Assembly: GCA_023251095.1 (NCBI GenBank)
Contig: JAHEZL010000018.1
Span: 1 to 64,000 of the forward strand
Source: Flavobacteriales bacterium
GTDB taxonomy: Bacteria; Bacteroidota; Bacteroidia; Flavobacteriales_C; GCA-002722245
Reading direction: 5' to 3'
DNA: 64,000 nt
Of this stretch, positions 1-64,000 are shown piece after piece (the stretch's first letter is position 1; each line of letters begins with the position of its first letter). The notes beneath the pieces were generated by a model. That model did not search any database, was not told the origin of the DNA, and was given only the letters and a program-made list of their open reading frames with translations. The position numbers and the translations under genes were made by a program.

Positions 1-115
1 TCGGTCCGCCCTGAAAACGAGCTATAATATCATATTTAGGAGTGAAAACATCTACAATTTTTCCTTTTCCTTCATCTCCCCATTGGAGGCCTAATAATAC
101 ATCAACTTTTGTCAT
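1..115 (-). CDS. purA: Adenylosuccinate synthetase, N-terminal fragment (runs off left edge)
   Basis: The minus strand from 115 reads [19 protein letters not shown] followed by a segment with IIARFQGG. This is the N-terminal GTP-binding P-loop (GDEGKGK) of adenylosuccinate synthetase, which joins IMP and aspartate in AMP synthesis. Only 38 codons lie in the window. The ATG (115-113) overlaps the stop of the upstream Fur-family gene as ATGA, so the two are probably translationally coupled. The identification is firm because the motif and its surroundings are highly conserved in the family. Confidence 0.9.
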
Positions 116-570
116 TTCGATTTATTCAAAGATTTACATGATGAGCAAACGCCGTACAAGTTAAGAGAATGATGCATAACATCAAAGTCTAAAATTTCTC
201 CTACGGTTGATTTAATATTTTGTAAGCGCGGATCACAAAATTCCGTCACCTTTCCGCACTCGGTACAAATGAGGTGGTCGTGTTGTTTGAATTCGTGTGA
301 TTTTTCAAATTGCGCGAGATTTTTGCCGAACTGGTGTTTTCTAACGAGATTACAGGCGAGCAGCAAATCCATTGTATTGTACAAGGTAGCGCGACTCACA
401 CGGTAATTTTTCTTTTTCATTTTTTCATAGAGCGACTCTATTTCAAAATGGCCTTTTTGCGAGTAGATTTGATCAAGTATGGCGAATCGTTCCGGAGTTT
501 TTCTGTGGCTGTGCTGCTCCAGATATGCGGAAAAAATCTGCTTAACTTTTACTCGAATTTCAGTGGACAT
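112..570 (-). CDS. Fur-family metal-responsive transcriptional repressor
   Basis: This 152-residue protein has the Fur two-domain layout. A winged helix (about 10-85) carries the recognition helix [10 protein letters not shown] at 58-67. The C-terminal dimerisation and metal domain has His-rich HDHLICTEC (H97, H99, C102, C105) and a second Cys pair C142/C145, the structural zinc site of Fur/PerR/Zur proteins. Which metal or peroxide it senses cannot be told from the sequence. The ATG at 570 is the only sensible start. Its stop overlaps the purA start by four bases, a gene pair (fur-like then purA) that implies cotranscription into nucleotide synthesis. Confidence 0.88.
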
Positions 571-665
571 TTTACTATAAAAACAAATACCTGCAATTAT
601 AGGGCTTTTTGTGGAAATAAGAGAAGGAAAAAGAAAGAAAAATCACAACTGCGTTATTGGATGAA

Positions 666-1262
666 TTATTTGATTTTATTCCTGCAACTCTCACACAAAT
701 TCATTTCCACACCATCAATGGTTTTGATAGATTCAGCGGCATCCCGCATAAAGCAGTTTTTACTTTCGCAATGGGGTAATCCGAGATTATGGCCAATTTC
801 ATGCAGACTGATTTTCTGAACCCGTTCAATCATCACTTTCTTGAATTTATGATTCAGGCGAAAAGTAGATACCACACAACCGGGTTTACCCACAAATCCG
901 TAACCGAATACGCCCCAGTCTTTGTATTTGGCTTCGGGCTTTTTGTTTTTCGTGATAGAAATATCCGCTGAAGTAAGGGCGATGATATAATCTACCGAAT
1001 CGGTTTTTTCTTTGTTCAGCATTTCTATGATAGAGTCGGCACGGTAACGGGGCGACTTAATATTGGTAAAAAAGCTTTCGGGAATTTTTTTGTCGGAAAG
1101 TTGAACTACCTCAAAGCCGTAAAACTGTTGAATGGCCGAAGCAATAGAGTCTTTGTATTCTTTAGGGAGATAACCTAATGTTTGAAGGGCAATTTTTTTA
1201 CCTGAAGGAGAGTCGTAGCAGGAGAAAAAAAGCAGGACGGTTATGAAAATTAAATATTTCAT
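666..1262 (-). CDS. Archaemetzincin-type zinc protease, predicted lipoprotein
   Basis: The protein (198 residues from the internal MKYLIF start) carries the complete archaemetzincin signature: HEIGHNLGLPHC, then four residues, C, x, M, seventeen residues and CxxC (H154, E155, H158, H164, C165, C170, C190, C193). The HExxHxxGxxH part binds catalytic zinc and the four Cys bind a second zinc. The N-terminus is a lipoprotein signal (hydrophobic run ending FFSC), so it should be anchored outside the inner membrane. I chose ATG 1262 because it overlaps the upstream asnB-like stop as ATGA; an in-frame upstream start adds seven residues before the signal. It is the last gene of the polysaccharide operon; its substrate is unknown. 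Confidence 0.85.
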   Translation of the reverse strand: MKYLIFITVLLFFSCYDSPSGKKIALQTLGYLPKEYKDSIASAIQQFYGFEVVQLSDKKIPESFFTNIKSPRYRADSIIEMLNKEKTDSVDYIIALTSADISITKNKKPEAKYKDWGVFGYGFVGKPGCVVSTFRLNHKFKKVMIERVQKISLHEIGHNLGLPHCESKNCFMRDAAESIKTIDGVEMNLCESCRNKIK

Positions 1263-3181
1263 AATCCATTCACCTTTTTCCAAACTGCAAAAGAGATAAA
1301 TTTAAATATCCTTCTGTTTTCGGGCGATTGGCGCTGATCAAAAAAAGTGTCGTAATTTTTATGGAGGTAATTTAAATCAATAAAGTCTTTTAAATCGGAA
1401 GTGAAATAATCCTTTACTTCCTCTTTTATTTCATAGATCCATTGGTTGTTGGGAGTGGTATATCCGAGCTTGTCCTTGCGCAAACGAACTTCTTCGGGGA
1501 TGTAGCCTTTGATAGATTCTTTCAACAAATATTTCAAGGTATTGTTGGCAATTTTATAATTACCGGAAATGGAAAAGAGCAATTCACTCAATTCTTTATC
1601 ATCGGCCAAAGGAACGCGGGATTCCACGGAAAACCACATAGAACAACGATCTTCACATTTTAAATACGATTTCAAACTGCTGTTGTAAAACTCATGGGCG
1701 AGTCGTTCATTGAGTGTAAATTGCTGATCGTTTTTAAAATCCTGAAAGGTTTTGTCGGAATATTTATCGTACAAATCACAGTTGATCATTTTAAAATCAG
1801 GGAAGTTGGCGCGGTAAGCTTTTTTAAGTACCGACAATGGAAATCGGCGTAAACCGTGGTACTTCATCCATTGCTTGCCCAAATATTTTTGTCGGTTTTC
1901 AAAGTTTAAAAAATAGCGGTGCGGTTCGTAGCCTGCAAACAATTCATCGCCACCCTGACCGTCCAATACCACTTTTATTCCGGCTTCTTTCACTTTTCGC
2001 ATCACACGCCATTGGGCATAGGTGCTGGTGGAGAAGAGGGGGATGTCCTGACATTTTGTTAATTCTTCCAGATCTTTTAATAGCTCAGCCGATGTAGGTT
2101 GCACGGTGTGCCATTGTCCGCCGGAATAATCCACCATCATTTTGGCCCATTTACTCTCATCAATTTTTGGATCGAGGTTGGTAGAAGTGAACAAATGAAT
2201 TTTGTTGGCAGGCTCCAAATAATGCATCAATCCTACTATAGAAGAGCTATCCATACCACCGCTCAAACATGAACCCACTTCAACATCGGCGCGCAAACGC
2301 AATTTTACAGCTTGTTTTAATCGCTCCAGGATCTCTTCCTGGTACTGAACTATTTTTTTTGAATCTATTTCTTCCCAAGCCTTATTCACTGGAAGGGTGT
2401 AGTATTTTTCGGTGGAAATTTCACTCGTTACGAGATCAATGAAAAGATGGTGAGCCGGCTCCAGTTCTATGATTCCTTCTAATAAGCCCTGCGGATGATT
2501 TTCAATTTCATTAAAGCTTAAATAATCAAAAGCAGCCTGATGATTGATCTTTTTAGGGATGAGTCCGGAATGTAAAATCGCTTTATGTTCAGAAGCAAAA
2601 AGGAATTTCGCTTCATCTTTAAAATAGTAAAAAGGTTTAACGCCAACGCGATCTCTGCTGCACCAAATAAGGGATTTGCTGCGATCGTAAATCACAAAGG
2701 CCCACATGCCGTTGAAGCGCTGAACACAATCTTTCCCCCATTCACGGTAAGCTTTTAAAATAACTTCGGTATCGGAATTAGAGAAAAAACGATGGCCTTT
2801 TTTCACCAGTTCTTCTTTAATTTCAAGGTAGTTGTAAATTTCGCCGTTATAGGTAATCCAGATAGTGGAGTCCTCTGAACTCATTGGCTGGTGGCCCGAA
2901 GGAAAAAGATCCAATATACTTAAGCGGCGGTGCGCCAATCCGATTTGGTGATTTTTATCTGCTTCGGAAATGTGTTTTTTAGGAAGGAAAGATAAATCAG
3001 CTTCACTTACTTTATTGGGAGTAGCCGATCCTGTGTAAGCTTGATAATCTTGCGGATTAAATAGGGCAAAACCTTCATCATCGGGACCGCGGTGAGCAAT
3101 TAAATGATTCATTTTTTCCAGTACTTTTGCAGTGCTGAAAGCAGGAGATGAAAAATTTATTATTCCGCAGATGCCGCACAT
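1259..3181 (-). CDS. asnB: Asparagine synthase (glutamine-hydrolysing)-like amidotransferase
   Basis: The 640-residue protein has the class II glutamine amidotransferase N-terminus MCGICGIINF with Cys2 as the nucleophile. A C-terminal ATP-pyrophosphatase synthetase domain has the PP-loop SGGMDSSS. The general reaction transfers glutamine-derived ammonia to an adenylated carboxylate. It may make asparagine, but it lies in a glycan cluster one base after a sulfotransferase gene. AsnB homologues in such clusters often amidate uronic acids of surface polysaccharides, and I favour that role as inference. Its stop overlaps the next gene's ATG (ATGA). Length is normal for AsnB. Confidence 0.85.
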   Translation of the reverse strand: MCGICGIINFSSPAFSTAKVLEKMNHLIAHRGPDDEGFALFNPQDYQAYTGSATPNKVSEADLSFLPKKHISEADKNHQIGLAHRRLSILDLFPSGHQPMSSEDSTIWITYNGEIYNYLEIKEELVKKGHRFFSNSDTEVILKAYREWGKDCVQRFNGMWAFVIYDRSKSLIWCSRDRVGVKPFYYFKDEAKFLFASEHKAILHSGLIPKKINHQAAFDYLSFNEIENHPQGLLEGIIELEPAHHLFIDLVTSEISTEKYYTLPVNKAWEEIDSKKIVQYQEEILERLKQAVKLRLRADVEVGSCLSGGMDSSSIVGLMHYLEPANKIHLFTSTNLDPKIDESKWAKMMVDYSGGQWHTVQPTSAELLKDLEELTKCQDIPLFSTSTYAQWRVMRKVKEAGIKVVLDGQGGDELFAGYEPHRYFLNFENRQKYLGKQWMKYHGLRRFPLSVLKKAYRANFPDFKMINCDLYDKYSDKTFQDFKNDQQFTLNERLAHEFYNSSLKSYLKCEDRCSMWFSVESRVPLADDKELSELLFSISGNYKIANNTLKYLLKESIKGYIPEEVRLRKDKLGYTTPNNQWIYEIKEEVKDYFTSDLKDFIDLNYLHKNYDTFFDQRQSPENRRIFKFISFAVWKKVNGL

Positions 3182-3182
3182 A

Positions 3183-4082
3183 TTATAGCCAGTGGTTTAA
3201 ATCGCGATGAATTAATTTCGCTATTTTTTTAATGTCATCGGAGAAAAACAAATTGAGTTCTTTTTTCACATCTTCATTCATTTCTTCTTTACTTCCTTTT
3301 TGAATGTTTGCATTGTAAATGCGATGCAACAATTTTTCTCTTATTTTTTTCGACGGAATTAAAATACGAATCAGTGTTTTTTCCCATTCCTTCGCTGTTT
3401 TAAACTTTTGATGTACCGATAACGAAGCGTAGGCTTTTGAAGTATTTTTCATGTCGGCAGATAAGGATGAAAGGGGAGAGGCTCCTAAAAACCGAAGCGC
3501 TTTATTCGTTTCTTCCAAAGGATTATTTTTCAAATCTTCGGCCAAAATAAAATGGATGTTTTCTGCTCCGAAAGCATTTAAATAATTTTTTATTCTATCG
3601 CTGTATAAGCCATTATTCCTATATAAGAGACATTGATTGAAACGTGTCGAAGTAGGGATTTTTTGTCCGGCCTTGCGATAAAATTCCAAAGCCAAAGCTT
3701 CTTCAAAATCAGTTTCGGTTTCGTCGGCATTGTACAAATTTTCCTTGTGGAGCGAATAAATCATTTCCGTTGGTTGTCGCAAACAGATAATGGTTTTTAC
3801 TTTGCCGATTTGCTCCAGTATTTCCTGAGGTGCCGATTGTGAATACAAATACCAAACAGAAGCATCCCCTTTTATTTTATCTCCGGCCTCTTTAAAATAA
3901 TTCAGATAAGCAGAGAAATCGCTCAGTTGATTTTTAATTTTTAAATCCTTCCCGAAATAATGTATTTCTTTAGGGGCTAAAAATATTCCTGTATGTTGCT
4001 GTAAATAATGGTAAAGCGAAGTAGTACCACACTTAGGTGCGCCTGCAATGATAAAATCGGGATATAATTTATTTCTTTCCAT
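3183..4082 (-). CDS. Sulfotransferase acting on a glycan or lipid
   Basis: This 299-residue protein begins with the PAPS 5'-phosphosulfate loop IIAGAPKCGTTSLYHYL (about 11-27) and has a 3'-phosphate-binding segment RQPTEMIYSLHKENL further in. Both are hallmarks of the heparan-sulfate-type sulfotransferase fold. It should transfer sulfate from PAPS to a sugar hydroxyl or amine in the cytoplasm before export. The gene overlaps the flippase end by 14 bases and ends one base before asnB, so it belongs to the same transcript. The exact acceptor is not visible. No truncation or missing loop residue was seen. Confidence 0.82.
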   Translation of the reverse strand: MERNKLYPDFIIAGAPKCGTTSLYHYLQQHTGIFLAPKEIHYFGKDLKIKNQLSDFSAYLNYFKEAGDKIKGDASVWYLYSQSAPQEILEQIGKVKTIICLRQPTEMIYSLHKENLYNADETETDFEEALALEFYRKAGQKIPTSTRFNQCLLYRNNGLYSDRIKNYLNAFGAENIHFILAEDLKNNPLEETNKALRFLGASPLSSLSADMKNTSKAYASLSVHQKFKTAKEWEKTLIRILIPSKKIREKLLHRIYNANIQKGSKEEMNEDVKKELNLFFSDDIKKIAKLIHRDLNHWL

Positions 4083-5469
4083 TGAAGCTAAAAGCAGTTG
4101 GATTCAATCCGGTTTTTTTCATGAGGTAATACAACATTATCAAATTCCATGCGGCGAGTGAAACAGCTGTAGCGACCGCAACGCCTTCAATACCATAATC
4201 GTCGATGAGCAATAAATTCAAAATAATATTCATCACCACGCTCACACTCATTCCAATGATAGTATATTTTTCATTCTTTGTCATGATTAATAAATAACCA
4301 ACCGGACCGGCAGCAACGTTCACAAATTGTCCGCCAATAAGAATGAGCATAGTAGTGTAGCCCTCATCGTAGCCCGGACCATATAAGCCCAGCAGCCAGA
4401 ATCCTCCTAGAATCAATCCGAGGAATAAAGGCAAACTAAGCAACATTACCATTCGTGAAGTTTTGGTGACAATGTTTTGTAATCTTTCCTTTTGATCGGT
4501 GTAATACAACTCAGATGCAGAAGGACTCAATACATAATTTGAAATCATGAGTCCGAGAGAAAGTCCCTGCGCAGCTTTATTTGCCACATTGAAAAGCGCA
4601 ACGTTATCGAGTGCCTCTTTTTCATTCATCAGCATTTCTATCATTTGAATATCGATGCGCGAATTAATGATGGAAAGTGCACTTACAGGGACAAAGATCC
4701 AGCCTTGTTTCAGCCAGTTTATTCTTTCGTATTGCGCGTTATGATTGGGGATTTCCTGTTTCAATCCTCTTTGCATAAAGTAATAAGCCAGAATCAATAC
4801 GATTACACTTGCAACAAAAAACACACTCAAAAGATCACCACCATCGGCATGAGAAAAAATAAAAAAGAGGAGGGCACTGCCAATGGCGATCAAAATCGGA
4901 CGGATAATTTTTTCGGCCATTAACGATTTGCCGATGTGTTTTAAACCGTTCAGTACCGACTGGAAATAAGCCAGCAAAGAAAGCAGCGGCACGCAACTCA
5001 ATCCGATGATCAGATAAGTATTGTTTTTAATGCCGTGAAGCAAATTGAAATTTGAAAAAATTAAAATGGCCAGTAGCGTAATAAGAGTAGAAAAAACAAA
5101 AATACTGATGATGCTGAAACGATTGATTCCTTTGATTAATCCGTATTGTTCTTTGGATTTGTATTCGGGCAACTGCCTAAGAATAAGAATGTTCAGTCCC
5201 ATTGGTGCAAAAAGCGCAAGAATGCTGGCGATGTTATTAATGGCCACATAAGCGCCATATTCAGCCTTGTCGGTGATTCTGGTTAAAACCAGATTGGTGA
5301 AATAAACAATGATAACGGAACCGATATTCAGGAGGAAACTGGAACTGAGGTTTTTTAAATACTTCCCTTTGTAGGAATCTTCTTTAACGCCCGACCGGTA
5401 ATCTTTTATGATTTTGTTAATCGCCAATTTTACAATGCTTTTTATAGAGCTCGTCGAATTTAGCTCCAA
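4069..5469 (-). CDS. Polysaccharide flippase, Wzx/MATE-like
   Basis: The 466-residue protein is almost entirely hydrophobic helices, about 12-14 transmembrane segments, in the arrangement of the oligosaccharide/lipid-linked flippase family (Polysacc_synt / MOP superfamily). It probably moves an undecaprenyl-linked repeat unit across the inner membrane for the surface glycan built by the neighbouring GT4, sulfotransferase and amidotransferase. The start is uncertain. The longest frame begins with TTG at 5469, 53 bases inside the glycosyltransferase gene. Another TTG at 5427 would overlap by only 11 bases, and no ATG lies before the first membrane helix. Confidence 0.8.
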   Translation of the reverse strand: MELNSTSSIKSIVKLAINKIIKDYRSGVKEDSYKGKYLKNLSSSFLLNIGSVIIVYFTNLVLTRITDKAEYGAYVAINNIASILALFAPMGLNILILRQLPEYKSKEQYGLIKGINRFSIISIFVFSTLITLLAILIFSNFNLLHGIKNNTYLIIGLSCVPLLSLLAYFQSVLNGLKHIGKSLMAEKIIRPILIAIGSALLFFIFSHADGGDLLSVFFVASVIVLILAYYFMQRGLKQEIPNHNAQYERINWLKQGWIFVPVSALSIINSRIDIQMIEMLMNEKEALDNVALFNVANKAAQGLSLGLMISNYVLSPSASELYYTDQKERLQNIVTKTSRMVMLLSLPLFLGLILGGFWLLGLYGPGYDEGYTTMLILIGGQFVNVAAGPVGYLLIMTKNEKYTIIGMSVSVVMNIILNLLLIDDYGIEGVAVATAVSLAAWNLIMLYYLMKKTGLNPTAFSFNGKK

Positions 5470-6589
5470 TTTTCATAGAACTGAAATGGTCGATGGCATA
5501 TTGTCTTATCGTGTAAGGATTGAATGGTTTTGTGCGAATTATTTTTTGCATGCTGTTGAGCAAAGCCTCACTGTCGCCGGCCGGAATGAGATAGCCCATT
5601 TCAGGTAAAAGATGTTCTTTTATTCCGCCCACATCGGTGGCAATCACAGGTGTTCCGCAGGCAAAGGATTCGGCAATCACACAAGGTTGATTTTCAAAAT
5701 TACTGAACAATACTGTTGCCATGGCTTCCTGCATATAGTTTCTAACCACCACAGGATCCTGAACACCCAGGAATTTCACATTGTTGGAAATATTCAAATT
5801 GGCTGCCAGTTCCGTCAGCGCATCTTTATCCACGCCATTGCCAATAATAACCAGTTCTGTATTTGGATAACGTTCATACAAATGACTTAGCGCGAGAATG
5901 ATTCCGCTGATGTTTTTTTGTCTGTCGAGAAGATCCGCCACCACCACGAAATAATTTTTGCGGTTTTCGATGGGGGTATTGTAAAAGAAAAAGTTGGTGT
6001 CAACAGTATTGGGAATGATGGTGTACTCATTTTTCAATCCGTGCTTGCGCATCGCTTCTTTCAATCCGCCGGAAACCGTGATTACTTCACTGGCCCTGCT
6101 GATCACCATTCGGGTGACCAATCTGCGGAACAAGGATTTACTGTACTGGTTGTCTTCAGGCAAATATCCTGTCCAATGCTCTGTTACTATATAAGGTGTT
6201 TTTTTCCAGAATTTCCAGCTGGTAGCCACAATTCCCGCCGGGAAAGCAACATTCAAATGAATTAAATCGGGAGTGAACGACATAATTGATAAGGCCTTCC
6301 ATCCTAATTGATGGCCGATGTAAAATCTCGACCAGTTGATGATTTTACCCAGGCCCAGTTTTCTTTTGCTTTTTCTGAAGGTGACTATTATTTCGGTTAC
6401 TCCGTTTTCGGAATGGATTTGTGTTTCGAAATGTGATTTTTGTTCATTTACGCCGCGTACATATATAATGCACACGTTGTGTTTTTTATGTACGGCTTCG
6501 GCATGGCGCTTTACAAAAATGCCTAAAGTAGGATCTCCTTTGTGAGGATACCAGCTGGTGAGGAACAATATGTTGTGTCTTTCCGCCAA
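5417..6589 (-). CDS. Glycosyltransferase family 4
   Basis: This 390-residue GT-B fold enzyme begins ILFLTSWYPHKGDPTLGIFV, typical of GT4, and has the C-terminal nucleotide-sugar motif AESFACGTPVIATDVGG, the family's ExxxxxxxE element. It should add one sugar to a growing lipid-linked glycan on the cytoplasmic side of the membrane. The only reasonable start is TTG at 6589, just seven bases after the copA stop, with the conserved beta-strand beginning at residue 7. Sugar specificity cannot be read from sequence. The gene sits second in the copA-led operon. Confidence 0.85.
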   Translation of the reverse strand: MAERHNILFLTSWYPHKGDPTLGIFVKRHAEAVHKKHNVCIIYVRGVNEQKSHFETQIHSENGVTEIIVTFRKSKRKLGLGKIINWSRFYIGHQLGWKALSIMSFTPDLIHLNVAFPAGIVATSWKFWKKTPYIVTEHWTGYLPEDNQYSKSLFRRLVTRMVISRASEVITVSGGLKEAMRKHGLKNEYTIIPNTVDTNFFFYNTPIENRKNYFVVVADLLDRQKNISGIILALSHLYERYPNTELVIIGNGVDKDALTELAANLNISNNVKFLGVQDPVVVRNYMQEAMATVLFSNFENQPCVIAESFACGTPVIATDVGGIKEHLLPEMGYLIPAGDSEALLNSMQKIIRTKPFNPYTIRQYAIDHFSSMKIGAKFDELYKKHCKIGD

Positions 6590-6596
6590 TTCGGGT

Positions 6597-8690
6597 TCAA
6601 TTTAGTGTTTTTGACTTTATGCGCAAAGAATTGCCGATAACTATCACATCAGAAAAGGCCATAGCCAAAGCGGCAAAAATCGGCATTAACAATCCGAAGG
6701 CAGCGACCGGTATCGCCAACACGTTGTAAAACAAGGCCCAGAAGAGATTTTGTTTGATGGTTTTTAAAGTGATTTTACACAAGGCTACTACTTCGGTAAT
6801 CTGTTTCAAACTCTTGTTGTTCAGTAAAATAATGTTAGCCGATTGTTTGGCCACATCGGTAGCGCCACCCAATGAAATGCCTACATAAGCTTTGGCCAGC
6901 GCAGGCGCATCATTGATACCATCGCCCACCATTGCTACTTTTCCTTTGGCATTGAGTTCATCAATCACTCTTAATTTATCCTCGGGTTTTTGCTCGCTGT
7001 ATATTATAGAGATGCCGATTTCTTTTGCGAGGGCTTCACATTTTTCTTTTTTATCTCCTGATAATAACACCGGTTCGATGCCGTTTTTTTTCAGCCATTG
7101 CATAGAGCTGAGCACATCTTGTTTCAATTCATCTTCAATAAAAACAGAGGCGATACAGATATCATTCTCCAGCAAATCGATTTCCCCGGCAGCATTTCCG
7201 CTTATTATTTTATATTCCTTATTGTCATAAGTCCCCGAAATACCAACGCCTTTGATCTCTTTTATATTTTGCATTTCCAACAGAGTAGAAGCAGAGCTCA
7301 GTTCTTTACAAATGGATTTTGCAATGGGGTGGGCCGAACGGATTTCCAGTGAGAACAAAATATTATGAATGAATGCTTCGGGAGAAGAATTGTGTGTGGT
7401 GATTTTTTTGATTTTAAAATTCCCTGTGGTGAGTGTTCCCGTTTTATCAAAAACGATGTATTTAACCTCCGACAGCATTTCAATGGTAGAGCCTCCTCTG
7501 ATTAAAATCCCGAGTTTTGCTGCTTTTCCAACCCCCACCATAACAGCGGTGGGAGTGGCCAGTCCCATTGCACACGGACAAGATATCACCAGCACCGCAA
7601 TGCTGTTCATGATAGACACTTCCATTCCTTTAGCAGCAAAAAAATAGGTGATTAAAAAGGTAAGCAATGAAACTCCTAAAACCACCGGAACAAACACAGC
7701 ACTTACTTTATCGCCCAAACGCTGGATATTGGGTTGATTTTCCTGAGCGCTTTTCACCAACTGAATGATTTGTTGCAGCGTTGTATCTCTGCCGATACGG
7801 TTGATGGTGATTTTTACGGAGCTCTCTTTACACAAGGTTCCGCCAATGACCTGATCGCCCTTTTTTTTCAGCACCGGAACACTTTCTCCGGAAATCATGG
7901 ATTCATCTACCCAGCACTCTCCTTCACTGATCAAGCCATCCATTGGAATTTGTTCTCCTTCGCTCACCAATACTATGTCTCCGATTTTAAGTTCATCGGC
8001 ATTTTTAATGCTGAAAGCTTCCTTGCTCATTAATCCATTGAACACTTTGGCTTTCACTTTTTGTAATTTGGAGAGCTCCTCAATCGCTCCCGTGGTACGC
8101 TTAACAGCAAGATGTTCTATCCAGTTTCCCAACAACACCAAAGTGACAATAGAAGCTGCAGTTTCAAAAAACAGATATTGATGGTGATGACCTTTGCTTA
8201 AAAAGAAAGTTCCCACCAAACTGTAAAAATAAGCGGAGGAAACTCCTATGAATATGAGTACATCCATGTTAGGAAGCAGCACTCTTACTGATCCCCATGC
8301 ACTTTTTCCGAAATGAAAAAATCCGATTAAGAAAACAGGAGTGGATAAAATCAATTGAAAATAAGGATTATTCAATATAGAGTCATCTGCCGCAAACATA
8401 TGAAAGAGTAGGGGAGCGGTAAGTACAGAACAAATGATCAAGAGCGTTTTTAGTTTAAAAAATCCTTCTCCATGTGAATGACCATGATTTTCAGGAATAA
8501 CCGTATATCCTAATTTACTGATAGAATCAACTATTCCGGAGATGTCTTTTTTCTCGTAAACAAAAGCAGCTTCGCCTGTAGTGAAACTCACCGAAACGTC
8601 TTGCGCCCCTTGCTTTTCCATGACTTTTTTAATCGTCATGGCGCAGTTGGTGCAATCCATTCCCTGTATATTTAAACGCTGTTTTTCCAT
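6597..8690 (-). CDS. copA: Copper-exporting P1B-type ATPase
   Basis: The 697-residue protein has one N-terminal heavy-metal-associated domain with GMDCTNCA (about 10-17). After it come a His-rich linker, the actuator motif SGES, the metal-translocation motif CPC in VISCPCAMGLATP, the phosphorylation site DKTGTLT and the hinge MVGDGINDAPALA. CPC-type P1B ATPases pump Cu(I) (or Ag(I)) out of the cytoplasm. Its length fits the single-HMA form. It is the first gene of the minus-strand cluster, and the following GT4 starts seven bases after its stop, so copper export and glycan synthesis seem to share a transcript. The first accessory-region repeat lies just upstream. Confidence 0.93.
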   Translation of the reverse strand: MEKQRLNIQGMDCTNCAMTIKKVMEKQGAQDVSVSFTTGEAAFVYEKKDISGIVDSISKLGYTVIPENHGHSHGEGFFKLKTLLIICSVLTAPLLFHMFAADDSILNNPYFQLILSTPVFLIGFFHFGKSAWGSVRVLLPNMDVLIFIGVSSAYFYSLVGTFFLSKGHHHQYLFFETAASIVTLVLLGNWIEHLAVKRTTGAIEELSKLQKVKAKVFNGLMSKEAFSIKNADELKIGDIVLVSEGEQIPMDGLISEGECWVDESMISGESVPVLKKKGDQVIGGTLCKESSVKITINRIGRDTTLQQIIQLVKSAQENQPNIQRLGDKVSAVFVPVVLGVSLLTFLITYFFAAKGMEVSIMNSIAVLVISCPCAMGLATPTAVMVGVGKAAKLGILIRGGSTIEMLSEVKYIVFDKTGTLTTGNFKIKKITTHNSSPEAFIHNILFSLEIRSAHPIAKSICKELSSASTLLEMQNIKEIKGVGISGTYDNKEYKIISGNAAGEIDLLENDICIASVFIEDELKQDVLSSMQWLKKNGIEPVLLSGDKKEKCEALAKEIGISIIYSEQKPEDKLRVIDELNAKGKVAMVGDGINDAPALAKAYVGISLGGATDVAKQSANIILLNNKSLKQITEVVALCKITLKTIKQNLFWALFYNVLAIPVAAFGLLMPIFAALAMAFSDVIVIGNSLRIKSKTLN

Positions 8691-8800
8691 GTGCTTTTAA
8701 AGGTAGTAAATATTCAAAAGCAGGGAAGATGATTTAAGTCAATAATAAAGCACTTCACGTTTTTTTGTCAAAAGGAAGTGTGAGTATGGGTGTGGGTTTT

Positions 8801-8880
8801 GAGAAAACAGTTCCGCATTTCGAATCAATTCATTAAGGATTTAGAGATTTTAAATGAGTTTCAGCGAGATGGGATAATCT
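8801..8880 (+). repeat. Accessory-region repeat R1 (leftmost arm)
   Basis: R1 aligns with R3 and R4. Shared blocks include TTCCGCATTTCGAA, then a purine-rich AAGGATTTAGAGATTTT-like stretch, then ATGAGTT and a GAGAT run. It lies immediately downstream (minus sense) of the first toxin gene, whose stop codon falls at its right end. It marks the probable left boundary of the cassette region against copA. Confidence 0.6.
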
Positions 8881-9199
8881 AAATGTCCGTTAATTTCATA
8901 GGGTCTAAACTCGTGTGAAATACTCTAATGATTCTTACATCAGAATTTTGAATACGGTAAATTACTTTGAATCTACCTTTAACAGTTTTGAATCTGTAAT
9001 TTTCGTGAGTAAAAGCATTAATATAAAACTCAAGTGGATACCTTTCAGGATGTGTTTCAAGGGATTTAACCTCATGTAAAATAGCGTTTTTGACTATTGA
9101 TGCTATTTGCGGTGATTGTTTTTTATACTTAATGTAGTCATGGATTTCTTTAAGGTTGGACTTAGCAAGTACCGACCATTTGATTTTGAATGCAGTCAT
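8879..9199 (-). CDS. Type II toxin, ParE/RelE superfamily (TA1)
   Basis: The 106-residue protein has the compact ParE/RelE fold pattern. An N-terminal strand and helix (KIKWSVLAKSNLKEIHDYIK) lead to the conserved C-terminal strands RFKTVKGRFKVIYRI and VRIIRVFHTSLDP. Family members either block gyrase (ParE) or cleave mRNA on the ribosome (RelE); the sequence alone does not choose. Its ATG shares one base with the antitoxin stop (TAATG), so expression is coupled to the antitoxin. The gene stop lies inside repeat R1, so the pair fills the R1-R2 cassette exactly. Confidence 0.8.
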   Translation of the reverse strand: MTAFKIKWSVLAKSNLKEIHDYIKYKKQSPQIASIVKNAILHEVKSLETHPERYPLEFYINAFTHENYRFKTVKGRFKVIYRIQNSDVRIIRVFHTSLDPMKLTDI

Positions 9200-9444
9200 T
9201 ACCAGTTCTCAGATTCTTTTTCTAAATCTTCCTGAGAAGTGTAATTACCATCACTTATTTGTTGTTCAGCAGTAGCAATATCAACCAATAATTTAGCAGT
9301 AGTAATTGGTGTGCCATCAACTTCATATCCCACAACTTTGTTCAGTTCTTGTTGTAAGCGTTCAAACTGAGTAACAACAGATTCATTTCCTGCTGATTTT
9401 AACCAATTAGAAAGAATGTCTATTCTGTTTTGTAATGGTTCCAT
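9199..9444 (-). CDS. Antitoxin of TA1
   Basis: I place the start at ATG 9444, giving 81 residues beginning MEPLQNRIDILSNWL. Longer in-frame versions would translate the promoter: the -7 box lies at 9462-9469. The C-terminus SQEDLEKESENW is nearly the same as that of the TA2 antitoxin (SQKDLEKDSKNW), so the two are homologues. The protein is small and acidic with predicted helices and no recognisable DNA-binding motif by eye. It presumably neutralises the adjacent ParE/RelE toxin. Its own length matches its relatives at 75 and 66 residues only with this start. Confidence 0.72.
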   Translation of the reverse strand: MEPLQNRIDILSNWLKSAGNESVVTQFERLQQELNKVVGYEVDGTPITTAKLLVDIATAEQQISDGNYTSQEDLEKESENW

Positions 9445-9469
9445 GACACTTGATTTATACTCAAATATA
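9445..9469 (-). promoter_or_regulatory. Promoter of TA1
   Basis: The minus strand reads TATATTTGAGTATAAAT, with TATATTTG (9469-9462) matching the Bacteroidota -7 consensus TAnnTTTG exactly. Seventeen bases separate the box from the ATG, leaving a leader of roughly ten bases and no Shine-Dalgarno. The same box and spacing recur at TA2 and TA3. Confidence 0.7.
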
Positions 9470-9538
9470 CGAAAATCCATATTGTTTGTTTTATGGTTCT
9501 GGGAAACGAGAGCATTTTTTGTTAGTAGGTTATAAACT

Positions 9539-9567
9539 AAAAAAGCTACCCTTGTTAGGGTAGCTTT
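9539..9567 (-). terminator. Intrinsic terminator
   Basis: The stem AAAGCTACCC / GGGTAGCTTT (9542-9551 with 9558-9567) has a six-base loop and is followed on the minus strand by a run of T. It would stop minus-strand transcripts coming from the LytTR gene before they reach TA1. It sits just left of repeat R2, the same order seen at R4, R5 and R6. Confidence 0.7.
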
Positions 9568-9575
9568 ATAGATTC

Positions 9576-9712
9576 TGGCGGACTGCAAGATCAATATTTT
9601 GAACAACGTTTTAAAGGATTTAGAACTTTTGAGTGGATTAGATTAGGATTAAAACGGTTAGGAGAATTTTATTCTTCCTTAAAAACACAAAATGTTCGAA
9701 ATTTAAATAGCA
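9576..9712 (+). repeat. Accessory-region repeat R2
   Basis: About 137 bp beginning TGGCGGACTGCAAG, closely related to R5 and R6. A 32-bp stretch (9671-9702) is identical to 20505-20536 in R6. It lies between the TA1 promoter region and the LytTR gene. The remaining bases to 9829 show no gene. Confidence 0.8.
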
Positions 9713-9829
9713 TCCACTTAACCACCACCTCATTGCACGACTATTAAAGTAATTGTGATCCAGTTTTTAATTTTATAGGACATTTACTTTCAATAGGTAA
9801 ATCACAAGGAGGATGCAACAAAGTAGTAA

Positions 9830-10492
9830 TTATTGCTGAATTTTTTCAAGTAATAAAGGCTTATAGGAATGACTTACTTTGATTTCATTACCATTGATAA
9901 TGATGGTGTTTTTATTGAAATTTCTCACGTAATTCAAATTGACAATACTGGATCTATGCACTCTCATGAAAATATTTTTCGGTAATTTATTTTCTATCGC
10001 GTTAAGAGAAGTGTAAATCAAATGCATTTTGTGTGTGGTATGAATTTCTACATAATTCACGGCTCCTTTAATAAATAAGATGTCATTATAATACAACTTT
10101 AGCATATTACCCCCTGAAGTTATATTTAGTGAATCTTCTTTTTTCTTGTCTGAGGGAATTTTACTTATTGCTTTTTTTAGTTCGGTTAATGAAAAAGGTT
10201 TTAATAAGTAGGCAATAACATTGAATTGAAAGGCATCAAAAGCATATTCTTTTTTACTGGAGGTAATAATTACCGGACAATTGATTGGAGTGGAATCTAA
10301 AAATTCTATTCCTGTCATCCCCGGCATTTCAATATCTAAAAAAATTACATCGGGTTCCTGAATTAACTTATTGTTTATATAGGCCAAAGGATTGCTGAAT
10401 TCGCCCACAATACTCATATTGCATTTTTGTTCTAATAGTTCTTTAAGGATGATCCTTTGAATAGAGTTGTCTTCAAAAATAAGCGCGTTCAT
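9830..10492 (-). CDS. LytTR-family response regulator
   Basis: The 220-residue protein has an N-terminal receiver (1-115) with acidic pair E7/D8, phosphorylation site D53 in FLDIEMPGMTG, T77 and the KPF lysine K98. A LytTR DNA-binding domain follows (about 125-220, with FIKGAVNYVEIHT and MRVHRSSIVNLNYV). LytTR domains bind pairs of direct repeats about 21 bp apart. Such repeats lie in its own divergent promoter region and at two more places nearby. No LytS/HisKA_LytT sensor kinase is adjacent; the phosphate donor may be one of the hybrid kinases next door. That partnership is inferred from position only. Confidence 0.9.
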   Translation of the reverse strand: MNALIFEDNSIQRIILKELLEQKCNMSIVGEFSNPLAYINNKLIQEPDVIFLDIEMPGMTGIEFLDSTPINCPVIITSSKKEYAFDAFQFNVIAYLLKPFSLTELKKAISKIPSDKKKEDSLNITSGGNMLKLYYNDILFIKGAVNYVEIHTTHKMHLIYTSLNAIENKLPKNIFMRVHRSSIVNLNYVRNFNKNTIIINGNEIKVSHSYKPLLLEKIQQ

Positions 10493-10519
10493 AACAAGAA
10501 GAAATCAGTGTTAATGTGA

Positions 10520-10555
10520 TTTTACATAAAAAAAACCACTTTTGACATAAAATTA
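10520..10555. promoter_or_regulatory. Predicted LytTR operator A
   Basis: Two copies of ACATAAAA start at 10524 and 10545, exactly 21 bp apart, each preceded by TTT plus one base. The site lies in the divergent region between the LytTR regulator and the first anchored receiver. A conserved CCGTAAATA block follows at 10575, 34 bases before the receiver ATG. Confidence 0.6.
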
Positions 10556-10608
10556 AAAAAACAATTATTTAGCCCCGTAAATATAACTGTACTTTAAAAC
10601 AATTATTT

Positions 10609-11154
10609 ATGGAAACTACTAATGAAAACAAAAGAGATACCAGTACGGTTATTTCCACTAGGGAGGGCTGTGTTTTTCTGGTAGATGACAACTTCATGTA
10701 TTTAAATATACTGGAAGCTGCTTTGAAAAAAGTATTGCCTAATGCGACTGTAGTATGTTTTAAATCAGGGGAAACAGCAATACAGGCTTTGGATCAGAAA
10801 CCATTTTTGATATTATTGGACTATGATTTGGCCGGAGTTAACCCAAATGTAATGAATGGTATTAGCGTATTGAAGGCCATAAAAAAAGCAAATTCCGAAA
10901 TACAGGTGATCATGCTTTCCGGAGTGGAAGATACCAAAATCATTACCACTTCTATGAAACACGGTGCGTTTGATTATATTATTAAAGGTGAAAAAGCCAT
11001 ATTTGATATCCGCCATCGATTGACCAGCATTTTAAGAAAAATGCGACTTACCGATGAAAAACATGATGAAAAACAAGTAAAATGGTTTTTGAGATGGGCG
11101 GCAATAATTGTAGTGATTTCATTTTTGGTAGGATTTCTTTTACATGAGATATAA
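10609..11154 (+). CDS. Receiver domain with C-terminal transmembrane anchor
   Basis: This 181-residue protein has a 20-residue leader and a complete receiver: acidic pair D26/D27, phosphoacceptor D71 in LLDYDLAG, S104 and K127. A single hydrophobic helix follows at about 160-178 and ends the protein. There is no DNA-binding or enzymatic output domain. A receiver held to the membrane by a tail anchor is unusual and suggests a scaffold, phosphate sink or membrane-localised signal. It lies upstream of, and in the same direction as, the H-NOX and hybrid-kinase genes. A close paralogue at 13945 has the same architecture and promoter elements. Confidence 0.85.
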   Translation: METTNENKRDTSTVISTREGCVFLVDDNFMYLNILEAALKKVLPNATVVCFKSGETAIQALDQKPFLILLDYDLAGVNPNVMNGISVLKAIKKANSEIQVIMLSGVEDTKIITTSMKHGAFDYIIKGEKAIFDIRHRLTSILRKMRLTDEKHDEKQVKWFLRWAAIIVVISFLVGFLLHEI

Positions 11155-11194
11155 AAGACTAAAAAAATAACAGTGTAATCTAAAAACTAAATAT

Positions 11195-11737
11195 ATGAAA
11201 GGTGCTATTTTTAATATTTTTGAAGAGTTCATTATCCAGAAATTTGGCGTGGAAGTTTACGAAAATATTCTTCAACACTCCCAAATTGAAACGAAGGACC
11301 CCTTCATATCAGCAGGAACTTATCCCGATACCGATTTTTACAAACTGGTAGGTACTGCATGTAAGTTATATAATTTGCCGCCGGAAGAGGCTCAAAAAAT
11401 GTTTGGCCGCTTTACCTTTGTTGAATTGGCTAAATTCCAACCTCATTTTGTGGAGCCTTATAAGTCGGCGAAAAGCTTTCTGTTAACAGTAGATAGTGTG
11501 ATTCATGTGGAAGTGAAAAAACTATATCCCGACGCCTACTTGCCTAAATTCATTTATTCGGAACCTTCTAAAAACGAATTGCAAATTATTTATATCTCCA
11601 AAAGAAAACTCTATTCTTTTATGGAAGGATTGATTGATGGTGTTGCGGATTATTTTAAAGAAGACATAGATGTGGAATTCGACACCATGCTATACAATGG
11701 CGAAGAAGCTTGTAGGTTTCATTTAATATTTAAATAA
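11195..11737 (+). CDS. H-NOX heme nitric-oxide sensor
   Basis: The 180-residue protein starts MKGAIFNIFEEFI, as H-NOX proteins do, and keeps the key residues: proximal heme ligand H104, conserved P117 and the propionate-binding YxSxR motif (Y133, S135, R137). These sit two positions later than the standard H102, P115 and Y131/S133/R135. The position matching the distal Tyr140 of oxygen-binding members is Phe142, so it should bind NO and exclude O2. It is followed seven bases later by a soluble hybrid kinase, the usual H-NOX partner. It presumably controls that kinase in the cytoplasm. Confidence 0.92.
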   Translation: MKGAIFNIFEEFIIQKFGVEVYENILQHSQIETKDPFISAGTYPDTDFYKLVGTACKLYNLPPEEAQKMFGRFTFVELAKFQPHFVEPYKSAKSFLLTVDSVIHVEVKKLYPDAYLPKFIYSEPSKNELQIIYISKRKLYSFMEGLIDGVADYFKEDIDVEFDTMLYNGEEACRFHLIFK

Positions 11738-11744
11738 CGATTTG

Positions 11745-13565
11745 ATGGAAGAGCAGTTAAAAATACTGGAAACCCGCTATTTAAGGGAGAAGCAGAAAAA
11801 TACTCTTCTTGAAAAATTTATTGAAGATAAATCGAGGGAGCTGTATTTAGCTCAAGCTGAATTGAAGACACAGTATAATTTGCAAAGCTCTGTGTTTCAA
11901 CAACTTTTTGAAATAATACATCAATATAAAAATACAGACTCTATTGAGAGTTCAAACAAAGCACAGGAATTTCAAAATATTCTTTCTCTGGTAACTGAAT
12001 TAAAAATAATCATTCGGGAATTAGAAGAAGCTAAAGTAAAGGCAGAGTCTGCTGCCGTTGCCCGATCAAGATTTTTAGCCAATATGAGTCATGAAATCCG
12101 CACTCCTATGAATGGCATTATGGGGCTAGCTAAATTACTTGAAAACACTGCTGTAAATGAGAAACAACAAAAGTACTTATCGGCTATAATCACCTCTTCC
12201 GATACTTTACTGGCCATTATCAACGATATTTTAGATATTTCAAAAGTGAACGCCGGTAAGATGGAGGTGGGGTTAAAAGAATTCAACCTCAATTTTTTAT
12301 TGAAATCTTTATTGAGTGTGTTTGAAGAAAAGGCAAAAACCAAAGGATTAAAAATGATATATAAATCCGATGATAACCTTCCTTCAAAAAACTACCTTGG
12401 TGATGCAGTGCGCCTGAACCAGATTTTATACAACCTCATGGGGAACGCGCTTAAATTCACGCATCAGGGAGAAGTGACTTTGTCAATCAGGGTTATTGAA
12501 GTTCAGGATGAAAAAATTAAAATTGCATTTTCTGTAAAAGATACCGGTATTGGTATTCCATATGAAAAACAAGAAATTATTTTCAATCCTTTTGTTCAGG
12601 TGAATGATGAAAGTACAAGACAGTTTGGTGGTGTTGGTTTGGGTTTATCAATAGTAAAACAAATGGTTGAGTTATTGAAGGGACAGCTTACTTTGGTGAG
12701 TGAACCTGACAAGGGAAGTGAGTTTACTTTTATTTTGGATTTTTTACAAGTAGAAAATAACACTTGCGAACTCAAGCCCGAAAACAACTTTAATGATTTA
12801 GCAAAAAGAAACATAACGGCATTACTGGTAGAGGACAATCCTATTAATCAGATGTTCGCCAAAGATTTACTGGAAAGTAAAAATATCTCCGTAGTCACGG
12901 CAAACAATGGTAAAGAAGGAATAGAAGAATATGCCAAAGCTGATTTTGATATTGTACTAATGGATATGCAAATGCCGGTTATGGATGGCTATGACGCTAC
13001 CAAATACATTCGTAGTAATTTCCCGGAAACAAAAAACAAAGTGCCTATTTTAGCCATCACTGCTCACGTTATGGAAGGTGAATTAGAGAAATGCACCAAT
13101 GCAGGTGTTTCAGCATATTTATCAAAACCTTATCAACCAAAAGACTTGTTCACGTCAATAACAGCATTGATTGACGGTCAACAAATGAATCAATCATTAA
13201 AACAAAATATTATGGCAACGAATGAAGAAAGAAAATCATTGTTTAATTCCGATAAGTTATTAATGGCAATGGATGATGATAAAGCATTAGCTGATAAAGT
13301 AAAAAACATGATGATAGAAGAACTCCCCAAAGATATGGCGCGCATGGAAGAAGCTCTTGCTAATAAAGAATGGGAGAGAGTAGGTGCCATTGCACATTAC
13401 ATAAAACCTAATATACGAATGTGTAGTACCGATGAAATGTATGAAGATGTATATGCTTTAGAAAAAGATGGCAAAGGACAGATGAATATTGAATCTATTC
13501 CGCAAAGAATGGATAAGTTAAAGAAAGATATCATTACTCTAATTCAAGATATGCAAAAAATATAA
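11745..13565 (+). CDS. Soluble hybrid histidine kinase with receiver and HPt (H-NOX-associated)
   Basis: I use ATG 11745 (606 residues); one codon upstream is a TTG. Order: N-terminal helical/coiled-coil region without membrane helices (1-105), HisKA with H116 in MSHEIRTPMNG, HATPase with NLMGNALKFT, DTGIGIP and GVGLGLSI, then a receiver with EDN, D407 in LMDMQMPVMDG and the SKP lysine. Last comes an HPt domain with H551 in AIAHYIKPN. This gives a complete His-Asp-His relay in one protein. The lack of any sensor domain fits regulation by the H-NOX protein encoded seven bases upstream. Final acceptors could be the anchored receiver or LytTR regulator; this is inference. Confidence 0.9.
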   Translation: MEEQLKILETRYLREKQKNTLLEKFIEDKSRELYLAQAELKTQYNLQSSVFQQLFEIIHQYKNTDSIESSNKAQEFQNILSLVTELKIIIRELEEAKVKAESAAVARSRFLANMSHEIRTPMNGIMGLAKLLENTAVNEKQQKYLSAIITSSDTLLAIINDILDISKVNAGKMEVGLKEFNLNFLLKSLLSVFEEKAKTKGLKMIYKSDDNLPSKNYLGDAVRLNQILYNLMGNALKFTHQGEVTLSIRVIEVQDEKIKIAFSVKDTGIGIPYEKQEIIFNPFVQVNDESTRQFGGVGLGLSIVKQMVELLKGQLTLVSEPDKGSEFTFILDFLQVENNTCELKPENNFNDLAKRNITALLVEDNPINQMFAKDLLESKNISVVTANNGKEGIEEYAKADFDIVLMDMQMPVMDGYDATKYIRSNFPETKNKVPILAITAHVMEGELEKCTNAGVSAYLSKPYQPKDLFTSITALIDGQQMNQSLKQNIMATNEERKSLFNSDKLLMAMDDDKALADKVKNMMIEELPKDMARMEEALANKEWERVGAIAHYIKPNIRMCSTDEMYEDVYALEKDGKGQMNIESIPQRMDKLKKDIITLIQDMQKI

Positions 13566-13599
13566 GTTAATTACCTCCCGTTTTTGTTTTAAAAACGAT

Positions 13600-13635
13600 G
13601 TTCACATAAAATATCGCTCATTTCACGTAAAAATC
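13600..13635. promoter_or_regulatory. Predicted LytTR operator C
   Basis: ACATAAAA at 13604 and ACGTAAAA at 13625 are 21 bp apart, each following TTC. The conserved CCGTAA block lies 31 bases downstream of the second repeat (13656), as at operators A (30) and B (31). No open reading frame begins at the expected distance. Confidence 0.55.
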
Positions 13636-13669
13636 TAAAAACAACTAAATGCCATCCGTAATAGAACCA

Positions 13670-13783
13670 AGTAAAGGCAGTCATTCAAGAAGTACAAGCT
13701 AATAAATATACCCCTTTCATAAATCCCGTCCCGTCCATTTTCATCCTCCCAAAAAGAGAGAGTTCCCCACTCTCTCTTTTTTG
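13670..13783 (+). ncRNA. Candidate C-rich small RNA driven by operator C
   Basis: Between operator C with its CCGTAA block and a strong intrinsic terminator lies about 110 bp with no credible ORF. The predicted transcript has several C-rich single-stranded patches: CCCCTTTC, CCCGTCCCGTCC, CCTCCC, and TTCCCC in the terminator loop. Start and end are inferred, not measured. No RNA family was recognised. Confidence 0.45.
13751..13783 (+). terminator. Intrinsic terminator of the candidate small RNA
   Basis: An eight-base-pair stem GAGAGAGT / ACTCTCTC (13756-13763 with 13769-13776) with loop TCCCC is followed by six T. It ends plus-strand transcription before operator B. Confidence 0.75.
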
Positions 13784-13854
13784 TTTAATATGATATGTGG
13801 CTTCCTTTAGTTCAGACATAATATTTTGCTGAGGTATTAATTAAAATGAAGTGA

Positions 13855-13890
13855 TTTCAAATAAAATAGTGCGGTTTTCACATAAAATCA
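13855..13890. promoter_or_regulatory. Predicted LytTR operator B
   Basis: AAATAAAA at 13859 and ACATAAAA at 13880 are 21 bp apart, both after TTTC or TTC. The CCGTAAATA block follows at 13911, 34 bases before the ATG at 13945, the same spacing as upstream of the paralogous receiver gene at 10609. Confidence 0.6.
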
Positions 13891-13944
13891 TAAAAATAAT
13901 TAGTGCGATTCCGTAAATACAGCTAAACGTTAAAGCTATTCATT

Positions 13945-14493
13945 ATGGCAGTCACACAAAAGAAAAAAAGAGATTCCAGCGCGGTTCTTTCTACGCGAAA
14001 GGGTTGTGTTTTTCTGATAGATGATAACGCAATATATTTAACTACATTGGAGCGGGAGTTGAAAAGACTATTGCCCAATGTTGTTGTATCGTGCTTTAAA
14101 TCGGGTGAAAAGGCAATTGCAGAATTACATCAAGCTCCTTTTTTGGTTTTATTGGATTATGATCTCGCTGGAGTTGATCCTAATGCAATGAATGGTGTCA
14201 GTGTGTTACAGAGAATTAAGGCTTGCCTTCCGGAAACCGAAGTGATTATGCTTTCAGGAGTAGAAGACTTAACAATTATTTCCACTTCTATGGAATATGG
14301 CGCATTAGATTACATTATTAAAAGTGACAACGCTATTTTGGGTGTGCGCCAACGTCTTACCAATATTTTAAAGAAAATGAGAATCACTGATGAGACTCAT
14401 GAGAAGAAACAATTAACTCGGTTTATTGTATCGGTAGGCATATTTGTTATTGTAGCTCTTGCAATGGCTATCTATGTAACTTATGGTTACTAA
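13945..14493 (+). CDS. Receiver domain with C-terminal transmembrane anchor (paralogue)
   Basis: This 182-residue protein is a close paralogue of the one at 10609. Blocks such as LLDYDLAGV, MNGVSVLQ, IMLSGVED and LDYIIKS align without gaps, and acidic pair D26/D27, D71, S104 and K127 are all kept. One hydrophobic helix (about 160-178) ends the chain. The basic leader and the linker after the receiver are also conserved. It precedes a membrane-bound hybrid kinase, so the anchored receiver plus hybrid kinase looks like a duplicated module. As with its paralogue, no output domain is present. Confidence 0.85.
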   Translation: MAVTQKKKRDSSAVLSTRKGCVFLIDDNAIYLTTLERELKRLLPNVVVSCFKSGEKAIAELHQAPFLVLLDYDLAGVDPNAMNGVSVLQRIKACLPETEVIMLSGVEDLTIISTSMEYGALDYIIKSDNAILGVRQRLTNILKKMRITDETHEKKQLTRFIVSVGIFVIVALAMAIYVTYGY

Positions 14494-14571
14494 AGATACG
14501 CTTTTGTAACAAAATCATTACCTGTCGCAACCTCAAAGATTGTTCCCCGTAGTACTAAAAAATCTAATCTA

Positions 14572-16719
14572 ATGAATCCAATTGCCTATCAACTTAATAT
14601 TATTGGAGCTCTTGTCAGCGCTATCTTGGCAGTTGTTTTTGTTTTAGCAATTGGTGAATCATCTTGGATCCCATCAGTAGTTGCAGGTGTTATTTATTTA
14701 CTAAATATAGCCAACAAACATCCGATGTTTCACTCCTTAATTTTTTACTGTACCACTATAATCGCAATCTTTAAAGATACTTTGTTGTTTGGCTTGGAAA
14801 CAAATATTCATTATTCTTTCATTACCATGATCATTGTTTCTTTTTTAATTTTCCCCAATAATAAAGCATTCCGAATCACCGCCTTATTTATTACAGGTAT
14901 TCCTTTCTTCAGCACAATATTCTTTGCTTCATGGTATATGCCAAGTATTCAACTTGACACAACTCTCATTTCAATTGTTTCTGGTTTATTTTCAGGAATT
15001 AATTTTATAGTTTTTTTATATATGGTTTCCTTTTTTACTTCGGAAAAAACAACCAAAGAAAAAGAGCTTAACGAACAACTTGATACTGTCACTATACAAA
15101 AAGGGGTGATAGAAAAAGCTCAACGCGAATCTATACTTGCCAATGAAGAATTACATCAATTGTATCATAAAATACAGAAACAAACTATCCTGCTAAAAGA
15201 AACTCAAAAACTTTCCAAAATAGGGACATGGAAATTAACTGTATCAAACAACACTGTTTTTTTTTCAGAGGAAGCAAGGGTTATACTGAAAATAGATTCT
15301 TCTGAATTTGTTGCATTTGAAAAATGGCTAAATTATTTTTCAAATAAAGATAAGTTGAATCTGGAACGTTTTATTTATAAACTTAAAAACGACTATACTC
15401 CTTTTGAACAAGAATTTCTCATCAATATTGGTGAAGAAGAGTGTTGCATTAAGATAATGGGAAAAGCAGAAGTACACGATAACCAAATTATTAGGATATA
15501 TGGAGTAATTCAAGACATTACTCAGGTATATGAAAACGAAAAATTAAGAAATGAAAAATTAGACGCTGAAAATTTAGCAAGTGCCAAAGCGCTCTTTCTT
15601 GCAAAAATGAGTCATGAAATAAGAACCCCTATTAATGGAGTCATGGGGATTACTCACCTGATGCTGAAAACTGATCTCAGCGAAAAACAAATGAAATATG
15701 CCAAAGCCATAGAAACTTCATCAGATACACTTTTAATGATAGTGAACGACATTCTGGATATATCAAAAATAGAATCCGGCAAAATGACTTTTGAAAAGAA
15801 AGACTTTGAAATAAAGGAACTGATACACTCGGTGTATGAAATGTTTTTGAATAAAGTGGCGGAAAGAAGTATTAGTTTGGTTTATCATTTTCAGGAAGGA
15901 ATTAAAAATAAATTATTGGGAGATCCTACACGATTGAACCAAATATTATACAACTTAATTGGAAATGCGATAAAGTTTACCAGTCATGGCCAAATAGAAA
16001 TATTGTTGAGTGGTAATAAAATAGAGAATAACATTCTGATGACTAAAATAATTGTAAAAGACAGCGGAATAGGAATTGAAAAAAACAAACTCGACCATAT
16101 TTTCGAATCATTTACACAGGCTGAAAGTGATACTACTAGAAAATATGGAGGAACAGGATTGGGCCTATCTATTGTTAAGCAATTAGTGGAACTACAGGGT
16201 GGAACAATCAACGTTAGAAGTGAAATCGGAAAAGGATCGGAATTTGAAGTATTGATTCCTTATGAAATACAATATGAATACAATACAAACGATTCAGTCA
16301 ATAAGGAAATCGTCAATGTAAATAAAGCTTTGATTAAAGGAATAAAAATCCTTTTGGTGGAAGACAATCCGATTAATCAGATGGTTATTAAAGATATGTT
16401 GGAAGCTCAAGGCGCAATCATTCATATTGCCAATAACGGGCAGGAAGCCGTTGATACTGTTAAATCCAATAGCGATGCGTTTGAAATTGTATTAATGGAT
16501 ATGCAAATGCCTGTTATGGATGGCTATGAGGCAATGCGTAATATTAGAGAGAAACTTTTAATCTCACGTGAAAATCTTCCTATCATCGCTTTAACAGCTC
16601 ATGTCATGGAAGGTGAAATGGAAAAATGTATGAATAGCGGTGCTAACGATTATATATCAAAACCATTTAAACCCAATGATCTGTATAAAAAAATACTAAC
16701 CATAACTCATCGGATGTAA
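14572..16719 (+). CDS. Membrane hybrid sensor histidine kinase with PAS and receiver
   Basis: The 715-residue protein starts with about five or six membrane helices (1-175). A coiled-coil linker, a PAS-like fold (about 215-325, ending GVIQDITQ), HisKA with H348 in MSHEIRTP and HATPase follow (NLIGNAIKFT, DSGIGIE, GTGLGLSI). A C-terminal receiver has EDN, D643 in LMDMQMPVMDG and KPF. No HPt domain is present, unlike the kinase at 11745, so it needs an external HPt or acts back on another partner. It has no obvious ligand-binding periplasmic domain; the signal may be sensed in the membrane or by PAS. The gene is 78 bp after the anchored receiver. Confidence 0.9.
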   Translation: MNPIAYQLNIIGALVSAILAVVFVLAIGESSWIPSVVAGVIYLLNIANKHPMFHSLIFYCTTIIAIFKDTLLFGLETNIHYSFITMIIVSFLIFPNNKAFRITALFITGIPFFSTIFFASWYMPSIQLDTTLISIVSGLFSGINFIVFLYMVSFFTSEKTTKEKELNEQLDTVTIQKGVIEKAQRESILANEELHQLYHKIQKQTILLKETQKLSKIGTWKLTVSNNTVFFSEEARVILKIDSSEFVAFEKWLNYFSNKDKLNLERFIYKLKNDYTPFEQEFLINIGEEECCIKIMGKAEVHDNQIIRIYGVIQDITQVYENEKLRNEKLDAENLASAKALFLAKMSHEIRTPINGVMGITHLMLKTDLSEKQMKYAKAIETSSDTLLMIVNDILDISKIESGKMTFEKKDFEIKELIHSVYEMFLNKVAERSISLVYHFQEGIKNKLLGDPTRLNQILYNLIGNAIKFTSHGQIEILLSGNKIENNILMTKIIVKDSGIGIEKNKLDHIFESFTQAESDTTRKYGGTGLGLSIVKQLVELQGGTINVRSEIGKGSEFEVLIPYEIQYEYNTNDSVNKEIVNVNKALIKGIKILLVEDNPINQMVIKDMLEAQGAIIHIANNGQEAVDTVKSNSDAFEIVLMDMQMPVMDGYEAMRNIREKLLISRENLPIIALTAHVMEGEMEKCMNSGANDYISKPFKPNDLYKKILTITHRM

Positions 16720-16797
16720 ATTATAGGTTTGGTAATTACCTATTAAAATAAAACCACAATTATCCCTTGATAGACTATAATCTCCCAGATTTATCAG

Positions 16798-16900
16798 ATT
16801 TGTTCCGGCAGTAAACAAATTCTGGCGGGAAAAGAGTTCCGCATTTCGAACCAATTTTTGAAAGATTTGAAGATTTTGAATGAGTTAAATCGAGATTACA
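16798..16900 (+). repeat. Accessory-region repeat R3
   Basis: The first 85 bp (16798-16882) match R4 (17650-17734) with four mismatches. It includes TTTGTTCCGGCAGTAAACAAA, able to form a hairpin, then TTCTGGCGGG and TTTCGAACC. It sits just downstream (minus sense) of the TA2 toxin and separates TA2 from the kinase block. Confidence 0.85.
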
Positions 16901-16930
16901 CGAGTTCTATATGATAAAGTTTGATGCTTA

Positions 16931-17236
16931 TTACTTTGCTCGTTTTATTTTTTCTGGGTATTGTCGTGAGTCAAAGATATCTACAATACAAATTTCTTTA
17001 GGAGTTACTTTGTAAATCACTTTGAAGTTACCACTTACAAGATATCGGTAATCATCTTTCCTGTCTTTTAGAAGTTCTTCCTTTTGAGCAGAATGCTTAA
17101 AATTTTCAAGTTGACTAGTTGATTGGAAAATTTTACTTTTTATTGATTGAGCAACTTCAACCGAGGCTTTCTTTTTATAGAAATTATAAATCTTGCGAAG
17201 TTCTTTCGTAGCTGGAATAGTCCAAGTAACTTTCAT
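16931..17236 (-). CDS. Type II toxin, ParE/RelE superfamily (TA2)
   Basis: The 101-residue protein shows the family's pattern: a helical N-terminal half (ATKELRKIYNFYKKKA) and C-terminal strands with DDYRYLVSGNFKVIYKV and ICIVDIFDSRQ. The Arg/Tyr-rich strand region is where RelE-type members hold catalytic residues, but the type of toxicity cannot be fixed. The ATG at 17236 lies five bases after the antitoxin stop. Together with its antitoxin it fills the segment between repeats R3 and R4. Only distant similarity to the TA1 and TA3 toxins is visible. Confidence 0.8.
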   Translation of the reverse strand: MKVTWTIPATKELRKIYNFYKKKASVEVAQSIKSKIFQSTSQLENFKHSAQKEELLKDRKDDYRYLVSGNFKVIYKVTPKEICIVDIFDSRQYPEKIKRAK

Positions 17237-17241
17237 TGAAC

Positions 17242-17469
17242 CTACCAGTTTTTAGAATCTTTTTCTAAATCTTTTTGAGAAATCACTTGTCCCTTTTTAA
17301 TGGCATTTTCAGATTTGTCAATTCTGGAATAAAATTCATCGGATGACATTGGAGATAGTTCAGCGTCCTTTTTAGATTGAACAAGTTTTTCAATCTTATT
17401 AATTAAAGACTCATCGTTAAGGTGAATCAACGTTTCAATTAGGGTTAATTTTCTTGCCTGAATATTCAT
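17242..17469 (-). CDS. Antitoxin of TA2
   Basis: I set the start at ATG 17469 (75 residues, MNIQARKLTLIETLIHLND). A longer frame would begin with TTG at 17490, which is the last part of the -7 promoter box itself and is therefore unlikely to be translated. The C-terminus SQKDLEKDSKNW matches that of the TA1 antitoxin. The protein is short, charged and helical. It should bind the toxin encoded five bases downstream. Confidence 0.72.
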   Translation of the reverse strand: MNIQARKLTLIETLIHLNDESLINKIEKLVQSKKDAELSPMSSDEFYSRIDKSENAIKKGQVISQKDLEKDSKNW

Positions 17470-17495
17470 AACAGCATCATTTATACTCAAATATA
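17470..17495 (-). promoter_or_regulatory. Promoter of TA2
   Basis: TATATTTG at 17495-17488 (minus strand) is a perfect Bacteroidota -7 box. It is followed by AGTATAAATGA as at TA3, with 18 bases between box and ATG. The upstream 25 bp are also nearly identical to those of TA3. Confidence 0.72.
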
Positions 17496-17610
17496 CGAAA
17501 TTCCCTTTTATTTGTTTTAAGGTTTGTATAGCAATGAATCAATTACCATAGTGACAAAAAAGAGGTAAACCACTGAAAAAAAACATTTCATTGGTTAATG
17601 GGATAAATGA

Positions 17611-17633
17611 AAAAAAGCCCTGATATTCAGGGC
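17611..17633 (-). terminator. Intrinsic terminator left of R4
   Basis: Stem GCCCTGA / TCAGGGC with a three-base loop (17617-17633) is followed on the minus strand by seven T. It would end TA3 transcription before the TA2 promoter. Confidence 0.7.
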
Positions 17634-17649
17634 GTTTAGTGTTTGTGAA

Positions 17650-17750
17650 ATTTGTTCCGGCAGTAAACAAATTCTGGCGGGAAGAGCGTTCCGCCTTTCG
17701 AACCAATTTTTGAAAGATTTGAATATTTTGAATGGCTTTCTTCGAGATTC
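17650..17750 (+). repeat. Accessory-region repeat R4
   Basis: Near-identical to R3 over 85 bp (81 matches) and alignable with R1, R2, R5 and R6. It lies between the TA3 toxin and the terminator at 17611. From here to 17892 there is only AT-rich sequence with no gene. Confidence 0.85.
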
Positions 17751-17892
17751 TTTGAAATAGAGTTGAAGTTTCTTTTCAACAAGTAAAATATTTTTTTTTA
17801 GGTGTTTGTCCTATTTTTAAGTACGATGTTGCAGTAATTTAATGCATTCGTCGTAATTCCCTAATTACCAATTCTTGAATTTATTAGTGAGA

Positions 17893-18204
17893 TTATCTTA
17901 AGTTCTTTTTAATACGTTCGTCCCAGCTACTTGGGTCTTTACTGGTGTGAAATACTGCAATTACTTTCAGTTCTTTTTTATCAATGAAATAATGAATACC
18001 AAAGGGAAAATCTTTAGTGAAAAAGATTCTTAACTTTTTGTATTTGAGTTGGCAGATATTTGGATTCTGAGAAATAGCATTTAAACCATCATTAATAGCT
18101 TTTTCAAAGGAATCACCTAAGCTACTTTTCTGCATTTCATACCAGTGAAAGGATTCGTAAATATCCCATTCAGCTTCTTGCGAAAGGAGAACGGTGTATT
18201 TCAT
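17893..18204 (-). CDS. Type II toxin, ParE/RelE superfamily (TA3)
   Basis: The 103-residue protein begins MKYTVLLSQEAEWDIYESFHWYE, with a helical first half (to about 55) and the ParE-like C-terminal strands KKLRIFFTKDFPFGIHYFI and LKVIAVFHTSKDPSSW. This pattern, together with the antitoxin family beside it, supports a ParE-type gyrase or RelE-type ribosome toxin. The start codon directly follows the antitoxin stop with no gap. The gene lies between repeats R4 and R5. Confidence 0.82.
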   Translation of the reverse strand: MKYTVLLSQEAEWDIYESFHWYEMQKSSLGDSFEKAINDGLNAISQNPNICQLKYKKLRIFFTKDFPFGIHYFIDKKELKVIAVFHTSKDPSSWDERIKKNLR

Positions 18205-18405
18205 CTAGGAACGCAATCTTTTTTTTACGTCAGCCCAAGTAGAGAAAGTAGTTTCATCATTATTTACTCTTTCCATTCGTTTATCCAGCTCTTTTTTTTG
18301 AGCTGCAGATATTTCAACAGAGGAAGTATCTATGGTGTTCCAAATCTGTTGCATTAGATTTAGTCTTTCGGTTACGCTTAGTTTTAATATATCTTGCATT
18401 CCCAT
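18205..18405 (-). CDS. Antitoxin of TA3, addiction-module (Unstab_antitox) family
   Basis: The 66-residue product (MGMQDILKLSVTERLNLMQQ...) fits the addiction-module component family. It has an LSVxERLxLxxxIW helix, a KKELDKRMERVNND helix and the C-terminal STWADVKKRLRS. I chose ATG 18405 over TTG 18426, since the latter lies inside the -7 box. This antitoxin family is usually paired with RelE/ParE toxins, as found here. It differs from the TA1 and TA2 antitoxins although the promoter is shared. Confidence 0.82.
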   Translation of the reverse strand: MGMQDILKLSVTERLNLMQQIWNTIDTSSVEISAAQKKELDKRMERVNNDETTFSTWADVKKRLRS

Positions 18406-18431
18406 AACACAGTCATTTATACTCAAATATA
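18406..18431 (-). promoter_or_regulatory. Promoter of TA3
   Basis: TATATTTG (18431-18424, minus strand) followed by AGTATAAATGACTGTG and the ATG 18 bases after the box. The segment from about 25 bp upstream to the start is nearly the same as at TA2, though the genes differ. Confidence 0.72.
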
Positions 18432-18512
18432 CGAAATTCCCTATTATTTGTTTTAAGGTTTTCAGAAATGGAAATTCTTTTTTTATTAAATTATAAGTAA
18501 GGATTTATAAAA

Positions 18513-18523
18513 GGGATTCGAAC
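18513..18523 (+). repeat. tRNA T-arm-like core GGGATTCGAAC
   Basis: This 11-mer equals the T-arm segment of the tRNA-Ser gene (23867-23877) and recurs at 20235 and 23678. It lies left of repeat R5 and its terminator, in the same order as the other copies. Confidence 0.6.
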
Positions 18524-18590
18524 TACTATATCTTTGATAATCAACGATTTGATTTGTTGGCGGAAGATGCTCTAGAAAATCTAGAACATC

Positions 18591-18625
18591 AAAAAACCCT
18601 TGATAATTCTAGATTACCAAGGGTT
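18591..18625 (-). terminator. Intrinsic terminator left of R5
   Basis: Stem AACCCTTG / CAAGGGTT (18595-18602 with 18618-18625) has an AT-rich loop and is followed on the minus strand by six T. It ends the YwqK-like gene's transcript. Confidence 0.65.
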
Positions 18626-18635
18626 AACTAATTTA

Positions 18636-18771
18636 TGGCGGACTGCAAGGTCAATATTTTGAACAAGCTGTTGAAGGATTTGGAACTTTTAAGTGCGTTT
18701 TATGAGAATTGAATCGGTTAAGAGAGTTTTAGTTTTTACGAAAAATGCAAAATGTTCGAAATAGTAGATAG
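18636..18771 (+). repeat. Accessory-region repeat R5
   Basis: About 136 bp starting TGGCGGACTGCAAGG; over its first 58 bp only about six bases differ from R6. It contains TTTTGAACAAGCTGTTGAAGG and ends with AAAATGTTCGAAAT, both shared with R6. It lies 25 bp downstream (minus sense) of the YwqK-like gene. Confidence 0.85.
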
Positions 18772-18796
18772 TTCTTTTTATTACTTCTTGTTTTTT

Positions 18797-20116
18797 TTAC
18801 TTGATTATTTCTTCACCATTTTCGTAAATAGTTTCTTTCTTTAAATTACCATCGTCATCATATGACTTTGTAATGCCGTGCTCTTTTCCATCAGCCATTT
18901 CTTGATACAAACTCAAATTCCCATTTCTATAAGAATATTGTTTTCCGTGTCTTTTGTAATTTTTATACTCTTGTTCGTTTCGATCTATTTCTCCTTCAAA
19001 AATTGAGTATTCATTAATATATAATCCTGTTCCATTAATTAAAATTTGTTCTCCTTTTTCATTCCAACAATTGTGAATTAAAAAATCGCCATTTTTAAAT
19101 TCTGCTTCTAGTTTCTTATTACCATTTTTATAAAATTCAAGCCATTGTCCTTCTCTTTCGTAGTCACTTATATAAGTTCCTGTTTCTGCTAATTGACCAT
19201 TGTCGTACCATTCTTTATGCTCGCCAATTCTTTTGTCATTGTCAATTTGTTTATGCTCTAATTTTTGGAAATTTCCATTTTCATAATACCATGTATGTTC
19301 AGTTTGATTTTTTGAACTGTCTTTTCTGATAGTATACTTTTTATTCCCATTATCATAAAATTCCATTCTCTCACCGGTTTGTTCACCAGCTATATAATAT
19401 ATTTCTTCTTTTGATTTTCCATTTTCATAAAAGCTTTTGAATGTGCCCGAAACCACTCCTTTTAAAAGTGGAATAATTTCCTTTACCTTTTTATCTGCAT
19501 AATATGTTGTAAGATCGCCTGAAAAGCTTAAGTCAAATTCTTTGCCCTCTTCATCAACGCATATTTCATTGGGATGACTCCGAAAATACTTCTCAATGTT
19601 TTTCATTGTCCGGCCATTGAGATTATAATACTCAGTGTCTAAATCGTCAAAGTTTTTGATTTCTTTATATAAATTACTTAAAGCTTCCAATCCACCTTGT
19701 CTTGCATCATTAATTTTCTTATTTTCCTTTAGATATAGGTCGTACGAACGATTAACGAGCTCAGCCATTTTATTATCGTCAATATATTTCAATGCTTTTA
19801 TAATTGTAGGAACATATTTCCCTCCGTCGTTAAAGTAGAACTGAGTAAAACCACCATTCGTTACTTGGGCATCTAAATACCACCAATAATAAAGTGCTTT
19901 CTGCCCATAAGATAATGTATTGCCTTTTGTCGATGCTACTCTTATATCTTGTATAAAATCGGAAATTGGTTCGAGAACAAACCAACAAAAGTCGGAGCCT
20001 GTCAATTTGAAAAAGTCCCCTTTATTTAGTTTTGGTCTAAAATGTTTTGTTTGGTCAAATTCCCAATAAGGATCGTTTTTGGGTTTGTCTTGCCCAAATA
20101 AATTAAATATGTTCAT
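18797..20116 (-). CDS. DUF4375 domain fused to YwqK-type MORN-like repeats
   Basis: The 439-residue protein (ATG 20116; a TTG lies two codons upstream) has an N-terminal DUF4375/DMP19-type domain at about 50-190, with ALYYWWYLDAQVTNGGFTQF as its signature. About nine YwqK-type repeats of the form ENGKxxxxxYxxGxxxGxxxxYxxNG run to the C-terminus. YwqK proteins are often annotated as antitoxin-like and MORN-type repeats bind proteins or membranes, but no activity is proven. There is no signal peptide. It occupies the R5-R6 segment alone. An immunity or protein-binding role is only a guess. Confidence 0.7.
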   Translation of the reverse strand: MNIFNLFGQDKPKNDPYWEFDQTKHFRPKLNKGDFFKLTGSDFCWFVLEPISDFIQDIRVASTKGNTLSYGQKALYYWWYLDAQVTNGGFTQFYFNDGGKYVPTIIKALKYIDDNKMAELVNRSYDLYLKENKKINDARQGGLEALSNLYKEIKNFDDLDTEYYNLNGRTMKNIEKYFRSHPNEICVDEEGKEFDLSFSGDLTTYYADKKVKEIIPLLKGVVSGTFKSFYENGKSKEEIYYIAGEQTGERMEFYDNGNKKYTIRKDSSKNQTEHTWYYENGNFQKLEHKQIDNDKRIGEHKEWYDNGQLAETGTYISDYEREGQWLEFYKNGNKKLEAEFKNGDFLIHNCWNEKGEQILINGTGLYINEYSIFEGEIDRNEQEYKNYKRHGKQYSYRNGNLSLYQEMADGKEHGITKSYDDDGNLKKETIYENGEEIIK

Positions 20117-20234
20117 TGTCAATAGAATTATTAAACAGTTGTTTCATTTTTGGAAGTTGCGTCTTTGCATCTTAACATGGGAAAAGCAGGTTTCAATATT
20201 ATGCTAATCTAATTATTATCAGAATCATCTGAAA

Positions 20235-20410
20235 GGGATTCGAACACTTAATTTACTGGAAAAGAAATCATTGCAAGAAGAGGTGAAATATCACCAAAAA
20301 AGTTCGAACATCTATTTTTGAAAAATGGCATCTCCTGAAAACCAACAATGTCAATGGATTTGAAAGAAAATAAAAAAGGGACTCTACATTTTTTCTGTAA
20401 AGTCCCTTTC
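20235..20410 (+). repeat. Direct repeat of the tRNA-Ser 3' flank (left copy)
   Basis: This copy holds the T-arm core GGGATTCGAAC (20235-20245), a 32-bp box (20295-20326) identical to 23738-23769, and a terminator hairpin (20378-20405). With the next six bases it completes GTAAAGTCCCTTTCTGCGGA (20397-20416), identical to 23841-23860 beside the tRNA. The matching right copy is 23678-23860, so the two form direct repeats of about 180 bp. Confidence 0.85.
20372..20405 (-). terminator. Intrinsic terminator, copy of the tRNA-Ser terminator
   Basis: GGGACTCTACA pairs with TGTAAAGTCCC across a short T-rich loop; on the minus strand the hairpin is followed by TTTTTT. It is nearly identical to the hairpin after the tRNA-Ser gene. 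Confidence 0.7.
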
Positions 20411-20547
20411 TGCGGACTGTAAGGTAAAGATTTTGAACAAGCTGTTGAAGGATTTAGAGCTTTTGAGTGGGTTAAATTGCGATTAAACCTTTTAAGAGGG
20501 TTTCATTCTTCCTTAAAAACACAAAATGTTCGAAATGTAAAATAGTA
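20411..20547 (+). repeat. Accessory-region repeat R6
   Basis: About 137 bp starting TGCGGACTGTAAGG, homologous to R2 and R5 throughout and to R1, R3 and R4 in its first 80 bp. It directly continues the tRNA-flank repeat to its left. From 20548 to 20683 there is AT-rich leader of the Crp-like gene. Confidence 0.85.
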
Positions 20548-20683
20548 TCTACTAGATGCTCCAAGTGGCATTTATGTGTTTTAAGAAAACAATAAAATGA
20601 ATTCCTTTTTTATATCTTCATCCATTCCGAAAAACGTTGTACGTCATTTTAAGGAACGGATTGTACCACAAAACAGCTAGCAA

Positions 20684-21247
20684 ATGACAGAACTTTTTGA
20701 CTATTTCGATAAATTCTTAAAGCTTTCAGACAACACAAAAAAAGCCTTAGCCGAACTATGCTCAAATGTTACTATAAAAAAGAATGATACTTTACAACCA
20801 TTCGGACACACTTGCAAAACAATTTATTTTTTAAAATCAGGTATTGCCCGAATTTACTATTACAAAGACGGCACTGATATTACAGAGTGTTTTGCTTTTG
20901 AAGGTAATATTATCGCAAGAGTGGAAAGTTTATTTACCGGGAAACCTTCTCAAAAAGCAATTCAAATATTGGAAAATGCTGAAATCATTGCAATAAATGC
21001 TACGCAGCTTTTTAAGCTCTATGATACCTATCCGCAAATTGAAAGATTATTTCGTTTGATATTTGAATCGGCTTATGTTGATACTCTTAACCGCATTGAA
21101 GGCATTCAATTTCATTCAGCAGAAGAACGATATTTAGATTTACTAAAAAGAACTGAAATCGTTCAAAAAATCCCTTTGAAGCACATTGCTTCCTATCTTG
21201 GTATTACACAAGTATCTTTAAGTAGAATTCGAGCGACAGTAAAGTGA
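20684..21247 (+). CDS. Crp/Fnr-family transcriptional regulator
   Basis: The 187-residue protein has a cyclic-nucleotide-binding-like beta-roll (about 20-115, with GHTCKTIYFLKSGIARIYY) and a short C-terminal helix-turn-helix containing IPLKHIASYLGITQVSLSRIR. It lacks the four cysteines of Fnr, so it is not an iron-sulfur sensor. This short form, common in Bacteroidota, usually acts as a local regulator. It is the first of three plus-strand genes that share one repeat-bounded segment and probably controls the sulfur-handling and transport genes that follow. Confidence 0.85.
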   Translation: MTELFDYFDKFLKLSDNTKKALAELCSNVTIKKNDTLQPFGHTCKTIYFLKSGIARIYYYKDGTDITECFAFEGNIIARVESLFTGKPSQKAIQILENAEIIAINATQLFKLYDTYPQIERLFRLIFESAYVDTLNRIEGIQFHSAEERYLDLLKRTEIVQKIPLKHIASYLGITQVSLSRIRATVK

Positions 21248-21320
21248 TTATTTATCATTTGTTAAAGGAATTCATATCTATCAGTCCGACTTTAGTAGAA
21301 TAATTTAAAATCATTTTACA

Positions 21321-22427
21321 ATGGCAACAATTAATGAAATTGATACTCATAAATTAAGTGACTGGTTAACAGAAGGGAAAAAAGTAACTATTCTCGACAT
21401 AAGGACCTTGGAGGAAAGGAACGAGTGGTACATTCCCAATAGCATTCACGCCAATGTTTACGACAGTTTAAATGCTGGGAATTCAAGTGCATTAGATGAT
21501 TTAGTAATTGACAAAAGTATACCAGTAGTAACTTATTGCGGCGGAGGAAGGCTGAGTAAGTTTGCTGCTGAAATTCTCACAAAAAAAGGCTTTGATGCCC
21601 ATTCTCTGAAAGGTGGAATGAAAGCTTGGAATTATGCTTATGACACAAGTGTTTTGGATTACGGGAATTTCAAAATCATTCAAGTACGCCGCGTTGCAAA
21701 AGGTTGTTTATCATATATTATCGGTTCGGGAAATAGCGCTATTGTTATTGATGCCTCCATTGATCCATCAATATATAATAACATAGCGAACACAGAAGGT
21801 TGGAAAATCAATTTTGTAAGCGACACACATATTCACGCCGATTATGTTTCACGAACAAAGGAATTGGCAAACTATACTGATTCAAAATATTTAATGAATA
21901 GCAACGCGAAAGTTGAGTATCCTTTCATTCCATTGGCGAACAATGAAATGTTGACCATTGGAGAAATCAAAATAAAAGTAATGCATACACCTGGGCATAC
22001 TTGGGAAAGCACTTCTTTTTTAGTTGACAATAAGGCTTTACTAACTGGTGATACACTGTTCACAGATGGCATTGGTCGACCAGACCTTAAAGCGGACGAA
22101 GAAGAAGCTAAAAAGAAATCTACCGAATTATATAATTCACTTCAATTGATAAGTGCTTATAGTGATGACCTGCTTATTTTACCTGCACACATTTCAAAAC
22201 CTATTGAAATCGGACAAGCAATAATTGCAGAAAAATTGGGGACACTTAAAAAAAATATCCCTGCATTGACTTTGCCCATAGAGCAATTTGTAGAAAGTAT
22301 TTTATCAAAACTTCCTCCATCACCTCCAAATTATTTGACTATTGCTGAAATAAATAAATCAGGAAATATTGCTGATTTTATTGTTGCCGACCTCGAAGCA
22401 GGAGCAAATCGCTGTGCAATAAAATAA
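21321..22427 (+). CDS. Rhodanese - metallo-beta-lactamase fusion, persulfide dioxygenase-like
   Basis: The 368-residue protein has an N-terminal rhodanese domain (about 1-105, active-site loop YCGGGR with the Cys nucleophile). An MBL-fold domain follows, with THIHADY, HTPGHTWES and LLTGDTLFTDGIGRPDL. The last two motifs are those of ETHE1/Blh-type persulfide dioxygenases, which oxidise glutathione persulfide to sulfite. The usual HxHxDH ends in Tyr here (HIHADY); the mononuclear iron enzymes use the first His, a later His and an Asp, so activity may survive. Sulfide or persulfide detoxification with the downstream MFS transporter is likely but not shown. Confidence 0.8.
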   Translation: MATINEIDTHKLSDWLTEGKKVTILDIRTLEERNEWYIPNSIHANVYDSLNAGNSSALDDLVIDKSIPVVTYCGGGRLSKFAAEILTKKGFDAHSLKGGMKAWNYAYDTSVLDYGNFKIIQVRRVAKGCLSYIIGSGNSAIVIDASIDPSIYNNIANTEGWKINFVSDTHIHADYVSRTKELANYTDSKYLMNSNAKVEYPFIPLANNEMLTIGEIKIKVMHTPGHTWESTSFLVDNKALLTGDTLFTDGIGRPDLKADEEEAKKKSTELYNSLQLISAYSDDLLILPAHISKPIEIGQAIIAEKLGTLKKNIPALTLPIEQFVESILSKLPPSPPNYLTIAEINKSGNIADFIVADLEAGANRCAIK

Positions 22428-22438
22428 AATTCAGCAAA

Positions 22439-23644
22439 ATGAAAAACATCCAATTCGGATTGAAGGAAAACTGGAAACAGTTCTCACTTCTGGTTATCAT
22501 TAATGCCTTTGTTGGCGGAATGATAGGACTTGAACGTACTGTTTTACCTCAACTTGCTGAACAAGAATTTGGCATTTCTTCCAAGACAGCTATTTTTTCA
22601 TTCATTGTAGCCTTTGGAATTACCAAAGCCATTTGCAATTACTTTTCCGGCAAATTAGCCAATGCAATAGGGCGCAAGAATTTACTGGTCATCGGTTGGC
22701 TTTTTGCTTTGCCTGTTCCATTAATTTTAATTTATGCAACGAATTGGAATTGGATAATATTCGCAAATATTCTTTTGGGAATAAATCAAGGCTTGACATG
22801 GAGCATGGCGGTAATCATGAAAATTGATTTGGTAGGAAGTAAAAAACGCGGACTTGCTGTTGGTATTAATGAATTTGCAGGTTATGCTTCAGTAGGTGTT
22901 GTAGCATTTTTAACGGGGTATATTGCCAATACTTATGGAGTTCGTCCCTACCCATTTTATTTAGGAATTGCATTTTCCGTTATGGGTTTACTTCTTAGTC
23001 TTGTATTCGTAAAAGACACTAAGCATCATGTTAATAGTGAAAGTCAAGAGAGTACAATACCTCTTCTTAAAAACACTTTCATTGACACCACAATAAAACA
23101 CAAATCTTTAAGCGGTATTACACAAGCTGGTTTAGTAAATAATTTAAATGATGGGATGACGTGGGGACTTTTGCCCTTACTATTATTGACCAAACATTTT
23201 ACACAAACACAAATCGGAATCTTAGTTGCGGTGTATCCTTCTGTTTGGGGGTTAAGTCAATTGTTCACTGGGAAACTATCTGATTTGTATTCAAAAAAAC
23301 TATTGATGTTTTGGGGTATGATTTTACAAGCTGTTGCCATTATCGCATTGGTATGGGCAAGTGGGTTTTGGCATTTCGCTGCTATTGGAGTTTTATTAGG
23401 ACTTGGAACAGCTTTAGTATATCCTACTTTTATTAATGCTATTTCCGATTATACACATCCAACACAGCGAGCTGAAAGTTTAGGAATATTCCGACTCTGG
23501 AGAGATTTAGGCTATGCCATTGGTGCAATTATTACAGGGCTTCTAGCCGATAATTTTGGATTAAATATTTCAATCGTCGCTATTGGAATATTAACGGCAA
23601 TTTCAGCTTTTATAATTTTGGCAAGAGTTAAAGATGTAAATTGA
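22439..23644 (+). CDS. Major facilitator superfamily transporter
   Basis: The 401-residue protein has about twelve hydrophobic helices and MFS features such as GKLANAIGRKN between helices 2 and 3, with the related GKLSDLYSKK in the second half. It starts 11 bases after the rhodanese-MBL gene, so they are cotranscribed. Cargo is unknown; given its neighbours it may export a sulfur compound or other toxic anion. The gene ends 33 bp before the tRNA-flank repeat, completing the segment bounded by the two direct repeats. Confidence 0.82.
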   Translation: MKNIQFGLKENWKQFSLLVIINAFVGGMIGLERTVLPQLAEQEFGISSKTAIFSFIVAFGITKAICNYFSGKLANAIGRKNLLVIGWLFALPVPLILIYATNWNWIIFANILLGINQGLTWSMAVIMKIDLVGSKKRGLAVGINEFAGYASVGVVAFLTGYIANTYGVRPYPFYLGIAFSVMGLLLSLVFVKDTKHHVNSESQESTIPLLKNTFIDTTIKHKSLSGITQAGLVNNLNDGMTWGLLPLLLLTKHFTQTQIGILVAVYPSVWGLSQLFTGKLSDLYSKKLLMFWGMILQAVAIIALVWASGFWHFAAIGVLLGLGTALVYPTFINAISDYTHPTQRAESLGIFRLWRDLGYAIGAIITGLLADNFGLNISIVAIGILTAISAFIILARVKDVN

Positions 23645-23677
23645 AACAGCATAAAGAGAGAGTTTTTTTTTCTCAAG

Positions 23678-23943
<266 letters not shown>

Positions 23944-24083
23944 AATAATTAATGTGCAATGTTTATAACCGAAATCACAAACATTTAAAGAACAAGAGCG
24001 CAAATATAAGCCTTCAATTCAGAAACAACAATAGTTTAGAGAATTCTATGTGTTTTTTTTGAAAGAAACTGATGATTCTGTCT

Positions 24084-25619
24084 TTATTGATAGAGTTGGC
24101 GGTATTCTTTTTTGTATTCCTGACCAATAGAAATGTTTTTGATAGCGCACTGGCACCATACGTTTATATCCAGCAGATACTGATCCCAGCATTTGTCGGT
24201 AGGGATATTTTCTTCCTTGAATTTACTAACCGTTAGTTTTGCGATTTCCCGTTTTTCAGCCATTGGATTTTTTACAATGATATCCACCAGTGCTTTTCTT
24301 TGAAAAAAGTTCAATGATTCTTTCTCTATAAAATTTTTGTAGGATTTAGCCATATAGAAAGCAGCTTCGCTATTTCCCATTTCCAGATGAGAAAGAATTT
24401 TCATCAGATAGAATTCTGAATCAACGTAGGGAGTAGTGTGTTTTTCGGTATACAATTCAATGGCGTTTAAGGCCTTGATGGCATCCGAAAATTGTTCCAG
24501 CATAAAATGAATCAGACTTTTGTTAATATACAGTCCTACCAGATTATCGTTTATACCATCATCTTTAATTACTTCCTTTTTAAGATGCAGTTCACAGGTT
24601 TTCAGCGCTTCTTCAAAATCACCCGAAAACAACTGATGGGTATAGGTTAAATCACTCAAACAGCTTTCTGATAAAATAAAGGCGTGGTTTTCAGGATCGG
24701 TGATTTCTTCTTTTAACTCTTTTAATCCGTTGATACATTGAACAAATAAACCCTTGTTGAAAAAGCGGGAGGCAGCAATTCCCAGATTGGTAAAAAAACC
24801 TACAATTATTTCATTGGAGAAATAAGGTCTTTTGTTTTTATTGAGGCACAACTCCAGCAAAACTCCGGCTTCGCGGATAAATAAATCTTTTTCTTCTTTA
24901 ACGTAATGGTGGTAAGTGAGTATGGTTTGATGCAGGGTTTTAACTTTTTTGCTGGAAAGGAAGAGGAGGCGCTGATAATCGGCAGAATTAACCAGTTTGT
25001 CAAAATTGTTAAGAGTGACCTGACGGTCGCCGCGCCCCATCAGATGCGCAAAATAAAAAGCTTTGAAGCAGGCATTTGTAAAAAAAACAATGGCTTCATC
25101 CATGTATTTTAAATGCTTTTCTTCTTCTCTGTTCAGTTTGGAAAGGATGGCGGTTTCCTGCGGATTGACCTGATACGACGGCCAGATCTGGCGTTCAATG
25201 ATTAACGCTTCTACTAAAGGATAATAAATTTCTTTTTCCAAACCGATTTTTTTCGTCCGCTTTATAATAGATAAGGCTTCTTTATATAAGCCTTTGTCTT
25301 TAAGGATATCGGCATTCTGAATTTGCGTTTTTAAATTATAGATCTCCTTCTTTTCAGAATAGTAGTTCCTGAGGGCTTTTAAAATTAATTCGAACAAATA
25401 GTTCTTGGTTTTTGGAAGGTGATTGGCAAACTTTTCTTTTTTAACTAGTTTTTCAATTTTTCCTTTATTATATATTTTAACGCTGTTGTATATGTCGAAA
25501 AGCCTTACTCCATTAGCGTCTTCCTTAACATGCAGGGCAGCAAATTTCTTGATAAATCCTTTTTCAGATTTATCAAGAGAGTGTATTAATCGATGTAATT
25601 TATCTTCAGATTCGCTCAT
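24084..25619 (-). CDS. Helical-repeat protein of unknown function
   Basis: The 511-residue protein opens MSESEDKLHRLIHSLDKSEKGFIKKF and is predicted all-helical, with TPR-like stretches around FEEALKTCELHLKKE and FSDAIKALNAIELYTE in the second half. It has no signal peptide, membrane segment or enzyme motif. I recognise the style as a Bacteroidota conserved hypothetical scaffold, but not a named family. It stands alone on the minus strand after the tRNA-Ser gene, its 3' end about 140 bp from the tRNA 5' end. Confidence 0.65.
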   Translation of the reverse strand: MSESEDKLHRLIHSLDKSEKGFIKKFAALHVKEDANGVRLFDIYNSVKIYNKGKIEKLVKKEKFANHLPKTKNYLFELILKALRNYYSEKKEIYNLKTQIQNADILKDKGLYKEALSIIKRTKKIGLEKEIYYPLVEALIIERQIWPSYQVNPQETAILSKLNREEEKHLKYMDEAIVFFTNACFKAFYFAHLMGRGDRQVTLNNFDKLVNSADYQRLLFLSSKKVKTLHQTILTYHHYVKEEKDLFIREAGVLLELCLNKNKRPYFSNEIIVGFFTNLGIAASRFFNKGLFVQCINGLKELKEEITDPENHAFILSESCLSDLTYTHQLFSGDFEEALKTCELHLKKEVIKDDGINDNLVGLYINKSLIHFMLEQFSDAIKALNAIELYTEKHTTPYVDSEFYLMKILSHLEMGNSEAAFYMAKSYKNFIEKESLNFFQRKALVDIIVKNPMAEKREIAKLTVSKFKEENIPTDKCWDQYLLDINVWCQCAIKNISIGQEYKKEYRQLYQ

Positions 25620-25715
25620 CGGGTTGTAATGTGACTCGTTGTTAAAATTTTAAATATCAAACACTTACAGTAAAAAAGCAAGTTTGGAAAGGGAAATTAC
25701 AAAAGTTTTAATGTT

Positions 25716-25744
25716 TTGACTTCTTCTTTAGTACTATACTTTTA
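25716..25744 (+). promoter_or_regulatory. Promoter of the candidate structured RNA
   Basis: TTG at 25716-25718 and TACTTTTA at 25737-25744 are 18 bases apart. They fit the Bacteroidota -33 (TTG) and -7 (TAnnTTTG) elements with a single mismatch in the last base. Confidence 0.5.
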
Positions 25745-25929
25745 TACCATCAAGAAGGCGTTCTTTATATTACAACTGGTTCATAGAAAGTAAATTACAG
25801 TTCACGCAGAACAAGTACATTTCAATTATGGTGCCTGTACAATTTTAATACTAATTTACCCGTTAGTTTATTCCTAGATTTCTGCGTGAGCTTTGTTCCT
25901 CCATCCCCAATGGAGGAACTTTTTTTTTG
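25745..25929 (+). ncRNA. Candidate structured small RNA with intrinsic terminator
   Basis: No plus-strand gene lies upstream, yet a very strong plus-strand terminator ends at 25929. The preceding 150 bp can fold into several helices: AAGAA/TTCTT, AACTG/CAGTT, and a nine-base-pair closing stem CACGCAGAA (25803-25811) with TTCTGCGTG (25880-25888). That stem encloses GTACA/TGTAC and ACTAA/TTAGT. The arrangement looks like a multibranched non-coding RNA of about 185 nt. A 6S-like RNA is one possibility; I could not confirm a family. No convincing ORF spans it. Confidence 0.55.
25895..25929 (+). terminator. Strong intrinsic terminator without an upstream gene
   Basis: GTTCCTCC / GGAGGAAC (25895-25902 with 25912-25919), loop ATCCCCAAT, followed by nine T. 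On the minus strand no T run follows, so it acts on plus-strand transcripts. Confidence 0.85.
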
Positions 25930-25962
25930 TAAGCATTCGAAAGTAATAAAAAAATCACCTCC

Positions 25963-26778
25963 TTACTTTAAAGAAGTACAATTCAGCACTTTTATCGGTT
26001 GGTTATTGTGGTATTGATAAACCACGGCGAGGTATTCAACATTGCTTTTGTCACTGTTTGGAGGAAGAACAAAAGAACCTGATAAGTTATAAGATGCTCC
26101 GCTATAGGTTGATGCGGCAATGTTGCTGCCAAAGTCACTTTTATTAGCCTCCGAAGAAAATACATGCTGATGAATGTAGGTATAGGAAGTATCGCTAGGG
26201 GTAATTCTTTGCATGCCTGTTACTTTTTTCTCCACTAAATAAATAGCCACATTGATGGAATCATTCACACTGTCATAAAAATTCACTTTCGCATATATAT
26301 TGATATTCGATCCGAATTCCTGTTTTACCAGTCCGATACCGCAAACAGGACTCGTTTTCTGAGTAGAGTCAATGGAGAATTTCCACGAATTGTAATTTGT
26401 TTTATGATTGCTCATTCCCTCAAACACTGATGGATATCCGGTAAAAGAATTGTTTCCATATTTATCAAACAAATGCAAAAAACTTTGAGCTGTTGAAGTG
26501 AAGAGTGTGGTGTCAAAAAAATTATTGGGAAAAAGAACCATTCCTTCTAATTTACCTGAATTAACGCCGCTCATTGTTCCGGCCAAAGCTTTATTGAAAA
26601 CAGTATCCTGAGCGTCGTCACTGTAATAATTCCCCTGATCGGCAAACAATAAAATAAAGGAATGGCTTTCTTTGGAAACTGTGATGGTGTCGTATACTTT
26701 TTGAGTATTATCCACCTTACAACCATAAAGGATACAAACTAAGAGGAATATTGGGAGCAAAAAATATTGTCGTTTCAT
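25963..26778 (-). CDS. Predicted lipoprotein of unknown function
   Basis: The 271-residue protein begins MKRQYFLLPIFLLVCILYGC, a lipoprotein signal with the lipobox Cys at residue 20. The mature part is beta-rich with many Ser, Thr and Asn, and no motif I recognise. It probably sits on the periplasmic or outer face of the outer membrane. It is a single gene divergent from the TPR-SpoIIE operon, 133 bp away. Nothing about its partner or function can be inferred beyond localisation. Confidence 0.6.
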   Translation of the reverse strand: MKRQYFLLPIFLLVCILYGCKVDNTQKVYDTITVSKESHSFILLFADQGNYYSDDAQDTVFNKALAGTMSGVNSGKLEGMVLFPNNFFDTTLFTSTAQSFLHLFDKYGNNSFTGYPSVFEGMSNHKTNYNSWKFSIDSTQKTSPVCGIGLVKQEFGSNINIYAKVNFYDSVNDSINVAIYLVEKKVTGMQRITPSDTSYTYIHQHVFSSEANKSDFGSNIAASTYSGASYNLSGSFVLPPNSDKSNVEYLAVVYQYHNNQPIKVLNCTSLK

Positions 26779-26911
26779 TGAGCCGGTTTAACTCTGATGC
26801 ATAATCAATCTTTAAATGTACATATATTACGAATAGAGGAAAATATTATTTTCAATCCCGATTTTTCTTCCACAATCGATTAAAAAAACTAAATTTACGT
26901 GATAGTAAACA

Positions 26912-29377
26912 ATGAGAATTTTCATTTCTATATTATTTGTTTGTTTTGTCGGGACACTTTGGGCCGAAAACGCCACTCAAAGTATTGAATCCTTAAAAAC
27001 AACACTGAAATCCAAAATCAGTGATACTACGCGCTTAAAAACCTATTTGGACCTCTCGATGATTTACAGAAAAAGCGATGCCGACTCCGCTTTTCATTAT
27101 GCTACACTGGCTTACAAAAACTCAAATGACGGAAGTTACAGTCGCTACCGTGCCGATGCACTTTTGTATCAGGGCGTAGCCGTAAATAAAAAAGGTGATT
27201 TTAAAGGTGCGCTTAAATATTTCACTCCTGCCTTAAAATATTGTTCAAATATTAATTACGAAAAAGGATTGGCTACTGCTTATCGCTCAATGGGTATCTG
27301 TTATTATCAATTGGGTGATTATGGCTTAGCCATTGAATTTTATCAAAAATCTATTGCCATTTCAAAAAAGATGGGCGACAAAGAAGACATTGGGAAAACC
27401 ACAGGGCAGATAGCAAGTATTTATTACAGTAAAGGTGATTACGACAAATCTTTGGAATACTACAATCAGGCTTTGGAGATCGCTGATGAATTAAAAGACA
27501 TGGATCAGGTAGCCTTACTGGTTAATAAAATCGGAAATGTATTTAATGATAAAGGGGAATTTGTTCAGGCTTTCAATTACTATGAGAAATCGCTGGAGAT
27601 ATTTCAAAAGAGAGGCGACAATAGGGGGGAATCAACAGCTCACGCCAACATCGGGAACATTTATTTCAAACAAGGGAAATATGTAGATGCCTTAGATGCA
27701 CATTACAAATCGCTGAAGATCAATGAGAAAATGGGCAACAAGCATGGCATTGCCAATTCCTACCTCACAATAGGGGCCATTTATTTGGAACAGTCGGATT
27801 ATGACAAAGCTTTAGATTTTTACAACAAGGCTTTAAAAATTGTAGAGGGAATGGGCGATAAGGGAATTCTTTCCACTACAATGAGAAATATCGGAGAAAT
27901 CTATGAAAGAATGGATCAAGACACCGAAGCCCTTGAGTATTTTAATAAAGGTCTAGCTATTTCTACTGAGATAGGGGATGTGGCCGGAATAAGCCAATCC
28001 CTTTGTTTGTTAGGGAACTTTTACATGAACGATAGTAATTTTGTGAAAGCAGAAGAATTGTTTGAGCAGTATTTGAGTCGCTCCCTGGAACTCGGCGATA
28101 AAAACGCAATTGCCGCGGCCTATACCAATGTTGGTACGGTATATATGGAATTAAAAAAACCGAAAGACGCAATAGTAAGCTGTAGAAACGGATTCAGGAT
28201 CGCTAAAGATTTGGGTGGATTATCCCTGAAAGAGGCTTCCTGCGAATGTTTATATAAGTCTTTTGAATTGCAGGGAAAACTGGATTCTGCTTATTTCTAT
28301 TTCAAATTATTTGATGCCTACAGAGACAGTTTACTGAACAACGAAAGTTCAAAAGCGCTTGCCCGACATGAAATTCAGTATGAATTCGACAAAAAATTTC
28401 TTTCCGACAGCATTGCCAATGCTCAGAAAAAAGAAATAGACGACTTACGTTACCACAATGAATCACGTAAACAAAAGCTATACACTTATATGAGTTTGGG
28501 AGCCTTTGTTGTTACGCTCATTTTGGCAATAGGTATTTTCACCAACTTCCGACTAAAACAACAAAGCAACCGCATCATTAAAAAACAAAAAGAACTGGTA
28601 GAGGAGAAGAATGCCGAAATCATGTCTTCTATCCGTTATGCGCAAAGAATTCAAAATGCTTTATTAACCAGCGACGAGCATTGGGACGCCATCAGTCAGG
28701 AACATTTTGTGTACTTAAAACCAAAAGATGTGGTGAGCGGCGATTTTTACTGGGCGCACTATTTCAACGACAATAAAGCCATTTGGGTGGCTGCCGATTG
28801 CACCGGCCATGGTGTTCCGGGAGCTTTCATGAGTATGCTCGGGATTGGTTTCCTCAATGAAATTATTGTGGAAGACAATATTATTTATCCAAATGAAATA
28901 TTGAACCGCCTGCGCACAAAAATCATCAATGCTTTGCGACAAAAAGGATTGCAACATCAGCAAATGGATGGAATGGATCTAGCCTTGTGCCTTTGGGATA
29001 AAAATAATAATAAATTGATTTACTCGGGAGCAAACAATCCGCTTTGGCTGATGAGAGCAGGGGAGTTGATTGAAGTAAAACCCGACAAGCAACCTGTAGG
29101 TTTCTTGCTGGAGGATATTTCTGAGCCTTTCACCATGCATGAAATGCAACTGCAAAAAGGAGATGTCATTTATACTTTTACCGACGGATTTACAGATCAG
29201 TTTGGCGGACAGGACGGTAAAAAATTCAAATACAAAAGATTCAGAGATCTCCTCAAGTCGATTCAAAACAAAACAATGCCTCAGCAGAAAGAAGCAGTTG
29301 AAGAAGCTTTTGAATCATGGAAAGGGGAGTACGACCAGGTGGACGACGTATGTATCATCGGCGTGAAAGTTGTATAG
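26912..29377 (+). CDS. TPR-repeat membrane protein with SpoIIE/PP2C phosphatase domain
   Basis: The 821-residue protein has a signal sequence (1-18) and about ten tetratricopeptide repeats (45-480, for example YDKSLEYYNQALEIADELKD). One transmembrane helix follows (about 528-547), then a coiled coil and a C-terminal SpoIIE-type PP2C phosphatase (about 580-821) with metal-binding DFYWA, AADCTGHGVPGAFMS and DGFTDQFGG. Such proteins sense a periplasmic signal through TPRs and dephosphorylate a cytoplasmic Ser/Thr target, often an anti-sigma antagonist. No such antagonist is encoded next to it. It leads a three-gene plus-strand run. Confidence 0.88.
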   Translation: MRIFISILFVCFVGTLWAENATQSIESLKTTLKSKISDTTRLKTYLDLSMIYRKSDADSAFHYATLAYKNSNDGSYSRYRADALLYQGVAVNKKGDFKGALKYFTPALKYCSNINYEKGLATAYRSMGICYYQLGDYGLAIEFYQKSIAISKKMGDKEDIGKTTGQIASIYYSKGDYDKSLEYYNQALEIADELKDMDQVALLVNKIGNVFNDKGEFVQAFNYYEKSLEIFQKRGDNRGESTAHANIGNIYFKQGKYVDALDAHYKSLKINEKMGNKHGIANSYLTIGAIYLEQSDYDKALDFYNKALKIVEGMGDKGILSTTMRNIGEIYERMDQDTEALEYFNKGLAISTEIGDVAGISQSLCLLGNFYMNDSNFVKAEELFEQYLSRSLELGDKNAIAAAYTNVGTVYMELKKPKDAIVSCRNGFRIAKDLGGLSLKEASCECLYKSFELQGKLDSAYFYFKLFDAYRDSLLNNESSKALARHEIQYEFDKKFLSDSIANAQKKEIDDLRYHNESRKQKLYTYMSLGAFVVTLILAIGIFTNFRLKQQSNRIIKKQKELVEEKNAEIMSSIRYAQRIQNALLTSDEHWDAISQEHFVYLKPKDVVSGDFYWAHYFNDNKAIWVAADCTGHGVPGAFMSMLGIGFLNEIIVEDNIIYPNEILNRLRTKIINALRQKGLQHQQMDGMDLALCLWDKNNNKLIYSGANNPLWLMRAGELIEVKPDKQPVGFLLEDISEPFTMHEMQLQKGDVIYTFTDGFTDQFGGQDGKKFKYKRFRDLLKSIQNKTMPQQKEAVEEAFESWKGEYDQVDDVCIIGVKVV

Positions 29378-29396
29378 CTAATCAAAAAAGAAATTT

Positions 29397-30635
29397 ATGA
29401 ATTATAAAGTTTTTTTGTTTCTCGCAATAAGTATGGTTAGCACTTTAACCTTTGCTCAGGGAAAATTCATTACCGATGCAGGAATAGCAATTAACGAAAG
29501 TGATTTTGAATCAGCAAAATCAGCTATTGAAAAGGCCGAAGAAGCCATCAATCAAAAACAAAGTGCCGGAGAAAAAATTGATGAAAAAGAACTTCGTAAA
29601 TTCTGGAGATATAAAGAACATATATATATCCGCTTAGCAAAAGATCAGACGGATTCTTTATTGAAATTAAAATACATGGCTGCCTCCAAACAAGCCGGAC
29701 TGAAGTATTTTGAAACGGATAAAACAAAATATTACGAAGTAGAAGTGAAGGATGACATGACTATTTTGTCGTCATTGTATCAAAATGTTGGCGTGGAATA
29801 CTTCAATAAAAAAGATTTCGTCAATGCTTCTCTCATGTTTGATGAAGCTATTGTAATAAATAAAAGTTCAGGAAAAGAAGATTTTCGTTTGTACCACAAT
29901 GGTGCTTTCTCCGCGCTCTACGCAAAAAATTACGATAAAGCGATCGCATATTTCAATCTCCTAATAGCCAATAAATACAACCAGCAAAACAGCTTGCTGG
30001 CTTACAAAAGAAATTTAGTGCATGCTTATTCCGAACAAGGAAATAAGGAAATGGCGCTTACAAAGCTTTCCGAATTCAATAGCGGAGATACTATCAGTCC
30101 GGACCTTTTAAAAGAAGAAATTTCTATTTTACTCGAATTAAACAAACATCCCGAAGCCCTGAAGAAAATGGATCAGTTGATGAACATCGGTCCTAAGGAT
30201 GCGCTGATGTTGGAAAACATGGGGATTCTTTATGAGCAGGCAGGAGAAAATCAAAAAGCTTTAAAATCTTATAACGAAGCATTAAGCTTAGATGCTACCA
30301 GAGCCAATTCTTATTACGGAATAGGCAAAATAATTTGCTACGATTACATTGCTCTTAACAAAGAAATAAATACTCTGGAGAAGGAAAATGAAGGCATGAG
30401 AACGATACACGCCAATAAAGACCAGTCTAAAATAATTGCCAATGACAAGATAATAGCGGACAAAAAAAAGTTGTCTGTTCAAAAGGCTGAAGAAGTAGCG
30501 GGTTATATTGAAAAAGCGCTGACTTATGCGCCTAACGACAAAGATGCTCTGCATCTTCTTTTGCAGATTTATGATAATCTCGATCAAAAAGAAAAGGCTG
30601 CTGCCATAAAAGAAAGATTAGCCAAACTAAAATAA
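29397..30635 (+). CDS. Secreted TPR-repeat protein
   Basis: The 412-residue protein has a signal peptide (MNYKVFLFLAISMVSTLTFA) and several tetratricopeptide repeats, for example VASLMFDEAIVI-like and NQKALKSYNEALSLDATRAN stretches, with a Lys/Glu-rich C-terminal helix. It should be a periplasmic scaffold. It starts 19 bases after the SpoIIE phosphatase gene and may deliver a partner or signal to that protein's periplasmic TPR domain; this is suggested by gene order only. Confidence 0.7.
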   Translation: MNYKVFLFLAISMVSTLTFAQGKFITDAGIAINESDFESAKSAIEKAEEAINQKQSAGEKIDEKELRKFWRYKEHIYIRLAKDQTDSLLKLKYMAASKQAGLKYFETDKTKYYEVEVKDDMTILSSLYQNVGVEYFNKKDFVNASLMFDEAIVINKSSGKEDFRLYHNGAFSALYAKNYDKAIAYFNLLIANKYNQQNSLLAYKRNLVHAYSEQGNKEMALTKLSEFNSGDTISPDLLKEEISILLELNKHPEALKKMDQLMNIGPKDALMLENMGILYEQAGENQKALKSYNEALSLDATRANSYYGIGKIICYDYIALNKEINTLEKENEGMRTIHANKDQSKIIANDKIIADKKKLSVQKAEEVAGYIEKALTYAPNDKDALHLLLQIYDNLDQKEKAAAIKERLAKLK

Positions 30636-30639
30636 GTCA

Positions 30640-31425
30640 GTGATCCGTATTATAAAAATAGTATTTCATTCATGGTTAATTAAGTATTGGTACATTTTCG
30701 TTTTATCTTTAATTATCGGTGCATCGGGAGCCATCACTTCCTATAAAATCAAAGAACAAACCAAGCATTATTCCGCAAATTTCTTAGGCTGCACCTTATT
30801 GCTCAACTTCAATTCCTTGTTTGTTTATCTAAAGCCTTTAAATCAGCATATCAATGAAGGTAATTTAAAGGAAGCCGCAAATATCCTGAATTTAAAACCT
30901 GAGGATTTACAAAACATTAAACAACTATACATACAAAATGTGGCCGAAGTAACTGAAGAATCTGATGTTCGCTACGAATTCAATCTGGTTGCCGATATTG
31001 AGAATGATACTGCGGGCTTGTGGAAATTGGAAAAAGCTTTGGTTGGTTTTATGAAGAAACACCAGCTTCTGATTTCACTTAAGAAAAACATAGATTCAGT
31101 TTATTTAGAAAACAAAAAAATAATAGAAAGTGAATTTTCCCGACTCGATTCAGCATTAAGAAGTTTATCTCCTAGCGATATTGCCAACAGGGAAGTAATG
31201 CTTAAAAGGAAAGTTGAATTAAAATTGCAACTCAATGAGTTGTTGGCTAAAAGAAAAAAAGTATTCGACCTTGTGGTGATTCAGGATTTTAATCATACAG
31301 TTATTGAAAAGCAGCCTGTACTTTGGAATTATTTAAAAGGCTGGTTAGGGGTTACCATAATAACAGGCTTAATACTGGTTGGATTTATGGATAAAGAAAT
31401 AAAACGAGTGATTTTTGAGGATTAA
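30640..31425 (+). CDS. Two-helix inner-membrane protein, Wzz-like topology
   Basis: The 261-residue protein has one membrane helix near each end (about 17-34 and 236-254) and a long helical periplasmic part between. This topology recalls chain-length regulators (Wzz/GNVR), but no family motif such as the proline-rich segment before the second helix is clear. The start is GTG at 30640, five bases after the upstream TAA. It ends within a four-base overlap with the convergent GHL10 gene. Function is unknown. Confidence 0.6.
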   Translation: MIRIIKIVFHSWLIKYWYIFVLSLIIGASGAITSYKIKEQTKHYSANFLGCTLLLNFNSLFVYLKPLNQHINEGNLKEAANILNLKPEDLQNIKQLYIQNVAEVTEESDVRYEFNLVADIENDTAGLWKLEKALVGFMKKHQLLISLKKNIDSVYLENKKIIESEFSRLDSALRSLSPSDIANREVMLKRKVELKLQLNELLAKRKKVFDLVVIQDFNHTVIEKQPVLWNYLKGWLGVTIITGLILVGFMDKEIKRVIFED

Positions 31426-32987
31426 TCCCGTGAACCATCTTCAATAGCGCATTCACTTTCGTTGTGCATACGATCTACCGCCGTTACAACATATTGGAAA
31501 TTCCCCTGTTTTTTTTCCGAATCAAAATATACCGTTTGCTTAACTATAGCTAGAATATTTTTTGCTGACCCTACATTGATGATTTCATTTTTATTGAAAC
31601 GATACACTACATAATAATAAGCAGCATCGTGTTCATCTTTAACTTCAGGTTCTTTCCATTTTAATAAGGCCCCTTGCTCATTTGTTTTTATTTTAAGATT
31701 TTGCGGAGAACAGGGTGCTATGCTGTCTATCCATTTCATAGGAGGAATAAGGGCAGGATATTTATACAAAGAGCTTTGAAGGGAGTCTTGTATGTTTTGA
31801 ACATTGTTCCTGAAGGTTTTAGCCCTGAAGAAAATATTCCCTTTAACCGACGCTTCCAGACGATTCAGTTTGATTTGTTCCAGAACTTCAGAAACGAGAT
31901 AGCCTTGTTTGGTTTCGTCTTCCAAACGGTACAAAGCCTGACCGATATAAATATGTCCTTTATAATCATGGGAAGTCCACCAATCCAGTAAATTTTTATA
32001 GGATGCATACGGACTTTTTCTGCTCCAGTACAATTGAGGAACAACATAATCTATCCAGCCTTTTTGAAGCCATTTTCTGGTGTCGCAATACAAATTATCA
32101 TAGGAGGTTTGAGCGCTTTGGGTTTCGGAACCCTGAGGATCTTGTTTTTTATTGCGCCAGAAAGCCAGCGGACTAACACCGAATTTCACATAAGGTTTGG
32201 TGAATTTAATTAATGCGGATGCTTCTTTAATGAGCTCATTGATGTTGTTTCTTCTCCAATCATGAATGGAAGAATATGTAGTTCCATGCTTTTTAAACGC
32301 ATCGGCGTCATTAATATATTCGCCTTCTATAGAATAGGGATAAAAATAATCGTCGAAATGAATGGCGTCAATATCATAGTTGTTTACAATTTCGCCTACT
32401 ACATTAAGAATGTGTTGACGGGCTTCTTTAATTCCCGGATTGAAATAAATACTGCCACCGTATTTAAAGAACCATTCGGGATGCTTTTTGTAAAGATTGT
32501 TGTCGCTAACGCTGCTGAACTGTGTGCTTGAAACCGCACGGAAAGGATTCAGCCAGGCGTGAAACTCCATGTTGCGTTGATGGCATTGATCCACCATGAA
32601 TTGCAAGGGATCGTAATTTGGCGCCAATCCTTGTTTTCCCATAAGGTATTCCGACCATGGCGCGAATTTACTTGGATAAAACGCATCGCCGGCAGCACGA
32701 ACCTGAACCACAACACAATTGATCTTGTTCATTTGAAGTTCATCCAGCAATCTTATGAATTCCTTTTTTTGTTCGTCTTCAGGCAATCCTTTTTTAGAAG
32801 GCCAGTCAAGATTGGTGAAAGTGGTAATCCAGGCAGCTCTTAATTCGTATTTCGGATTTAATATAGGTTGAACCGGTGCCGGAACAATATCGATATTACT
32901 TTTTACAGGATCATTTTCATTGCCGTTGATTCCTGCACAAAACAGGAATAAGATAGAAGTTGCTATGGCGATGAATTGGAATTTCAT
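31422..32987 (-). CDS. GHL10-type glycoside hydrolase-like exported protein
   Basis: From ATG 32987 the protein has 521 residues. It has a signal peptide (MKFQFIAIATSILFLF), the GHL10/DUF187 barrel (ELRAAWITTFTNLDWPS, then VVVQVRAAGDAFYPS, AWLNPFRA, IDAIHFDDYFYPY) and a C-terminal fibronectin-like segment. The family is thought to act on envelope polysaccharides or peptidoglycan-associated glycans; Asp residues of HFDDYF are likely catalytic. A longer frame to 33053 adds 22 residues before the signal and is rejected for that reason. The enzyme is probably periplasmic or on the surface. Confidence 0.82.
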   Translation of the reverse strand: MKFQFIAIATSILFLFCAGINGNENDPVKSNIDIVPAPVQPILNPKYELRAAWITTFTNLDWPSKKGLPEDEQKKEFIRLLDELQMNKINCVVVQVRAAGDAFYPSKFAPWSEYLMGKQGLAPNYDPLQFMVDQCHQRNMEFHAWLNPFRAVSSTQFSSVSDNNLYKKHPEWFFKYGGSIYFNPGIKEARQHILNVVGEIVNNYDIDAIHFDDYFYPYSIEGEYINDADAFKKHGTTYSSIHDWRRNNINELIKEASALIKFTKPYVKFGVSPLAFWRNKKQDPQGSETQSAQTSYDNLYCDTRKWLQKGWIDYVVPQLYWSRKSPYASYKNLLDWWTSHDYKGHIYIGQALYRLEDETKQGYLVSEVLEQIKLNRLEASVKGNIFFRAKTFRNNVQNIQDSLQSSLYKYPALIPPMKWIDSIAPCSPQNLKIKTNEQGALLKWKEPEVKDEHDAAYYYVVYRFNKNEIINVGSAKNILAIVKQTVYFDSEKKQGNFQYVVTAVDRMHNESECAIEDGSRD

Positions 32988-33519
32988 TTTAGTAAGGCAA
33001 AAGTAAAGGAGATGTTCAGTACAATTTACGATTAATAATAGATTTATAAACATCGACTTATTAAGAACGCCTCCGGCGATAAATACCCTAATGTCATATA
33101 ATTAATATTATGTTAAATATAGTTTTGAAGAACGGAAGCTTTGGTATTATTGGGTTTTATCCCGTTTAAGCTCCACTCTTTTCTCCTCAAATATCATTTT
33201 AGTTAACTCAAAGCGTGTATTTCATGCTATATATGATTGCCTTGAACAATTCCACAATAAAAACCCTGAAACAGCATAAATCTGATAGCAAGCTTGATCC
33301 AAAGCCTCTTTAGTCAGAATTGTATTTAAAAATCAATTAATCTGCGTATCTTATTGATTTATTGAATAATATGACTATTTATCTTCGCTTCCCAATTTTT
33401 ATTCGGACGGATTTGCAATCAATTAGGACAACTTCACAATCAATCACAAATACAACCAGAAACCTCCTGTAGTACATTTAGTCATCTAATAAATACTATA
33501 AACCAATTCTACGAGAAAA
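32988..33519. other. Gene-free stretch upstream of the GH8 gene
   Basis: About 530 bp with no convincing ORF. TACATTTA near 33472 differs by one base from the -7 consensus and could drive the GH8 gene with a leader of about 40 bases. Nothing else structured was noticed. Confidence 0.4.
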
Positions 33520-36500
33520 ATGAAAAGAAAAATTACAAAACTAAAAGCATGGTTTGCCTCAGGCCTTATGCTTGTTGGGTTTGTTGCCGAAGCACAACTT
33601 ACGGGATCGTATGTGTTTCCTCAAAACACCACCTACAGCTACGGTAGAAAACCAAGTTCTCCTGTTTCTCAGGATGCTATGGATTCTTACAACTACTGGA
33701 AAACCAATTTCGTAACATCTTCAGGAGCTTGCGGATACCGCAGGGTTATCTGGGATTACTATGCAGGCGGAAGAGGAAAAACAGATAAGTCTTCTACAGT
33801 GTCTGAAGGTATCGGATACGGGATGTTGCTTGCTGCTTATGCAGGTGATCAAAGCTTATTCAGTGATCTTTGGAACTACTATAAGGTGAATAGAAACGGA
33901 AACGGCGTAATGAACTGGCAAATTGAAAACTGCTCTATCGCCAATGGCGGTGCGGGCGGCGCTACAGATGCTGAGCTGGACGTTGCGATGGCTTTGGTTG
34001 TTGCTTCTTACCAATGGCAAAGCAATGCCTACCTGAATGACGCCAAAAGCATGATCGCTGTCATTCGTACCAAAGAATTTGAGAACGATATCCTTAAACC
34101 GGGTGATCAATTCGGAGGTTCTAATTTGGTGAATCCATCGTATTTTGCTCCTGCATATTATAAAGTATTTAAAACCATTGAACCTGCATATGCTACTTTC
34201 TGGGATGCTGCAGTAACTAAAGGTTATGCTATTATTAATGCTGCTGATAAAAACGGAAATGGCTTGGTTCCCGACTGGTGTACTTCAACCGGAGCTTACT
34301 CAGGTGCAGCTACAGCTTACCAGGATCAAGGAAAATCATTTATATATGATGCCGTTCGTACTCCTTTCCGTTCTGCAATCGACGTGTTGTGGTTTGGAAG
34401 TGCTGCCGGACAACAATATTGCACTAACTTAATTGACTGGGCTTACGACAACAATGGCGGAAGTACTTATTCATTAGGTTCAAGCTACAGTGGAACAGGT
34501 TCAAAATTAGACGCTTCTCACAGCAATACTTTTGTTGGATGTTTCGCAGTTGCTGCAATGGCCGCTGAATCTACTCAAGGCGGAACTCACTCTAATGCAA
34601 ATTATCTTAGTTTCTTAAATAGTGGTTATACAGATAGCAAAAATACAAGTCCGGGATACGGCCAGTATTTCAACGCTACTTTTAAAGTATTGTCTCAATT
34701 TGTAATGACAGGAAATTTCTACCTGCCACCACCTGACCAATGTACTGCTCCTGCTTTAGGCGTGGCTAAATCATTGTGTAAAAGCAATCCTGTTGTTTTA
34801 AACTCAGGAATTGCCGGAGCTACTAAATATGTATGGAAAAAAAATGACGTTGTAATTGCAGGAGCTTCTTCTTCAACTTACAGCGCTACAACTGAAGGTA
34901 CTTACGAAGTATTGGTTACTCAGGGAACTTGCGTTAGAAGATCTTCTGTTGAAGTAGCTTCAGCAACTCTTGCTGCCGACTTCTCTTTTAATGTACAAGG
35001 ATCAAACGTAATCCTTACCAACACTTCTACAGGAGCATCAAATTACACCTGGACTTACAAAAAAGGTGCTGCATCTGCAGTTCAATTCGGAACTTCACGT
35101 GACACCAGTGTTACCTTGGTTTCAGCAGGATCTTATGATATTACATTAGTGATTACAAATGCTAATTTCGGTTGTGCCGGAACATCTACAGTTACTAAAA
35201 AAGTTGTTGTTGGTGCCGGTGCCGGATGGGTTGCTGATGATTTCAATGACCACCAAAATGGTGATGCTTGGGTAGCTAATACAACTAACTACACTGCATT
35301 ACCAATGACTTACTGTTCAGCTGCCGATGCTGCTAAACCAAATCCGGTTAAAGCTTGTCCGAACAATCCTTGCTCTTTATTGGAAGTAGTTTGTAAAGCC
35401 GGAGCAGGTTCAACTTACTCTCCTTTCGGATTGACTTTAAATAAAGCGGGAGTAAATGCCGACTTAGATATTTCATCGGTTCCTTATGTTAGTATCAAAC
35501 TGAGATCTACCGCTGCGGTACAAATTGGTGTTGGAGCAAACGGAACCTTCAGTGTTGTTAAAGGAACTAATCCTTCAGGAACTACAAATCGTCAATACTT
35601 TAGCATTGCTGCAAATCGCGATACCATTATTTACTGCGATTTCTCAACTCTTGCAAGTAAACAAGATTATCAGTTAAGCGTTGTAGATTTCACTAAAATT
35701 CATGGAATTGAATTTTATCCATATGAAAAAAACTCAGCCTTCACAGGAACAATTGATGTTGACTGGGTTATTGTTGGTGGAAAAAGTTTACCTGCTCCTC
35801 AATTCAATTTGAAAAAAGATGGCAACGGTTATTTAGTATACGAAGATCCGGATGGCGATTTAACTTATACTACTGTTCCTGACTGGAAAAAGAAAGTAAG
35901 ATCTTGTACTGCAAAAGCTACTTTAACTGCCAATGCATGTTCAGCTTCTCAAATCAAATGGTTCAGCGGTGCTTCTCAAATCGGTACAGGAACTACTATT
36001 TCTGTTGATCCGGGAATCTACACTGTTCAGTTGATCAACAACGGTGGTGTAACTACTGATACTGTTGAAGTTACTGCTTCAGGTACTGTTGCCGATTTCG
36101 TGGTAGACAGAGCTAACTATGATGTTCATTTCAACAATAACTCTACAGGATACCATACTTTCTCATGGGCTTATGGTGATGTTGCCAATGACATTGCAGG
36201 TTCAACAAAATGGGATATCGGATACCACAACTACAAGAAAAAAGGTGTTGGTACTTACCCAGTTGTTTTAACTGTAACAGATACACTGTGTAATGTTGTT
36301 AAAACAAAAACAATTAATGTTGTTATTGCTTGTGATTCATTAGTTTCTAAACCTGTGTTTGTAACAGTTGATACTGTTGGTTGCGCCGGAGATAAAGTGA
36401 CTATCAAAATCAAAGCTGTGCCTAACGCAACTGGAGTTTACGGATGGTTTGGTCCTGTGGGAACAACTTTCGTGAAAACGGTTGGTGATACTTTATTATC

Positions 36501-37083
36501 AAGAGATGTTACTTTCGGTAGCACTGCCGGTCCGATAAGCATTCAGGCTTACAACGATTGCGGTCAGGCTGCAACAACTGCTAATTTAACCATCAACACA
36601 GTGGCTACTTCTGCTTTCAGTGCAGGAGGTTCCTTCCTGGATGCTACTTTTATGGCTACTCATAAAGAAGCAGGAGATAGTTACGCGTGGACTTTCGGAG
36701 ATCTTGCCGCAGGAACAAGCACTTTAGCTTCTCCTACTTATACCTATGCCGACGGTGGTACATATAATGTATGTTTAACTGTTACCAATGCATGTGGTGC
36801 TGCAGCTCAGGTTTGTAAAGCACAAGGATACTTTGGAGTTGGACTGACTGAACTGGAGAATAAAGGTTTAGTGATTTATCCAAATGTTTCTTCTTCTGAA
36901 ATCAATGTTAGTTTATCAGGTGTGTCTACAATTCAAATTGTAAACATGATCGGCACTGTTGTTTCAACACGTACGATGACAGACAAAACTACTTTTGATG
37001 TATCGGCTTTACCGGCAGGAGTTTATTTCTTTAACGTTCAACAAGGATCACAAAATACAGTGAAGAAATTCGTTGTTCAGTAG
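33520..37083 (+). CDS. Secreted GH8 endoglucanase-like enzyme with T9SS sorting domain
   Basis: The 1187-residue protein has a signal peptide (1-25) and a GH8 catalytic domain (about 27-400) with TVSEGIGYGM, where E96 is the expected acid, and ATDAELDVAMAL, containing D150 and D154. Ig-like and PKD-like modules follow (about 405-560), then a jelly-roll region resembling a carbohydrate-binding module (about 570-755), more PKD-type repeats (about 780-1100), and a C-terminal Por sorting domain starting near LVIYPNVSSSEINV. GH8 enzymes cut beta-1,4-glucans, chitosan or xylan. The enzyme should be exported by type IX secretion and kept on the surface. Confidence 0.92.
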   Translation: MKRKITKLKAWFASGLMLVGFVAEAQLTGSYVFPQNTTYSYGRKPSSPVSQDAMDSYNYWKTNFVTSSGACGYRRVIWDYYAGGRGKTDKSSTVSEGIGYGMLLAAYAGDQSLFSDLWNYYKVNRNGNGVMNWQIENCSIANGGAGGATDAELDVAMALVVASYQWQSNAYLNDAKSMIAVIRTKEFENDILKPGDQFGGSNLVNPSYFAPAYYKVFKTIEPAYATFWDAAVTKGYAIINAADKNGNGLVPDWCTSTGAYSGAATAYQDQGKSFIYDAVRTPFRSAIDVLWFGSAAGQQYCTNLIDWAYDNNGGSTYSLGSSYSGTGSKLDASHSNTFVGCFAVAAMAAESTQGGTHSNANYLSFLNSGYTDSKNTSPGYGQYFNATFKVLSQFVMTGNFYLPPPDQCTAPALGVAKSLCKSNPVVLNSGIAGATKYVWKKNDVVIAGASSSTYSATTEGTYEVLVTQGTCVRRSSVEVASATLAADFSFNVQGSNVILTNTSTGASNYTWTYKKGAASAVQFGTSRDTSVTLVSAGSYDITLVITNANFGCAGTSTVTKKVVVGAGAGWVADDFNDHQNGDAWVANTTNYTALPMTYCSAADAAKPNPVKACPNNPCSLLEVVCKAGAGSTYSPFGLTLNKAGVNADLDISSVPYVSIKLRSTAAVQIGVGANGTFSVVKGTNPSGTTNRQYFSIAANRDTIIYCDFSTLASKQDYQLSVVDFTKIHGIEFYPYEKNSAFTGTIDVDWVIVGGKSLPAPQFNLKKDGNGYLVYEDPDGDLTYTTVPDWKKKVRSCTAKATLTANACSASQIKWFSGASQIGTGTTISVDPGIYTVQLINNGGVTTDTVEVTASGTVADFVVDRANYDVHFNNNSTGYHTFSWAYGDVANDIAGSTKWDIGYHNYKKKGVGTYPVVLTVTDTLCNVVKTKTINVVIACDSLVSKPVFVTVDTVGCAGDKVTIKIKAVPNATGVYGWFGPVGTTFVKTVGDTLLSRDVTFGSTAGPISIQAYNDCGQAATTANLTINTVATSAFSAGGSFLDATFMATHKEAGDSYAWTFGDLAAGTSTLASPTYTYADGGTYNVCLTVTNACGAAAQVCKAQGYFGVGLTELENKGLVIYPNVSSSEINVSLSGVSTIQIVNMIGTVVSTRTMTDKTTFDVSALPAGVYFFNVQQGSQNTVKKFVVQ

Positions 37084-37103
37084 TAATCTTTGAATTCAAT
37101 AAT

Positions 37104-37137
37104 AAAAAAAGGGGGCTGAAAGGCCCCCTTTTTTTTT
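37104..37137 (+). terminator. Intrinsic terminator after the GH8 gene
   Basis: GGGGGC / GCCCCC stem (37111-37128) flanked by seven A and nine T; it could work in both directions. Confidence 0.85.
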
Positions 37138-37167
37138 ATTTACCATGACTTTACCGAGATATGGTCT

Positions 37168-37248
37168 TTGTAGAGACGGAAGATTTTCCGTCTCAAATAA
37201 AATTCAAACAAACAATTATTGAAGACGCAAAATTTTGCGTCTCTACAA
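37168..37248. repeat. 81-bp inverted-repeat element
   Basis: TTGTAGAGACG at 37168-37178 and CGTCTCTACAA at 37238-37248 are perfect 11-bp inverted ends. Internal palindromes are GACGGAAGATTTTCCGTC and GACGCAAAATTTTGCGTC. It looks like a small non-coding mobile or REP-type repeat between two genes. Confidence 0.65.
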
Positions 37249-37261
37249 GAAAAAATAAGAT

Positions 37262-38128
37262 TTACAACACAGGCTGCCCTGCTTCCACCCAGGCGCTATA
37301 CCACAATCCGGAAACCAACTTTATCGATTCCAGCATTTGAGCTTCCACCATTCCTTTGATGGATTTATCATAAGCTTCCACATATTCTTTACTAAAAACC
37401 TTTTGCTTTTTTCCTGTGTGAATTTGATGTACCTGATCCTTACTGAATTTTTCTCTCAGCTTTTTGTCCTTCTCCAAAACAGTAATGCTTAAGCCGTAGC
37501 TTTTCTTTAATAAGTTCCACGTATACTTTAGCGGATCAGCAATATAGCCTGCAACAACCATATTCAATTCATAGCTGTCGGAATACCTTTCCGGGATCAG
37601 CGATTCCCATAATTTATGTATGCCGACTTGATGGGTAAATTGCCCGTCGTAGTTTTCATTAGTGTGTAAAGGCACACAGGCATCGGCTGCGTAATGACCC
37701 AAGTCGGCCGATAATTTCAATATTTTTTCTTTGTCTTTATCCTTAAAAGCTTTCACCAGTTGATAATACTTTTCCTGAATGGCCCAGGGCAAGGTGCCGT
37801 ATCTATGCAAGGTGTCTTCCGAATATTTTGCAACGGCATCTTTCCAATGCATAGGAATACTATCGAAAGGATGTTTGGTATCGTAATGATTGGCATCCAG
37901 ATAATGAAGGCTTCCCTCCTTTTCATCACTGTGTTTTCTTAAATCGGGATCAACGGAATGCTCGGTAACAAAGAGAATATTCAGTTTATAAAACTCTATC
38001 AATCCGGGAGGCAAAGCATACACCGCTTTTTGGTTGATGAGCTTGTGCGCAAAGAAACCCCAGGAATAAGAAGAAAAAGGCAAAAGTAAAAAGGCAAAGA
38101 CCAGATAAATACAATAGCGTTTTGCCAT
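37262..38128 (-). CDS. S1/P1-nuclease-like zinc enzyme, exported
   Basis: The 288-residue protein has a signal peptide ending SSYS, so the mature chain begins with Trp (WGFFAHKLIN), the N-terminal zinc ligand of the S1/P1 nuclease and phospholipase C fold. Further ligand motifs are HSVDPDLRKHSD, HYLDANHYD, ADLGHYAADACVPLHT and HKLWES. These support three-zinc nuclease or phosphodiesterase activity outside the inner membrane. Some members are phospholipases C, so the substrate is open. It is the last gene of a GT4-gcvT-nuclease run, six bases after gcvT. Confidence 0.75.
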   Translation of the reverse strand: MAKRYCIYLVFAFLLLPFSSYSWGFFAHKLINQKAVYALPPGLIEFYKLNILFVTEHSVDPDLRKHSDEKEGSLHYLDANHYDTKHPFDSIPMHWKDAVAKYSEDTLHRYGTLPWAIQEKYYQLVKAFKDKDKEKILKLSADLGHYAADACVPLHTNENYDGQFTHQVGIHKLWESLIPERYSDSYELNMVVAGYIADPLKYTWNLLKKSYGLSITVLEKDKKLREKFSKDQVHQIHTGKKQKVFSKEYVEAYDKSIKGMVEAQMLESIKLVSGLWYSAWVEAGQPVL

Positions 38129-38134
38129 ACAAAA

Positions 38135-39226
38135 TTACTTAACAGCCGAACTTAAAAACGGAAGGGCTACTACTTTTGCTTTTAAATTTTTGTCGCGTAC
38201 TTTAATGTAAATCTCACTATTTAAACTAGAGAGCTCAGTACTTACATAGCCCATTCCTATTGATTTTTTCAAGGTTGGCGACATGGTTCCTGAAGTAACG
38301 ATCCCAATATTTTTCCCTTCAGCATTTACTATTTCGTAGTCGTGGCGCGGAATACCTTTGTCGATTAATTCAAAACCCACCAGTTTTTTGCTTACTCCTT
38401 TTTCTTTTTGATTTTTCAAAGCAGAGCTATTCACAAAAGATTTACTGAATTTGGTAATCCAGCTCAATCCTGCTTCAATTGGAGAAGTGGTATCGTTAAT
38501 GTCGTTGCCGTATAAGCAATAGCCCATTTCTAATCTTAAAGTATCTCTGGCTGCGAGGCCAATTGGTTTAATATTGTATTCGGCTCCCGCTTTCATAATA
38601 GCATCCCAAACTTTTTCCGCATCATTATTGAAAACATAAATTTCAAAACCTCCTGCGCCCGTGTATCCCGTAGCAGATATGATTACATCCTCCACTCCTG
38701 CAAATTGATCGATGGCAAAAGTATAATAAGCCATTCCTTCTAAATTTACTTTGGTAAGGGTTTGCAAAGCATCTTTGGCTTTAGGACCCTGAATGGCAAA
38801 GAGGCAATAATCATCGGAAATATTGCGCATGTTAGCACCGAAAGTATTGTGTTTATTGATCCAATCCCAGTCTTTTTCAATGTTTGAAGCATTCACAACC
38901 AGCATATATTCCACATCAGAAACACGGTAAACCAGCAAATCATCAACGATTCCACCTTTATCGTTAGGCAGACAGGAATATTGGATTTTACCGTCGCTTA
39001 GTTTCGACGCGTCATTGGAAGTCACTGCCTGAATCAAATCCAAAGCACCTTCGCCTGTAACCAAAAACTCACCCATGTGAGAAACATCAAAAATACCGAG
39101 TCCGTTTCTAACCGTATCGTGCTCTGCATTCACACCTTCGTATTGCACAGGCATATTGAATCCGGCGAAAGGAACCATTTTAGCACCTAGGCTAACGTGT
39201 TTGTTGTTTAAAACGAGTTGCTTCAT
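38135..39226 (-). CDS. gcvT: Aminomethyltransferase (glycine cleavage T protein)
   Basis: The 363-residue protein matches GcvT along its full length, for example [40 protein letters not shown] and [18 protein letters not shown]. It moves the methylene group from the aminomethyl-lipoyl H protein to tetrahydrofolate during glycine breakdown. No gcvH or gcvP is nearby, as is common in this phylum. Its ATG overlaps the upstream glycosyltransferase stop (ATGA). Confidence 0.94.
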
Positions 39227-40305
39227 TGTGATAATTGCTTAAAGTATTTAATATATACGTCTTTTTGTGATTCAACAGAATAGCGGTCAACAATGGTTTT
39301 TCTTGCTTCCTTCCCCAGTTTCCTTCTCAGCTCTTCTGATTCAATGAGTAAAGACAACTTCTCCACCCATTCATCATCGCTTGTGGCCAAAAATCCATTC
39401 ACGCCATCTTGAATAATTTCAGTATTTACCCCAACAGGAGATAAAATAGTAGGAATTTCAAGTGCCATATAAGAGAGTCCTTTTAATCCACATTTCCCTT
39501 TTGCCCATTCATCATCCGGCAGAGGCATGATTCCTATGTCAAAACTCGACAAAACTTCTACTTCCGTATCGCTGGTCCATAGAATTCCTTTTATATTCAA
39601 TTCTTCATTGATATAATTGGGTTCCCCCATCACTTTAAAAAATACCTTATCCCCGTACTTTTCTTTTATTCTTTTCAAAAAAGGAATTGCATATTCAAAA
39701 TGCTTAATAGTAGTGATGCTTCCACTCCATCCTATACAAATTCTTTCTCCGGCAACGTATGGTTTTTGTCGCTTGTGATTTTCGGTGTCAATGGTGGTTG
39801 GAATAATTACAACGTTGGGGTTTGTTTGCTTTGCATAATCTGCCAGGTATTGATTTCCCGCAAATATGATATCGCACAAAGCAATGATGTTTCCTGTTTT
39901 TGCCGGATTTTTAAGAAACTTGAATTTTTTGTTTCCTTCCGACACGTCCATGTGCCAGATAGCATCATCAAAATCGAAAACAACTTTAGCCTTTGATTTG
40001 CACAACTGTTTTTCAAAGTACACTGATCCAAGCATAAAGGCTTCCCGCTGAATAAAAACTATGTCGTAATGATCAGCATTTTTTATATCCCTTAATCTCG
40101 TTTGGATGCTACGGATGAGCACTCCTATTTTCCTGAAAAAATTCCCGGGTTTATAAAAAAACTTATCGTCTTCAGCTGATATAAGATAAGAAAGGTCGCA
40201 TTGCCATCCGTTGGCTCTGAAGTATGAAAAATATTGCTCGAACCTATACCTTTGACTAGGTGATCTGTCGTGACGGTGTGCCGCAATAAAAAGGATTTTT
40301 TTCAT
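39223..40305 (-). CDS. Glycosyltransferase family 4 (GT-B)
   Basis: From ATG 40305 the protein has 360 residues, starting [21 protein letters not shown] longer frame adds MGPLS only. The C-terminal half has [19 protein letters not shown] and [18 protein letters not shown], the nucleotide-sugar-binding end of GT4/GT1 enzymes. It lies divergent from a WbpM/CapD-like dehydratase gene, so both may serve one surface glycan. Donor and acceptor are unknown. Confidence 0.82.
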
Positions 40306-40382
40306 ACTCAATGGCCCCAAAAATATAAATTTTGACTAAAAGCACACCATAAAAAATGCAAGTGCATTTACCTCTATTTAAT

Positions 40383-40390
40383 TATCTTTG
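40383..40390 (+). promoter_or_regulatory. Promoter -7 box with almost no leader
   Basis: TATCTTTG matches TAnnTTTG exactly and lies only seven bases before the ATG at 40398. The transcript is probably leaderless or nearly so, and the longer frame from 40356 would translate the promoter. Confidence 0.65.
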
Positions 40391-40397
40391 GTTTCCG

Positions 40398-42266
40398 ATG
40401 ATACAAAATGAATTGAAAAATGCGCCCAGATGGATTATTCTGGGGACCGATCTACTGATTTGCCTGGGTTCAATCACCATTGCATTTTTATTGCGTTTTG
40501 ATTTTCAGCTCGATCACCCTGATATGTTTTATTTGAAACAGGCCCTTCCTGTTTTATTCTGTGTTCGCCTCATTTCATTTCTTTCTTTTAAATCTTACGC
40601 CGGTTTAATAAGATATACCGGATCTAAAGACATCCAAAGAATTTTCCTTGTATTGCTGATCGGAAGTGCTTTCCTTTTCATTCTCAACATGATTGCCTGG
40701 TTTGCAGGAATCAAATACAATATACCGAGAACCATTATTATCATCGACTTTCTGGTATCTCTGATGCTCATGGTGTTATTTCGTTTGAGCATCAAAATAT
40801 CCTATGAACACATAAAAAATTCAGCAAAGGATAAGTCGAGCGTTATTATATATGGCGCCGGAGAGTTTGGCACCATTACCAAAAGAGCACTCGACAGGGA
40901 CGCAGGAACAAAATACACCGTTGTTGCTTTTGTAGATGATTTAAAAACCCGAACCGGTAAAACCATTGAAGGAGTTAAAATCATCGGAGAAAAGGATTTA
41001 GAAAAATTCATTGGCAACAAAGAAATTCATCATATTATCATCGCCGATCAAACACTTATTCCTTCCAAAAAAAAGGACATCGTTGATTTCGCCTTGGCTA
41101 AAAATATACGGGTATTGGATGTTCCTCCTTCCCATAGCTGGATCAATGGCGAACTCAGTTTCAAGCAAATTAAGAAAGTAAAGATTGAGGACTTGCTGGA
41201 GCGTGAAGTGATTAAACTCGACAAGCAAAAAATAAAGGAAGTAAACACAGGGAAAATCATTTTGGTTTCAGGCGCTGCCGGTTCTATAGGAAGTGAAATA
41301 GTTCGTCAAATTGCGCAATACGAACCAAAATGCATTATTCTTTTGGATCAGGCTGAATCGCCTTTATATCACATGGAAACTGAATTGCATGATAAATTCA
41401 AAAATCTGAATTTTGATGTGGTCATCGGCGATATCTCTAATGAAACAAGGATGACCATGCTTTTCGAAACTTTTCATCCGCAAATAGTTTACCACGCCGC
41501 AGCTTACAAACATGTCCCGATGATGGAAAATAATCCGGCTGAGGCAATAAGAGTGAATGTTAAAGGAACAAGGACTTTAGCCGATCTTTCGGTGAAATAC
41601 GGAGTGGAGAAATTTGTAATGGTTTCTACCGATAAGGCTGTAAATCCTACTAATGTGATGGGTGCCTCTAAAAGAATTGCTGAGATTTATTGCCAGTCGC
41701 TCAATAAAAATACAACCACTAATTTTGTTACTACCCGCTTTGGAAATGTACTGGGATCAAATGGTTCAGTGATTCCTGTGTTCAGAAAACAAATTGAAGA
41801 AGGCGGACCGATTACCGTTACCCATCCCGAAATCACACGATATTTCATGACCATCCCCGAAGCTTGTCAGCTGGTGCTGGAAGCCGGTGCGTACGGCAAC
41901 GGCGGAGAAATCTTCATTTTTGATATGGGAGAATCGGTTAAAATTGTTGATCTGGCTAAAAAGATGATTAAGCTTTCCCGATTGGAGCTTGGTAAAGACA
42001 TTCAGATTCAGTTTACAGGCTTGCGTCCGGGTGAAAAACTATACGAGGAACTCCTCAACAACGAAGAAAACACTGTAAAAACACACCATCCTAAAATCAT
42101 GATTGCCAATGTGAAGGAATACAATTTCACAGAAATTCAAAATCACATCAACGAATTGATCAATCTATACAAGGACAGCAACAACACTGCTTTGGTGGCT
42201 AAAATGAAACAGATAGTTCCTGAGTTTTTGAGTAAGAATTCAGAGTTTGAGAAGTTGGATTTTTAG
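40398..42266 (+). CDS. Membrane-bound nucleotide-sugar 4,6-dehydratase, WbpM/CapD-like
   Basis: From ATG 40398 the protein has 622 residues. It has four N-terminal membrane helices (about 15-125), a first Rossmann domain (VIIYGAGEFGTI) and a second with VSGAAGSIGSEIVRQI. The dehydratase core contains KHVPMMENNP, MVSTDKAVNPTNVMGASKR and RFGNVLGSNGSVIP. These large enzymes convert UDP-GlcNAc to a 4-keto-6-deoxy sugar for capsule or O-antigen. The promoter box at 40383 supports the shorter start. Length and layout are normal for WbpM-type proteins. Confidence 0.9.
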   Translation: MIQNELKNAPRWIILGTDLLICLGSITIAFLLRFDFQLDHPDMFYLKQALPVLFCVRLISFLSFKSYAGLIRYTGSKDIQRIFLVLLIGSAFLFILNMIAWFAGIKYNIPRTIIIIDFLVSLMLMVLFRLSIKISYEHIKNSAKDKSSVIIYGAGEFGTITKRALDRDAGTKYTVVAFVDDLKTRTGKTIEGVKIIGEKDLEKFIGNKEIHHIIIADQTLIPSKKKDIVDFALAKNIRVLDVPPSHSWINGELSFKQIKKVKIEDLLEREVIKLDKQKIKEVNTGKIILVSGAAGSIGSEIVRQIAQYEPKCIILLDQAESPLYHMETELHDKFKNLNFDVVIGDISNETRMTMLFETFHPQIVYHAAAYKHVPMMENNPAEAIRVNVKGTRTLADLSVKYGVEKFVMVSTDKAVNPTNVMGASKRIAEIYCQSLNKNTTTNFVTTRFGNVLGSNGSVIPVFRKQIEEGGPITVTHPEITRYFMTIPEACQLVLEAGAYGNGGEIFIFDMGESVKIVDLAKKMIKLSRLELGKDIQIQFTGLRPGEKLYEELLNNEENTVKTHHPKIMIANVKEYNFTEIQNHINELINLYKDSNNTALVAKMKQIVPEFLSKNSEFEKLDF

Positions 42267-42269
42267 CAA

Positions 42270-43298
42270 CTACTTAATAAACTCAAAATACCCTTTTATC
42301 GATTCCGCGATTTTCTCATTTTCAATTAAAAAACCATCATGACCGAAAAGCGATTCTATCTCATGGTATTCGCAATTCGGAATGTTTTCCTTCATGTGAA
42401 CCTGCTCGGAAATCGGACACAATAAATCCGAATGAATTCCGATGATCAAAGTTTTTTGTTTGATAGAAGCCAATGCTTCATCTGTAGTTTTAAAGCGGTT
42501 TCTCGCAATATTATGAGTATCTAAAACCTTAGTCAGTTTATAATAAGAAATCGGATTAAAATATCTCTTCGCCAATTTATCGCCCTGATATTTCAAATAA
42601 GAACTCACTTTAAAATACTGCGTTACGTTTTCCGATTCTTCTTTCTGTCTTTCGTTGTAAGCCTCGTGGTTTCTGTAAAACAGCAAACCTACTTGTCGCG
42701 CTCTCTTCATCCCTTCAATTCCGGCCTCTTTAGTTTCTTGTCCCCAGGTTGGATCCAACTCAATAGTTGCACGATGTACCGAATGAATGGCAACTCCCCA
42801 TGGAGCTTCTTTCGGAGAAGAACATAAAATACTCATGTTCTCTATCACCTGAGGTTCCATCATCCCCCACTCCATTACCTGATAACCACCGCAAGATCCG
42901 CCAATGGCCATTTTTATTTTGTTGATGCCCAAATGTTTTCTCAGCAATACAAAACTATTCACGATGTCACGAATGGTAACATCAGGAAAGCTGTAATAGT
43001 AAGGCTTTCCGGTTTCAGGATTAACAGAAGTCGGTCCTGTAGTACCATAGCAAGAACCTAAAATATTGGCGCAAATAATAAAATACTTTTTAGGATCGAA
43101 GAGTTTTCCCTCTCCTACCAAACCATCCCACCATACTGCGGGGTCAGAATTTGCTGTTAAGGCGTGACACACCCATACAACATTCGACTGGTCCTTATTC
43201 ATTTCTCCGTAAGTATGATAGGCCACGGTCAACTCAGGTAATGAGCCTCCTAACTCTAATTCAAACTTTCCAAATTGTTGAAATTGCTTTTGCGACAC
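42270..43298 (-). CDS. metX: Homoserine O-acetyltransferase
   Basis: The 342-residue alpha/beta hydrolase has the nucleophile elbow AIGGSCGGYQVMEWG (S135), the aspartate segment GIHSDLLCP and the histidine segment FGHDGFLIE. Typical MetX sequences CHALTANSDPAVWWDG and NILGSCYGTTGPTSVNP are also present. It acetylates homoserine with acetyl-CoA in methionine synthesis. The elbow has Cys where many MetX proteins have Met. The start is GTG at 43298. The gene converges on the dehydratase gene, with three bases between stops. Confidence 0.9.
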   Translation of the reverse strand: MSQKQFQQFGKFELELGGSLPELTVAYHTYGEMNKDQSNVVWVCHALTANSDPAVWWDGLVGEGKLFDPKKYFIICANILGSCYGTTGPTSVNPETGKPYYYSFPDVTIRDIVNSFVLLRKHLGINKIKMAIGGSCGGYQVMEWGMMEPQVIENMSILCSSPKEAPWGVAIHSVHRATIELDPTWGQETKEAGIEGMKRARQVGLLFYRNHEAYNERQKEESENVTQYFKVSSYLKYQGDKLAKRYFNPISYYKLTKVLDTHNIARNRFKTTDEALASIKQKTLIIGIHSDLLCPISEQVHMKENIPNCEYHEIESLFGHDGFLIENEKIAESIKGYFEFIK

Positions 43299-43388
43299 GT
43301 TGTATTTTTTTAAAACAAGGTGTCAAAAGTAAGTAAAGAAGTGCAAAGTAAAAAGGCAAAAGCAAGGAAGCATAAAGCTTCTTTCTTA

Positions 43389-43396
43389 CCTTTGTG
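43389..43396 (+). promoter_or_regulatory. Promoter -7 box of rocD
   Basis: TACCTTTG is a perfect TAnnTTTG box, 13 bases before the ATG at 43410. No clear -33 element was found. Confidence 0.6.
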
Positions 43397-43409
43397 AAAA
43401 TTTAAGACC

Positions 43410-44639
43410 ATGGAAAAAACAATCAGCGTCACCACCCAACGCATTATTGATGAGGAAGAAAAGTACAGCGCACACAACTACCATCCTTTGCCTGTAGTAC
43501 TTTCCAAGGGGGAAGGTGTTTTTGTATGGGATGTGGAAGGGAAAAAATATTATGATTTCCTGTCGGCTTATTCTGCCGTAAATCAAGGTCACTCCCACCC
43601 TAAAATTGTTGCCGCTTTAGTGGATCAGGCGCAAACCCTGGCCTTAACTTCGCGTGCTTTCCACAACGACGTGTTTTATAAATTCTCAAAATACATTACT
43701 TCCTATTTCGGTTTCGATAAGGTTTTGCCAATGAATACAGGGGCTGAAGCCGTTGAAACAGCTTTGAAAATTTCCAGAAAATGGGGTTATGAGAAAAAAG
43801 GAATTCCTGCGAATAAGGCCAGAATAATTTTCTGTCAGAATAACTTCCACGGAAGAACCATCACTATTATCAGTGCTTCCAACGATCCTGATGCAACAAA
43901 AAATTTCGGACCATATACTCCGGGCATCTCTTCTATACCATACAATGATATAGCTGCTTTAGCGAAAGAACTGGAAGATACCAACGTTGCTGCCTTTGTA
44001 GTTGAACCTATTCAGGGTGAGGCGGGTGTGTATGTTCCTGAACTCGGCTTTTTGAAAAAAGCTTACGATTTATGTAAAAGCAAAAACGTACTTTTTGTTG
44101 CCGATGAAGTTCAAACCGGTATTGCCCGTACAGGAAAACTGATTGCCTGCGATCATGAAGGTGTAAAACCTGATATTTTAATTTTAGGAAAAGCGGTGAG
44201 TGGCGGAGTTTATCCGGTGTCCTGTGTACTGGCAAACAATGATATCATGGATGTGATTCACCCAGGTGAACATGGCTCTACCTTTGGTGGAAATCCAATC
44301 GCTTGTCGAGTAGCAATGGCTGCACTGGAAGTCGTGAGAGAAGAAAAATTAGCGGAACGCTCTGAATATTTAGGTGAAATTTTACGCAAAGAATTGCGTG
44401 CGATTAAATCCGATATGATTTCTATCGTTCGCGGAAAAGGTTTGCTGAACGCCATTGTTATCAAACCTAAAAACGGAAAAGAAGCCTGGGATGTTTGTTT
44501 GAAATTACGCGACAATGGTTTGCTGGCCAAACCAACTCATGGTGATATTATTCGCTTTGCTCCTCCTTTGGTGATTACGGAAGAACAATTGATGGAGTGT
44601 GTGGATATTATTAGAAAATCGATATTGGAAATGGAGTAA
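43410..44639 (+). CDS. rocD: Ornithine aminotransferase
   Basis: The 409-residue class III PLP aminotransferase has [57 protein letters not shown] and the PLP lysine in [12 protein letters not shown]. These match ornithine-oxo-acid aminotransferase, which converts ornithine and 2-oxoglutarate to glutamate semialdehyde and glutamate. It is a single gene with its own promoter. Confidence 0.93.
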
Positions 44640-44663
44640 ATCCCTCTTGCTATCACACAGAAT

Positions 44664-44795
44664 CCTCTCACACTCTCCCTTTTGTCAAAGGGAGAAGCCC
44701 GGCCTCATCCATTCTCAGTAAAGTATTTTTCAGGAAGTGGTCGCTAACTAACTTCCTCCTTTGGAAAAGGAGGAGTGCGTTGATGGTGTGAGGGG
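44664..44795. repeat. MITE-like element with inverted ends
   Basis: CCTCTCACAC at 44664 and GTGTGAGGGG at 44786 form imperfect inverted ends (9 of 10). Inside are hairpins CTCCCTTT/AAAGGGAG and CCTCCTTT/AAAGGAGG. It lies between converging rocD and the DUF1905/YdeI gene and has no ORF. Confidence 0.55.
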
Positions 44796-44804
44796 AAGGA
44801 GGAT

Positions 44805-45308
44805 TTACTTCCCTTTATTCGCCCTTATCATCTCCCCATAATCCCATTTTTGCAACATCGCATCAATAGTCATTGCTATGCGCTTTGCCTTTGTAGACTG
44901 AGTCTTTGCGCTTTCTATCCATTTTGAAAAGTAGTTGCGGTGCCCCGGAGTTAAACTATCAAACTGTTTTATGGCTTCGGGTTCTTCCTCCAAACAAGCC
45001 ATTAAATCGGCATCCATTTCAATAGGATCTTTGTCTTCCTGCAATTGAACCGCTAAATTATCTCCCTCTCCTTTTTTGAGGGCTTTCCGCATTACTGCAT
45101 TTATGGCAATAATGAAATCGCCTTCTCCCATTGGTACTAAAGCCACTGATTTGATTGGGTGATTGTCGAGTTTGCCTTTTACCCGATATGATTTTTTAGT
45201 TCCGGGTTTTATTTTTTCAGCTAAGTCTTTAGGAATTTCAATATAAAACCAACCGGTTTTTTCGCCCTGTTTTTGAAATCGTAATATTTCAACTGTGAAT
45301 TTTAGCAT
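44805..45308 (-). CDS. DUF1905 / YdeI (OmpD-associated) family protein
   Basis: The 167-residue protein has an N-terminal DUF1905 beta domain (FYIEIPKDLAEKIKPGTKKSYRVKG, VALVPMGEGDF) and a C-terminal helical YdeI/OmpD-associated domain (FDSLTPGHRNYFSKWIESAKT). The combination is widespread, and its YdeI part has been linked to bacteriocin protection, but the mechanism is not known. It is the last gene of a six-gene minus-strand run, two bases after the DUF4421 gene. Confidence 0.8.
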   Translation of the reverse strand: MLKFTVEILRFQKQGEKTGWFYIEIPKDLAEKIKPGTKKSYRVKGKLDNHPIKSVALVPMGEGDFIIAINAVMRKALKKGEGDNLAVQLQEDKDPIEMDADLMACLEEEPEAIKQFDSLTPGHRNYFSKWIESAKTQSTKAKRIAMTIDAMLQKWDYGEMIRANKGK

Positions 45309-45310
45309 CT

Positions 45311-46318
45311 CTATTTTTTTAAACTAAATCGATGTGCATACATCAGATTGAAGGTTCCGAAAGAGTAGTTGAATACGCTTCCAGCGCGTCTTCCCAAAGG
45401 AATATTGTCGGAAATAAAAACCAAACCGTAATAATTTTTATCGTCGTTGTAGCCGAAAGCGCCTCGGCTTAAAAAATTAAAACCTAATCCCGGCGCAACA
45501 CGCGGGGCGGGATTTCCCTGTAAAACATAACTATAGGTTTGCGCCACCAAAAACAAAGTTCCCGAGAGAGAAGCAAACCAATGTTTTTTGAAAACATAAG
45601 TGTAAGCATAGCCTCCACCGGCACCCAGGGTAATAGCTGTTATGCTTTGTACGCGCTGCTCGGGAGCGAAGGTCGATTTTATCATGGCGGGCAACAATGC
45701 CGAATCTCCCCGAACATTAAAAGCCGACCAATTGACTCCAAATATCGGGGCGCCCGCACTTTTTATCTGGCGATCGGTTTGAGAAAATGAAGCTTTATAA
45801 GAAAATTTCTTTTTGTTTAAATTGAAATACAACACTCCTCCCAAGCTGGCTACATTGATATCGGGTCTTCGGTAAAAGGCATTGGGATTGTTCCAGCCCG
45901 GTAATACATCGTTGGAGTTCTTCAGATAATAGCCATTGTAAAACTGAAACCAGATATCGGTTACGGTTGATCTTCCGTAAATATTAAAGCGCAAATCGAA
46001 GTGATTGGTTTTCCCTTTTTTATATTCATCTATAGGAAAGGGAGTAATTACCGTTGCCAGGATATTGAACCATTTGTAACTCACTCCAAAACCTATTTTG
46101 AAAGGGTTGTTAATGGTATAATCGAGGGCTTTATTTTTTCCTTCGGTTTGTGTGATGTCATTCGACTTAAAGTTTCCGTAGCACTTGAAAGTGATGTCGT
46201 GATGAAAAGACTTGATGTAGGACGAGTCGAATTTCACTTCTTTTTCCTTCTTTTCTTTTTTTTGAGAAAGGAGGACAGTAGGGACAAGCAGTAATATTAG
46301 GAGTGTGTTTCTTATCAC
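45311..46318 (-). CDS. DUF4421 outer-membrane-type protein
   Basis: The 335-residue protein starts with a signal peptide (MIRNTLLILLLVPTVLLS) and has alternating strands rich in aromatic residues, as in an outer-membrane beta-barrel. Segments such as DYTINNPFKIGFGVSYKWFN and PLGRRAGSVFNYSFGTFNLM fit the DUF4421 family of Bacteroidota. The start is GTG at 46318. Function is unknown. It lies between a PLP lyase-like gene and the YdeI gene in one operon. Confidence 0.75.
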   Translation of the reverse strand: MIRNTLLILLLVPTVLLSQKKEKKEKEVKFDSSYIKSFHHDITFKCYGNFKSNDITQTEGKNKALDYTINNPFKIGFGVSYKWFNILATVITPFPIDEYKKGKTNHFDLRFNIYGRSTVTDIWFQFYNGYYLKNSNDVLPGWNNPNAFYRRPDINVASLGGVLYFNLNKKKFSYKASFSQTDRQIKSAGAPIFGVNWSAFNVRGDSALLPAMIKSTFAPEQRVQSITAITLGAGGGYAYTYVFKKHWFASLSGTLFLVAQTYSYVLQGNPAPRVAPGLGFNFLSRGAFGYNDDKNYYGLVFISDNIPLGRRAGSVFNYSFGTFNLMYAHRFSLKK

Positions 46319-46319
46319 T

Positions 46320-47147
46320 TTATAATAAAGACATGTTCAGCATATTCATCAATTGTGAGGAGCGATTGGCTGAATAATTTTTTCCATCGAAGCTACTCAC
46401 CCATTGAATTCCACGAATGGCATTGGTGAAAAATATCTCGTCGGCATTTTTAAGCATTTCCATATCCACTAAACCTTCTTTTATTTTAGCGGGGTGCATT
46501 TCTAAAAGCACTTTTCTCATTACGCCGTTGATGCAACCCTCGTCTAAGGAAGGAGTCATAATCTGATCGCCCGTTACCACAAAAACATTTGAACTCACGG
46601 CTTCACTCACTCTGCCCGCATCATTCAAAATAATGACGTCATCAAAACTGTGTTTTTCGGCAAACAATCCGGCCAGAATAAAATTGAGGGAATTTGTGGT
46701 TTTTAAATTGGAAAATTTTTGTCGGCTACGCAACACTTCACTGTAAATACCTATGTTTAAGCCTTTCACATTGAGTTCGTAGTTGCTTTTGTCTAAAGAG
46801 GTTCCTTCAATTAAGAAAGCACATTTGTGTCGCTGAGGAACATACAAACCCGGTGAATCGCGATAAATCGTCAGGCGCAAACGCGCATCGGGAAAGTTGT
46901 TACGCACAAAAACTTTTTGCAATTGATTCTCCCAAAAAGCCTGATCCACGCCAGTGGTATCAAATCCTAAAAAATCGAGAGTGTATTGTAATCTTTGATA
47001 GTGCTTGTCCCAAAAAAGAATTTTGCTGTTGCTTACTTTGAGGGTTTCAAACAAAGCATCTCCGAATTTAAACGCACGGTTGGTGGAGTTGAAAAGCTTC
47101 TCACCATCTTCAACTAAAAAACCATTATAGTTGGAATATACGTGCAT
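46320..47147 (-). CDS. Class IV PLP aminotransferase / aminodeoxychorismate lyase-like
   Basis: The 275-residue protein has the fold-type IV pattern: FNSTNRAFKFGDALFET near the start, the PLP lysine in KFSNLKTTNSLNFILA, then NDAGRVSEAVSSNVFVV and a C-terminal GCINGVMRKVLLE. It could be 4-amino-4-deoxychorismate lyase (PabC, folate synthesis) or a branched-chain or D-amino-acid aminotransferase; sequence motifs by eye do not decide. It follows gmhB with a six-base gap. Confidence 0.82.
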   Translation of the reverse strand: MHVYSNYNGFLVEDGEKLFNSTNRAFKFGDALFETLKVSNSKILFWDKHYQRLQYTLDFLGFDTTGVDQAFWENQLQKVFVRNNFPDARLRLTIYRDSPGLYVPQRHKCAFLIEGTSLDKSNYELNVKGLNIGIYSEVLRSRQKFSNLKTTNSLNFILAGLFAEKHSFDDVIILNDAGRVSEAVSSNVFVVTGDQIMTPSLDEGCINGVMRKVLLEMHPAKIKEGLVDMEMLKNADEIFFTNAIRGIQWVSSFDGKNYSANRSSQLMNMLNMSLL

Positions 47148-47153
47148 TTATTT

Positions 47154-47636
47154 TTAATCAATTTGCTCTAAGATAGAAAGTTTCATTTGATTCACATCAA
47201 TTTTAATCCCTTTTACTCCTGCCCCTTCTGCACAAACAATGTCGCGTTGTTTGTCGCCAATGAAATAGGATTTTGAAGGATCAATATTGTATTTTGCCAA
47301 AGCTCTTTCCACCATCAATGATCCCGGTTTTCGGCACATGCATTTTTGTAAATCGCTGTGGTGCGGACAATAATAAATCTCTGTGATTGGAGTTCCATTT
47401 TCTTTAAATCCTTTCTCCACATGAGCGTGGATACGCTCTACATCTTCAGTGCTATAACGTTTTTTATTGATCCCTCCCTGGTTGGTGATCACTATAATCT
47501 GATAACCTCTTTTTGTGACTTCTTTAGCAATTTCAAAAAGATTGTCGAGGAAGCGGAAATCTTCCATTCTATATATATAGTCGTCGGGATCGTAATTGAT
47601 CACACCGTCTCTGTCGAGGAAAATTGCTTTCTTCAT
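47154..47636 (-). CDS. gmhB: HAD phosphatase, heptose 1,7-bisphosphate phosphatase-like
   Basis: The 160-residue protein has the HAD motif IFLDRDGVINYDPDDY (D8 nucleophile, D10 acid/base), ITNQGGI and the zinc-binding loop CPHHSDLQKCMCRKP, then YFIGDKQRDIVCAEGAG. This is the GmhB histidinol-phosphatase-like type, which makes heptose 1-phosphate for lipopolysaccharide core. Its ATG overlaps the rhomboid stop by four bases. Confidence 0.87.
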   Translation of the reverse strand: MKKAIFLDRDGVINYDPDDYIYRMEDFRFLDNLFEIAKEVTKRGYQIIVITNQGGINKKRYSTEDVERIHAHVEKGFKENGTPITEIYYCPHHSDLQKCMCRKPGSLMVERALAKYNIDPSKSYFIGDKQRDIVCAEGAGVKGIKIDVNQMKLSILEQID

Positions 47637-48250
47637 CTCATTAATTCTTGAACTATATTAATAAATCGCGGGAACAATTCCGGCTTTAATACAATAGGAA
47701 AGACAAAGCCGAATAACGATCCCCAAAAATGAGAGTCATGACTGACATTGTCGTAATTCTTATTACTCATATATGCCGACAGCGCCAAATAGATGACTCC
47801 AAAAACAACCGATGGCATCGGGATAAAAAAGAAACCTATTTTTCCTTCGGGATGGAGCAATATACTTGTGAAAACAATTGCGCTCACCGCTCCTGATGCG
47901 CCCAATGAACTATAACCATGATTATCCTTGTGCCTGGCAACAGAATAAATATCGCTGAAAATCAATCCTAAAAAATAGAGAAGAAGAAAATTGACCAAGC
48001 CTTTAGTTTCTCCAAAAAGAGCAATAAAGTCATATTCAATCTGCATTCCGAAAGAATAAAAAGCCAGCATATTAAATCCAAGATGCCACCAATTAGAATG
48101 GAGAAAGCCACTTGAAATCATCCTGTAATATTGCTTATAATGAATTACCTGATAAGGAATCAAAGTGTATTTATACTTCAAATCCGTTCGGGTAAAACCC
48201 AGATAAGACACAGCAACCGTGACTATTACAATAATTAAGGTGATGTTCAT
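47633..48250 (-). CDS. Rhomboid-family intramembrane serine protease
   Basis: The 205-residue protein has six membrane helices, HSNWWHLGFN (oxyanion N60) in helix 2, the catalytic serine in GASGA (S119) and the catalytic histidine H174 in SHFWGSLFG. Rhomboids cleave membrane proteins within the bilayer. Both catalytic residues are present, so it should be active. It lies one base from the DUF4494 gene and overlaps gmhB by four bases, so it belongs to the same transcript; its substrate is unknown. Confidence 0.9.
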   Translation of the reverse strand: MNITLIIVIVTVAVSYLGFTRTDLKYKYTLIPYQVIHYKQYYRMISSGFLHSNWWHLGFNMLAFYSFGMQIEYDFIALFGETKGLVNFLLLYFLGLIFSDIYSVARHKDNHGYSSLGASGAVSAIVFTSILLHPEGKIGFFFIPMPSVVFGVIYLALSAYMSNKNYDNVSHDSHFWGSLFGFVFPIVLKPELFPRFINIVQELMR

Positions 48251-48251
48251 A

Positions 48252-48761
48252 TTAATCTTCGAACTCCTCTGATCTCTTCAAAGATTTTTTCTTTTTCCCC
48301 TTTTTAGCTGCTGTTTTAATATCTTCTAAAGTACCGTCTTCAGTGTATGGAAATACTTCTGTAACAGTAGATTTGCTGATGGCAGGCAGCTCCCACTCTA
48401 CTATTGAACCTTCCAAACGAACTTCAATTTTTTCACAGGCATCTTTCAATGAATCAGCCGCTACGAGGTAATTTTCAGTGATTGTTCTTTCTTTCCCTGA
48501 ATCTTCATCCGTTGACTTGTAAGTTACTTTGGCTTTGTAATATGCCGCTGCACCTTCTTCAAAAATGATATCACTGATGTTGGTTTTAACACAAGTGAGT
48601 AAATTATATTCAGGAATGGTTTCTTCCAAAGCCGCCAACAATCGGGCTTCCGCTTCGGTAAACGACATTGAATTTAAAACATAGCTCTCACTTTTTTTGT
48701 AGATGCTTCCGTTCTCAGCTTGTTTTAAATAGCTGATTTTACAAATAAACCAATTTGACAT
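48252..48761 (-). CDS. DUF4494 protein
   Basis: From ATG 48761 it has 169 residues beginning MSNWFICKISYLKQ. The early FTEAEARLLAALEE and DIIFEEGAAAYYKAKVTY segments mark DUF4494, a family of small cytoplasmic Bacteroidota proteins without known function. The C-terminus is a Lys-rich tail (KKGKKKKSLKRSEEFED). The longer start at 48788 adds nine residues and is less likely. It heads the minus-strand run through the YdeI gene and diverges from the dihydroorotase-like gene. Confidence 0.75.
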   Translation of the reverse strand: MSNWFICKISYLKQAENGSIYKKSESYVLNSMSFTEAEARLLAALEETIPEYNLLTCVKTNISDIIFEEGAAAYYKAKVTYKSTDEDSGKERTITENYLVAADSLKDACEKIEVRLEGSIVEWELPAISKSTVTEVFPYTEDGTLEDIKTAAKKGKKKKSLKRSEEFED

Positions 48762-48829
48762 TTCGTAGATTTTTAAATTAATAAGCAAGCAAAATTAGAC
48801 TTTACAGTTTACACTTTAAACTTTTTTTC

Positions 48830-48837
48830 TACATTTG
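48830..48837 (+). promoter_or_regulatory. Promoter -7 box of the dihydroorotase-like gene
   Basis: TACATTTG matches TAnnTTTG perfectly, ten bases before the ATG at 48848, implying a very short leader. Confidence 0.65.
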
Positions 48838-48847
48838 ACAAAATTAA

Positions 48848-50110
48848 ATGCCAATGGATCTTCTTCTAAAGAAAGTAACCGTCATCGATCCAAATTCTCC
48901 ATTCAATAATAAACAAGTCGACATATTTATAAAAGCCGGTAAGATTTCAGAAATCGGCAAGCTCAGCAAGAAAGGTGTTAAAACCATTGAATCTGCACAG
49001 TTATTTGTATCTCCGGGGTGGCTGGATGTCAATGCAAACTTCTGTGATCCGGGCAATGAACACAAAGAAACTTTAGCCAACGGAATTTTAACAGCGGCCA
49101 AAGGCGGATATACCGGCGTGGTGCTCTCCCCTTCTACCAAGCCCGCCATTGATAGCAAATCGGGCGTTGAGTACATTATCAATCAAACAGCAAAAAGCGC
49201 AGTAGATATTTTTCCGATGGGGAACCTATCGGCAAAAGGCGACAATAAGGATTTGAGTGAAATGTACGACATGCAACAGTCGGGAGCCATTGCTTTCTCC
49301 GACGGTAAACATGCCATCAGCAATACAGAGCTTATTAAACTGGCTTTATTGTACACCAAAAAATTCTCCTCAACAATAGTGCTTTACTCCGAAGATCCGC
49401 ATCTGGCCAACGACGGCATGGTGAACGAAGGAAAAGCAAGTGCGAGCTTAGGATTAAAAACCCGTCCGGCCATTGCCGAAGAAATTGCAGTAGCCACCAA
49501 CATCAGCTTACTGGAATACACCGAAGGGCGCTTACACCTTTCACTGGTTTCCACTTCAAAAGCAGTAGAACTGATCAAAGCAGCGAAAAAAAATAAACTC
49601 AAAATTTCTGCCGACGTTGCGGTGATGAATCTTGTGATGAACGACACAGCAACAGAAAGCTTCAATTCTAATTATAAAGTACTTCCTCCGCTGCGCGACG
49701 AAAAAGACAGAAAGGCTTTGGTTGCCGGACTGAAATCGGGAGCCATAGATTTCATCACTACCAACCACGAACCGCAAAACATAGAAAATAAAAAGTGTGA
49801 ATTCGATCAGGCTAACTTTGGAGTAGCCATCATGGAAACTGCATTTGCTGCTTTGAATACGCACATCGGAAAAGAAATAGAACTTTCTTTGCTCATTGAA
49901 AAATTATCCATCGCTCCGCGAAAAGCATTCAATATAGAAGTGCCAAAAATAAAAATCGGAGAAACGGCAAACATCACTTTGTTTGATCCTTCGGTAAAAT
50001 GGGAAGTGAAAGAAAAATCTTTACAAGCCCTTTCAAAAAACAATCCTTTCATCGGAAAAACTTTGAAAGGAAAAGTTATCGGAGTATATAATAATGGTAA
50101 ACTGCTGTAA
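48848..50110 (+). CDS. pyrC: Dihydroorotase-like protein lacking several metal ligands
   Basis: The 420-residue protein aligns with type I dihydroorotases over its length (start LLLKKVTVIDPNSPFN, then VSPGWLDVNANFCDPGNEHKET). The metal-binding HxH expected after the first strand is NAN here. The usual TDHAPH aspartate region reads TTNHEP, and the HAED-type segment reads YSEDPHL. With these losses it is probably not a normal dihydroorotase; noncatalytic PyrC homologues can be partners of aspartate carbamoyltransferase. That role is inferred. The frame is intact, so it is not a pseudogene. Confidence 0.8.
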   Translation: MPMDLLLKKVTVIDPNSPFNNKQVDIFIKAGKISEIGKLSKKGVKTIESAQLFVSPGWLDVNANFCDPGNEHKETLANGILTAAKGGYTGVVLSPSTKPAIDSKSGVEYIINQTAKSAVDIFPMGNLSAKGDNKDLSEMYDMQQSGAIAFSDGKHAISNTELIKLALLYTKKFSSTIVLYSEDPHLANDGMVNEGKASASLGLKTRPAIAEEIAVATNISLLEYTEGRLHLSLVSTSKAVELIKAAKKNKLKISADVAVMNLVMNDTATESFNSNYKVLPPLRDEKDRKALVAGLKSGAIDFITTNHEPQNIENKKCEFDQANFGVAIMETAFAALNTHIGKEIELSLLIEKLSIAPRKAFNIEVPKIKIGETANITLFDPSVKWEVKEKSLQALSKNNPFIGKTLKGKVIGVYNNGKLL

Positions 50111-50242
50111 ACACACGTTTTAACAGCGCTTCATTAAATCAATCCTTTTTTCTTTTCCACAAAATTTAGTGAATAATTAATTCCGCTTGCTATTGCGAGA
50201 TAGAATTTAAATTGAAACATTTACGCATACGTTTAGGCAAGC

Positions 50243-51646
50243 ATGGAAGAAAACGAATTTAACGAAGATCACGAAGGAATCAACAACGATATAGAACGTT
50301 TCGAGCAGATGATCGCGAGAAATGATTTATACTACTTCGACCGCGAAAAATTCTCTGACATTATTGAGCACTATGCTCACCAAAAAGATTTTCAAAGAGC
50401 AATGCTCGTTTTGAAATACGCCAAATCACAACATCCCGAATCCAAAGAATTATTATTGTCGGAAGTGCAAATCCTTACCGGAAATTATAAATTCAAAAAA
50501 GCTTTGCGCCTGTTGGCTCAGCTAGAGCATGAATTGCCGTGGAACGCCGAAGTATACTTAACAAAAGCTACCATCTTAAGTAAATTAAAATTGCACGAAC
50601 AAGCTGTTCAATGCCTGAAAAAAGCATTGCAATTTGCCGAACACAAAGATGAAGTTTATATCCTGCTGGCTTTTGAATATCAGTTTTTAAACAATTACGA
50701 CAAAGCCATCGACTATTTTAAAAAATCATTGAAGGACAATCCTGAAAATGAAGCGGCTTTGTATGAATTATCATATTGCTTTGATACACTCGACAGATCC
50801 GAAGAAGGAATAGAATTCTACATGGACTTCGTGGACAAAAATCCATACAGCGAAGCATCCTGGTACAACCTCGGAAACCTTTACAGCAAAATAAATAAGT
50901 TCGACGAAGCCATTGATGCCTTTGATTTTGTAATCGCCATCAATGATTTTTTTACTGCAGCATATTTCAGCAAAGCCAACTTATTGGCGCATCTGGAAAG
51001 ATACGAAGATGCAATAGTTATCTACAAAGAAACCTTTGATCAGGAAGCTCCAAGCGGGGTTGTGTATTGCCACATTGCTGAGTGCTATGAAAAATTAAAC
51101 AACTTCACACTCGGATTGGAACACTACGAAAAAGCACTTTCTTTAGATCCTGAATACGGCGACTCCTGGTTAGGAAAAGCAATTTGTTTGGATGAACTCG
51201 GCCGCCTGGAAGATGCTTTCAAATGCTTGCAAAAGGCTTTGGATATTGATAAAGAGAATGCCGACTATTGGTATGCTTTTGCTGAAATTGAAGATAAATT
51301 AGGCCGCACAGATGACGCCATCGCTTCCTTCAAACAAGCATTGACTTTAAATCCCGATGATCCTGAAATGTATTTGGAGTATGCGGATTTACTGATGAAA
51401 AATCAGAGTTATAAAATTACCATTGAAGCCATTCATCAGGGATTAATGCTACATCCCGATTTTCATAGATTCCATTATTACCTTACAGCAGTTTACTTAG
51501 AGAAAGGTTCGTTCAACAAAGCTTACGAACATTTTGAAAAAGGATTGATCATGAATCCGAAAGACTGCAACTTCCTATTTGAAATTCAACCGGAAGCGAG
51601 TGATAACCAGAATATACTGGAGTTGATTGATTTGTATAATAATTAG
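50243..51646 (+). CDS. Tetratricopeptide repeat protein
   Basis: The 467-residue protein is a string of about eleven TPRs (for example YDKAIDYFKKSLKDNPENEA, KFDEAIDAFDFVIAINDFFT, DAIASFKQALTLNPDDPEM). It has an acidic N-terminus and no signal peptide or membrane helix, so it is a cytoplasmic scaffold. Single gene; partners unknown. Confidence 0.85.
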   Translation: MEENEFNEDHEGINNDIERFEQMIARNDLYYFDREKFSDIIEHYAHQKDFQRAMLVLKYAKSQHPESKELLLSEVQILTGNYKFKKALRLLAQLEHELPWNAEVYLTKATILSKLKLHEQAVQCLKKALQFAEHKDEVYILLAFEYQFLNNYDKAIDYFKKSLKDNPENEAALYELSYCFDTLDRSEEGIEFYMDFVDKNPYSEASWYNLGNLYSKINKFDEAIDAFDFVIAINDFFTAAYFSKANLLAHLERYEDAIVIYKETFDQEAPSGVVYCHIAECYEKLNNFTLGLEHYEKALSLDPEYGDSWLGKAICLDELGRLEDAFKCLQKALDIDKENADYWYAFAEIEDKLGRTDDAIASFKQALTLNPDDPEMYLEYADLLMKNQSYKITIEAIHQGLMLHPDFHRFHYYLTAVYLEKGSFNKAYEHFEKGLIMNPKDCNFLFEIQPEASDNQNILELIDLYNN

Positions 51647-51714
51647 ATTTTACCTCTACGAATTTCAGCTCCAATGACGTGCCGGGTAATGATGTATTCG
51701 AGAAAATAAAACTA

Positions 51715-52032
51715 CTAATACGATTCCATCGCCGGATCCACATCTTCCGCCCATTCCAAAATCCCACCTCCTAAGTTCATCAAATTAGTATAGCCATATC
51801 TTTCTTCCAGCGCAGCTATCACTGACGCTGACCTTCTGCCGCTTCTGCAATACACCACTACAGGCTTCTCTTTTGAAATTTTATCCAGATTGTTCAAAAT
51901 CATATTCATCGGAATATGTTCTCCACCAATAGAAGCAATCTCCAATTCATAGGCTTCACGCACATCAATCAATTGAATGTCTTCCCCTTTATCTAATCTT
52001 TCTTTTAATTCTACTGCAGAAATGTTATACAT
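51715..52032 (-). CDS. Single-domain rhodanese-like protein
   Basis: From ATG 52032 it has 105 residues starting MYNISAVELKERL. It has IQLIDVREAYELEIASIGG and the active loop VVYCRSGRRSA with its Cys, which can carry sulfur as a persulfide. Such small rhodaneses transfer sulfane sulfur. The longer frame from 52071 adds 13 residues and is unsupported. It is a lone minus-strand gene, convergent with the TPR gene. Confidence 0.85.
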   Translation of the reverse strand: MYNISAVELKERLDKGEDIQLIDVREAYELEIASIGGEHIPMNMILNNLDKISKEKPVVVYCRSGRRSASVIAALEERYGYTNLMNLGGGILEWAEDVDPAMESY

Positions 52033-52115
52033 ATAATGAATGTTTAAATCAAAAATAGAAAATAATAGCAACTTCCCTTTATCTTTTTATTTTTACCGAA
52101 ACATAATCCGTACTC

Positions 52116-52766
52116 ATGATTTTTCAAGACCTTTTAGATTTGCTGACCAACCTCAAGCCCACCATGGAGGCATGGATTACAGAATACCAAACTACTACCT
52201 ATTTTATTTTAGCGCTCATCATTTTCTGCGAAACAGGATTGATCGCTTTGCCTATTTTACCCGGTGATTCATTGCTTTTTACAGCCGGACTCCTTTGCAA
52301 AACCCTGGGAGTTTTAAATATATGGATATTGATCCCGCTTCTTTTCGGCGCTGCTATCTTAGGCGATAACGTCAATTATTTCGTAGGGAAGTTTTTCGGT
52401 GAAAAAGTATTTGAAATCAAATGGCTCAAGAGATTCATCAAAAGAGAATACCTGGATAAAACGCATCTCTTCTTTGAAAAACACGGAGGCAAAACCATCA
52501 TCATGGCGCGCTTCGTTCCTATTGTAAGAACCTTCGCTCCTTTTGCTGCCGGCATCGGACAAATGAATTATGCAAAATACATCACCTTCTGTGTTGTAGG
52601 CGGATTGCTTTGGGTAAGCGGTTTATCATTGTTGGGATATTTCCTTGCAGAAAATGAATTCATCAATGCCAATTACGAAAAAGTAATTTTAGGTATTGTT
52701 GCCATTTCAGTGTTGCCGATTATTTTTTCGTTTTTGAAAAGTAAGTTTTCAAAGAAAGCAGCATGA
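52116..52766 (+). CDS. DedA-family membrane protein
   Basis: The 216-residue protein has the DedA (VTT/SNARE-associated) signature: EPxxPxPGD-like ETGLIALPILPGDSLLFTAG and the ARFVPIVRTFAPFAAGIGQM motif, with several re-entrant or membrane helices. DedA proteins recycle undecaprenyl phosphate or other lipid carriers and support membrane potential. Its last four bases overlap the aroE start (ATGA), linking the two genes. Confidence 0.88.
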   Translation: MIFQDLLDLLTNLKPTMEAWITEYQTTTYFILALIIFCETGLIALPILPGDSLLFTAGLLCKTLGVLNIWILIPLLFGAAILGDNVNYFVGKFFGEKVFEIKWLKRFIKREYLDKTHLFFEKHGGKTIIMARFVPIVRTFAPFAAGIGQMNYAKYITFCVVGGLLWVSGLSLLGYFLAENEFINANYEKVILGIVAISVLPIIFSFLKSKFSKKAA

Positions 52767-53524
52767 AAACCTACGGACTTATAGGCTTTCCCCTCTCCCA
52801 CTCTTTTTCGGCGGGCTACTTCAAAAAGAAATTTGAGAAGGAAGGTATTGTTGATTCTCAATACTTAAACTTTGAAATTCCTTCTATTGAAAAAGTACTG
52901 GAAGTAATTAAATCCAATCCTGAGTTGCAGGGAATCAATGTTACCATACCTTATAAAGAACAGGTTCTTCCTTATCTAGATAAACTGGATGATGCCGCAA
53001 AAGAAATTGGCGCGGTAAATACCATCAAAATTTTTCGCAAGGGAGATGAAATTTTATTGAAAGGATACAACACCGATGTTTACGGATTTAAAGAAACACT
53101 GAAACCGCTTTTGAAAAACTTTCACCACAAAGCTTTGATCCTCGGGACGGGCGGCGCTGCCAAAGCGGTGGAATATGTTTTAAAAAATATAGGATTGGAA
53201 GTGTTATACATTTCCAGAAATCCCGAAAATGAAAATGAACGTTCTTACTCTGAACTGAATGAAACTGCCATCAGAAATTTTCCGGTGATTGTGAACTCTA
53301 GTCCGCTGGGGATGTATCCGAATATTGATGCTTGTCCGGAAATACCTTACGACTTCGTCAACGAAAACAATTTACTCTACGATTTAATTTACAATCCTGC
53401 AGAAACTTTGTTCCTAAAAAAAGGAAGAGAAAAAGGTGCGCTTACACAAAACGGTTTGGCGATGCTAGAACTTCAAGCTGAAAAAGCTTATGAAATCTGG
53501 ACTTCCGACGAATATCAATTTTAA
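52763..53524 (+). CDS. aroE: Shikimate dehydrogenase
   Basis: The 253-residue enzyme begins MKTYGLIGFPLSHSFSAGYF with the shikimate-binding SHS motif. It then has GINVTIPYKEQVLPYLD (catalytic Lys), AVNTIKI and the NADP loop ILGTGGAAKAV. It reduces 3-dehydroshikimate in aromatic amino-acid synthesis. The stop overlaps the end of the convergent LRR-like gene by four bases. Length is typical, slightly short. Confidence 0.93.
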   Translation: MKTYGLIGFPLSHSFSAGYFKKKFEKEGIVDSQYLNFEIPSIEKVLEVIKSNPELQGINVTIPYKEQVLPYLDKLDDAAKEIGAVNTIKIFRKGDEILLKGYNTDVYGFKETLKPLLKNFHHKALILGTGGAAKAVEYVLKNIGLEVLYISRNPENENERSYSELNETAIRNFPVIVNSSPLGMYPNIDACPEIPYDFVNENNLLYDLIYNPAETLFLKKGREKGALTQNGLAMLELQAEKAYEIWTSDEYQF

Positions 53525-55662
53525 ATTTTAGAAAACTTAATCACCTTCACTTCATTTCCTGAAGTGAGTTTAATGAAATAAATTCCTGCAGAAAAACGAT
53601 TAACATCTACTAATGTTTTTCCGTTTAATTTTTCTACATGCATCACTCTGCCTTCCATATCGGTGATGGTGAGTTGCGCAGGATGCAGTTCATATAAATT
53701 GATAGTAATGTGATTTTCAGCAGGGTTTGGATACACCTCTATATTATAAGTGTATTCCTCAACACCAACATTACAGGTGGTAGAATATTGTACATGATTG
53801 CTACCCACATCATCCAACTCCACACCAACAGGAGCAAAAGGCATCACCCAAACACAAACTAAAGTCAAAGTATTCATCCCTCCTATTTTTATATCTCCCA
53901 GCTTCACGTTGCTTCGGATATCGAGATAGCTTAAATCGTTGGATGCAGCATACAGTGTTTTTAGATTCACCGCTGTTGACACATCTAGTTTTTGTAAATT
54001 ATTATTTCCGCAGGAAAGCACCTCTAATGTTGCAGTGCTAGGTATAATCAAGCTGTCTAAATTATTGCCCGCGCAATACAACTCTACCAATTGAAGATTG
54101 CCGCTAACTTTTAAATCAGTGAGATCATTAAAATGAACCAATAAATATTTTAGTACTGTATTAACACTGCAATCCATTGTTGTGATGGCGTTTGAAGAAC
54201 AATCGAGATAAGTTAAAGCACTTTGCTGAGCGGTAGACAAAGTTGAAATAAAATTATTGGCGCAATACAATTTTTTCAGTTGAGCGTTAGAGCTGATCGT
54301 TACTTGTGTCAATACATTTTTAGAACAATTTAATAGTTGAAGTCCGGACTGCCCGCTAACATTTAGCGCCAAAAGCTGATTGTTGTTGCATTTCAAAGAA
54401 TCCAAAGAAGTGATTCCACTCAAATCAAGAGCCCCTATATAATTGTGTGAACAATCTAAAACCTTTAATCCTTCCGTACCTTTTATATATAGAGAAGTAA
54501 TTTTATTGTAGGAGCAAATCAATGTATCCAGTGTAGAATTAGAAACATCAAGGTATTGCAGCTGATTGGAAGCTGTAGCAAATTTAGCAAGATTGATATT
54601 TCCTTTTGCGCTCAGTTTCGATAAAGCCGCTGAAGCAGGAATATGAATGGCATTTAAATTATTAGAATCTACCAATGCTGTTTTCAAAACAAGTAAAGAA
54701 TCAAAAGCAAAAGAAGTGAGTGCATTCGAAGAAAGATCTACATATATAAGAGGTACTTTTTTATTTAACTGAACTGCAGAGATGGTGTTGTGATGCGCAA
54801 CCAAAGAATCTAATTTTATTTGTGCAGTAATATTTAAAGCAGAAATATTGTTGTGTTCGCAAAGCAAAGTTTTCAATTGTGTGTATCCTGAAAGAGATAA
54901 AGCACTCAGTGAATTATGGCCGCACACCAATGAATCCAATGAAGTGTTGTTTTTTAAATCAAGAGCAGTCACTGAATTTACCGAACAATTGAGCTTCGTT
55001 ATTTTTCCGCTGTTAGGTAAAGTTAGTGCCGACAATAAGTTGTTGGAGCAATCAACAACAGTAACATATTTTGAAGAATCCAGCTTCAGATCATTGAGGT
55101 AATTATGATCGCAATAGAGTTCCGTAATTTCTTTATTGGTAAGGATAGCCAGGTCTGTCAGGAGATTCCCTGCAACAGAAAAATAATTTAAATGAGTAAG
55201 AGCCGATACATCAATATCGCTGAGCTTATTATTTTCCACACTCAAATACTTGATTTTAGTGCTTCCCGCTAGTATGAGCTGTGTTAGTTCATTGCTATCG
55301 GCCTTCAGTATTTTTAAATTAACCAAGCCTGAAACTTTCAATTCATCTAATTTGTTATGACTTACACTAACCGTATCCAGCAAAGAATTAGAGAGTAAAT
55401 CCAACTTAATAATAAAGTTAGAATCAGCCTCTAGTTTTCTTAAACCGGTAAACCATTCTATTCCTGTTAAATCTAAAATTTGTTTGTTATTTAAATAAAG
55501 GACTTTCACAGCCTGAGCTTCACTAACGCTGATTTGCAAATCATTATTAATATCTACTCCCTGCGCGATCAGTGCATTTTTAAAGTTTGCATCAGAAATA
55601 GTTATCTGTGCTTGAGAATTAAAAAAGAACACAATAATTAACAGACCAAAAAAATACTTCAT
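53521..55662 (-). CDS. Secreted leucine-rich-repeat-like protein with T9SS sorting domain
   Basis: From ATG 55662 it has 713 residues: a signal peptide (MKYFFGLLIIVFFFNSQA), then about 26 repeats with a 21-residue period (pattern LxxLxCxxNxLxxLxxxxxxx, as in LEVLSCGNNNLQKLDVSTAV). A C-terminal Por domain (IEVYPNPAENHITINL) ends the chain. LRR solenoids bind proteins or glycans; export by type IX secretion puts it on the surface or outside. A longer frame starting 21 bases upstream overlaps the thioesterase gene and precedes the signal. Repeats use alternating Cys or Val at the convex positions. Confidence 0.88.
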   Translation of the reverse strand: MKYFFGLLIIVFFFNSQAQITISDANFKNALIAQGVDINNDLQISVSEAQAVKVLYLNNKQILDLTGIEWFTGLRKLEADSNFIIKLDLLSNSLLDTVSVSHNKLDELKVSGLVNLKILKADSNELTQLILAGSTKIKYLSVENNKLSDIDVSALTHLNYFSVAGNLLTDLAILTNKEITELYCDHNYLNDLKLDSSKYVTVVDCSNNLLSALTLPNSGKITKLNCSVNSVTALDLKNNTSLDSLVCGHNSLSALSLSGYTQLKTLLCEHNNISALNITAQIKLDSLVAHHNTISAVQLNKKVPLIYVDLSSNALTSFAFDSLLVLKTALVDSNNLNAIHIPASAALSKLSAKGNINLAKFATASNQLQYLDVSNSTLDTLICSYNKITSLYIKGTEGLKVLDCSHNYIGALDLSGITSLDSLKCNNNQLLALNVSGQSGLQLLNCSKNVLTQVTISSNAQLKKLYCANNFISTLSTAQQSALTYLDCSSNAITTMDCSVNTVLKYLLVHFNDLTDLKVSGNLQLVELYCAGNNLDSLIIPSTATLEVLSCGNNNLQKLDVSTAVNLKTLYAASNDLSYLDIRSNVKLGDIKIGGMNTLTLVCVWVMPFAPVGVELDDVGSNHVQYSTTCNVGVEEYTYNIEVYPNPAENHITINLYELHPAQLTITDMEGRVMHVEKLNGKTLVDVNRFSAGIYFIKLTSGNEVKVIKFSKI

Positions 55663-55672
55663 AGCTGATGTT

Positions 55673-56089
55673 TTAATTTCCACTCTTTATATAAGACGTG
55701 ATTTTTTCTAATAAGTCGACGGGGCCTTTTACCGGTTTTTTTGTTGTAGCATCAATAAAAACAAGTGTTACCGAAGCTTCCACCAAAAGATCGCCTTGAG
55801 CATTGAATATCTCCGATTCGAAAATAATTTTTACGGAAGGAATTTGTCTGACGCTTGTTTTAATCGTCAGCAAATCATCGTAAACAGCGGGTTTTTTATA
55901 ATTAATTGTGAGGTTTACTACGGGTAACATAATGCCTTTGTCTTCTAATTCCTTGTAGGGATAACCCATTGCTCGTAATGTTTCCACTCTACCCACTTCT
56001 AAGTAGGCTGCATAATTTCCATAATAAACAAATCCCATTTGATCTGTTTCAGAATATCGCACTCTGATTTTAAATTCTTGTGTAAGCAT
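55673..56089 (-). CDS. ybgC: Acyl-CoA thioesterase, YbgC/4HBT family
   Basis: The 138-residue hotdog-fold protein has RVRYSETDQMGFVYYGNYAAY, with the catalytic Asp in ETDQMG, and YLEVGRVETLRAMGYPY. This is the YbgC/FadM type that hydrolyses acyl-CoA thioesters. It is near the dnaA gene and divergent from it. The LRR-like gene starts 11 bases after its stop. Confidence 0.87.
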   Translation of the reverse strand: MLTQEFKIRVRYSETDQMGFVYYGNYAAYLEVGRVETLRAMGYPYKELEDKGIMLPVVNLTINYKKPAVYDDLLTIKTSVRQIPSVKIIFESEIFNAQGDLLVEASVTLVFIDATTKKPVKGPVDLLEKITSYIKSGN

Positions 56090-56409
56090 TATTGATGAAA
56101 TTTCTTAATCCGAATTCAATATAATTTTAAATAAAATTTAAGTGCCTGAAAAATAACGTGTAAGATAAAATTTTAGAACCATAAAATCATCTTTTCGTTG
56201 CAATTCATTCAAAAATAAAAACATTTTGTATGTATTGTAAACACTGGCATAACGCACTAGAATAAAAAATTCGAAAATACAATAGCTAAAAGATTTTTTT
56301 ATCAACTTTTTTTTGCAATATTTGTTCACGATTCGGAATTAGTTAGGTAAAGAGGCAGACCCGATCAAAAAAAGAAATTTTAGTAACCCTGCAATTGGAA
56401 TATTTATAA
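56090..56409. other. Intergenic region upstream of dnaA
   Basis: About 320 bp, very AT-rich. I looked for clusters of DnaA boxes (TTATCCACA type) and saw only one weak candidate, TTATCAACT near 56300. An origin here is possible but not supported by the sequence. A minus-strand 63-codon ORF inside it is not convincing. Confidence 0.4.
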
Positions 56410-57840
56410 ATGGAGAAGCCACACGAAAAAGCATGGAAAGATTGTCTCGCGGTAATTAAAGATAACGTTAGTTTACAAAGTTTTAAAACATGGTTCGAAC
56501 CAATCGTTCCCTTGAAACTCAAAAACAAAGTTCTTACAATTCAGGTCCCAAGTCAGTTTTTTTACGAATGGTTAGAAGAGCACTACATCACGTTGCTTAA
56601 GAAAACTATTCAGAAAGAATTAGGCACAGGCGGTCGCTTAGAGTACAGCATTATTATGGATAACGCGCAGAATAATACTAAGCCGTATTCCATTAAAATT
56701 CCAACATCCGACAAAAAAGTAATTAAAAATCCGGCGTTGTCAATGCCTTTGGATTTGAACCAAGCTACCATTCGCAACCCTTTCATCATTCCGGGATTGA
56801 AAAAAGTAGTAGTAGATTCTCAACTGAATCCAAACTACTCTTTCGAAAATTTCATTGAAGGTGACTGCAACCGTTTGGCTCGCTCAGCAGGTTTTGCTGT
56901 AGCCAACAAACCGGGTGGAACTGCTTTTAATCCATTGTTAGTATATGGAGATGTTGGTTTAGGTAAAACACATTTGGCCAATGCAATTGGTATCGAGATT
57001 AAAAAGAACTACCCGAACAAAACCGTTCTGTATGTTTCCTCTGAAAAATTCACACATCAGTTTATCGATGCAGTAAGAAATAACACACAAAACGACTTTG
57101 TTCATTTCTATCAAATGATAGATGTTCTGATTATCGACGATGTTCAGTTCTTTGCCGGAAAAGAAAAAACTCAAGACGTATTCTTCCATATTTTTAATCA
57201 CTTGCACCAAAACGGAAAACAGTTGGTATTGACTTCCGACAAACCTCCTGTTGAATTGCAAGGAATGGAACAACGATTATTATCTCGTTTCAAATGGGGA
57301 TTGTCTGCAGATTTGCAAGCTCCCGATTTGGAAACAAGAATCGCGGTGTTGAACAAAAAAATGTATGCTGATGGAATCGAACTTCCAAAAGAAGTGGTTG
57401 AATACTTAGCTTACAGCATTACTTCAAACATTCGTGAACTCGAAGGCGCTTTAATTTCATTGATCGCTCAATCTTCATTGAATAAAAAAGCAATCACTCT
57501 GGATCTTGCGAAACAGATGATCGACAAGTTTGTGAAGAACACTGCTCGTGAAGTTTCTATCGACTATATCCAAAAAGTAGTTTGTGATTATTTCAGTCTG
57601 CCTTTAGATTTAATGAAATCAAAAACAAGAAAACGCGAAGTGGTACAAGCCCGTCAAATTGCGATGTACTTCTCTAAAAGTTTAACCAAGTCGTCATTGG
57701 CAACTATCGGAATGCACTGCGGAGGAAAAGACCACGCAACTGTTTTACATGCTTGCCGCACTGTGAACAACTTAATGGAAACTGATAAACGCTTTAAAGT
57801 TTATGTAACTGATATTGAGAAAAAAATCAATTTGAGTTAA
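56410..57840 (+). CDS. dnaA: Chromosomal replication initiator DnaA
   Basis: The 476-residue protein has the four DnaA parts: N-terminal DnaB-interacting domain (about 1-85), a variable linker, the AAA+ core with Walker A GDVGLGKTHLANAIG and Walker B VLIIDDVQFFAGKEKT, and the C-terminal domain with the DnaA signature GGKDHATVLHACRTV. It binds DnaA boxes at oriC and opens the duplex. Length is normal. A bidirectional-looking terminator follows. Confidence 0.97.
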   Translation: MEKPHEKAWKDCLAVIKDNVSLQSFKTWFEPIVPLKLKNKVLTIQVPSQFFYEWLEEHYITLLKKTIQKELGTGGRLEYSIIMDNAQNNTKPYSIKIPTSDKKVIKNPALSMPLDLNQATIRNPFIIPGLKKVVVDSQLNPNYSFENFIEGDCNRLARSAGFAVANKPGGTAFNPLLVYGDVGLGKTHLANAIGIEIKKNYPNKTVLYVSSEKFTHQFIDAVRNNTQNDFVHFYQMIDVLIIDDVQFFAGKEKTQDVFFHIFNHLHQNGKQLVLTSDKPPVELQGMEQRLLSRFKWGLSADLQAPDLETRIAVLNKKMYADGIELPKEVVEYLAYSITSNIRELEGALISLIAQSSLNKKAITLDLAKQMIDKFVKNTAREVSIDYIQKVVCDYFSLPLDLMKSKTRKREVVQARQIAMYFSKSLTKSSLATIGMHCGGKDHATVLHACRTVNNLMETDKRFKVYVTDIEKKINLS

Positions 57841-57859
57841 TACATATATATAGTATAAA

Positions 57860-57893
57860 AAAAATCCTCGTCGAATCGACGGGGATTTTTTTT
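57860..57893 (+). terminator. Intrinsic terminator after dnaA
   Basis: AATCCTCGTCGA pairs with TCGACGGGGATT with a minimal loop and is followed by eight T; an A run precedes it. Confidence 0.8.
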
Positions 57894-57933
57894 GTCTGAA
57901 CTTTGATTCAGACATTATTTGTATTTTTATCTC

Positions 57934-58275
57934 ATGCACATCGACGAACTCAGAGATTATTGTTTAGCAAAACCACACGTAGAAGAATCTACTCCTTTCG
58001 GTCCCGACAATCTCGTCTTTAAAGTTCACGGGAAAATATTTTTGATCACCGATTTCGAATCATCTCCCCTTCAGTTCAATGTAAAATGTGATCCTGAAAA
58101 AGCCATCGAACTCAGAGAAGAACACAATTGCGTTCAACCCGGCTATCACATGAACAAAAAACATTGGAACACTGTTATTTGTGATTCCACCGTTCCTGAT
58201 TCTCTGATAAAAGAATGGATAGACCACTCCTACTCCTTGGTATTTAAGAGTTTGCCAAAAAAGACAAGGGGATAA
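57934..58275 (+). CDS. MmcQ/YjbR-family protein
   Basis: From ATG 57934 it has 113 residues starting MHIDELRDYCLAKPHVEEST. It carries the MmcQ/YjbR pattern FGPDNLVFKVHGKIF, VKCDPEKAIELREEH, YHMNKKHWNTV and LIKEWIDHSYSLV. The fold resembles a DNA-binding domain, but no function is established. A longer frame adds five residues (MYFYL). It is a small cytoplasmic single gene. Confidence 0.85.
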   Translation: MHIDELRDYCLAKPHVEESTPFGPDNLVFKVHGKIFLITDFESSPLQFNVKCDPEKAIELREEHNCVQPGYHMNKKHWNTVICDSTVPDSLIKEWIDHSYSLVFKSLPKKTRG

Positions 58276-58404
58276 ATAAAAAAAAGCTTGCGGACGAAAA
58301 TACTATTAAACAGGATTGGATTACAAACCTGCCTTAGTGTATTAAAGTATCTTAGTTAGAACCAAAACACGAAATAGCAGTTTAATGTTCTAAGCCCCAC
58401 TATT

Positions 58405-60171
58405 ATGAAAAAAATTATACCGATAATCATTATCACTCTTCTTTCCCAAAGCACCTCCTTTTCACAGTATTTTACTAGTGCCAATTATACAAAAGCATTG
58501 TGGATGACCACACGTTATTACGGCGCTCAGCGCTCAGGCAACAACAATTGGTTAGTGTACAACCATTTGCCACAGGGCGTTTTAACCAAATACAAAGGAA
58601 AATGTTTTATTGACGACAACGACGCCGGCTACGATTTATCAGGCGGATGGCATGATTGCGGTGATCATGTTAAGTTCGGACAAACTCAGTTTTATTCAGC
58701 ATATATGTTGCTAAAAGGATATGCCGAATTCCCTACCGGTTACGACGATTACTATACTGCCACTTACCTCAATTATGGAAAAACAGGAAAATGGAGCTGG
58801 GAAGAAGGAGCTCATGATCCCAATGGTATTCCTGATATTTTAGATGAAGTAAAACATGCTACCGATTATTTTATCAAATGTGCAAAAAACTCGTCTACCT
58901 TTTATTATCAGGTAGGACAAGGGACTCCCGATCATAAAACATGGGTGACTGCAGTGCAGATGCAAACACAATCACTGGCCAATGGCGGCGGACAAAGAGT
59001 GGTGTATAAAAATCCTGCCGATGCTTCCATGGCTTCTTTCTGCGGTGCAACACTGGCTCTGATGTCGAGAATGTATGCGAAATTCGATACCGCCTACGCT
59101 TCCTTGTGTTTAACTCACGCTAAGTATGCTTATGATTACGCGAAGGCGCATCCGGGAACAGTAGGTTCTCCCGACTGTTGTTTTTACGGAGCGAACGGAA
59201 GCTGGAAAGATGATTACGCAACGATGTGCGCCGAATTGTTTTGGGCAACCAACACTACTTCTTACAAAACAGAAGCACTTGCTTTTACTGTAGTGGATGA
59301 ATGGACCGGCGATATTCACGGCAATAGCTATGGTGCCGATTATTCCAGCAATGGTGATATTGCTTTGTATAATCTGGCTCTTTTAGGAAAGTCGGTTGCA
59401 AAAACTGTTTTAGGAACCATCGTTACTAAATTTTATTTAGGAAATGTTCAATCCGATGGTCAGTTTGCAGGAGGAAATACTGCATGGGGACCACTAAGAT
59501 ATAATGCTAATACTGCTTTTACTGTTGCTTTGTGGCAAAAACTAAATGCTACCGACGGTACCATCAACAAATACATTTATGATAACATCGATTACATCAT
59601 GGGTAAAAATGCATCGAGTTTATCTTTCATTGTTGGCTTTGGTGCAAACTGTGCAAAACATCCTCATCACCGAACGGTTTATTTGGACGATACTGATCCT
59701 TCAGATGCCGATAAACAATTACTGAATATTCCTGCTAAAAATGCTCAGTTCGGAGGCATGGTGGGCGGCAGCAGAAATCCTTCCAATTATAAGGATCTTG
59801 CTACTCAATATCAATACACTGAAGGTGGTATTGACTACAACGCAGGACTAGTATGTGTTTTAGGATTTATCAATGCTAAATTGGCTCCGGTGGATACCAG
59901 TAAATTTCATGCACCTACTGCGATAAGCGACCTTAATCCACTTTCAGTTTCAGCTTCTGTTTATCCCAATCCGTCCTCTTCCTCTTTTACTATTCAATCA
60001 TCGGTTCCCGCTCATATAAAAGTGGTGGATAATTTAGGAAGAGTGATGAGTGAATTTGAATTGGTAAATAATAAAAGTTTCGGAGAAGAATTGGCAGAAG
60101 GAATTTACCATGTGATTTTCTATAACGAAAACAACGACATCATATATAATATGAATATGGTGAAGCAATAG
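58405..60171 (+). CDS. Secreted GH9 cellulase with T9SS sorting domain
   Basis: The 588-residue protein has a signal peptide (1-20) and a GH9 catalytic domain (about 22-510) with SGGWHDCGDHVKFGQTQFYS (catalytic D84 and D87), HPHHR (H419, H421, H422) and the acid E473 in EGGIDYNA. A Por sorting domain (LSVSASVYPNPSSSSFTIQS) follows directly, with no extra modules. GH9 enzymes cut beta-1,4-glucan by inversion. It should be exported through type IX secretion. A close paralogue with added modules follows 229 bp downstream. Confidence 0.95.
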   Translation: MKKIIPIIIITLLSQSTSFSQYFTSANYTKALWMTTRYYGAQRSGNNNWLVYNHLPQGVLTKYKGKCFIDDNDAGYDLSGGWHDCGDHVKFGQTQFYSAYMLLKGYAEFPTGYDDYYTATYLNYGKTGKWSWEEGAHDPNGIPDILDEVKHATDYFIKCAKNSSTFYYQVGQGTPDHKTWVTAVQMQTQSLANGGGQRVVYKNPADASMASFCGATLALMSRMYAKFDTAYASLCLTHAKYAYDYAKAHPGTVGSPDCCFYGANGSWKDDYATMCAELFWATNTTSYKTEALAFTVVDEWTGDIHGNSYGADYSSNGDIALYNLALLGKSVAKTVLGTIVTKFYLGNVQSDGQFAGGNTAWGPLRYNANTAFTVALWQKLNATDGTINKYIYDNIDYIMGKNASSLSFIVGFGANCAKHPHHRTVYLDDTDPSDADKQLLNIPAKNAQFGGMVGGSRNPSNYKDLATQYQYTEGGIDYNAGLVCVLGFINAKLAPVDTSKFHAPTAISDLNPLSVSASVYPNPSSSSFTIQSSVPAHIKVVDNLGRVMSEFELVNNKSFGEELAEGIYHVIFYNENNDIIYNMNMVKQ

Positions 60172-60399
60172 TTAGCCTTCCCTCATAAATATTGCAACCC
60201 TAAACAGCGAAAAATCGTATCATAAGTACGTTGAATCACCCATGATGAAAGCCAATGAAATCAAGCTTTCGGATAGGATTGATATTGTTTAGGACTATTT
60301 TACAACAAATCGAAAACACAACGAAAGTACCGGTTTTGTATCTTGGGTATACCCCAAAGAAGTAGTTCTTAATTTATTAAAAACAAAACTCAACAACTG
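60172..60399. other. Intergenic region between the GH9 genes
   Basis: TATCTTGG at 60339-60346 resembles a -7 box and lies 53 bases before the ATG. A similar TATCTTAG sits 49 bases before the first GH9 gene (58348-58355). CTTGGGTATACCCCAAAG (60342 onward) is an imperfect palindrome overlapping the second box and could be an operator. Confidence 0.4.
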
Positions 60400-63378
60400 A
60401 TGAAAAACCTAGTACACTTTAAATCTGTTTTTGCTATCGCCTTACTTTATTCCTCTGCTCTTTTTGCTCAGGGATTTACTAGCGCTGAATACAAAAAGGC
60501 ATTATGGATGACCACCCGCTATTATGGCGGACAACGCTCAGGACAAAACAACTGGCTTATTTACAATCATTTACCCTCCGGAGTAAATTCAAGTTTAAAA
60601 GGACAATCCTTTATGGCCGATGCTGACGGAGGCTATGATTTATCAGGCGGATGGCACGATTGCGGTGATCATGTTAAATTCGGACAAACTCAGTTTTATT
60701 CTGCTTACATGCTATTAAAAGGCTATGCAGAGTTCCCTGCAGGTTACGACGATTTATACTCAGCCAACTATGCCGGCTATAATTCAACAGGGAAATATAC
60801 TTATGAAGAAACCGGTCACGATCCCAACGGTATTCCTGATATTTTAGATGAAGTAAAACATGCTACCGATTATTTTATAAAATGTACCAAAGATGCTAGC
60901 ACCTTTTATTTTCAGGTAGGTATTGGTAGTGCCGATCACACACAGTGGGTTACTTCTGTTAAAATGCAAACCCTCGCATCAGGTTCGGGAGGAGATGCAA
61001 GAACAGCATATAAAAATCCTGCCGATGCATCTATGCCTTCTTTCTGCGGAGCAACGCTGGCATTGATGTCGAGAATGTACAGAAAATTTGATCCTGCCTA
61101 TGCCGACCTTTGTTTGGTACATGCACAATATGCTTACACGTACGCCAAAGCTCATCCGGGAACAGTTGGTTCTTCAGCCGGTAGTGAATATGGTGCTAAC
61201 GACAACTGGAAAGATGATTATGTGTGTTTACTGGCCGAGCTCTACTGGGCTACAGGTACCGCTCAATACAAAACAGATGCTTTGGTTTATACCATTGCCG
61301 CTTCTCCGGGGGCAGGCGGGGATATTTATGGTAAAAACTACGGTTTTGATTATCAAAACAATGGAGATATCGCCATTTACAACCTGGCGGTGTTAGGGAA
61401 ATCAGGCGCTTTAACTACGCTGGAAAGCATTATCAACACTCACTATTTTGGCAACAAACAAGCCGATGGTCAATTCAACGGCGGTAACACCGGCTGGGGA
61501 CCACTTCGCTACAATGCCAACACTGCTTTTATTGTTGCTTTATGGCAAAAACTAAAAGGAACTTCAGGAACTCCTAACAAATACATATATGATAACATTG
61601 ACTATATCTTAGGAAAAAACACAGCGAGTCAATCTTTCATTGTTGGTTTCGGTTCTAAATGTCCGAGTCACCCTCATCACAGAAATTTTTATTTAAGAGA
61701 CGACAATCCGACTGATGCCAATAAACCATCGATGGTACCTCCCACCAAAAATTTACAATTCGGATCCATGGTCGGCGGAACAAGAACTCCGGGAACTTTT
61801 TCCGATAACGTTGTAAACTATCAACATACCGAAGGCGGTATTGATTACAATGCTTGTTTGGTTGGAACACTGGCTTACATCAACTCTATTCTTGCTCCGG
61901 TAGACACCAATAAATTCTCTCCGCATAAGAGTCCGAATATGGGTTCAAGCCAATCTATTTGCGGAGTTTCAAACATTGTATTGAATTCAAATATCACTGC
62001 CGACGGTAAAAAAACATTTACCTGGTACAAAGACAATGTACTTGTTCAGGCAGCTTCCACATCAGCTAGCACTTACACCATCACTGCTGCGGGAACTTAC
62101 AAATGCGTATTGGATTCAGCAGGTAAATGGAATACTCAGGGAAGTGTTGTTATAACAGGAACTTTAGCCGCCGTAGACTTAGGCCCGGATCAAACTTTAT
62201 GTAACCCCGCTTCCGTCACTTTAGATATTGGCGTTACAGGAAGTGGTGTTACTTATAGCTGGCAAAAATCTCTCGATGGTGGTGTTACTTTCACAAGTAT
62301 CGTTGGAGCAAGTTCTAAAACCTATACTGTTTATTCTGCCGGAACTTATAAAGGCATATGCAGCGCTTCGGGATGTACTTCTGTACAAGACGTAATTATC
62401 ATCACTTCCTCTTTACCAACTGCCATCAATGATACTGCATGTGCTGCAGGAGAACAAGTGGATTTAGGTATTTCAGGTTCAGGCGGACCGTACGAATGGT
62501 ACACCGCATCAACCAACGGAACCAAGTTAGCTACCGGAACATCTTATTCACCAACCATTTCAGCAAACACTACTTATTATGTGCAGGATGCAGGCTCGGT
62601 TTCAGCAACAGCCGGACCGCCTTCTACAAGTAATGCTTTAGCAAATCCTGCCAACGCAGGTGTTGTGGGTATTCGTTTTACAGCTGCAAAAGCTTTCACC
62701 ATCACACAATTGAAAGTATTGCCTTTCGTTTATAGCTGTAGCGGAACTAACGTATTCGTAACTTTCACCTTGAAACAAGGAAGCACAACCGTTGGAACTT
62801 ATACTTCGGATAATGTGGTTTGTACAGGCGTTCAAAGTGCTGCGCCGTTCAACACCTTCTATACTTTAACTTTCTCTACCCCTATTGTTATTTCTGCTGC
62901 TGGTTCTTATGAATTGACACCTAGCGCAGGAAATGCTTTGGTGTGGTTCGATAGTGGCGCTAATTTCAGCACAATGGATGCTTCGGGAGTGATGGATATT
63001 ACTGATGATACCCGTGATGACAAAGCGGCTTCTTTCCCTGCAATTTTTGATATTAAAGTACAAGGAGGTTCAACCTGCGCACGCACACCGGTAATGGCGG
63101 TGATTGATGCGAACAACGCAAATTGTTTATCAACAGGAGTTCAATCTCTTTCAAAAGAACAGATCGCTCTTTATCCAAATCCGTCTAATTCAACTTTTAA
63201 TATTCAGTCGTCAGTAGCTGCAAATGTTAAAGTGATCGACAATTTAGGAAGAGTAATGACGGAGTTCAATCTCAATGGCAACAAAAGCTTTGGAGAGGAA
63301 TTGTCGGCCGGAATTTATCATGTGATTGTGTACAATGAAAATGGAATTGTGCAAACACTGAATGTCGTGAAGCAATAA
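60400..63378 (+). CDS. Multimodular secreted GH9 cellulase with T9SS sorting domain
   Basis: The 992-residue protein has a signal peptide (1-24) and a GH9 domain (about 26-510) with HDCGD (D87, D90), HPHHR (H424) and the acid in EGGIDYNA (E478). Ig-like modules follow (about 520-720), with a jelly-roll region (about 725-905) that may bind carbohydrate. The C-terminal Por domain (about 922-992) is nearly the same as that of the GH9 enzyme upstream. Blocks such as LSGGWHDCGDHVKFGQTQFY are identical between the two catalytic domains, pointing to tandem duplication. The extra modules probably target the enzyme to insoluble substrate. Confidence 0.94.
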   Translation: MKNLVHFKSVFAIALLYSSALFAQGFTSAEYKKALWMTTRYYGGQRSGQNNWLIYNHLPSGVNSSLKGQSFMADADGGYDLSGGWHDCGDHVKFGQTQFYSAYMLLKGYAEFPAGYDDLYSANYAGYNSTGKYTYEETGHDPNGIPDILDEVKHATDYFIKCTKDASTFYFQVGIGSADHTQWVTSVKMQTLASGSGGDARTAYKNPADASMPSFCGATLALMSRMYRKFDPAYADLCLVHAQYAYTYAKAHPGTVGSSAGSEYGANDNWKDDYVCLLAELYWATGTAQYKTDALVYTIAASPGAGGDIYGKNYGFDYQNNGDIAIYNLAVLGKSGALTTLESIINTHYFGNKQADGQFNGGNTGWGPLRYNANTAFIVALWQKLKGTSGTPNKYIYDNIDYILGKNTASQSFIVGFGSKCPSHPHHRNFYLRDDNPTDANKPSMVPPTKNLQFGSMVGGTRTPGTFSDNVVNYQHTEGGIDYNACLVGTLAYINSILAPVDTNKFSPHKSPNMGSSQSICGVSNIVLNSNITADGKKTFTWYKDNVLVQAASTSASTYTITAAGTYKCVLDSAGKWNTQGSVVITGTLAAVDLGPDQTLCNPASVTLDIGVTGSGVTYSWQKSLDGGVTFTSIVGASSKTYTVYSAGTYKGICSASGCTSVQDVIIITSSLPTAINDTACAAGEQVDLGISGSGGPYEWYTASTNGTKLATGTSYSPTISANTTYYVQDAGSVSATAGPPSTSNALANPANAGVVGIRFTAAKAFTITQLKVLPFVYSCSGTNVFVTFTLKQGSTTVGTYTSDNVVCTGVQSAAPFNTFYTLTFSTPIVISAAGSYELTPSAGNALVWFDSGANFSTMDASGVMDITDDTRDDKAASFPAIFDIKVQGGSTCARTPVMAVIDANNANCLSTGVQSLSKEQIALYPNPSNSTFNIQSSVAANVKVIDNLGRVMTEFNLNGNKSFGEELSAGIYHVIVYNENGIVQTLNVVKQ

Positions 63379-63399
63379 AACATAGAATTGGATAAATAA

Positions 63400-63429
63400 A
63401 AAAGCACTGGCTCTCGTCAGTGCTTTTTT
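63400..63429 (+). terminator. Intrinsic terminator after the second GH9 gene
   Basis: GCACTG / CAGTGC stem (63404-63409 with 63418-63423) flanked by an A run and six T; it may work in both directions. Confidence 0.8.
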
Positions 63430-63438
63430 ATTTACGCT

Positions 63439-63612
63439 TCACCAAGTTTAGCGAAGCGTAACTTGGTGATTTCACAAATGAACGTAGAAGCTTTCAGCTT
63501 CTTTCCTCGAAGAGGAACATGCATTAAATATGTTTTTCCTGCGGAAAAAGGAAGTTGAAAACTTCCAAGCAGACTCGTTATTTCGCAAAGTTACGCTGCG
63601 CTAAACTTCGCG
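63439..63612. repeat. Cluster of tight palindromes
   Basis: At least six consecutive hairpins: TCACCAAGTT/AACTTGGTGA (63439-63469), GAAGCT-TTC-AGCTTC (63487-63501), TTCCTC-GAA-GAGGAA (63503-63517), TTTTTCC-TGC-GGAAAAA (63533-63549), GGAAGTT-GAA-AACTTCC (63550-63566) and CGCAAAGTT/AACTTCGCG (63584-63612). Four have three-base loops. The outer two share the core AAGTTTAGCGnAGCGTAACTT in opposite orientation. It has no credible gene. Confidence 0.7.
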
Positions 63613-63672
63613 AGGCGGTGCTTTTTTTTGTTTTCGCCCTCCGTTACACCATATTTAACGAGGCGGAGTTTA

Positions 63673-64000
63673 TCACGACATTAAACCAGCTCCACCGACA
63701 TTGTGAATCAAAACACATACAAATGTCCAAAAAAGTACATGTGCAAAAGTTATCATAATGAGGACACTCCTATTTCTATATGGTTCCATCAACAGCGAAG
63801 CTCCTGCTAAAATCCAAATAACAATTAATGAAATCACTAAAACATTAAAACGAAGTGCTATTTTTTCATTGAGAAAATAATAAAGATCATTCTTGTTTGA
63901 AATAGGAATTCTATCATCGTTGTATAAAATATTTTTTAAAAACTTATTCCAAAACTTTAGATTCAGAATAGAAACTAATCCAATTGAGATATTTAGAACC
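63673..64000 (-). CDS. Membrane protein, C-terminal part (runs off right edge)
   Basis: The minus strand is open from the right edge to TGA at 63675-63673, giving at least 108 residues. Three hydrophobic stretches are visible (VLNISIGLVSILNL, LVISLIVIWILAGASLLM, VLIMITFAHVLFWTFVCVLI) and the end is HNVGGAGLMS. The start lies outside the window. No family was recognised; a small integral membrane protein is all that can be said. Confidence 0.65.
   Translation of the reverse strand, partial: VLNISIGLVSILNLKFWNKFLKNILYNDDRIPISNKNDLYYFLNEKIALRFNVLVISLIVIWILAGASLLMEPYRNRSVLIMITFAHVLFWTFVCVLIHNVGGAGLMS

Follow-up and report, generated by a model that had tools for sequence, protein, structure and literature searches.

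Does an operator that resembles those of two neighbouring protein genes, and that is followed by a strong terminator where a gene would be expected, control a regulatory RNA? The question is raised by positions 13601-13785 of the window (the whole stretch of 64,000 nucleotides that was analysed), which comes from a member of the Bacteroidota whose genome amounts to 3.59 Mb in 43 contigs. The original prediction took this segment for a candidate small RNA gene driven by a LytTR protein and likened it to RNAIII of staphylococci. As a reading of the DNA, a small RNA gene under the control of the H-NOX/kinase/LytTR system next to it indeed fares best, and we give it a probability of about 0.6: chance does not account for the layout of the segment, an ORF is absent and the terminator lies well away from the end of the upstream gene. 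The features on which this reading draws are as follows.

9830-10492, minus strand: response regulator with a LytTR DNA-binding domain (Pfam LytTR 4.7e-20, Response_reg 1.4e-17)
10521-10583, plus strand: operator/promoter A, TTTACATAAAA-N10-TTGACATAAAA, then CCGTAAATA 30 nt past the second ACA
10609-11154, plus strand: RR_A, receiver-domain protein (Pfam Response_reg), first gene under operator A
11195-11737, plus strand: H-NOX haem NO-binding protein (Pfam HNOB 9.1e-39)
11745-13565, plus strand: hybrid histidine kinase, HisKA-HATPase-receiver-Hpt (Pfam)
13601-13632, plus strand: operator C, LytTR half-sites TTCACATAAAA (13601) and TTCACGTAAAA (13622), period 21 bp
13656-13664, plus strand: promoter element CCGTAATAG of C, 31 nt past the second half-site
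13671-13785, plus strand: predicted small RNA of ~110-115 nt, its start placed by the spacing seen at A and B
13710-13750, plus strand: C-rich stretch ACCCCTTTCATAAATCCCGTCCCGTCCATTTTCATCCTCCC, predicted to be single-stranded, containing the sequence complementary to the start of H-NOX
13751-13783, plus strand: intrinsic terminator with a perfect 13-bp stem, loop TCCCC (13764-13768) and T tail
13856-13919, plus strand: operator/promoter B, CCGTAA at 13911, laid out as A and C
13945-14493, plus strand: RR_B, receiver-domain protein (Pfam), first gene under operator B
14572-16719, plus strand: second hybrid histidine kinase, HisKA-HATPase-receiver (Pfam)

RR_A and RR_B are paralogues with 59% identity. 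The window also holds small adjacent ORF pairs on the minus strand (8879-9606, 16931-17490 and 17893-18426) which have the appearance of candidate toxin-antitoxin loci of the RelE/ParE type.

Operator C shares its anatomy with operators A and B

Operators A, B and C each consist of two TTNACATAAAA half-sites 21 bp apart with CCGTAA 30-31 nt after the second ACA. Operator A starts at 10521 and has its CCGTAA at 10575; in operator C the hexamer is found at 13656, 31 nt past the second ACA/ACG, and the spacing of this element is common to the three operators and to an operator in genome G014, from another family. LytTR proteins bind 9-bp repeats that are 12 bp apart and lie directly upstream of promoters (PMC6193735); operator C has this arrangement (TTCACATAA-12-TTCACGTAA, 13601-13630, followed by the promoter element), and its anatomy therefore suits the neighbouring LytTR gene. 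Throughout the 3.59-Mb genome, the double repeat occurs with 0-1 mismatch at A, B and C only, while matches with 3 mismatches stay at background, their number being equal to that of the reversed control. Extended with CCGTA, the pattern has 3 forward matches, 0 reverse matches and 0 control matches in the same genome, and across 149 genomes it is near background apart from G014. None of 5000 dinucleotide shuffles of 13566-13850 reached the score of operator C. The restriction of this layout to three sites in the genome and the outcome of the shuffles argue that, as a sequence feature, operator C is genuine and has its promoter element at the correct distance, and the resemblance to A and B on which the original prediction was built is borne out. 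The response regulator encoded at 9830-10492 is the presumed activator of A, B and C, and the co-location of its gene with operator C makes it the putative protein that binds and activates this site. A TTG / TAnnTTTG consensus is not clearly present at promoter C. A further double repeat with the 21-bp period, TTCACAGAGAA/TTCACAGAAAA, maps to the minus strand of contig C33 (37299-37330), upstream of an ORF without Pfam match; we rejected it as a fourth operator, as it is not beside a LytTR gene and is devoid of CCGTAA.

A terminator in place of a gene

In A and B an ATG is situated exactly 34 nt past the start of CCGTAA. Operator C has AAG at this place, and a search of the plus strand of 13661-13751 for ATG, GTG and TTG returned none, in agreement with the earlier statement that no ORF starts where one would be expected. 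By analogy with A and B, the 5' end of the RNA would lie at about 13671. The strong terminator that had also been proposed downstream of operator C was recovered; its inverted repeat spans 13751-13781 and is followed by a T tail on either strand. Perfect-stem terminators are rare, with 98 on both strands of the 2.30 Mb that were read; this and the other terminator and start-region statistics rest on 2.30 of 3.59 Mb (64% of the genome), in which gene starts are longest-ORF calls made without annotation. When those terminators were considered that lie no more than 300 nt past an ORF and have no opposite gene end nearby (n=40), 38 of them were found no further than 50 nt from the stop codon; the remaining two are at 232 nt and, in the case of the terminator downstream of operator C, at 186 nt. 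Given this distance, the 13751-13781 terminator is a better match for promoter C than for the gene upstream and most likely closes the promoter C transcript. The segment, in which an ORF is absent, would thus have a promoter and a terminator of its own, both predicted from sequence alone.

Where strong terminators are not near an ORF end, several lie behind tRNAs or genus-conserved RNA segments, others serve a gene on the opposite strand, and for a few no explanation is at hand. CCCC terminator loops were seen in 5/23 orphan or opposite-gene terminators and in 1/67 terminators beside genes (Fisher p 0.004), an enrichment to be read as a hint only because the test was chosen after seeing the data and its classes are not cleanly separate (the terminator at C20:18325 also ends a minus-strand gene).

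The body of the predicted RNA is C-rich and predicted to be unstructured

Three C-rich patches precede the terminator: ACCCC (13710-13714), TCCCGTCCCGTCC (13724-13736) and TCCTCCC (13744-13750). The body of the RNA folds no better than its shuffles (z +0.3), and the stability of the whole RNA (z -4.5) is owed to the terminator. The patches are therefore predicted to be single-stranded and the sole C-rich loop, TCCCC, is that of the terminator, so that the C-rich patches of the original description stand as single-stranded stretches and its C-rich loop as that of the terminator alone. The C-richness of the body is unusual, though not unique: four or more CCC runs were counted in 45 of 9470 intergenic windows of 83 nt, many of the 45 falling in a dispersed repeat. 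Taken with its operator and terminator, promoter C probably drives a C-rich regulatory RNA of ~110 nt rather than a protein gene.

Alternative readings of the segment

A real, if minor, possibility is that promoter C is an orphan, either a duplicate of A or B, operator and promoter together, or the remainder after the deletion of a gene, and that it yields a short, meaningless transcript running into the terminator. Since A and B are duplicated promoter-gene units, as the paralogy of RR_A and RR_B indicates, a third copy without a gene would be natural; the RNA body bears no sign of selection, and in a MAFFT alignment the leader of B parallels C as far as the lost start codon. Local and global alignments with shuffles nonetheless gave no significant similarity of C to A and B in the leader (p 0.54 and 0.16) or in the coding part (p 0.35 and 0.27), whereas A against B gave p 0.0005, and a recent gene remnant of A or B was rejected on these grounds. 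The leader of a recent copy should still resemble A and B, which disfavours such an origin; C may still be an old remnant or a spurious promoter. Against an orphan also speak the intact state of the operator, the promoter element and the rare strong terminator, as well as the unusually C-rich body. It is distinctly unlikely that the segment holds no separate RNA because the terminator belongs to the H-NOX/kinase operon, with operator C serving as an auxiliary LytTR site for operator B, 255 bp downstream. The operon is on the same strand, there is no other clear terminator from the kinase stop at 13565 to 13751, and cooperative binding is possible for LytTR proteins; yet the 186 nt that separate the stop from the terminator are atypical of this genome, and a mere auxiliary site would not need a promoter element at exactly the distance seen at C.

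The order of promoter C, terminator and RR_B on one strand would also suit a leader or attenuator, in which promoter C transcripts conditionally read through the terminator into RR_B and the RNA is cis-regulatory, but this is very unlikely in view of the unstructured body, of the lack of an antiterminator pairing and of operator B with its promoter, which serve RR_B from between the terminator and the start of that gene. Hardly credible is a minus-strand mini-gene (MKMDGTGFMKGVYLLACTS, within an ORF at 13685-13819) whose G-rich codons would account for the C patches on the opposite strand. The ORF has 44 codons, and GGGAGG is found directly upstream of internal ATGs; a length of 19-44 codons is at chance level, however, SD-like sites are unused in the genome, no promoter was identified, and the hairpin, being T-tailed both ways, would halt a minus-strand transcript ahead of the internal ORF.

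Relatives of the sensing system and proposed mechanism

Relatives of the LytTR protein are mostly from Chitinophagaceae, Pedobacter and other Bacteroidota, and the H-NOX/hybrid kinase/LytTR cluster is recurrent in this phylum (loci L034, L040, L074 and L125). The three genes form, in this order, one compact operon in L034, L040 and L074, a gene association which suggests that the LytTR regulator is the output of H-NOX sensing. NO is the established ligand of H-NOX proteins in general, and presumably that of the protein encoded here. In view of the adjacent H-NOX, kinase and LytTR genes, which form one operon in remote relatives, the operator C RNA would be expected to be produced in response to NO.

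G014 has a 0-mismatch operator beside H-NOX, HNOBA-type kinase and LytTR genes of its own, where it precedes an RR_A-like gene; altogether, two LytTR-type operators lie within this cluster (L125), one of them ahead of a receiver-protein gene. Beyond these two, the search for more operators in relatives with LytTR or H-NOX genes yielded only weak repeats, in G004 and G031; none of these operators and repeats precedes a non-coding segment. DNA searches of the family's 9 other genomes returned no homologue of the RNA, only short chance matches; this H-NOX is likewise missing from them.

In the mechanism that we propose, NO bound to H-NOX would alter the activity of the kinase and, through a phosphorelay, that of the LytTR regulator, which would bind operator C and activate the promoter around CCGTAA. 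The operator anatomy common to the three sites suggests that A, with its own sensing operon, and B, with the second receiver/kinase pair, would be activated together with C. The promoter C transcript, ~110 nt long, would stop at the strong terminator, and its unstructured C-rich body would pair in trans with its targets, most likely across their start codons, in the way of GibS from Bacteroides.

Possible targets

SD-like sites are rarer before the starts of genes (16/1402) than inside genes (31/1402). Pairing of the C-rich patches with Shine-Dalgarno sequences is therefore unlikely, the genome being essentially without such sites, and start codons become the most likely sites of pairing. Target prediction at start regions, which the original prediction had proposed as a check, showed no enrichment of pairing over gene interiors: duplexes with the C-rich stretch had a mean energy of -10.2 kcal/mol in start regions and of -14.1 kcal/mol in gene interiors. 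SD targeting in the manner of RNAIII or RoxS was accordingly rejected, both for the depletion of SD-like sites at starts and for the weaker duplexes of the start regions. Pairing over start codons of the kind described for GibS (PMC7366714) would be more plausible.

One local start drew our attention. The start of the H-NOX gene (TATGAAAGG, 11194-11202) is complementary over 9 bp to CCTTTCATA (13713-13721) in the RNA, and ATGAAAGG, with which this gene begins, opens 3 of the 1402 genes surveyed, H-NOX included. The energy of the pairing (UAUGAAAGG with CCUUUCAUA), -13.0 kcal/mol, is not outstanding, and 21 of 300 shuffled RNAs (7%) paired over 9 bp with one of the five local starts considered, for which reason the pairing is a lead and not a result. 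If used, this weak candidate target would provide negative feedback on the sensor.

Other candidate RNAs in the genome

A number of other candidate RNA genes were encountered in the same genome. RNA-D (25797-25925 of the window, plus strand), a structured candidate (z -7.1), lies unannotated between two minus-strand ORFs; it has a closing helix TCACGCAGAA/TTCTGCGTGA, a terminator loop CCCCA and no Rfam family, and is 94% identical over 138 nt to a segment at the syntenic place of genus-mate G003 (L209). On contig C34 (L228, the piece 120001-140000), positions 16364-16534 of the minus strand present a promoter, TTG-N-TACATTTG, and a terminator with the loop TGCCCCACA; this candidate is present in the host genome and four other genomes of the genus (5/5) at 75-90% identity, its loop is kept in 3/4 of the aligned sequences, and it has no Rfam match at gathering score. 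Contig C2 (L313, the piece 100001-113802) carries at ~2083-3031 of the plus strand a tandem array of three related candidates with CTATACCCCCCTTTAGTG and the conserved CTATACCCCCCTTTAGTGACTTTGAAA; the array is also tandem in G003 and G004, at 94% identity, and recalls multicopy small RNA families such as FopS. A possible further C-rich RNA on contig C32 (L265, the piece 72001-92000, ~7344-7430, minus strand) ends in an orphan terminator with the loop AACCCCAA; the short segment ahead of it has a box, TATATTTG, and the patches TTCCCG and GTGCCCCAGTG. We also note a dispersed intergenic repeat, AATCCCTCTTGCC...CTCCCTTTTTCAAAGGGAGAAG, with many copies in the genome (e.g. C14:32281, C28:32181 and C24:746). 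The operator C RNA compared with the C2 RNA (common TATACCCC..TTT) at p 0.06 and with RNA-D at p 0.07, and with the others not significantly; these comparisons do not show one sequence family among the C-rich RNAs of this genome. With these genus-conserved candidates, the lineage appears to possess C-rich RNA genes.

Comparison with known systems

RNAIII is a structured RNA of ~514 nt which encodes delta-haemolysin and whose C-rich loops target Shine-Dalgarno sequences. The operator C RNA, with ~110 nt, an unstructured body and no start codon or ORF, is not of this type. What holds of the likeness to RNAIII drawn in the original prediction is the LytTR regulator driving an RNA; what does not are the C-rich loops and the targeting of SD sites. 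In RNAIII (AgrA), VR-RNA/VirT/VirU (VirR) and SpoZ (RgaR) the RNA is activated via two direct repeats (PMC10602386, PMC6193735), and the operator C RNA is like them in its AgrA/VirR-kind regulator and its two direct repeats, the regulation being predicted here. The signal of the present system is presumably NO and not a peptide.

Rfam found a single tRNA in the window at gathering threshold, and no Bacteroides small RNA family even in a permissive scan. GibS and FopS of Bacteroides are largely unstructured, end in an intrinsic terminator and pair over start codons (PMC7366714, PMC11697453). They share with the operator C RNA the phylum, the unstructured body and the intrinsic terminator, but are transcribed from sigma-ABfr promoters, whereas promoter C is of the activator type and has no such consensus.

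Because the neighbouring genes make up an H-NOX sensing system, RoxS/RsaE is a closer functional analogue than RNAIII. This RNA of Bacillus and Staphylococcus (RF01820) is under the NO-responsive two-component system ResDE/SrrAB and, like the operator C RNA, has C-rich regions, a length of ~110 nt and an intrinsic terminator (PMC4409812). Membership in its family was rejected: the permissive scan placed RF01820 over 13698-13782 with a covariance-model score of 17.1 bits, far below the gathering score of 79 (E 3.1). The regulator is ResD in RoxS/RsaE and of the LytTR type here, where the sensor is H-NOX, and C-rich region 3 of RoxS acts on a ribosome-binding site (PMC4409812), whereas the present genome is almost without SD sites. 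The most far-reaching version of our proposal, rather unlikely as a whole, would have a Bacteroidota H-NOX/kinase/LytTR system control a C-rich RNA which covers the start codon of H-NOX and so feeds back on its translation; the RNA would be one of a larger set of C-rich RNAs in a genus that lacks SD sites, and an independent counterpart of RoxS/RsaE with another targeting logic. In the limited set of literature searched, small RNAs were linked neither to H-NOX sensing nor, within Bacteroidota, to LytTR regulators, which is no proof of novelty. Were it transcribed, the operator C RNA would have evolved independently as a counterpart to the NO-induced small RNA of Bacillus and Staphylococcus. 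If it is real, C-rich small RNAs under NO control would have at least two separate origins, with unrelated sensors and regulators. One could then ask by experiment what C-rich RNAs target where Shine-Dalgarno sequences are not in use, a question wider than this locus given the several other candidate C-rich, genus-conserved RNA genes of the genome.
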